A DNA stretch of 32,938 bases from Verrucomicrobia subdivision 6 bacterium (GTDB lineage Bacteria; Verrucomicrobiota; Verrucomicrobiia; Methylacidiphilales; Verrucolacustridaceae): contig CAMCFB010000011.1 in the NCBI GenBank assembly GCA_945874125.1, positions 1-32,938 on the forward strand, read 5' to 3'. Positions within the stretch are counted from its first letter, which is position 1. Every line of letters begins with the position of its first letter. Shown here one piece after another: positions 1 through 32,938 of the stretch. The notes below the pieces were generated by a model. The model saw only the letters and a program-made list of their open reading frames with translations, ran no database searches and had not been told where the DNA came from. Both the position numbers and the translations under genes were made by a program.

Positions 1-69
1 GTACCAGACCGAGCTCCAGTTGCGCCGGAGCGGTAAACGAAATCCCATCGGATGTGTCTTTTGTCCCAT
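1..69 (-). CDS. rpsC: 30S ribosomal protein S3, N-terminal fragment
   Basis: Only the first 23 codons are in the window; the gene runs off the left edge. The ATG is the complement of 67-69 and the translation starts MGQKTHPMGFRLPL, matching the universal S3 opening (MGQKxHPxGFRLG-like). S3 binds 16S rRNA in the 30S head and lines the mRNA entry channel. It starts 6 nt after the rplV stop, the normal L22-S3 order of the S10 operon. The SD is weak (AGAACG), which suggests coupling to rplV translation. Identity rests on a short but highly diagnostic N-terminus plus position. Confidence 0.9.
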   Translation of the reverse strand, partial: MGQKTHPMGFRLPLRRNWSSVWY

Positions 70-75
70 AACGTT

Positions 76-492
76 CTATGCCTTCGACTCGGCTTTCGCC
101 TTCGTCCCTTTCTTTTCCTTCTTCACGGGAGCTGCCTCTTCTGGGGTTAACTCTCGCAATGTGATCCGAATATGACTGGTACGTTTCCGAATTGGACCCG
201 CGCTTCCGCGTGCCTTTGGTTGGAAACGATGGAAGGTAGATCCCTCGCCCACCATCACCTCGTGCACCTTGAGCTTGTCCGCGGGGATCGAATGGTTGTT
301 CTCCCCATTGGCGACGGCCGATCGCAAGGTCTGGAGCAGCAAACGGGCCGACTTCTGCGGAGCAAAACTCAGCCGAGCATCCGCCTCTTTCACCGACAAT
401 CCTCTCATCGCGCGCGCAATATCGCGAATCTTGAAGGCGGACATCCGCGCGTACTTCATTTCGGCTCGCGCCGTGCGTATTTCGGTACTCAT
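76..492 (-). CDS. rplV: 50S ribosomal protein L22
   Basis: A 138-residue protein. L22 binds 23S rRNA and its long beta-hairpin lines the peptide exit tunnel. Visible family features are the N-terminal helical part (ARMSAFKIRDIARAMRG) and the hairpin region with FHRFQPKARGSAGPIRKRTSH at about residues 88-108, typical of L22. The last ~20 residues are a Lys/Ala/Glu-rich tail beyond the usual ~110-residue core. The ATG overlaps the stop of the preceding unusual ORF by 4 nt (ATGA at 489-492), so its translation is probably coupled to that ORF rather than directly to S19. Confidence 0.97.
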   Translation of the reverse strand: MSTEIRTARAEMKYARMSAFKIRDIARAMRGLSVKEADARLSFAPQKSARLLLQTLRSAVANGENNHSIPADKLKVHEVMVGEGSTFHRFQPKARGSAGPIRKRTSHIRITLRELTPEEAAPVKKEKKGTKAKAESKA

Positions 493-1136
493 TTTTGCGC
501 CAAGACCGATACACGGTCCCCCACTTGAATTTTGGCCCCATCATTCAGCTGTTCCGGCAACCCCGCGGAAACCAATTCACGAACCTCGAGCAAGCGGCAT
601 GTGCCCAGAACCTTATCCCCTCTCAAAATCCGAAACGGCATCCCCTCTTTCGCTCCTTGGCTTCGGCCCAAATTCAAAACCAGTGCCTGCTGATCCCGAT
701 CCACCGCTACAACTTGGGCGTCCGTCAGACTACGAGCCAGAGGTCGAGGCTGATTGTTCTTGGCCAGTTCGCTGAGGGCGCGTTTGGCCGATTCAAACTC
801 GGCCCGAGCGGCCGCTTTCTTCGCGGGAATTGGCTCCCCTGCCCAATTCGCCGCCGCGTCCAAAACGCTCTTCGTTTGCTCCGCCAGTTCCTTGGCGTAA
901 CGCTCCGCCCGGATCAACTCCCCCGAAAGGCGGGCAATCTGATCGTGGCTATCGCGCACATCGTTGCTCAGGGCTGCGATTCCCAAAATCTCGTCCCTTC
1001 TCTGCAATTCGAGCCAAGCCGCGCGGTAGGCTTTCGCTTCCGCTTGGGCCAGCAACAGTTCATCCGCCCGCGGCGACGATCCCGCCGAAAGCATGTTTCC
1101 AGACGCCAAGACGCCCAGGAGAAGGAGGAGATTCAT
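489..1136 (-). CDS. Unidentified putative exported coiled-coil protein inside the S10 operon
   Basis: I do not recognise this 215-residue protein as any ribosomal protein. Residues 1-18 are hydrophobic ([16 protein letters not shown]) and could be a signal peptide or membrane anchor, although there is no Lys or Arg in the n-region. Residues about 25-130 are rich in Ala, Glu, Leu, Arg and Lys and look like a long helical or coiled-coil segment. Residues about 138-212 look like a small beta domain with the pattern VVAVDRDQQALVLNLG, GxxxGMPFRILRGDK and IQVGDRVSVL. My impression is that similar C-terminal domains occur in verrucomicrobial and planctomycete proteins, but I cannot verify this. It sits between rpsS and rplV. 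The rpsS stop and this start share one base (TAATG), and its stop overlaps the rplV start (ATGA), so it is firmly embedded in the operon. It could be an envelope protein or, if not exported, an RNA or ribosome-associated factor. Confidence 0.85.
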   Translation of the reverse strand: MNLLLLLGVLASGNMLSAGSSPRADELLLAQAEAKAYRAAWLELQRRDEILGIAALSNDVRDSHDQIARLSGELIRAERYAKELAEQTKSVLDAAANWAGEPIPAKKAAARAEFESAKRALSELAKNNQPRPLARSLTDAQVVAVDRDQQALVLNLGRSQGAKEGMPFRILRGDKVLGTCRLLEVRELVSAGLPEQLNDGAKIQVGDRVSVLAQK

Positions 1137-1411
1137 TATTTAGTCACCTTCTCGGTGTGCCCACCGTGCTTTTTGAAGATCCGAGTTGGCGAAAATTCAC
1201 CCAGTCGATGACCCACCATATTCTCCGTCACGAAAACAGGATTAAACGCCTTCCCATTGTGCACGAGAAACGTGTGTCCCACGAATTCGGGCGAAATCAT
1301 GGAACGCCGGGACCAAGTCTTGATCGGCTTTTTCGCCCCCGAGCCGATTTTCTGCACCTTGACCAATAAATGGTCATCGATGAAAGCACCCTTTTTTAAA
1401 CTACGACTCAT
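1136..1411 (-). CDS. rpsS: 30S ribosomal protein S19
   Basis: A 91-residue protein of normal length that begins [16 protein letters not shown] and holds the S19 core: [22 protein letters not shown], then [21 protein letters not shown]19 forms a complex with S13 in the 30S head and contacts 16S rRNA near the A site. Its ATG overlaps the rplB stop by 4 nt (1408-1411). Its stop overlaps the start of the following non-ribosomal ORF by one base, whereas in most bacteria rplV would follow. Confidence 0.98.
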
Positions 1412-2259
1412 GACGATCTCTTCTTTCTCCGGTCTTCGACAATAAACCGGCTCGATGTCTTATGACGGTGACGGGTCTTCAATCCCTTGGCCAATTGACC
1501 CCAAGGCGAGACGGGATGTTGACGTCCACCACCGCCCTTGCTCTTACCCTGACCTCCGCCCATCGGATGATCCACTGGGTTCATCACCATTCCCCGAGTA
1601 TGAGGCCGGCGTCCTAACCATCGACCCCGACCCGCTTTTCCTAAACTCACTTTTTCATGGGAAACATTGCCGACTTGGCCAACCGTGGCATAGCAATCCG
1701 CGTGCAGCCGCCGAAGCTCGCCGGAGGGAAGACGGACCAACGCGTAATCTTTATCGATCGCGGTACAAATCGCCGCGGCCCCAGCCGAGCGAACCATCTG
1801 AGCTCCCCGTCCCGGAACCATCTCAATGTTGTGCAAAGGCAAACCTTGCGGGATCAGTCGCAACGGCAGGGCATTGCCCACCTCCGCTGGAACATTCGCC
1901 CCCGCCGCCACCGTTCCCCCGACCTTGAGACCTTCCGGAGCCAAAATATAAGCTTTCTCTTTCGCTCCGTAGTCAATTAAGGCAATGCGGGCCGAACGAT
2001 TCGGGTCATACTGAATCCCGATCACCTTGCCTGCTTTCGTTCGTTTGCGGCGATTCCACTCGATGATTCGAAATTGCTTCTTGTGACCACCTCCGCGATG
2101 ACGTGAAGTCGTGCGACCATGGGCATTCCGACCACCCGTGCGGCGCTTGATTTCCATCAAGCTGCGTTCCGGCGCGGATCCACGGGTGAGCTCACTAAAG
2201 TCGTGCAATTGGGTAAACCGCAACGATGGAGTCAGAGGACGAAATTCTTTGAGGGGCAT
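1408..2259 (-). CDS. rplB: 50S ribosomal protein L2
   Basis: A 283-residue protein of typical length. L2 binds 23S rRNA near the peptidyl transferase centre and is needed for subunit joining. Recognisable stretches are [23 protein letters not shown] at about 42-65, an OB-like middle, and the C-terminal signature [19 protein letters not shown] around residues 225-243 that carries the conserved His. The N-terminal ~25 residues are less conserved than usual. The gene lies between rplW and rpsS in canonical order. Confidence 0.98.
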
Positions 2260-2269
2260 AAATATTCTC

Positions 2270-2554
2270 CTAGACCAACTCGATCTTCTGGCCCTCGGCC
2301 AGGGTAATAATTGCTCGTTTGCCGTGGTTGGTGCGACCGGGTTCGCCTCGACGGGAACGCCGCGATTTGCCCGCCCGCCGCATGGTATTCACTCGTAGAA
2401 CCTTTTTTCCAAAGAGAGCGGTGATGGCCTGACGAATTTCCAGTTTCGTCGCATCAGGAGCGACATCGAAAAGGTACTGGTTATGCGCGGTCGCTAAGCG
2501 GTTCCCCTTTTCCGAAATCCTAGGTGTCAGGATGACTTCGGTTGGTTGTCTCAT
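2270..2554 (-). CDS. rplW: 50S ribosomal protein L23
   Basis: A 94-residue protein that begins MRQPTEVILTPRISEKG, the usual L23 opening. L23 sits at the tunnel exit and in bacteria is the docking site for trigger factor and SRP. The middle includes YLFDVAPDATKLEIRQAITALFGKKVLRVNTM, a standard L23 stretch. The start overlaps the rplD stop by 4 nt (2551-2554), which indicates translational coupling. Confidence 0.97.
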   Translation of the reverse strand: MRQPTEVILTPRISEKGNRLATAHNQYLFDVAPDATKLEIRQAITALFGKKVLRVNTMRRAGKSRRSRRGEPGRTNHGKRAIITLAEGQKIELV

Positions 2555-3192
2555 GATGCTTTGGCCTCCTTGGAGCCAGCGTTCAGTCGTGTGCCCAGCT
2601 CTTTCCAGGCCTCTTCGGAAACCCAGACCATTCGACGACGCAAAAGATCCTCGGCGTTGACCTCACGAGCAGGGCGAACATCCACTTCACGCAGATTGTG
2701 GGCCGCTTTCAAAAGGGTGCTTTCCGGTTTCCCCAAAATCAAAAGGACCGACAAAGGCAACCCTGCATCCTTCAACCAAGCGATCAGCTCCTTCGTTTTG
2801 GGCGCCTTGAGGCTAGGAACCAAACCGCTGTGCAATTTTCCTTGCGTGGCCAAATCGCTGAGCGCACGACGAAGGGCCGTCCGCAGAACGGTCTTGGGAA
2901 TATCCTTTCGATAGCTTCGAGGATGGGGACCAAAAGCAACCCCACCGCCACGCCAAACGGGGGAGGACTTATATCCAGCACGCGCGCGCCCCGTTCCCTT
3001 CTGATTCCACGGTTTCGTTCCAGAAAGATCCACCATCGCCTTCGTCTTGGTCGAATGAGTGCCCGAACGACGAGCCGCTCGGTAGGCGGTCACCGCTTCA
3101 TGAAGCGCTTGGCTGGCCCGGCGATTCTTGAAAAGTTCAACGCCGAGCGCTTTCTCGGCTGCGGTCAGGTCGATGGTTTTCGCTTTGGCCAT
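2551..3192 (-). CDS. rplD: 50S ribosomal protein L4
   Basis: A 213-residue protein of normal length. The L4 loop signature GTKPWNQKGTGRARAGYKSSPVWRGGGVAFGPHPRSY spans about residues 53-90; this extended loop reaches the exit tunnel. In enterobacteria L4 also represses its own operon through an S10 leader. Here rpsJ starts 3 nt after fusA, so no equivalent leader has room to exist. It begins 4 nt after the rplC stop. Confidence 0.97.
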   Translation of the reverse strand: MAKAKTIDLTAAEKALGVELFKNRRASQALHEAVTAYRAARRSGTHSTKTKAMVDLSGTKPWNQKGTGRARAGYKSSPVWRGGGVAFGPHPRSYRKDIPKTVLRTALRRALSDLATQGKLHSGLVPSLKAPKTKELIAWLKDAGLPLSVLLILGKPESTLLKAAHNLREVDVRPAREVNAEDLLRRRMVWVSEEAWKELGTRLNAGSKEAKAS

Positions 3193-3196
3193 ACAA

Positions 3197-3841
3197 TTAC
3201 CCGTTCACCGCCGCTTTTTTCGCGTCCCGCACAATGACCACACTTCCGTTGGCCCCCGGAATTGCACCGCGAACCAAAAGGAGCTTCTCCCCTTCCCGAA
3301 CCTGCATGACCTTCAAATTCTGGATCGTGCAATTGTCTAAGCCTAGATGTCCGGGCATGCCCGCATTCTTGTACACCCGACCGGGGGTGGATCGGCAACC
3401 GATCGCTCCATTTCGGCGATGAGTGGTCGATCCGTGCGCATCCGCTTGCCCCGCAAAGTTGTGCTTTCTCATGACGCCGTGAAAGCCCTTCCCCTTGGAA
3501 AGGCCGTAGACGTCGACGAGTTGCCCTGCCTTAAATCGGGTGACCGCAACCTCCGTGCCCACCGCAAGATCAGCTGGCGCCGCCCGAAACTGGCGCAAGA
3601 AAAGAGGGTTTTTCCGACCTGCTTTTTCAAAGGCGACCCGCTGGGGTTTATTCGTTCTCGAACTCTTGCGCTCGCCCATCCCCATCACGACGGCTTTCAC
3701 CTTATTTTTTTCGGGAGTGCGAAGTTCATACACCGTGTTCGTCTCCGCGGAGATTACGGTCACGGCCGTAGCTAGACCCTGATCGTCATAGATCCGGGTC
3801 ATGCCCAACTTTTTCCCGATCATGCCAAATCTCTCAATCAT
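3197..3841 (-). CDS. rplC: 50S ribosomal protein L3
   Basis: A 214-residue protein. L3 is an early-assembly protein whose loop approaches the peptidyl transferase centre. Family features are MIGKKLGMTRIYDDQG near the start, the GKGFHGVMRKHNF motif at about 135-150 and the HGSTTHRRNGAIGCRSTPGRVYKNAGMPGHLG region at about 157-185. The ATG at 3841 is chosen over the in-frame Met seven codons in (MIGKKLG) because an AAGGAG lies 9 nt upstream of it. Confidence 0.97.
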   Translation of the reverse strand: MIERFGMIGKKLGMTRIYDDQGLATAVTVISAETNTVYELRTPEKNKVKAVVMGMGERKSSRTNKPQRVAFEKAGRKNPLFLRQFRAAPADLAVGTEVAVTRFKAGQLVDVYGLSKGKGFHGVMRKHNFAGQADAHGSTTHRRNGAIGCRSTPGRVYKNAGMPGHLGLDNCTIQNLKVMQVREGEKLLLVRGAIPGANGSVVIVRDAKKAAVNG

Positions 3842-3856
3842 CGTCCGGTTCTCCTT

Positions 3857-4165
3857 TTAGATCTTGATCGTGATGTCCACCCCAGCAGGTAGGTTTAATT
3901 TTTTAAGCTCGTCCACTGTTTTTCCCGATGGCTCGAGAATATCGAGCAGCCGTTTATGGGTGCGGATCTCAAACTGATCCATGCTCTTCTTGTCACAATG
4001 AGGCGAGCGATTGACGGTGTACCGCTCGATTTTGGTCGGCAAAGGAATCGGCCCGGCCACCCGGGAGCCCGTCCGAGATGCCGTCTCCGAAATCTCGCCC
4101 GCCGCTTTGTCCAAGAGACGGAAATCGAATGATTTGAGACGAATGCGGATGCGTGTCGTGGCCAT
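3857..4165 (-). CDS. rpsJ: 30S ribosomal protein S10 (NusE)
   Basis: A 102-residue protein of standard length. It contains [21 protein letters not shown] and the loop [40 protein letters not shown]10 is a 30S head protein and, as NusE, also binds NusG and NusB during transcription antitermination and transcription-translation coupling. It follows fusA by only 3 nt, which joins the str and S10 operons. In many bacteria tuf lies between them; here tuf is next to secE instead. Confidence 0.98.
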
Positions 4166-4168
4166 AAA

Positions 4169-6313
4169 TTAACCTTTCTTTTGTTGGGTGACTTGAGCGA
4201 GAACGCTCGACGGAACCTGTTCGAAGTGGGACGGCTCCATCGAATAGGCCGCCCGGCCACGGGAAAGGGATCGGATCGTATTCACATATCCAAACATTTC
4301 CGCCAAGGGCACCTCGGCCTTCACCACCGAGGTCAGATTCTTCGAGTCGACATTCATAATCTTTCCCCGGCGCCGATTGATATCCCCCAAAATATCGCCT
4401 TGGTACTCGTCCGGAGTCGAACACTCCACCGACATGATCGGCTCCAACAAAATAGGTCCCGCTTTCTGCATCGCGTCCTTGACCGCAAAAATTGCTGCCA
4501 TTTTGAAGGCTAACTCGTTGGAATCCACCTCGTGGTATGAGCCGTCCATAATTTCGATCTTCATGTCGATCACGGGACTTCCGTGCAACACCCCATTCAG
4601 CAAAGCCTCTTGCACACCCTTTTTGACCGCAGGGATATATTCCTTCGGAATGTTTCCCCCGGTAACCTTGTTGTCCACCGTGATTCCCTTCCCACGCTCT
4701 TGCGGTTCCACCTGCAGGATCACGTGACCATATTGACCCCGACCCCCGGATTGCTTGATCAGCTTGCCTTCCCCACCCGAGCTCTTCGTAATCGTCTCGC
4801 GATAGGCAATCTGTGGGGCGCCGGAATTAGTCTCCACACTGAACTCCCGTTTCAAACGGTCGCAAATAATTTCCAAATGTAACTCCCCCATCCCCTTGAT
4901 GATGGTCTGCCCTGTCTCCTCGTTGCTTTGCACCTGGAAAGTCGGATCTTCCTCGGAAAGACGCTGGAGAGCTTCGCCCATTTTTTCACGGTCACCCTTG
5001 GTCTTCGGTTCCACCGCCATCGAAATAACCGGCTCGGGGAAACTGGGTGGCTCAAGAGTGATTTCGAGATCTTCGTTTCGTAATGTGTCGCCCGTGGCAA
5101 TGTCCTTCAGACCCACCGTCGCAGCAATGTCACCCGCAAAAACGGTGTCGATGTCCTCCCGCTTGTCCGCCTGAATTTGGATCAGCCGACTCACCCTCTC
5201 TCTCTTTCCAGTGCGTGAATTATAGATGAACTCGCCTTTGCTCAATTTGCCCGCGTACACCCGGAAAAAGATCAATTTTCCGACAAACGGATCGGTCCAA
5301 AGCTTGAAGGCCAACGAGCAGAATTTCGCGTTGTCGTCCACTTTGACGGGGATTCTCTCTTCCGGATTTTCCGTGCTGTGTCCGATGGCCGGAGGAATGT
5401 CGATCGGGCTGGGAAGATATTCGACCACTGCATCCACCAAGGTTTGCACTCCTTTGTTTTTAAAAGCGGAACCGCCCACCACGGGAACAAACTTATTCGA
5501 GCAGGTTGCCCGACGGACTGCTTCCTTCAATTGCTTGGTCGTGGGTCTCTTCTCCTCCAAGAACATGTTGCCCACCTCTTCATCCACGTCCGCAATCGCC
5601 TCAATCAACTCCTCTAATTTCTTCTTCGCCATCTCCTGATGCTCGGCCGGAATCTCCTCAATCGTATAGGTCGATCCCAAGTCCTTGCTGTCCGAATAAA
5701 CGATGGCTTTCTGATTGATAACATCGATCACGCCCTTGAGGTAATCTTCTTTGCCGAGTGGGATCAAAATCGGCCAGGCATTCGCCCCTAATTTGGTCTT
5801 CATCTCACCCAACGCTTTCTCAAAGTCTGCTCCCGTCCGATCCATCTTATTGACGAACGCAATCCGCGGGACCCCATACTTGTTCGCCTGCCGCCACACT
5901 GTTTCGCTCTGCGGTTGAACCCCCGCCACCCCGCAAAATACGGCGATCGCACCGTCCAACACCCGCAAGGAACGCTCCACCTCGGCCGTGAAATCCACGT
6001 GTCCGGGAGTGTCGATAATATTGATTCGGTTCTTCGTTTTTTCGAAAGACTTAATGATTCCCGGCTCCTCTTTTACCGGCCAGAAACAGGTCGTCGCTGC
6101 CGAGGTGATGGTGATGCCTCGCTCTCTCTCCTGCTCCATCCAGTCCGTTACGGTAGTGCCCTCATGCACTTCGCCCATCTTGTGAATGCTACCCGTGTAA
6201 AAGAGAACTCGCTCCGTTAACGTGGTCTTACCCGCATCGATATGGGCGCAGATCCCAATGTTGCGAGTCCTCTCCAACGAGTAGCTTCGGGCAGAATTGA
6301 CGGGGGCGGCCAT
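4169..6313 (-). CDS. fusA: Elongation factor G
   Basis: A 714-residue protein of normal EF-G length. EF-G is the GTPase that drives translocation and, with RRF, ribosome recycling. G1 is [16 protein letters not shown] near residues 23-38, G2 is the [13 protein letters not shown] region, G3 is DTPGHVDFT, and G4 is [10 protein letters not shown]. The C-terminal part has the domain IV/V signatures [15 protein letters not shown] and [13 protein letters not shown]. It is the third gene of rpsL-rpsG-fusA-rpsJ, 6 nt after rpsG. No truncation or odd residue was seen. Confidence 0.98.
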
Positions 6314-6319
6314 AAACGA

Positions 6320-6793
6320 TTACCAGCGTAAATGGGCGAACGCGCGGTTGGCCTGCGCCATGCGATGCGTTTCATCCCGCTTCTTCACGGCGTTACCTTG
6401 CCCGGTGGCAGCGTCCCGGATTTCTTGAGCCAAAGCTTTTTCAAAGGCCACCCCTTTACGCTTGTTCGCTAACTCCACAATCCAACGAAGGGCTAGGGAG
6501 AGCTGTCGCTCCGGCGTGGTTTCAACCGGAACCTGATAGGTCGCGCCACCCACTCGGCGAGACTTCACCTCAAGCCGAGGTTTGACATTCTCCACCGCCT
6601 TTTGCACCACCGCCAAAGGATCTCCCCCCGAACCACCCTCATTCGCCCGTTCGATTGCGTTATAAACCAATCGGCTCGCCGTCGACAACTTACCCTGCTT
6701 GAGGATGTAGCCGATCATTCGGCCCACCAGCATGCTTTCAAAAACGGGATCCGCGACGGTCTTGCGTGAAATATGGCGGCGACGACGGGACAT
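6320..6793 (-). CDS. rpsG: 30S ribosomal protein S7
   Basis: A 157-residue protein that begins MSRRRRHISRKTVADPVF. S7 nucleates assembly of the 30S head and contacts E- and P-site tRNA. Conserved stretches are GKLSTASRLVYNAIERA, NVKPRLEVKSRRVGGATYQVPVET and the C-terminal KKRDETHRMAQANRAFAHLRW. It lies 13 nt downstream of rpsL in the classical str order. Confidence 0.98.
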   Translation of the reverse strand: MSRRRRHISRKTVADPVFESMLVGRMIGYILKQGKLSTASRLVYNAIERANEGGSGGDPLAVVQKAVENVKPRLEVKSRRVGGATYQVPVETTPERQLSLALRWIVELANKRKGVAFEKALAQEIRDAATGQGNAVKKRDETHRMAQANRAFAHLRW

Positions 6794-6806
6794 GGTTCAG
6801 TCTCCT

Positions 6807-7247
6807 TTACGCTTTGGCCGGTTTGGCTTCTGCCGCCGCCTTGGCCCCACCGCCCTTGGGTCTCTTCACTCCGTACTTACTGCGGGAAACCAGTCGGGAA
6901 AGTTTGTTCGAATTACTCGGCCCGGCCGCACCTAGTGCATCCAACGTTCCACGGACGATGTGATAGCGAACCCCGGGCAAATCTTTCACCCGCCCACCAC
7001 GAATGAGTACAATCGAATGCTCCTGCAAATTATGGTTTTCCCCAGGAATGTAAGCGATCACCTCTTCCCCGTTCGAGAGGCGCACCTTGGCAACCTTACG
7101 CAAGGCGGAATTCGGCTTTTTTGGCGTGCGGGTCATCACCTGCAGGCAAACACCACGCCGTTGCGGACAGCCGTGTAGCGCTGGAGACTTCGTCCCCCGA
7201 TTTACGGCGGAACGACCCAATCTCACGAGCTGATTAATTGTCGGCAT
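6807..7247 (-). CDS. rpsL: 30S ribosomal protein S12
   Basis: A 146-residue protein from the ATG at 7247, which gives the universal start [12 protein letters not shown]. An upstream in-frame extension to 7310 is rejected. S12 is the decoding-centre protein. [17 protein letters not shown] and [13 protein letters not shown] are intact, including both Lys of PKKPNS and the Lys of GRVKDLPG, so the common streptomycin-resistance substitutions are absent. The C-terminus has an extra Ala/Lys tail. It heads the fused str/S10 operon after a 226-nt gap from rpoC. Confidence 0.97.
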
Positions 7248-7377
7248 GGTGTCGATGTCCTCTTTCCAACTTTCAATCCTTGGCCGAACGACACCCCGGG
7301 AAGGGCCCATGAAGCGCTCAATGGCGCACGCATGGAGGACGATTCAAGCGAACCGTCGCATGCCGCAAAACCTAACT

Positions 7378-7383
7378 GGTCAA
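7378..7383 (-). promoter_or_regulatory. Possible -35 box of a promoter for the rpsL operon
   Basis: The minus strand reads TTGACC here, within the rpoC-rpsL spacer and downstream of the putative rpoC terminator. A new promoter would be expected after a terminator and before rpsL. I see no convincing -10 box 16-18 nt downstream, so this is only a weak candidate. Confidence 0.2.
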
Positions 7384-7430
7384 CCTTTTCAGGCCCCGGT
7401 CGGATGACAGCGGAAATTCAAATCCTGCCG

Positions 7431-7457
7431 AAAAAAACCACTGTCGGCAAGCGGTTT
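7431..7457 (-). terminator. Intrinsic terminator after rpoC
   Basis: The minus strand reads AAACCGCT, loop TGCCGAC, AGTGGTTT, then TTTT. As RNA this is an 8-bp stem with one G-U pair followed by a U-run, 17 nt after the rpoC stop. An alternative stem, TGCCGA (7449-7444) with TCGGCA (7431-7426), uses the loop of the first hairpin and the U-run, so the two folds exclude each other. Termination may therefore be partial or conditional. Confidence 0.6.
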
Positions 7458-7473
7458 CTGTAAGATTTCCGCC

Positions 7474-11643
<4,170 letters not shown>

Positions 11644-11671
11644 GGGTTGGTTTTTCTCTTTGGTTGTGGGG

Positions 11672-14600
11672 TTAGGCTGTGGCCACGAGGATATCAGGCT
11701 TTTGCAAGTCCTCATCGACGACGCGACTCCGCTCGCCGACCTTAATATCCAGGCACAAGCTCTGCATTTCTTTGATCAACACGTTAAACGATTCTGGCGT
11801 CCCGGCTTCCAGTGAATTGTCCCCTTTGACAATGCTCTCATAAATTCGGGTTCTTCCGGCCACGTCGTCCGACTTCACGGTCAAGAGCTCCTGCAAGGTG
11901 TAAGCAGCCCCATAGGCTTCCATGGCCCACACCTCCATCTCTCCGTACCGTTGACCACCATACTGCGCCTTGCCCCCCAGCGGCTGCTGGGTCACTAAGG
12001 AATAGGGTCCGACGGCCCGAGCGTGAATCTTGTCCGCCACCAAATGGTGAAGCTTGAGCATATAGATCAATCCCACCACCACTCGCTGGTCAAATGCCTC
12101 GCCTGTCCGGCCATCGATCAAAGTCGATTTGCCGTCCTCATCCAGATGTGCCTTTTTCAGGAACTCACGGATTTTGGTTTCATTGATCCCGTCAAACACG
12201 GGGGTGGCCACATTGAATCCCAGCGCTTTCGCCGCGATCCCCAGATGGGTCTCCAAAACCTGCCCGACATTCATTCGGGAAGGCACGCCGAGGGGATTCA
12301 GGATGATGTCGACCGGGGTACCGTCGGGCAGAAAAGGCATGTCCTCTTCCGGCACGATACGGGCGACCACGCCTTTATTCCCGTGGCGTCCCGCCATTTT
12401 ATCCCCGACCGAGATCTTTCGCTTGGCGGCGACATACACCTTCACCTGTTTGATAATGCCAGGATCGATGTCTTCGCCTGATTCCAGACGCTCCATCTCC
12501 GAATCTTTCTCATTGGCCAGCTGATTAAACTTCTGCTCGTAGCTCGAAATGATCTCCCGAATCTTGATTCGGATCGGGCTCGGATCAATTTCAATGTGGT
12601 TGTACACATCCGCAATTTTGCGGAGCAGGGTTTTCGTGATCTTGCGGTTCGCCGGGATAATAATCTCCCCCGTTTCCGCATTGACCACGTCCAACGGAAT
12701 CTTTTCGTTGAGGAGAATGTTCGACAGAGCCTGTGTTAGCTCCTCCTTCATCTCCGCATGCTTCTTGGTGTACTTGTCGTCCACCCCTTTGGCGTGACGC
12801 TTCGCTTCACCTGGAGCAAGTTTGATGACGTCTTTTTTCAGTGCTCCACCCGTCGTCTTCACATCCATCACGATTCCGGACGAACCGGAGGACACGACCA
12901 GCGAACTATCTTTCACGTCCGCCGCTTTTTCACCGAAGATGGCCCGCAGGAGCCGCTCTTCCGGCGCTAATTCCGTTTCGCTTTTCGGGGTGATCTTGCC
13001 GACGAGGATATCCCCCGCCTTCACCTCCGCTCCGATCCGCACGACCCCGTCCGGTCCAAGGTTCTTTAACGCCTCATCCCCTACGTTGGGAATATCTCGC
13101 GTAATTTCCTCGGGTCCGAGCTTGGTGTCCCGTGCCGAAATTTCGAACTCTTCAATATGAATGCTGGTGTACACATCCTCTTTCACCAAACGCTGGCTCA
13201 AAAGGATCGCGTCTTCGAAGTTGTAACCGTGCCAGGGCATGAACGCGACCACCACGTTCCGCCCCAAGGCCAACTCCCCTTGATCCGTGCAAGGCCCGTC
13301 CGCGATCACCATTCCTTTGGTGACACGCTGCCCGACCTTGACCACCGGACGCTGGTTCACGCACGTTCCATTGTTCGAACGCATAAACTTGAGGAGATCG
13401 TAAACATAGACCCCTTTCTCCGGATCCGTTTTCATCCGCTTACGGTTTTCCGGCGCTTCGCCATCCTCCGTCACAATGACCTGCCGCGCAGTGACCGAGG
13501 CAACTTTGCCGGGTCCCTCGCTCAAAATCATCGCGTGAGAATCGCGCGCCACCTTGGCCTCCATTCCGGTGCCCACCACGGGCGCTTCCGAAATGAGCAA
13601 AGGCACACCTTGGCGCTGCATGTTCGAACCCATCAGGGCACGATTCGCATCGTCGTGTTCCAAGAAAGGAATCAAGGATGCCGCCACCGAAACCAACTGC
13701 TTGGGCGAGACATCCATGTAGTGAACCTTATCCGGTTCCACCTCAAGGAATTCTCCTCGGTAACGCACGGAAACCTTGGGAGAGGTAAACTTGCCGTGGC
13801 CATCCACCGAAGTGTTCGCCTGGGCGACAATAAAGTTCTCCTCTTGATCTGCGGTCAAGAAATCGAACTCCTCCTTCACTCGGCCGTTCTCGACCTTGCG
13901 ATAAGGAGTCTCGATAAACCCAAACTCATTGATCTTGCCAAACGTTGAAAGGCTCGAGATCAGCCCGATGTTCGGTCCTTCCGGAGTCTCAATCGGACAG
14001 ATCCGCCCGTAATGGGACGGATGCACGTCGCGAACTTCGAAGCCCGCCCGTTCCCGACTCAAACCCCCGGGTCCAAGCGCGGACAAACGCCGCTTGTGGG
14101 TCATCTCACTCAACGGATTCGTCTGATCCATCAACTGGGAAAGCTGACTCCGACCGAAGAAATCCCGAATCATCGCCGAAAGCGCTTTCGGATTGATTAG
14201 CTTCTGCGGGGTCATTCCCTCCGTATTCACATCAAACAGGGTCATCCGCTCCTTCACCAATCGCTCGGTCCGGCTTAATCCCGTTCGGCACTGGTTGGAA
14301 AGAAGCTCACCCACCGTACGAACACGGCGGCTACCCAAATGATCGATGTCATCCGTGGTTCCCTCACCCAACCGAAGATTGATCAGGTAACTCGTTGCAG
14401 CGACCACGTCTTCACGAGTGAGAATACGGGTCAGAAGATCGGTCTGCAGTCCTAGCTTCTGGTTCAGTTTATGACGACCCACCCGACCAATGTCGTAGCG
14501 TTTCGGATCAAAAAAGAGCCTCTTGAGCAAGGCCTTGGCATTCGTCACGGTGGGTGGATCGCCCGGGCGCAACCGCCGATAAATCTCTTTCAACGCACCC

Positions 14601-15502
14601 TCGGTGTCCTTGGTCGGATCTTTCTTCAGACATTTCAAGATGGTGTCGTCTACCCGAATGTCGACGACCTCAGCACTCTTCATGCCCAAGTCCAATAACT
14701 GACGAACGACCCCTTTGGTCAACGGCTCGAACGCGCGCGCCACCACCAAATCGGCATTCGCCGTATCTCGGACCTCTTGAATGAGCACTTTTTGGCTGAG
14801 CTCATTCTCTTCCAAATCCTCGGCTAACTTCAAATTCTCAATTCGGTAGAAGAGAGAAATGATTTCCTCATCCGTGCTGTAATCCAAGGCACGCAGCAGC
14901 GTGGTCAGCAGGAATTTCCGACGCCGTTTCCGGCGATCCAAATGCACATAAAGTAGATCGGAGGTGTCGTAAGACACTTCCAGCCAGGAGCCGCGATCCG
15001 GAATAATCCGGTAGCTGTGTAGCAACTTTCCGTTGGCATGCACACTCGACTCAAAACAGATTCCGGGAGAACGATGGAGCTGACTGACAATCACGCGCTC
15101 GGCCCCGTTCACCACAAAGGTTCCCTGTTTCGTCATCAAGGGGAGCTCCCCCATGTAGACCCGCTCTTCAATCGTCGACCCGTCGTTATGCAAAACGAAG
15201 GTGACATAAAGAGGAGCCGCATAGGTCACTCCTTCACGCAGACACTCGATCGGGCCACTTTTGGCCTTGCCGAGTTCGTAATGACTGAAATCGAGTTTGA
15301 TCTTCTCGTCATACGATTCGATCGGGAAGACCTCACGGAAGACGGCCTGGAGGCCGACATCACTCTTCCGCTGTTTCGGGTTGGTGCCTTCTTGGAGGAA
15401 GGCACGGTAGGAGTCCAACTGAACCTCCATGAGGTTCGGCATCTCCACCGTCTCGGGCAACCGCCCGAAATTGACCCGCTCGACTTTAGTCGATTTTGCC
15501 AT
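11672..15502 (-). CDS. rpoB: RNA polymerase beta subunit
   Basis: A 1276-residue protein. The rifampicin-pocket region at residues about 450-480 reads [20 protein letters not shown] then [12 protein letters not shown]. Residues equivalent to E. coli D516, H526 and S531 are wild type; the F514 position is Leu. Further downstream are [20 protein letters not shown] and the C-terminal [12 protein letters not shown] and [18 protein letters not shown] stretches. The SD AAGGAG lies 8 nt before the ATG and immediately follows a GNRA-capped hairpin. It is co-transcribed with rpoC and probably with rplKAJL upstream. Confidence 0.98.
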
Positions 15503-15518
15503 GCTGCGTACTCCTTAT

Positions 15519-15532
15519 CCCGGTTGCCCGGG
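15519..15532 (-). other. GCAA-tetraloop hairpin just before the rpoB SD
   Basis: The minus strand reads CCCGG-GCAA-CCGGG and is followed at once by ATAAGGAG, the rpoB ribosome binding site. This is a perfect 5-bp GC stem with a GNRA loop inside the 37-nt rplL-rpoB spacer. It has no U-run, so it is not an intrinsic terminator. An RNase processing or translation-modulating element is possible; in E. coli the rplL-rpoB spacer carries an RNase III site. Confidence 0.45.
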
Positions 15533-15539
15533 GATTGGT

Positions 15540-15926
15540 TTATTTGATTTCTACTTTTGCACCGGCGGCTTCGAGCTTTTTCTTGATCTCAGCTGCCTCT
15601 TCCTTCGTCGCGCCTTCCTTCAGAGTTTTGGGAGCACCTTCGACCAACGCTTTCGCGTCAGCCAAGCCCAGTCCAGGCACCACCGTGCGGACTTCCTTGA
15701 TCACGCCGATTTTGTTGGCCCCGGCGTCCTTCAAGACGACCTCAAAAGTTGTCTTTTCTTCAGCGGGTGCCGCACCAGCCGCCGCACCACCGCCCGCGGC
15801 GGCCACGGCTACGGGAGCCGCTGCGCTCACGCCCCACTTGTCTTCCAATTTCTTGACCAGTTCCGACGCTTCAAGAACGGTTAAACCGCTCAATGTCGTC
15901 ACGACTTCTTCTAGATTTACTGCCAT
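15540..15926 (-). CDS. rplL: 50S ribosomal protein L7/L12
   Basis: A 128-residue protein. The N-terminal dimerisation domain ([19 protein letters not shown]) is followed by an Ala/Gly-rich hinge at about residues 35-57. The factor-binding C-terminal domain ([20 protein letters not shown] ... [21 protein letters not shown]) fills about 60-128. L12 dimers form the stalk on L10 that recruits and activates EF-Tu, EF-G and other GTPases. It follows rplJ after a folded 135-nt spacer, which may allow its higher expression. Confidence 0.98.
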
Positions 15927-15983
15927 TGTGTTTCTCCTTCCCCTGCCCTTTTTAAAAGGACTGGAGTATTAATGTTTTCCTTG

Positions 15984-16036
15984 GTTAGCCGATCACACCC
16001 GTGATCGAATTATCCCGGAAAGGCTCCCGGGCTAAC
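15984..16036 (-). other. Structured rplJ-rplL intergenic RNA
   Basis: The spacer between rplJ and rplL can fold into two adjacent hairpins enclosed by a long-range stem. Hairpin A is CGATCAC-GGGT-GTGATCG (16007-15990), a perfect 7-bp stem. Hairpin B is CCCGG-GAGCCTTT-CCGGG (16031-16014). The closing stem pairs GTTAGCC with GGCTAAC (16036-16030 with 15990-15984) and overlaps the hairpin bases by one or two nucleotides. No U-run follows, so an attenuator by simple termination is not evident. Processing or translation control of L12 is the likely role if it is functional. Confidence 0.45.
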
Positions 16037-16061
16037 ACGAGGTTATTGCCTTTCATGTACA

Positions 16062-16682
16062 TCATTGCGCTCCCTCCGCTGGGGCTGCTTCCGGCGCTGC
16101 CGCTACTTCGGGCGCAGGGGTCGCGACCGGCTCCGCCACTGCCACCGGAGCGGCGGCGGCGGGCGCCGCTTTCGGAGCGGTGTCTGGCTTGCTCTTCACC
16201 ACCCTCGCCAAACGGGCACCAGGCTCGGCCAAAAGACGAACCAACGTCGATGCAGGGGCGGAAATCGCTCCCAACAACCGAGCCCGTAATACCTCGGCCG
16301 ACGGCAGATCCGCCAACATAACAATATCGCTGACCCCCAAAACCTTTCCGTCCATCAATCCAGAACGAAGGCTGGGCCGCGTAAATTCTGCCTTGAAGCT
16401 TTTGATCACTTTGGCCGCTGCCGGGGCATCTTTTCCGCCCGAAACAATCGCCGTCTGACCGGTCAAATCCTTGCCCAACCCCGCCAACACCTCTTCCCCA
16501 ATGGCCCTCTTGAATAAGGTATTCTTCACCACCTTGACGGCGGCTCCCACCTTGCGCAAACGCCCGCGCAATTCGGAAAACTCCGCCACCTTCATTCCTG
16601 TGTAATCCAAAACGATGAGGTAAGGAGAGGATTTCACCCACTCCCGAATCGTATCGATGACTAACGCTTTTTCTTCTTTCAT
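16062..16682 (-). CDS. rplJ: 50S ribosomal protein L10
   Basis: A 206-residue protein, longer than the usual ~165-175. The N-terminal rRNA-binding domain starts MKEEKALVIDTIREW and includes LDYTGMKVAEFSELRGRLRKVGA and VKNTLFKRAIGEE; a helix for L12 dimers follows at about 135-165. The last ~40 residues are an Ala/Pro/Val/Glu low-complexity tail (repeats of AAPA and PVAVAEPVA type). L10 anchors the stalk. It begins 9 nt after rplA, so there is no room for an E. coli type L10 leader. Confidence 0.97.
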   Translation of the reverse strand: MKEEKALVIDTIREWVKSSPYLIVLDYTGMKVAEFSELRGRLRKVGAAVKVVKNTLFKRAIGEEVLAGLGKDLTGQTAIVSGGKDAPAAAKVIKSFKAEFTRPSLRSGLMDGKVLGVSDIVMLADLPSAEVLRARLLGAISAPASTLVRLLAEPGARLARVVKSKPDTAPKAAPAAAAPVAVAEPVATPAPEVAAAPEAAPAEGAQ

Positions 16683-16691
16683 AAATCTCCT

Positions 16692-17408
16692 TTAATCTTC
16701 GGATCCCGCCGCCGCATCCGCCACCGCCAGCGGAATTCCTGGCGAGAAGGTGGCCGACAAAACCGCGTTTTGTAGATACTTACCCTTCGCTCCCGCCGGA
16801 CGCGCCCGAGAAACCGAGTCGATCACCGCATTGACATTTTCGCCCAGTGCCTTGCCCTCGAAATTCAGTTTGCCACAACTCACATGCAGGTTGGACCCCT
16901 TGTCGATTTTGAATTCAACGCGACCCGCCTGACACTCTTTCACCGCCTTGGCGGTATCTTCGGTCACGGTTCCCGTCTTCGGATTTGGCATCAATCCACG
17001 CGGTCCCAAAACCTTGCCCAGCTTTCTCACCTCAATCATCGCGTCGGGAGTCGCCACCGCGACGTCGAAATCCGACCATCCCTCCGTCACCTTCTTGATC
17101 AAATCCGCATAACCTACTTCAACGGCGCCGGCCGCTTTGGCCGCCTCGGCCGCCGCTCCCTGCGCAAAGACAATCACCCGTACACTCTTTCCCGATCCGT
17201 GCGGCAAACTGACCGTACCACGCACGACTTGATCGCTCTGCTTGGGATCAACTCCCAAATGGAAGGAAAGATCCACACTCGGGTTCCCTTTGCTTTTTCC
17301 CGCGGGCATTTTCTTAAGAAGAGCAACTGCGTCCGTCACGCTATAACGCTTCTTCGGCTCCAGCAATTTGCTGGCCTCTGTGTATCGACGACTGGGTTTC
17401 TTAGCCAT
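16692..17408 (-). CDS. rplA: 50S ribosomal protein L1
   Basis: A 238-residue protein from the ATG at 17408 (MAKKPSRRYTEAS). A TTG two codons upstream is possible, but GGAGA lies about 9 nt before the ATG and too close to the TTG. Conserved stretches are SVDLSFHLGVDPKQSDQVVRGTVSLPHGSGK and VLGPRGLMPNPKTGTVT. L1 forms the mobile stalk at the E site and in many bacteria represses the rplKA mRNA. Here the nusG-rplK gap is only 3 nt, leaving little space for a separate L1 target. Confidence 0.97.
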   Translation of the reverse strand: MAKKPSRRYTEASKLLEPKKRYSVTDAVALLKKMPAGKSKGNPSVDLSFHLGVDPKQSDQVVRGTVSLPHGSGKSVRVIVFAQGAAAEAAKAAGAVEVGYADLIKKVTEGWSDFDVAVATPDAMIEVRKLGKVLGPRGLMPNPKTGTVTEDTAKAVKECQAGRVEFKIDKGSNLHVSCGKLNFEGKALGENVNAVIDSVSRARPAGAKGKYLQNAVLSATFSPGIPLAVADAAAGSED

Positions 17409-17421
17409 ATTCAAAATCTCC

Positions 17422-17847
17422 TTAATCCGCGATCTCCAAACCCATCTGGCGGGCCGTTCCCGCGATCGTTCGGAAAGCGGCTTCGTCCGAAGCCGCGTTT
17501 AAGTCGTTTCTCTTGATTTTGACGATATCCATTACCTGTTTCTTGGTGATTTTCCCCACCTTCAGGCGATTCGGCTCTTTGGAGCCCGACGCCAAATTCG
17601 CAGCCTTCTTGAGCAGCACCGATGCGGGCGGACTTTTCGTGATAAAGGTGAAGGTCTTGTCCTTGTAAACCGTGATGACGACCGGGAAAATGTTCCCAGC
17701 TTCTTTGGCGGTGCGGGCATTAAACTCCTTGCAAAACGCCATGATGTTTACGCCCTGCTGACCCAACGCCGGGCCAACCGGAGGCGCCGGATTCGCCGCG
17801 CCGGCCGGAATCTGCAATCGAATAATGCCTGTGATTTCTTTAGCCAT
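17422..17847 (-). CDS. rplK: 50S ribosomal protein L11
   Basis: A 141-residue protein of standard length. It begins with the L11 signature region [20 protein letters not shown] followed by [15 protein letters not shown]. The C-terminal rRNA-binding domain includes [20 protein letters not shown] and ends in the G-x-A-R-Q-MG motif. L11 binds the 23S GTPase-associated centre and is needed for RelA activation and thiostrepton action. It is in the order nusG-rplK-rplA. Confidence 0.98.
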
Positions 17848-17850
17848 AAA

Positions 17851-18423
17851 TTAGTTCCTCTCGACCTGCCAATATTCCAACTCCACCGGAGTCGAACGTC
17901 CGAAAATCGAAACCGCCACCCGCACCCGACCTCTCTCCGAATCCACCTCCTCCACCACGCCCTCTTGGCTTTGGAAAGGGCCATCCCCAACCTTCACCCG
18001 ATCGCCCACCGCAAAAATAATCTTCGGAGTGATTTTTTCCTCTTTATCACGAATCTGACTCAACATTCCCTCCACCTCGTCCGGCTTCATCGGAGTCGGG
18101 CGATCCCCATCCGCAAATCCCAAAACTCCCGGAGTCTCTTTGATGAAATACCATGGCACTTCGTGCAATTTTTTCTCTGCGTCGTACAATTCCATCTTCA
18201 CAAAAATATAACCTGGATACAATTTCCGCTCCGTTTCCACTTTTTTCCCACGTTTGATTTCGGATATCCGCTCCGTTGGGATGATCACCTCTTGCACCAC
18301 CTCGCCCAACTCCTCCGTTTTGATACGGCTCATCATATGTCGTTTCACATTCGTTTCCTGACCCGAAAGGACATGGACCGCGAACCAGCGAGCCTCGGAG
18401 GGAATGGTGGCGACTTCACTCAT
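17851..18423 (-). CDS. nusG: Transcription elongation/antitermination factor NusG
   Basis: A 190-residue protein. The N-terminal NGN domain contains RWFAVHVLSGQETNVKRHM, IPTERISEIKRGKK, LYPGYIFVKMEL and PWYFIKETPGVLGF. The C-terminal KOW domain has AVGDRVKVGDGPFQSQEGVVEEVD at about 130-155. NusG binds RNA polymerase and couples it to S10 or Rho. It is 3 nt downstream of secE. Length and motifs are normal. Confidence 0.98.
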   Translation of the reverse strand: MSEVATIPSEARWFAVHVLSGQETNVKRHMMSRIKTEELGEVVQEVIIPTERISEIKRGKKVETERKLYPGYIFVKMELYDAEKKLHEVPWYFIKETPGVLGFADGDRPTPMKPDEVEGMLSQIRDKEEKITPKIIFAVGDRVKVGDGPFQSQEGVVEEVDSERGRVRVAVSIFGRSTPVELEYWQVERN

Positions 18424-18426
18424 CCC

Positions 18427-18729
18427 TTAAAACCTCACCAGCCAGCCAACGACCCGGCTGATTAAGAAATCGAAGCCTGACGTGTACGCCGCCAAGACCA
18501 GCGTGGTCAAAGCCACCACGGTGGTACTGTCGATCAGCTCCCGATACTTTTTGACGCCCGTCTCGCTCGCATCCCAGGGCCATGAACACTTCAGCAACTC
18601 CCCGTGAACTTCTCCCACAAATTTGGAAACTTTGGCTCGGTTCAGGAAGAATGCCGTCGCTACGCCCAAGGAAACGACTCCCAGGACGATCGTGCCGACC
18701 CAACTTCCACCGATTTTCAAGGCTTCCAT
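18427..18729 (-). CDS. secE: Preprotein translocase subunit SecE
   Basis: A 100-residue inner membrane protein of the SecYEG channel. It has an N-terminal hydrophobic segment at about residues 10-29, then the amphipathic SecE motif KFVGEVHGELLKCSWP at about 36-51, and the conserved C-terminal membrane helix at about 68-90 (TTVVALTTLVLAAYTSGFDF). Two membrane segments give a form intermediate between the minimal one-helix SecE and the three-helix enterobacterial one. It lies between tRNA-Trp and nusG. Confidence 0.93.
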   Translation of the reverse strand: MEALKIGGSWVGTIVLGVVSLGVATAFFLNRAKVSKFVGEVHGELLKCSWPWDASETGVKKYRELIDSTTVVALTTLVLAAYTSGFDFLISRVVGWLVRF

Positions 18730-18758
18730 TTCGTTTTCTCTTTCTCCCTTTTTAGGTG

Positions 18759-18831
18759 CAGGGCAGGAGGGACTCGAACCCCCAACCGACGGTTTTGGAG
18801 ACCGCTACTCTACCAATTGAGCTACTGCCCT
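18759..18831 (-). tRNA. tRNA-Trp (anticodon CCA)
   Basis: A complete 73-nt cloverleaf. The acceptor stem AGGGCAG/CTGCCCT has discriminator G. The D arm is GCTC-AATTGGTA-GAGT and the anticodon stem-loop is GCGGT-CTCCAAA-ACCGT, giving anticodon CCA. The T arm is GGGGG-TTCGAGT-CCCTC. CCA is not encoded. It lies between tuf and secE, as in Chlamydiae and several other bacteria, and is probably processed from the same transcript. Confidence 0.97.
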
Positions 18832-18900
18832 CCTCTTCCGTCCGGCTGGGGAGTTCCCACTGCAAGAGCGGGTCCTTCCCTCCGGTTTGTTGCGCGACGG

Positions 18901-20094
18901 TTAAGCCACGATTTCGGTGACGCGACCGGCGCCCACCGTCTTCCCACCCTCACGGATGGCGAAGCGAATCTGCTTCTCCATCGCGATCGGGGTGATCAGC
19001 TCAACTTCGATGTCAACATTATCTCCCGGCATCACCATCTCGACGCCCGCCTTCAAGGTAACCACACCGGTTACGTCCGTGGTCCGGAAGTAAAACTGGG
19101 GGCGATACCCGTTGAAGAAAGGAGTGTGGCGACCACCTTCATCCTTGCTCAAAACGTACACCGTGGCCTTGAACTTGGTGTGAGGCTTAATTGTGCCGGG
19201 CTTGGCGATCACCTGGCCCCGCTCCACGTCCTCTTTCTTGGTGCCACGCAACAGCAGGCCCACATTGTCGCCCGCCTCAGCGGTATCGAGCAACTTGCGG
19301 AACATCTCCACATCGGTCACGACGGTCTTGGCGGTCGGCTTGATGCCAACGATCTCGACCTCCTCCATCTTTTTGAGGACACCACGCTCCACCCGACCCG
19401 TCACCACCGTGCCACGACCTTCAATGTTAAACACGTCTTCAACTGGCATCAGGAAGGGCTGATCCTTCGGACGATCAGGGATGGGGATAAATTTATCCAC
19501 CGCATCCATCAGCTCCATGATGCACTTGGCCGCATCACTCTTGGGGTCACCCGACTCCAGCGCCTTCAGCGCGCTTCCCTTAATGATCGGAATCTTGTCC
19601 CCAGGGAACTCATACTTGGAGAGCAGCTCACGCACCTCTACCTCAACCAGCTCCAGCAAATCTTTGTCATCCACCATGTCCACCTTGTTCAGGAAGACCA
19701 CCAACGCCGGCACGCCGACCTGACGAGCCAACAAAATATGTTCCCGAGTCTGGGGCATCGGACCGTCGGCCGCGCTCACCACCAAAATCGCACCGTCCAT
19801 CTGGGCGGCACCCGTAATCATGTTCTTCACGTAGTCCGCGTGTCCCGGACAATCCACGTGGGCGTAGTGCCGCGTCCCGGTGGCATACTCGACGTGGGAG
19901 GTGTTGATCGTAATTCCGCGCTCTTTTTCCTCAGGCGCATTATCGATCTGATCGTAAGCCCGTGCCTCGGCCAAACCGCTCTTCGAAAGAATGGTGGTGA
20001 TGGCTGCGGTTAAAGTAGTTTTCCCGTGATCAACGTGCCCAATGGTGCCGATGTTGACGTGGGGTTTCGAACGGTTGAATGCCTCTTTCGCCAT
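18901..20094 (-). CDS. tuf: Elongation factor Tu
   Basis: A 397-residue protein of normal length. EF-Tu carries aminoacyl-tRNA to the ribosomal A site. G1 is [13 protein letters not shown], the effector loop is [17 protein letters not shown]3 is DCPGHADY, G4 is NKVD and G5 is the GSAL motif. Domains II and III follow with [12 protein letters not shown] and [10 protein letters not shown]. It is flanked by tRNA-Thr and tRNA-Trp and is separate from the str operon. No second tuf copy is present in the window. Confidence 0.98.
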
Positions 20095-20190
20095 AAATTC
20101 TAATCTCCTTGCCTTGCGGTTTCAGATCTCCTCGTTCGCCGGATCGGAACTCCGCCGACAGTGTCCCCACTCGGGGTTTCACTGCGACCG

Positions 20191-20263
<73 letters not shown>

Positions 20264-20268
20264 GAGAT

Positions 20269-20294
20269 GGAATTCGATGAGAATTCCGGAATTC
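20269..20294 (-). repeat. Three-armed GGAATTC inverted repeat upstream of tRNA-Thr
   Basis: The plus strand holds GGAATTC, a 5-nt spacer, GAATTCC and then GGAATTC. The last two arms include the 14-bp perfect palindrome GAATTCCGGAATTC (20281-20294). The element starts 6 nt before the mature 5' end of tRNA-Thr. Any two neighbouring arms can pair, so a hairpin may form in the tRNA leader. A processing aid or a chance repeat are both possible. Confidence 0.4.
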
Positions 20295-20375
20295 GCCCGG
20301 CGTTTTCCCATCGGCACGAAATCTGCTACAAAGTCTTTCGACATTTACAGAAAAACGCGCCAAGGGGAAACGATA

Positions 20376-20405
20376 AGAATGCCCTTTGCCCAACCCCCCT
20401 GTCAA
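20376..20405 (-). promoter_or_regulatory. Candidate promoter for tRNA-Thr/tuf/secE transcript
   Basis: The minus strand has a perfect -35 box TTGACA at 20405-20400. The best -10 match is CATTCT after an 18-nt spacer (20381-20376), which is weak; TTATCG follows immediately. The spacer is G-rich. The next downstream gene is tRNA-Thr, about 110 nt away. A second TTGACA occurs about 35 nt upstream, at the end of the FHA gene, without a good -10. The stretch 20264-20435 contains no gene. Confidence 0.4.
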
Positions 20406-20416
20406 CACTCTCTTAC

Positions 20417-20437
20417 AAAAAAAATGAACTTTTTTTT
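20417..20437 (-). terminator. Possible A8/T8 terminator at the end of the pyr operon
   Basis: The minus strand reads eight A, loop GTTCA, eight T, and overlaps the stop codon of the FHA gene. The stem is entirely A-T and therefore weak, but it ends in a U8 run and no other terminator separates the pyr operon from the tRNA-Thr promoter. It could be bidirectional, since the plus strand also reads A8-loop-T8. Confidence 0.35.
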
Positions 20438-20933
20438 AGGGTGTCAATAACATGCGAAAAACGTAGAAGCCCAAACCCAATAGCGCAACCAAGCCGCCAA
20501 CCGCTAAAATCCATGTTGGACTTCCCGATTGTCCTTTCCCCTTGATGGGAGATAAGTTACGAAAGTTCTCCGGTATCCCCTCCTCCGCCCCCTGCTCCAT
20601 CTGAAAGCTCGAATCTGGCTGCGGCAAGGCCAGTGCCGCCTTGGCTACGGCCCCCTCATACCGAAATGGAATCTGCCCAAACTGCAACCGATCACGATCC
20701 TGTAACAGCGCATCCATCGTTTTTTCATCATTCACCCGAGTCCCATTGGTCGACTCTAAATCCCGCACCCGATACTCGACTCCATCCAACACCAGCTCCG
20801 CATGCCTCGAGGAAATACTCCCATGCACAATTTGAATTTCGTTGCCATCGACCCGTCCCACCGCCATTCGCGGACCCACCAGGTCAATCGTCATCTGAGG
20901 GATCTCTTTGCTCTCGGAAACAATGCGGGGCAT
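20436..20933 (-). CDS. FHA-domain protein with C-terminal membrane anchor
   Basis: A 165-residue protein. FHA domains bind phosphothreonine peptides. The family core is visible as GRVDGNEIQIVHGSISSRHAEL at about residues 26-47, and STNGTRVND at about 61-69 holds the conserved SxxH and NG motifs. After a loose linker (about 95-138) comes a hydrophobic segment WILAVGGLVALLGLGFYVF at about 141-159 close to the C-terminus, so it is probably tail-anchored with the FHA domain in the cytoplasm. It starts 8 nt after the carA stop and appears to be the last gene of the pyrimidine operon. A partner kinase is not in the window, and its link to pyrimidine synthesis is unknown. Confidence 0.88.
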   Translation of the reverse strand: MPRIVSESKEIPQMTIDLVGPRMAVGRVDGNEIQIVHGSISSRHAELVLDGVEYRVRDLESTNGTRVNDEKTMDALLQDRDRLQFGQIPFRYEGAVAKAALALPQPDSSFQMEQGAEEGIPENFRNLSPIKGKGQSGSPTWILAVGGLVALLGLGFYVFRMLLTP

Positions 20934-20941
20934 GGAAAAAA

Positions 20942-22081
20942 TTATCCCCTCTTTTTCGCCGCGTCCAGCAACTCAGCAAACTGACGAAAAAAATATCCCG
21001 CATCGTGTGGCCCCGGCGCTGCCTCGGGATGATACTGGACCGAAAACGCCCCGCCTCCCTTCAGCTGAATACCCTCACACGTCCCATCATTCAGATTCAC
21101 ATGCGTTACTTCGACCGTTCCCTTCGGCAAAGAATCTGGATCGACCGCATATCCATGGTTTTGGCTCGTGATCGAAACTTTGCCCGATCGCAAATCCTTC
21201 ACCGGTTGATTTCCCCCGCGGTGCCCAAATTTTAACTTGTAGGTCTTCCCTCCCAACGCGTGGGCCAACATCTGATGCCCCAGACAGATCCCAAAAATCG
21301 GTTTCTTGCCCACCAGCTCCCGCACCGTTCGATGGACGTAAGTCGGCACCGATGGATCCCCCGGCCCATTCGACAAAAATACACCGTCCACCTTCGCCCC
21401 CAAAATCTCCTCCGCGGTTGCCTTCGCCGGAAAAACGATCGGCTGGATTCCCTCCGCCCGCAATTGCCGCAAAATATTCCTTTTCATTCCGCAATCAATC
21501 GCCGCGACCCTGTGCCGCACCGCCGGCATCGTTTCCCCCTCGCTCCCCAGCCGACCTGGAAAATCATTTCCCTCCGGATCCCACTCAAACGGCTTCGCGC
21601 ACGTCACCTCCGCCACATAATCCTTTCCGCCTAACCCAACCCACTCTCTCGCTCTCTGGACCGCCTCCTCTGGCTTCATCCCCTGATTCGCCAAAACCCC
21701 TTTCATCGCCCCCAACGTACGCAACTTCCGCGTCAAACACCTCGTGTCCACTCCCTCTAAGCCCGGCACCTTATGCCGGCGCAAATACACATCTAAACTT
21801 TCCCGCTCTCTCCAACTGCTGCCTCGGGTCGACAACCGTCGCACCAACAAACCCGAAACCTGGGGCCGATCCGACTCCTCATCCTCCGGATTGATCCCCG
21901 TATTGCCGATCTCAGGGCAGGTCAAAGCCACGATCTGCCCTCGATAACTCGGATCGGTCAGAATCTCCTGATATCCCGTCATCGATGTGTTGAAACATAA
22001 CTCCGCCGCCACCCAGCCCTCGTGACCAAAGCCCCGACCATGCAAAATGGTCCCATCCTCAAATGCCAAAATTCCCTCCAT
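20942..22081 (-). CDS. carA: Carbamoyl-phosphate synthase small (glutaminase) subunit
   Basis: A 379-residue protein of normal length. It releases ammonia from glutamine and passes it to the large subunit CarB for carbamoyl phosphate synthesis, feeding pyrimidines and arginine. The N-terminal half carries NTSMTGYQEILTDPSYRGQIV. The C-terminal class I glutamine amidotransferase domain has the nucleophile Cys266 in FGICLGHQML, with His351 and Glu353 in QYHPEA. It is 12 nt after pyrC. carB is not in this window, so the large subunit must be encoded elsewhere. Confidence 0.97.
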   Translation of the reverse strand: MEGILAFEDGTILHGRGFGHEGWVAAELCFNTSMTGYQEILTDPSYRGQIVALTCPEIGNTGINPEDEESDRPQVSGLLVRRLSTRGSSWRERESLDVYLRRHKVPGLEGVDTRCLTRKLRTLGAMKGVLANQGMKPEEAVQRAREWVGLGGKDYVAEVTCAKPFEWDPEGNDFPGRLGSEGETMPAVRHRVAAIDCGMKRNILRQLRAEGIQPIVFPAKATAEEILGAKVDGVFLSNGPGDPSVPTYVHRTVRELVGKKPIFGICLGHQMLAHALGGKTYKLKFGHRGGNQPVKDLRSGKVSITSQNHGYAVDPDSLPKGTVEVTHVNLNDGTCEGIQLKGGGAFSVQYHPEAAPGPHDAGYFFRQFAELLDAAKKRG

Positions 22082-22093
22082 CGTTGCGAAACG

Positions 22094-23383
22094 CTACGCC
22101 CCCACCGATCGGCCGTCGAGATCGTGCCGAATTTTTCCATCCACGATTGTCAATACCGCTCGCCCCTTCAACTCCCGCTCCTCGAACGGAGTGTTCCTCC
22201 CCAAGCTCTTGAACTCCTCCTTTTTCACCACCCACTTGCGCTCCGGATCGAGCACCGTCACATCGGCGATCGCTCCCACCGCTAAGGTCCCACGACCTAA
22301 CCCAAAATAGGTGGAAGGAAACATACTCATTCTTCCCAAAACCTCCCGCAAAGGCATCAACCCACTATGCACCAGCTCGGTCAAATAAATTCCCAAGGCG
22401 GTCTCTAGCCCCACCACCCCAAAGGGCGCCTGATCAAATTCCACTTCCTTCTCGTAAGTGCAATGGGGCGCATGATCCGTCGCCAAAAACCGAATCGTTC
22501 CGTCGACCACTCCCCTTCGTAGCTCCGCCACATCCGCCGCCGTCCGCAGCGGCGGGTTCATTTTAAACGAGGTGTCATATCCCTCCACCCGATCGTCCGT
22601 CAAAGTCAGATGGTGCGGTGAGGCCTCTCCCTCAATCAAAATCCCCCTCTTTTTTGCCTCCCGTAAAATTCGCACCGATCCGGCCGTACTTATGTGTTGG
22701 CAAACCACTCTTGCCCCCGTCAACTCCGCCAACAACACGTTCCGGGAAACAATCACCTCCTCCGCGATTCCTGGCCAAGCCGGCAGGCCCAGAATCCGCG
22801 ACCACTTCCCCTCATTCACGACTCCGCCGGCCGAAAGCGACCGATCCTCGCAATGATCCAGCACCGGCAGGTCAAACATTCGCGCGTACTCCAACGCTCT
22901 CCTCATCAACTCCGCGCTCTGGATGCAGTGCCCATCATCTGTGATCGCCACCACTCCCGCCTGCCGCAGCGACCCAATCGGAGCCAACTGCTCCCCTTTC
23001 TGTCCCAACGAAATCGTGCCCGTCGGAAAGACATGGGCCACCCCCGTCTCCTTCGCCCTCTGCTTCATCCAAGCGATCGTGTTCGGTCCATCGGCCACTG
23101 GAGATGTATTCGGCATGGCAATGACCGACGTAAAACCACCCGCCACCGCCGCCGCGGTTCCCGTGGCCATCGTCTCTTTCGCCGATTGCCCCGGCTCCCT
23201 TAGATGCACATGCGGGTCGATCAGTCCGGCTGTCACCACCAGCCCCTCGACCTTCACCACCGCCGCACTTTTGCCTGCTTTACCGTCCGCAATCTTGCCG
23301 TCCCGAATCAAAACGTCCCCCTTGGCCTCCCGCCCCGTTGCCGGATCCACCACCAAACCACCCTGTAGAAGAATTTCGTTCAC
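22094..23383 (-). CDS. pyrC: Dihydroorotase (type I, metal-dependent)
   Basis: A 429-residue protein. It cyclises carbamoyl-aspartate to dihydroorotate, the third step of pyrimidine synthesis. Predicted zinc ligands of the type I family are all present: His58 and His60 in DPHVHLREPG, Asp150 in TDDG, His177 in LDHCED, His230 in CQHIST and Asp303 in ATDHAPH. It is therefore expected to be active, not a pyrC-like pseudo-enzyme. It overlaps the end of pyrB by 4 nt (23380-23383). Confidence 0.97.
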   Translation of the reverse strand: MNEILLQGGLVVDPATGREAKGDVLIRDGKIADGKAGKSAAVVKVEGLVVTAGLIDPHVHLREPGQSAKETMATGTAAAVAGGFTSVIAMPNTSPVADGPNTIAWMKQRAKETGVAHVFPTGTISLGQKGEQLAPIGSLRQAGVVAITDDGHCIQSAELMRRALEYARMFDLPVLDHCEDRSLSAGGVVNEGKWSRILGLPAWPGIAEEVIVSRNVLLAELTGARVVCQHISTAGSVRILREAKKRGILIEGEASPHHLTLTDDRVEGYDTSFKMNPPLRTAADVAELRRGVVDGTIRFLATDHAPHCTYEKEVEFDQAPFGVVGLETALGIYLTELVHSGLMPLREVLGRMSMFPSTYFGLGRGTLAVGAIADVTVLDPERKWVVKKEEFKSLGRNTPFEERELKGRAVLTIVDGKIRHDLDGRSVGA

Positions 23384-24324
23384 GACTCACCCCCCAAACC
23401 TTTGCCACCCGAAACCAAGTACAAAACCGCCATTCGCACCGCCAACCCGTTGGTGACCTGATCCAAAATGACCGACTGCGCTCCGTCCGCCAGCTCACTG
23501 GCAATCTCCACCCCCCGATGAATCGGTCCAGGATGCATCAAAAGCACCCCCGGCTTACACCGTTGAAACCGCTGCATGTTCAATCCAAACAAGGTCGCGT
23601 ACTCTCCAATCGAGGGCACCCGTGCCTGCACCTGCCTCTCATGCTGAATTCGTAGTAAATTAATCACGTCCGCCTCCTCCAACGCCCCGTCCAAAGTGTG
23701 CGCCACCTCCACTCCCAACTCCGCAAACTCCTTTGGCAGTAAGGTGGAAGGCCCCACCAACTTCACCTTCGCCCCCAGTTTCGTTAAAGCCCACAGGTTC
23801 GATCGCGCGACCCGGCTATGCACGATGTCCCCAATAATTAAAACTTTCACCCCCTCAATTTTTCCCAGTCGCTCCCGAATGGTGAATGTGTCCAGCAATC
23901 CTTGGGTCGGATGCTCATGCGATCCGTCCCCCGCATTGATCACGGACGCTTTAAGCCTCTGTGCTAAAAAGTGAGCCGCCCCGGCCGACCGATGCCGAAT
24001 CACAATCGTGCCCGCTTGCAAAGCTTCCAAATTCTTGGCCGTGTCCTGCAGGGACTCCCCTTTGCGAATGCTACTCGTTTCCTTGTCTAAAGAGACCACA
24101 TCTGCGCTGAGCCGTATCGCCGCCAACTCAAAAGAGATCCTCGTTCTCGTGCTCGGCTCGATGAACAAATTCACCACCGTCCGCCCCTGCATCGAAGGCA
24201 CCTTCTTAATCGGTCTTCCCAAAATCTCCTTAAATACCGTGGCCGTCGACAACACCTTGCCGATCTCTTCCGCGCTCAGCTCTCGGAGCGAGAGCAGATC
24301 TTTTCTCTGCCACACCCCGCTCAT
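23380..24324 (-). CDS. pyrB: Aspartate carbamoyltransferase catalytic subunit
   Basis: A 314-residue protein from the ATG at 24324 (MSGVWQRKDLL). A longer open frame reaching 24507 lies inside pyrR in another frame and is rejected. It condenses carbamoyl phosphate with aspartate. The carbamoyl phosphate motif STRTR is at residues 58-62 in EPSTRTRISFE; HRSAGAAHFLA, HEHPTQGLLD and HPGPIHRGVE follow. The start overlaps the pyrR stop (ATGA, 24321-24324). No pyrI regulatory gene is present. Control is probably through PyrR on the operon mRNA. Confidence 0.97.
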   Translation of the reverse strand: MSGVWQRKDLLSLRELSAEEIGKVLSTATVFKEILGRPIKKVPSMQGRTVVNLFIEPSTRTRISFELAAIRLSADVVSLDKETSSIRKGESLQDTAKNLEALQAGTIVIRHRSAGAAHFLAQRLKASVINAGDGSHEHPTQGLLDTFTIRERLGKIEGVKVLIIGDIVHSRVARSNLWALTKLGAKVKLVGPSTLLPKEFAELGVEVAHTLDGALEEADVINLLRIQHERQVQARVPSIGEYATLFGLNMQRFQRCKPGVLLMHPGPIHRGVEIASELADGAQSVILDQVTNGLAVRMAVLYLVSGGKGLGGES

Positions 24325-24854
24325 ACTTTTTCCTTCTCCAAGACCACCGCATCTTCTCCATCCATCTCCGCCAGTCTCACCCGCACCCTTTGTTGGGCTG
24401 ATGTGGGCAAATTCTTTCCCACAAAATCGGGTCGGATCGGTAACTCGCGGTGCCCCCGATCCACCAACACCGCCAGCTGAATGATCTTCGGCCGACCCAA
24501 GTCGCATAGCGCATCCATGGCTGCTCGGATGGTTCGACCCGTGTACAGCACATCGTCCACCAGGATGATCGTCCGATCCTTCAGATCAAAAAGCACCTCC
24601 GACCCCTTGGGCACGGGCATGTTACTGGCCAAATCGTCCCGGTGAAAACTGATGTCCAGCGATCCCACCGCTAAAGTTTTGCCCCCCTCAATCTGCTGAA
24701 ACTCCTTCGCCAATCGATGCGCTAAGGGCACACCTCTGGTCTGAATCCCCACCAGCGCGAAATTGCCTTGGGGGTGCTTTTCGGAAAATTCGTGGGCCAT
24801 CCGCCGTACCGCCCGGCGTACACTTTCCCCATCGAGCAAAACTTGATCCGCCAT
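24321..24854 (-). CDS. pyrR: Pyrimidine operon regulator / uracil phosphoribosyltransferase PyrR
   Basis: A 177-residue protein of the usual PyrR length. The PRPP-binding motif TIILVDDVLYTGRT is at about residues 95-108. Upstream are VGIQTRGVPLAHRLA and the SLDISFHRDDL stretch, where PyrR carries nucleotide and RNA-binding residues. In the family, UMP-bound PyrR binds a hairpin in pyr mRNA and lowers expression, while PRPP counteracts it. A matching hairpin lies just upstream of this gene and takes in its SD (24866-24860, AAGGAGG). It is the first gene of pyrR-pyrB-pyrC-carA-FHA. Confidence 0.95.
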   Translation of the reverse strand: MADQVLLDGESVRRAVRRMAHEFSEKHPQGNFALVGIQTRGVPLAHRLAKEFQQIEGGKTLAVGSLDISFHRDDLASNMPVPKGSEVLFDLKDRTIILVDDVLYTGRTIRAAMDALCDLGRPKIIQLAVLVDRGHRELPIRPDFVGKNLPTSAQQRVRVRLAEMDGEDAVVLEKEKV

Positions 24855-24861
24855 TTCCGCC

Positions 24862-24894
24862 TCCTTGTGGAACTCTCTGGTTCCGGTTAAAGGA
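24862..24894 (-). promoter_or_regulatory. PyrR-binding RNA hairpin overlapping the pyrR SD
   Basis: In the minus-strand RNA the upper stem GGAAC/GTTCC (24884-24880 with 24873-24869) closes the hexaloop CAGAGA, which fits the PyrR consensus loop CNGNGA. On the 5' side is TTTAA (24891-24887), the family's conserved internal bulge. The lower stem TCCTT/AAGGA (24894-24890 with 24866-24862) uses the bases of the pyrR SD. The layout resembles the translational-repression type described for mycobacterial pyrR rather than the Bacillus attenuators, since no terminator follows. Confidence 0.8.
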
Positions 24895-24914
24895 CACGAC
24901 CTACGCTAAACAAC

Positions 24915-25157
24915 CTAACAAATATCCTTCTCTTTGGCTATCTCTTTCTCTCTCGTCGCTCTCCAGGCCGAACGGTGATTGACGATCCAATCCAGTAACC
25001 CCTTCTCAAAACCCACATCGTGCCCCGCCTGTTCGCTGAGGTGCCACTTGTGTTTTAAAATCTCTTCTCTCTCTAACAAAAACTCTCGGTACAGCGCTGA
25101 ATTTTTAAAGACCGAATTGGGATCGAGGGAAAAATGGGGGGTACCCTTGGATTCCAT
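24915..25157 (-). CDS. Small unidentified protein, 80 residues
   Basis: I do not recognise the family. The protein is charged and contains YREFLLEREEILKHKWHLSE then AGHDVGFEKGLLDWIVNHRS, which looks like an ordered helical domain with conserved-looking Trp and His. A stop codon directly precedes the ATG (TAGATG) and no SD is visible, so the true start could be internal. It lies between mrp and the pyr operon; the PyrR hairpin begins about 20 nt after its stop. It may be transcribed with the pyr operon or end the mrp unit. Confidence 0.6.
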   Translation of the reverse strand: MESKGTPHFSLDPNSVFKNSALYREFLLEREEILKHKWHLSEQAGHDVGFEKGLLDWIVNHRSAWRATREKEIAKEKDIC

Positions 25158-25226
25158 CTACATAACTTGGTTCTTTTGCGCCAATTCGCAAGTGACATTT
25201 TCGAAATAGACTAATATTTAAAATGC
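25158..25226 (-). promoter_or_regulatory. AT-rich gap between mrp and the small gene, possible promoter
   Basis: This gap, together with the last ~35 nt of mrp, is clearly richer in A and T than its surroundings (runs such as AATATTTAAAA). Such a stretch ahead of the small gene and pyr operon could hold a promoter, but I cannot assign -35 and -10 boxes with confidence. A short inverted repeat TTGCG/CGCAA lies near 25178-25193 without a U-run on the coding strand. Confidence 0.3.
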
Positions 25227-26285
25227 TTATGGTGATATATTTAAAAATAGTATTTTCGTCACGTAATTGGCGAAATCTGCGAAAACCTTGCCCGATGTCG
25301 AGTTGGGACACTCCAAAACCACTGGTCTGCCCTCATCCCCACAACGGCGCGCTTCGGGATCTAAGGGAATTTCTCCCAACAAAGGCACTCTCTGCCGAAC
25401 AGCCTCCTTCCGTCCGCCACCCGAACCAAAGATCTCATGTCTCTCCCCGCTGCCGGGGGCGACGAAGAAACTCATGTTTTCCACAATTCCGAGAATCGCC
25501 ACATTTACCTTTCGAAACATCGCGATCGCCTTTCTTGCGTCCACCAGCGCCACCTCCTGCGGCGTGGTCACAATCAGCGCCCCATCCATCGCCACCGTCT
25601 GCACAATCGTTAGCTGGATGTCTCCCGTCCCCGGCGGAAGATCGAGCACCAAGAGATCTAACTCCCCCCACGCGACCTGTCGCAAAAACTGCTGCGTAAA
25701 TCGCGTCACCATCGGACCCCGCAGCGCCGCCGGGCTATCATCACCCAAGAGCATGCCCATACTCATCAGCTTCACCCCGTGGACCTCGGCTGGTACCAAC
25801 CGCTCACTTCCCTCCTCCACCCTCACCCCCTCTCGGCAACCCAACATCAGCGCCTGACTCGGGCCGTACAGGTCGCAATCACACAGCCCCACCTTCAACC
25901 CACCCTTGGCCAACTGGACCGCTAAGTTCGCGGCCACGGTCGATTTCCCGACCCCACCCTTGCCACTCGCCACGGCGACAATCTTCTTCACGCCGGGAAT
26001 TCCCTGTGGACCGGTGGCCGCAGTTGCTAGCGGAGGAGCGACCTCCGTCTCAATCGTCACACTTTTCACCGGGGCATACCCTTGCAAGGAGTCCCGAATC
26101 TCCTGCCCAATTTTTTCCGGAACTGCTGGATCGGGGGTCGTCACCCTCAATTTCAACTTGAGATCTGTCCCTGCTAACTCCATGTCCTGCACTAGCCCAA
26201 AGGAGACGATATCCCGGCTAAACCCCGGATACTTCACCTCCCGTAATCTCTGAACCACTTCCTCCCGCCAGTCGTTCGTGCTCAT
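25227..26285 (-). CDS. Mrp/ApbC-type P-loop ATPase, lacking CxxC
   Basis: A 352-residue protein. The N-terminal MIP18/DUF59 domain covers about residues 1-82. The deviant Walker A motif SGKGGVGKS is at 107-115, then CDCDLYGPSQALMLG and LPPGTGDIQL (about 217-226). This is the family of Fe-S cluster carrier ATPases (Mrp, ApbC, Ind1). The cluster-binding CxxC that normally follows ENMSxF is replaced by APGS at residues 276-279, so a bridging cluster at that site is not expected. The C-terminus ends in an AT-rich stretch (TKILFLNISP) unlike the rest. It lies 194 nt after a desulfurase-like gene, suggesting a sulfur or Fe-S context. Confidence 0.93.
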   Translation of the reverse strand: MSTNDWREEVVQRLREVKYPGFSRDIVSFGLVQDMELAGTDLKLKLRVTTPDPAVPEKIGQEIRDSLQGYAPVKSVTIETEVAPPLATAATGPQGIPGVKKIVAVASGKGGVGKSTVAANLAVQLAKGGLKVGLCDCDLYGPSQALMLGCREGVRVEEGSERLVPAEVHGVKLMSMGMLLGDDSPAALRGPMVTRFTQQFLRQVAWGELDLLVLDLPPGTGDIQLTIVQTVAMDGALIVTTPQEVALVDARKAIAMFRKVNVAILGIVENMSFFVAPGSGERHEIFGSGGGRKEAVRQRVPLLGEIPLDPEARRCGDEGRPVVLECPNSTSGKVFADFANYVTKILFLNISP

Positions 26286-26349
26286 CGAGATACCTTGCCC
26301 ACTCCACCCATCTCTCCAAACACAAATTCACCTCCCTCCCCACCCACCA

Positions 26350-26403
26350 ACTCAGAGACACCTCTGAGTCAACTCCCGCATGACTCGGAGTTATCTCTGA
26401 GTC
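26350..26403 (-). repeat. Tandem inverted repeats upstream of mrp
   Basis: Two hairpins share the arm CTCTGAGTC. On the plus strand the first is ACTCAGAG-acac-CTCTGAGT (26350-26369), a perfect 8-bp stem. The second is GACTCGGAG-ttat-CTCTGAGTC (26382-26403), 9 bp with one mismatch. The shared arms are 33 bp apart. They lie 65-120 bp before the mrp start and downstream of the terminator of the preceding unit. They could be operator sites for a dimeric regulator or RNA hairpins in the mrp leader. Confidence 0.5.
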
Positions 26404-26411
26404 GAAATATC

Positions 26412-26435
26412 AAAAAGTGTGACATTTTGTCGCAC
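26412..26435 (-). terminator. Intrinsic terminator after the parB-mutL-desulfurase unit
   Basis: The minus strand reads GTGCGACA, loop AAA, TGTCACAC, then TTTTT: an 8-bp stem with one mismatch and a following U-run, 45 nt after the stop of the desulfurase-like gene. A further hairpin (CTGGGG/CCCCAG) lies between the stop and this terminator. Confidence 0.65.
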
Positions 26436-26479
26436 CTGGGGCGTTTTTGGATGAACTAAGACGCTCCCCAGTTTTAATT

Positions 26480-27631
26480 TTACCCTGCTAGGGCGTCGGA
26501 CAACCGTAGAACCGCATCCGCCACCCGTTCTGCGGCGGCCACCATTTGCGGGGAGCGCGTTTCCCATCCGAGCGTAAATAAAATCAGGGACCGCGCCTCT
26601 TCCGAACTCGCGCCAATCGCCTTCATCCCTGGCGGAATTCTCATCTCCCGTGTCACACAGCCACTTCCTCCCCTCGCCGCCACACCTACCCGATCCAGCA
26701 CCAAGGCCAACGACTCCGCCTCCAATCCCGCAAAGCTGATCCCCAGATGCGCCGGACTTCTCTCTGGCCCCAGCTTGGGACCATGCAACTTCGCCCGAAT
26801 AACTTTTTTCCCCATTTCATGCCAAAGCGCCTCTTGGGCCTCCCGCGCGTCTTTTCGAAATTTCTCAGCCTTCCCACTCCACTCTTGCAACGCCGCCCCA
26901 AATCCCACGATCGCCGGAAGATTCTCCGTCCCCGCCCGTTGATCGTTCTCCTGCCGCCCCCCCACAATTTGCGCTCTCCATGGACGACCCGACCCCACCC
27001 ACAAGAGCCCCGATCCCTTCGGGCCACCCAGCCGATGCCCCGACACCGCCAAAAGATCCACCCCCTCCAGCTCTTTCGGCAAACCCACCCACCCAGCCCC
27101 AAAAGTCGCATCGATAAAAAGCTGCGCCTTAACCGACTCCGCCCACACCTTCGCTTGACCCAAATCCTGCACCGTCCCCAGATCGTGATGCGCCAAATGC
27201 ACACACACTAAACCAGGCCCAGCGGATTTAACCTTTTTCCACTGAAACTTTCCCTCCCCATCGACCGGAATAGGCACCACGGAAAAACCGGACTTTTGTA
27301 ACCACCGCACCGCCGTCTCCACCGCCGGATGCTCCATTTCGCTCAGATAAATCGTGCCCTTGCCCATCGCCTCTCCCCATCCCCGAATTGCCGCTTGCAC
27401 CGCCTCCGTCCCACCCGAGGTAAACACAACCCTCTCCGGATCCTCCGTCCCTAAAAAATCCGCGGCCTGCTTCCTGGCCAACTCCAGAACTTCCCGCGAC
27501 TCCCTCGCCTCGCGATGCCCCCCGCCCGGCGCCGCACCCGCACCAGATAAAACCCTCTCCAGCGCAATCCTTGCCGCGGGAAGTAACGGCCCGCCCGATG
27601 CGTGATCTAAAAATATCCGCTCCACCGCCAT
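26480..27631 (-). CDS. Cysteine desulfurase-like protein without the PLP lysine
   Basis: A 383-residue protein with the NifS/IscS class V aminotransferase layout: TSGGTEAVQAAI (71-82), His101 in SEMEHPAVE, Asp174 in FIDATFG, GGRQENDQRAGTEN (224-237) and the catalytic-Cys region GGSGCVTREMRIPPGM with Cys325. The lysine that forms the Schiff base with PLP in SGHK is Arg200 here (SGHRLGGPKG, codon CGG). The Gln after the PLP Asp is Phe177 and the usual Asn-Asn of NNEIG is His-His (HHDLG). Normal PLP chemistry is therefore not expected, although the frame is intact. It starts immediately after the mutL stop (TAGATG). It may be a scaffold or binding protein, or a decaying paralogue. Confidence 0.9.
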   Translation of the reverse strand: MAVERIFLDHASGGPLLPAARIALERVLSGAGAAPGGGHREARESREVLELARKQAADFLGTEDPERVVFTSGGTEAVQAAIRGWGEAMGKGTIYLSEMEHPAVETAVRWLQKSGFSVVPIPVDGEGKFQWKKVKSAGPGLVCVHLAHHDLGTVQDLGQAKVWAESVKAQLFIDATFGAGWVGLPKELEGVDLLAVSGHRLGGPKGSGLLWVGSGRPWRAQIVGGRQENDQRAGTENLPAIVGFGAALQEWSGKAEKFRKDAREAQEALWHEMGKKVIRAKLHGPKLGPERSPAHLGISFAGLEAESLALVLDRVGVAARGGSGCVTREMRIPPGMKAIGASSEEARSLILFTLGWETRSPQMVAAAERVADAVLRLSDALAG

Positions 27632-29374
27632 CTAACCCGCCCGGCCGAACTTCTTTTCCAGTTCCGCCTTACTTAACAAAATCATGGTCGGCCGCCCGTG
27701 CGGACAAGTGTAGGGCAGTTCACAAGCCAGCAGATCCGCCAATAACCGCACCGCCTCCGCTTCATTCAGGCGATCGTTCGCCTTAATGGCATGCCGACAG
27801 ACTGTCTTGGCAATTACCTCTTCACTCAGCTTGCGATCCTTTCTCACCCCGGCGCCGCCCACCTCCAAATCGGCCACCACCCCACGGACAAACTCCTCCA
27901 CCGCCAAAGTCCGAATCCGCGGAGGCAAGGCATCGACCAAAAACGAGTTCCCGCCCAGCGAGGAAATTCCCAGCCCCACCTTCTCCAACTCCCCCATCTG
28001 ATTCCTCAAAAAATGCGCCTGCACCGGCGGAAACTCCACCGTCACCGGGTAGAGCAGCCGTTGACCCGTCACCTCCTCCTGCGCCACCTGCTTGAGGAGC
28101 TGCTCAAACAAAATTCTCTCATGGGCTGCATGTTGATCGATCAAAACCGCCCCCCCATCTTTTTCCGCCACCACATATAGATGATCAATCACCCCCAAGT
28201 ATCTCCATCCAGCCGGAATTCCCGGGGCCGTCTCCACCTGAATTCCAAGTGGCCTCTCCACCGCCGTCGGAGCAGCTAAACTGGCCGTCAAAAGTGGTGA
28301 GGGCTGGGTCCAAGTGGAGTGAGTCGTCGGTAGGCCCGCACTTGCCTGACTACTTATCGCAGGCATCGGCAACGGCCCCACCGACCCGCCCCGCAACACC
28401 TCGGCCACGGCTCCACTGACAAATCGCCGAATATCCCCATCCTGACGAAACCGAACCTCTCTTTTGGCCGGGTGCACGTTCACATCCACCCCAGCCGGGT
28501 CCACCTCCAAGAAAAGAACTGCTACGGGAAATCGCCCTCGCATCAACGCATTGTGGTACCCCTCCAAAAGAGCCGCGTTCAAACTCATGCTTTGCACGGG
28601 CCGCCCATTCACAAAAAGAATCTGCTCCGCCCGAGTGGCCCGACTCACCCCAGGCCGGCCGAGATACCCCCGCAGCCGCATGCCACCATCCTCCACCTCC
28701 AACGGCAGGACCGACCCCCTCCACTCCTTCCCGAAAACTGCCATCAATCTCTCCTCTAAGCCCGCGCGGGCCATATCTTGCCAAAAGACCGCCCCGTCCC
28801 TTCGCAAAACCCAACTCACATCGGGGCGCGCGAGTGCCGTCAGCCGAATCCCTTGCTCAATATGTCCCCACTCCGTCTCCTCCGTCCGTAAAAATTTCCT
28901 TCGCCCCGGTACGTGGGAAAATAGCTGCCTCACCTCAATACTCGTGCCCGCTGGACAACCCGTCTGCCCCGCCCGAATCACCTTTCCTCCATCGATCACC
29001 ACCTCCGTCCCCTCCGCCGCCTCCGCCTCCCGCGTCTTCAAAGTAAATCGGCTGACCGAGGCGATGCTCGGCAACGCCTCCCCGCGAAAACCAAACGTTC
29101 GAATCCCCATCAGATCCGATGCTTCCCGAATCTTACTGGTGGCGTGGCGCTCTAAAGCCAGCAGGGCATCCTCCGGCCCCATCCCATGACCATCGTCCGT
29201 CACACGAATTAGAGACCGACCTCCACGCTCAATACTTACCTCCACCGTCTTCGCTCCCGCATCCAAGGAATTTTCCACCAGCTCCTTCACCACCGATGCC
29301 GGCCGCTCCACCACCTCGCCCGCCGCGATTCGGTTCGCCACCACCTCCGCCAAAAGACGGATCCTTTGACTCAC
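27632..29374 (-). CDS. mutL: DNA mismatch repair protein MutL
   Basis: A 580-residue protein. The N-terminal GHKL ATPase has IAAGEVVERPASVVKELVEN, then SLDAGA, DDGHGMG (60-66) and RTFGFRGEALPSIASV. A Pro/Ser/Thr-rich linker lies at about 330-385. The C-terminal endonuclease motif DQHA(x)2E(x)4E is intact at residues 413-424, with CRHAIKAND and the CPHGRP metal motif near the end. It is thus predicted to be the nicking type found in bacteria without MutH. It begins 13 nt after parB. mutS is not in the window. Confidence 0.97.
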   Translation of the reverse strand: MSQRIRLLAEVVANRIAAGEVVERPASVVKELVENSLDAGAKTVEVSIERGGRSLIRVTDDGHGMGPEDALLALERHATSKIREASDLMGIRTFGFRGEALPSIASVSRFTLKTREAEAAEGTEVVIDGGKVIRAGQTGCPAGTSIEVRQLFSHVPGRRKFLRTEETEWGHIEQGIRLTALARPDVSWVLRRDGAVFWQDMARAGLEERLMAVFGKEWRGSVLPLEVEDGGMRLRGYLGRPGVSRATRAEQILFVNGRPVQSMSLNAALLEGYHNALMRGRFPVAVLFLEVDPAGVDVNVHPAKREVRFRQDGDIRRFVSGAVAEVLRGGSVGPLPMPAISSQASAGLPTTHSTWTQPSPLLTASLAAPTAVERPLGIQVETAPGIPAGWRYLGVIDHLYVVAEKDGGAVLIDQHAAHERILFEQLLKQVAQEEVTGQRLLYPVTVEFPPVQAHFLRNQMGELEKVGLGISSLGGNSFLVDALPPRIRTLAVEEFVRGVVADLEVGGAGVRKDRKLSEEVIAKTVCRHAIKANDRLNEAEAVRLLADLLACELPYTCPHGRPTMILLSKAELEKKFGRAG

Positions 29375-29387
29375 TTCATCCCTCCTC

Positions 29388-30293
29388 TCAGATGACGGGT
29401 CGAACTCCCAGATGAGTACTCAACCGCTCCAACTCCTCCGGCGAGGTGTAGGGCAACTCGATGTGCCCCCTGTCCGCTTTGCCAACGATCCGAGCCCTTG
29501 TTCCGGTCGCCCTCTGCAACTTCAGCTCCAAATCCCTCCAATCCGCCGTTTGCGACCCTCTCCCCTTTTTCCGTCCACGCGTTCCACTCGTTTGCCGTCT
29601 GACCAACGCCTCCGCCTGCCTCACACTCAACCCGCGCTTGACCACCTCGCGGGCAATCGCACTTTGCGCGGCTGCCTCGCCCAATCCTAAAATCGCCTTA
29701 GCATGCCCAACCGAGATTTGTTTCGATCGAAGAAGATCCCGGACTTCAGAGGGCAAGGCACGCAATCGCAAGGCATTCGCCACAGTCGCTCGATTCTTGC
29801 CCACCCGCTCGGCCACCTCATCCTGCTTCAACCCAAACGTTTCAATCAGTGTCGCATATCCATCCGCCTCCTCCACCGGATCCAGCTCCGCCCTCTGCAG
29901 GTTTTCGATGAGCGCCAACTCCAGCACCTGCTGATCGGTCGCCTCCCGCACAATCACGGGAACCTTGGCCAGGGAGAGCTTCCGCGCCGCCCGCCAGCGC
30001 CGCTCTCCGGCGATCAACTCATAGCCTGAGCCTTTGGGAGATCGACGAACAATCAGGGGCTGAAAAATTCCTCGGGCACGGATCGAATCGACCAGTTCGG
30101 CTAAGTTTTCCTCGGCAAAGACCCGCCTCGGTTGGAGCGGACTCGGCGCCACTTCCGTGACCAAAAGCTGGAGAATTCTCTCCCCCTCCTCACTCCGCAC
30201 CACAGGCGATACCAGAGAGACCGTTGGGGGAGATCCCGCCGGGGTGCCTCCCAAAAGAGCACCCAACCCTCTGCCTAACGGGGACTTCGCCAT
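29388..30293 (-). CDS. parB: Chromosome partitioning protein ParB
   Basis: A 301-residue protein from the ATG at 30293, giving the canonical MAKSPLGRGLGALLGG opening. An extension from a GTG at 30344 is possible but has no SD. Odd point: AGGAGG directly abuts this ATG, with no spacer. The CTP-binding motif GERRWRAA, the ENLQRAELDPVEEA stretch and the HTH (KQDEVAERVGKNRATVANALRL) are intact. ParB is a CTPase clamp that loads at parS sites and works with ParA and SMC. No parA and no parS-like palindrome (TGTTTCACGTGAAACA) is seen here. It is followed closely by mutL. Confidence 0.95.
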   Translation of the reverse strand: MAKSPLGRGLGALLGGTPAGSPPTVSLVSPVVRSEEGERILQLLVTEVAPSPLQPRRVFAEENLAELVDSIRARGIFQPLIVRRSPKGSGYELIAGERRWRAARKLSLAKVPVIVREATDQQVLELALIENLQRAELDPVEEADGYATLIETFGLKQDEVAERVGKNRATVANALRLRALPSEVRDLLRSKQISVGHAKAILGLGEAAAQSAIAREVVKRGLSVRQAEALVRRQTSGTRGRKKGRGSQTADWRDLELKLQRATGTRARIVGKADRGHIELPYTSPEELERLSTHLGVRPVI

Positions 30294-30343
30294 CCTCCTG
30301 ACGGTAATGTTTGCTATGCCTTCGTCAATCCAACCCCTGCGCA

Positions 30344-30360
30344 CCCACGAATAACGTGGG
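30344..30360 (-). other. Short hairpin between the PEP-CTERM gene and parB
   Basis: The minus strand has CCCACG-TTATT-CGTGGG, a perfect 6-bp stem 16 nt after the upstream stop codon. No U-run follows, so it is at best a weak terminator or an mRNA 3'-end stabiliser. Confidence 0.3.
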
Positions 30361-30376
30361 GAGGAGCATGGAACTC

Positions 30377-31258
30377 TTAGGAGCGAATCGATTGGGAACG
30401 TCGAAGAAAGAAAATAGCCGCCACCGCCAAACCAGCCAAAAGCAGCTTGTGTGAGGATGGCTCAGGCACCCCCACCGCCGCGATCTGGTGAGGCCCCTCC
30501 GAATAAGAGGACATACGAATAAAGTAACTATCATCCGATTCACGCGAGTTGAAATCAGCGCTCGCCAGCGAGTAACCACTATTTTGCACATATGCTCCAA
30601 GGCCCACCAAGAACCACTCTCCCCCAATTTGCCGAAAAAGAGCACTGCCGGAATCGTAAATGGTCAGGGCCGCCTCGTTGACACCCGAGTTGCTATTGAA
30701 CTGCGTCCTCAGCAGATCGGAGGTGTATCCCGCCACCTGTACCCGCGAAATTGCGCCATCGACAAAGTTGGTCCCCCACCTTTTGGTCGCAGTGCTGCTA
30801 TCCCCCCACGTGACCGGACTTGTCCCGACCAAGGAACTAGGAGCCCGACCCACTCCGTAGCCCACCAAGTACGCCGAACCGCCGTCGCTCGCCGACGAGG
30901 TATTCAAACGGACAGTACCGAGTCCTGGGTCACTCGCCAATCGAACCAACTTCATGTCCGCTGTCCCAATGGAAACAGGAGCGGAGGCGTCGAGTTGGTA
31001 ATCCAAGAAACCTACCTTCACGCTCGTTAAAGGCCCCACATGGCCGGCGGTGAGCACATACCGATTCCCTAAGTAAACTCCCGTGCCAATCGGACCCGAA
31101 CCGCTCCTCATCTGTACCACATTCTCCCAAGGAACACCGTTGCCCGGATTCGTTAAATTCGCATCATTTCCTTGGCTAAAAAAAACGATCGCTTGCGCTG
31201 GTGCCGCGCCCCACCAGACCCCCAGAACGGTTACCACGGAGACAAGGAATACCCTCAC
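30377..31258 (-). CDS. Secreted trypsin-like serine protease with PEP-CTERM tail
   Basis: A 293-residue protein starting with GTG. Residues 1-23 form a signal peptide (MRVFLVSVVTVLGVWWGAAP then AQA). The S1-type triad is recognisable: His73 in LTAGH, Asp101 in ADMKLVRL, Ser203 in YDSGSALF. The C-terminus has VPEPS (264-268), a hydrophobic helix (271-285) and an Arg pair, the PEP-CTERM signal processed by exosortase in bacteria with exopolysaccharide-linked sorting. The usual GDSGGP is altered to YDSGSA, so activity is likely but unproven. No exosortase gene is in the window. It is flanked by an unidentified gene and parB. Confidence 0.85.
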   Translation of the reverse strand: MRVFLVSVVTVLGVWWGAAPAQAIVFFSQGNDANLTNPGNGVPWENVVQMRSGSGPIGTGVYLGNRYVLTAGHVGPLTSVKVGFLDYQLDASAPVSIGTADMKLVRLASDPGLGTVRLNTSSASDGGSAYLVGYGVGRAPSSLVGTSPVTWGDSSTATKRWGTNFVDGAISRVQVAGYTSDLLRTQFNSNSGVNEAALTIYDSGSALFRQIGGEWFLVGLGAYVQNSGYSLASADFNSRESDDSYFIRMSSYSEGPHQIAAVGVPEPSSHKLLLAGLAVAAIFFLRRSQSIRS

Positions 31259-31320
31259 CCCATCATCTTAACTGCGGGATAGGATTTTTCAATATCCCCA
31301 AATCCACGATCGCTTTCCTC

Positions 31321-32757
31321 TTAGGCGCTCGGGCGAGTTCGAACCCCTCTTGGCGCACGGTAACCAAACAGCCTTCGGCGACGAATTAAGGCCGCGACCC
31401 CCGACGGTACATTCACTTCCCAACCACTCCGGCCGCCACGAATATTGCGAAGAATTTCCGAGCTGGAACAAACCGGAAGATCTTTCTCCGTCCCCGCCAA
31501 ATCCACGATTTTGCCTTGTTGCAAAAGAAATTGGTGAATATCCCGCGAGGCCTTCGGCACGCTCAAGGTATGGCCCGTGACATACGCCCCCGTGACCGAG
31601 TCATACCCTGGGTGCACAAATAACTTCACCCCAGGCAAGAAAAGGCGCCCCATTCCCTCCAAAATTCCACCTGGCAAATCACTGTAAAAGTTCAGATCCA
31701 ATATCTTGCTCAGCAATGGCACCCCGATGACAAAACCCACCGACCCTTTCGTTCGTTGGGTCAAGTAGTGCGCCAGCCGATGGAAACGAAAAATCCCCGT
31801 GACCAAAACCGTCTTTTTCAATGCCCCCAGACAATCCACCCGATCCAAAAAGTCTTCCGCCCCCGCCTTCCGATGCCGCACCAGATTTCGCATCGTTATC
31901 TCATTCACCTCGACAATCTCTTTCCCGGCATTGGCTGGATCTTTCCGAAACATTGCCGAGGCTTTGCTCATCATCGTCAGATGAAAGTTCGTGATCGGGC
32001 GATAGTGACCCCGTAGAAGCAGAATCGATTTTCCATAAAAACAATCCTCCGCCTCCAGGTTCGCCCCCGTCGCGGAAAAGAGCGCGACCGGGGTAAGTTG
32101 GAGATGAACCATCTTCAGGCTCAGTAAACGATTATCCACCTCGGCAAAAATCGGTCCCCGAAAATCCACCATATCCACCTCCACCCGCCCAGGTCGGATT
32201 CCGTCCATCAGATGATGTAAAATCTCGTCCGGTTTTCGCCAGTGTCGAAAAGCGGCGTGAATGAGATTCACTCCTAGAATTCCCAGCACCTCCATCTGCT
32301 CGGCATTAGTATCATCCTTTAATCTCACATGGAGAATGATGTTTCCGGGAGTGCCGTTCGGCTCCGTCTGAAAACGAATTCCCATCCAACCCTTGCCGTC
32401 TCCCGCAATCTTGTGGCTTCGGGCCGAAACGGTGTTGGCGAAGACAAAGAATCTCGATCGATCTCCTCGCTCCTGCCCCAATCGCTCCATCAGCAGGGAG
32501 TACTCGTGATCCAACATCTCGCGCAACCGCTCCCGCGAGACAAAACGATGCGCCGTTCCGTATATCGCATTGCTGAACGTCATGTCATAGGCCGAAATGC
32601 TTTTCGCCACCGTTCCCGCCGCCCCGCCCGCTTGGAAAAACCAGCGGGCGACCTCCTGCCCCGCCCCAATCTCGGCAAAGGTGCCATAATATTTACCCGA
32701 GAAATTGATCTCCTTCGCCTTTTCGTCCGTCGTCAGTAGATGGGTAATTTTTTTCAT
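31321..32757 (-). CDS. Unidentified conserved-looking protein, 478 residues
   Basis: I do not recognise the function. The ATG at 32757 (MKKITHLLTTDEKAKEINFS) is preferred because it overlaps the stop of an upstream frame by 4 nt (ATGA); a TTG 16 codons earlier lacks an SD. The N-terminal part holds KYYGTFAEIGAGQEVARWFF and GAAGTVAKSISAYDMTFSNA, which look strongly constrained. There is no signal peptide or clear membrane segment, so it is probably cytosolic. The middle (about 150-330) is mixed alpha/beta with VLVTGIFRFHRLAHYL. The C-terminal part, about 350-450, has GVPLLSKILDLNFYSDLPGG and HPGYDSVTGAYVTG. I see no nucleotide-binding or metal motif that fixes a function. Confidence 0.8.
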   Translation of the reverse strand: MKKITHLLTTDEKAKEINFSGKYYGTFAEIGAGQEVARWFFQAGGAAGTVAKSISAYDMTFSNAIYGTAHRFVSRERLREMLDHEYSLLMERLGQERGDRSRFFVFANTVSARSHKIAGDGKGWMGIRFQTEPNGTPGNIILHVRLKDDTNAEQMEVLGILGVNLIHAAFRHWRKPDEILHHLMDGIRPGRVEVDMVDFRGPIFAEVDNRLLSLKMVHLQLTPVALFSATGANLEAEDCFYGKSILLLRGHYRPITNFHLTMMSKASAMFRKDPANAGKEIVEVNEITMRNLVRHRKAGAEDFLDRVDCLGALKKTVLVTGIFRFHRLAHYLTQRTKGSVGFVIGVPLLSKILDLNFYSDLPGGILEGMGRLFLPGVKLFVHPGYDSVTGAYVTGHTLSVPKASRDIHQFLLQQGKIVDLAGTEKDLPVCSSSEILRNIRGGRSGWEVNVPSGVAALIRRRRLFGYRAPRGVRTRPSA

Positions 32758-32938
32758 GACTTCGCTCGGCTCACCCAGGGGTTCCCCTGAATCCAAAAAC
32801 GCCAAGGAAAACGCGCCGCGGGACCCGCAGAGCTCACCCCCACCCGCCGGCTTTCCTCGATTTTGACCTTCGGGCTACGCATCCCATCATCTTCGATTCG
32901 AATGGGGCCTGAGACAAGATCGCATCCATCCCAATCCA
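32754..32938 (-). CDS. 3' end of an unidentified gene
   Basis: An open minus-strand frame enters from the right edge and runs about 60 codons to a TGA at 32756-32754, overlapping the next ATG by 4 nt. The end of the translation reads RFPWRFWIQGNPWVSRAKS. It has no stop in 60 codons and shows the overlap style seen elsewhere in the window, so it is likely the C-terminus of a co-transcribed gene. I cannot assign a family from this fragment. Confidence 0.5.
   Translation of the reverse strand, partial: DWDGCDLVSGPIRIEDDGMRSPKVKIEESRRVGVSSAGPAARFPWRFWIQGNPWVSRAKS

Follow-up and report, generated by a model that had tools for sequence, protein, structure and literature searches.

In a Verrucomicrobia subdivision 6 bacterium, the Shine-Dalgarno (SD) sequence of pyrR lies within an RNA hairpin that, judged from its sequence, is very probably (probability about 0.88) a PyrR-binding loop for autogenous translational repression of pyrR-pyrB-pyrC by PyrR-UMP. 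The hairpin is matched by a covariance model built from loops of other phyla, its stem covaries among related families, and in the Verrucomicrobiota its presence coincides with that of putative RNA-contacting residues in PyrR. We analyzed a 32,938-nt stretch of contig CAMCFB010000011.1, referred to as the window; the features discussed here are collected in Table 1.

The pyrR Shine-Dalgarno sequence forms one strand of a hairpin

Read 5' to 3' on the minus strand, the site has the order CGU-G-UCCUU-UAACC-GGAAC-[CAGAGA]-GUUCC-AC-AAGGA-G-GCG-GAA-AUG. It combines several features of a PyrR-binding loop: a CNGNGA hexaloop (CAGAGA), UUUAA on the 5' side and a CCUU/AAGG lower stem at fixed spacing (7/6/7, among the two dominant classes). 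As in loops of the mycobacterial type, the SD of pyrR is inside the loop stem and the start codon (ATG, 24854) follows just downstream.

TABLE 1 Features of the predicted PyrR-binding loop and its surroundings in the window
Feature	Coordinates	Strand	Details
Predicted PyrR-binding loop	24860..24894	minus	5-bp lower stem, 5' UAACC/3' AC internal loop, 5-bp upper stem, hexaloop; SD is the 3' strand; independent covariance-model match and covariation
Extended hairpin	24858..24898	minus	outer helix CGU/GCG past a G/G mismatch; from the fold, outer pairs kept in the genus
Outer helix	24898-24896 / 24860-24858	minus	CGU with GCG
Lower stem	24894-24890 / 24866-24862	minus	UCCUU with AAGGA
Upper stem	24884-24880 / 24873-24869	minus	GGAAC with GUUCC
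Hexaloop	24874..24879	minus	CAGAGA (CNGNGA); genus varies at both N positions only
SD of pyrR, within lower stem	24860..24866	minus	AAGGAGG; sequence and accessibility prediction
pyrR	24321..24854	minus	177 aa; ATG 24854-24852; NCBIfam PRK05205.1-5, 224.8 bits against a cut-off of 138
pyrB	23380..24324	minus	aspartate carbamoyltransferase; start within pyrR stop (ATGA)
pyrC	22094..23383	minus	dihydroorotase; start within pyrB stop (GTGA)
carA	20942..22081	minus	carbamoyl-phosphate synthase small subunit; 12 nt past pyrC
Gene X	24915..25157	minus	80-aa protein; weak DUF4032 match; stop 20 nt 5' of hairpin

An earlier note on this DNA had described a CAGAGA hexaloop on a 5-bp stem above a TCCTT/AAGGA lower stem whose 3' strand is the pyrR SD itself (AAGGAGG), and the minus strand carries all of these elements. 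Two details of that description change. The UUUAA motif, which the note took to be a bulge, is there, but its first two U residues pair in the lower stem and so are not bulged; the part left unpaired, 5' UAACC opposite 3' AC, is an asymmetric internal loop and not a simple bulge. The helix is also longer than described, since CGU pairs with GCG beyond a G/G mismatch, which makes the whole SD helical; these three outer pairs are present in all 11 distinct sequences from the genus. The 44-nt RNA has a fold energy of −15.4 kcal/mol, equaled by none of 200 shuffles, and the SD core AAGG is predicted to be unpaired approximately 4 to 6% of the time. As context for the SD, 16S-like tails (GGATCACCTCCTTT) are present in the genus.

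The hairpin lies between gene X and the pyr genes

The downstream genes had been called correctly in the earlier note as encoding PyrR, PyrB, PyrC, and CarA, and the two 4-nt overlaps that it reported are found at 24324-24321 (pyrR/pyrB) and 23383-23380 (pyrB/pyrC). Relatives of the window PyrR in the PDB include 1A3C, 1NON, and 1UFR. Upstream of the hairpin is gene X, the product of which has the conserved core HKW-SE-GHDIGFEKALLDWIVKHR. This gene is found directly 5' of pyrR in hairpin-bearing and in several hairpin-less genomes of the phylum, and its stop codon lies 9 to 36 nt 5' of nearly every hairpin examined there, a spacing that suggests either an internal-cistron position for pyrR or a pyrR promoter inside gene X. 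A search for sigma-70-like promoters found none in the stretch, a weak negative. Elsewhere in the window (30377-31258, minus strand), an open reading frame (ORF) translates to a secreted-looking protein with a C-terminal PEP-CTERM-type sorting signal (VPEPSS...RR).

A covariance model from other phyla matches the hairpin

To place the hairpin among known loops, we scanned named genomes with the skeleton CCUUUAA/CNGNGAG/AAGGAG and obtained at least 119 loci. Among those listed, a PyrR ORF starts 2 to 16 nt past AAGGAG in 64 (mostly Actinobacteria), and gene X precedes the hairpin only in L114, a Spartobacteria metagenome-assembled genome. At five loci (L052, L108, L123, L079, and L090), it is the SD of a different ORF that this loop masks; these ORFs have lengths of approximately 306 to 400 aa and are PyrB-sized in clostridia, so translational use of the loop may extend beyond pyrR.

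We then used 37 distinct loops from other phyla with the window's spacing (the ungapped 7/7 class) to train a covariance model, leaving out the window and including no loop that was verrucomicrobial by record name. Although knowledge of the finding guided the choice of skeleton, it had no part in the stem between the anchors, and this upper stem covaries strongly among the 37 training loops. The model matches exactly 24860-24894, spanning all 35 positions, with 36.9 bits and an E value of 5.5e-9 for the whole genome; the runner-up has an E value of 1.2. A looser pattern has a single occurrence in the 1.38-Mb genome and none in its control, and 300 Markov copies of the window gave no matches. 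These figures, the recurrence of the hairpin in ten families and the absence of a T-run after it make it exceedingly improbable that the resemblance is due to chance or that the hairpin is of an unrelated kind, for example a gene X terminator; all that speaks for such an origin is the position of the site 3' of that gene.

The earlier note had proposed a search of this leader with the Rfam PyrR family, which returned no match at the gathering score or at E values up to 10. With neither an Rfam match nor a terminator, the site does not fit an attenuator of the Bacillus (RF00515) type. What Rfam did report at E values up to 10 was tRNAs and a meaningless human lncRNA. The failure of Rfam at the window says little, because the SD-overlapping loops tried from Actinobacteria, Chloroflexi, and Meiothermus likewise escape its PyrR model. 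When RF00515 was tried on nine loci, its sole detection was a Bacillota attenuator (L075); the SD-overlapping loops to which it was blind are L033, L041, L099, L086, L005, and L019.

The stem covaries among related families

The hairpin is present in 17 of 17 genus genomes with a recovered pyrR (the window's own genome counted), with the hexaloops CAGAGA, CUGAGA, CUGUGA, CAGUGA, CGGAGA, and CUGCGA. The stem varies too little within the genus for covariation to show there. Related families within the order and class have a rebuilt yet paired upper stem (GGUC/GGCC, GCGUC/GGCGC, GCGAUC/GGUCGC, and others). Across an alignment of 26 sequences, 95.6% of cells pair, compared to 30 to 60% in slid controls; 5 of the 10 pairs are changed on both sides, in 41 such cells, and the covariation score was reached in none of 500 shuffles. 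The earlier note had named a lack of stem covariation among related genomes as grounds for giving up the PyrR element, and the compensatory changes expected of a PyrR-binding loop are found, well clear of both kinds of control.

In a sample of 388 genomes from the phylum, we obtained 10 strong hairpin matches, all adjoining pyrR, under strict filters that may have missed weak hairpins; the hairpin was found in ten families of the phylum. Nine weaker matches to the model (E values of 0.001 to 0.01) lack the UUUAA/CNGNGA/AAGG pattern and were taken as chance.

Hairpin and basic residues of PyrR occur together

A PyrR-family protein is encoded in 198 of the 388 genomes, and the 10 of these with a strong hairpin match are also the ten best PyrR-model matches of the 198, with a gap beneath them. 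Eight alignment columns (R14, R18, H21, E22, R141, K147, N148, and P150) are conserved across phyla where a hairpin accompanies PyrR but have mostly changed in the hairpin-less PyrRs of this phylum. The combination of H21, R/K141, and R/K147, putative RNA contacts, is found in 23 of 23 hairpin-bearing PyrRs and in 0 of 26 hairpin-less verrucomicrobial PyrRs examined. The window PyrR carries R14, R18, H21, R141, and K147. Allowing for the alignment offset, H21, R141, and K147 are H22, R146, and K152 of the Bacillus subtilis PyrR (1A3C), in which mutagenesis reportedly implicated R19, H22, R146, and K152 in RNA binding. The Fisher value for residues and hairpin (1.7e-14) overstates the association, since the rows are related and not phylogenetically independent; on the tree, the hairpin label changes few times, one of the changes marking a well-supported clade without the hairpin within the order to which the window belongs.

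The hairpin-less PyrR homologs of the phylum (e.g., L025-L031 and L181-L199) belong to the same family, and most score above the NCBIfam PyrR cut-off. Unlike the window PyrR, however, they have H21, R141, and K147 replaced by A/E/S, Q/A, and I/Q, respectively, and are therefore probably uracil phosphoribosyltransferase (UPRTase) enzymes only, as far as sequence can tell. The NCBIfam cut-off for "bifunctional pyr operon transcriptional regulator" is passed in 190 genomes of the phylum, nearly all of which have no hairpin, and the cut-off-passing, hairpin-less PyrRs examined are without the basic residues.

These patterns bear on whether PyrR is involved at all. A hairpin that is predicted to be stable without protein, with the stop codon of gene X close by, could constitutively mask the SD and lower pyrR translation, or couple it to gene X. 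Such a role would leave unexplained both the CNGNGA loop and UUUAA motif kept across phyla and the joint absence of the hairpin and the PyrR basic residues, and we consider it very unlikely.

PyrR would act on translation of pyrR

For the preferred reading, a PyrR-binding loop that controls translation, we infer that PyrR binds, that UMP is the signal, that repression follows, that pyrB and pyrC are coupled, and that gene X helps, in the following form. When UMP or UTP is plentiful, nucleotide-bound PyrR would grip and stabilize the CNGNGA hairpin; with the pyrR SD as its 3' strand, ribosomes would be blocked from starting pyrR, and translation of pyrB and pyrC, which start inside the preceding stop codons, would drop as well. 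At low UMP, PyrR would dissociate and the hairpin would be opened, perhaps aided by ribosomes finishing gene X 20 nt upstream. The bare hairpin is predicted to be very stable and to hide the SD without protein, and PyrR alone does not explain the release of expression.

Only 7 nt separate the lower stem from the ATG and 20 nt separate it from the gene X stop, so an antiterminator/terminator pair does not fit, and a terminator scan of the leader found none between the hairpin and pyrR. The earlier note's statement that there is no room for a Bacillus-type antiterminator/terminator is thereby borne out. The sole minus-strand terminator-like site in the stretch is inside pyrR and at chance level. 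PyrR could also bind the hairpin and act mainly on transcription, either through attenuation or through Rho-dependent termination once translation stops. Blocked initiation commonly exposes mRNA to Rho, which is general knowledge in favor of the second route. In Bacillus, PyrR works on transcription (PMC7430163). Because no intrinsic terminator lies between the hairpin and pyrR and the 20 nt upstream are too short for an antiterminator partner, we regard a mainly transcriptional action as unlikely.

At two loci from two other families (L159 and L160), the masked start belongs to an ORF of 37 or 28 codons with a stop that overlaps the pyrR start. Here the direct target of PyrR would be a leader ORF to which pyrR is coupled, a predicted layout that again speaks for control of translation rather than of transcription.

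The genus departs from known loops at the apex

Counted from the loop, the first pair of the upper stem is C-G as in known loops, and the second is A-U throughout the genus. By contrast, the second pair from the loop in 114 listed loops of other genomes is U-G in 92, C-G in 12, U-A in 4, G-C in 3, and A-U in none. In three genus members (L009, L011, and L012), an A/G mismatch closes the CAGAGA loop in place of C-G, as it also does in 6 of the 114 listed loops elsewhere. Much of the genus has AC or UC on the 3' side of the internal loop, where purines are commoner in other loops. For PyrR binding in Bacillus, this apical region is described as important (PMC7430163). These departures may reflect altered affinity or matching changes in the genus PyrR; among the genus-specific PyrR residues listed as possible partners of the A-U apex, none stands out.

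A more elaborate version of translational control can be drawn from these observations, although as a whole we find it doubtful. Across this phylum, the hairpin would guard an internal cistron: ribosomes from gene X, terminating 9 to 36 nt upstream, would melt the stable hairpin and reinitiate at pyrR or, as at L159 and L160, at a short leader ORF overlapping pyrR; PyrR-UMP would clamp the hairpin against them; and the genus PyrR would have coevolved with an A-U apex unmet by other PyrRs.

Discussion

PyrR-dependent translational repression was reportedly described for the Mycobacterium smegmatis pyr operon by Fields and Switzer in 2007 (J Bacteriol 189:6236; cited in PMC6455119 and PMC10672894). 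We take that system to have a PyrR-binding loop that includes the pyrR SD, pyrR as the first pyr gene, and no attenuator. The actinobacterial loci from our pattern scan share the layout of the window, with an SD-overlapping loop directly before pyrR. The predicted system is the mycobacterial arrangement, already known, here in another phylum. It differs from that of M. smegmatis in that the hairpin lies closely behind another gene and in that the top of the upper stem in the window genus is GAAC/GUUC, not GUC/GGC.

With Bacillus pyr attenuation (RF00515), the window shares the binding-loop core, the CNGNGA loop, UUUAA, and the CCUU/AAGG lower stem; the Bacillus core is of the type ARUCCAGAGAGGYU (PMC7430163). 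It differs in having no antiterminator or terminator and no match to the Rfam model.

A 2026 review presents PyrR control as a Gram-positive mechanism, with Gram-negative bacteria more commonly using other means (PMC13328217). The layout for PyrR control is now traced through ten families of Verrucomicrobiota, in a form that the Rfam PyrR model, which overlooks the translational type, does not detect. The phylum also offers a natural experiment, in which relatives without the hairpin are also without the basic residues of PyrR. Together, these patterns provide a sequence test for which proteins annotated as "PyrR" are regulators and which are probably enzymes only.
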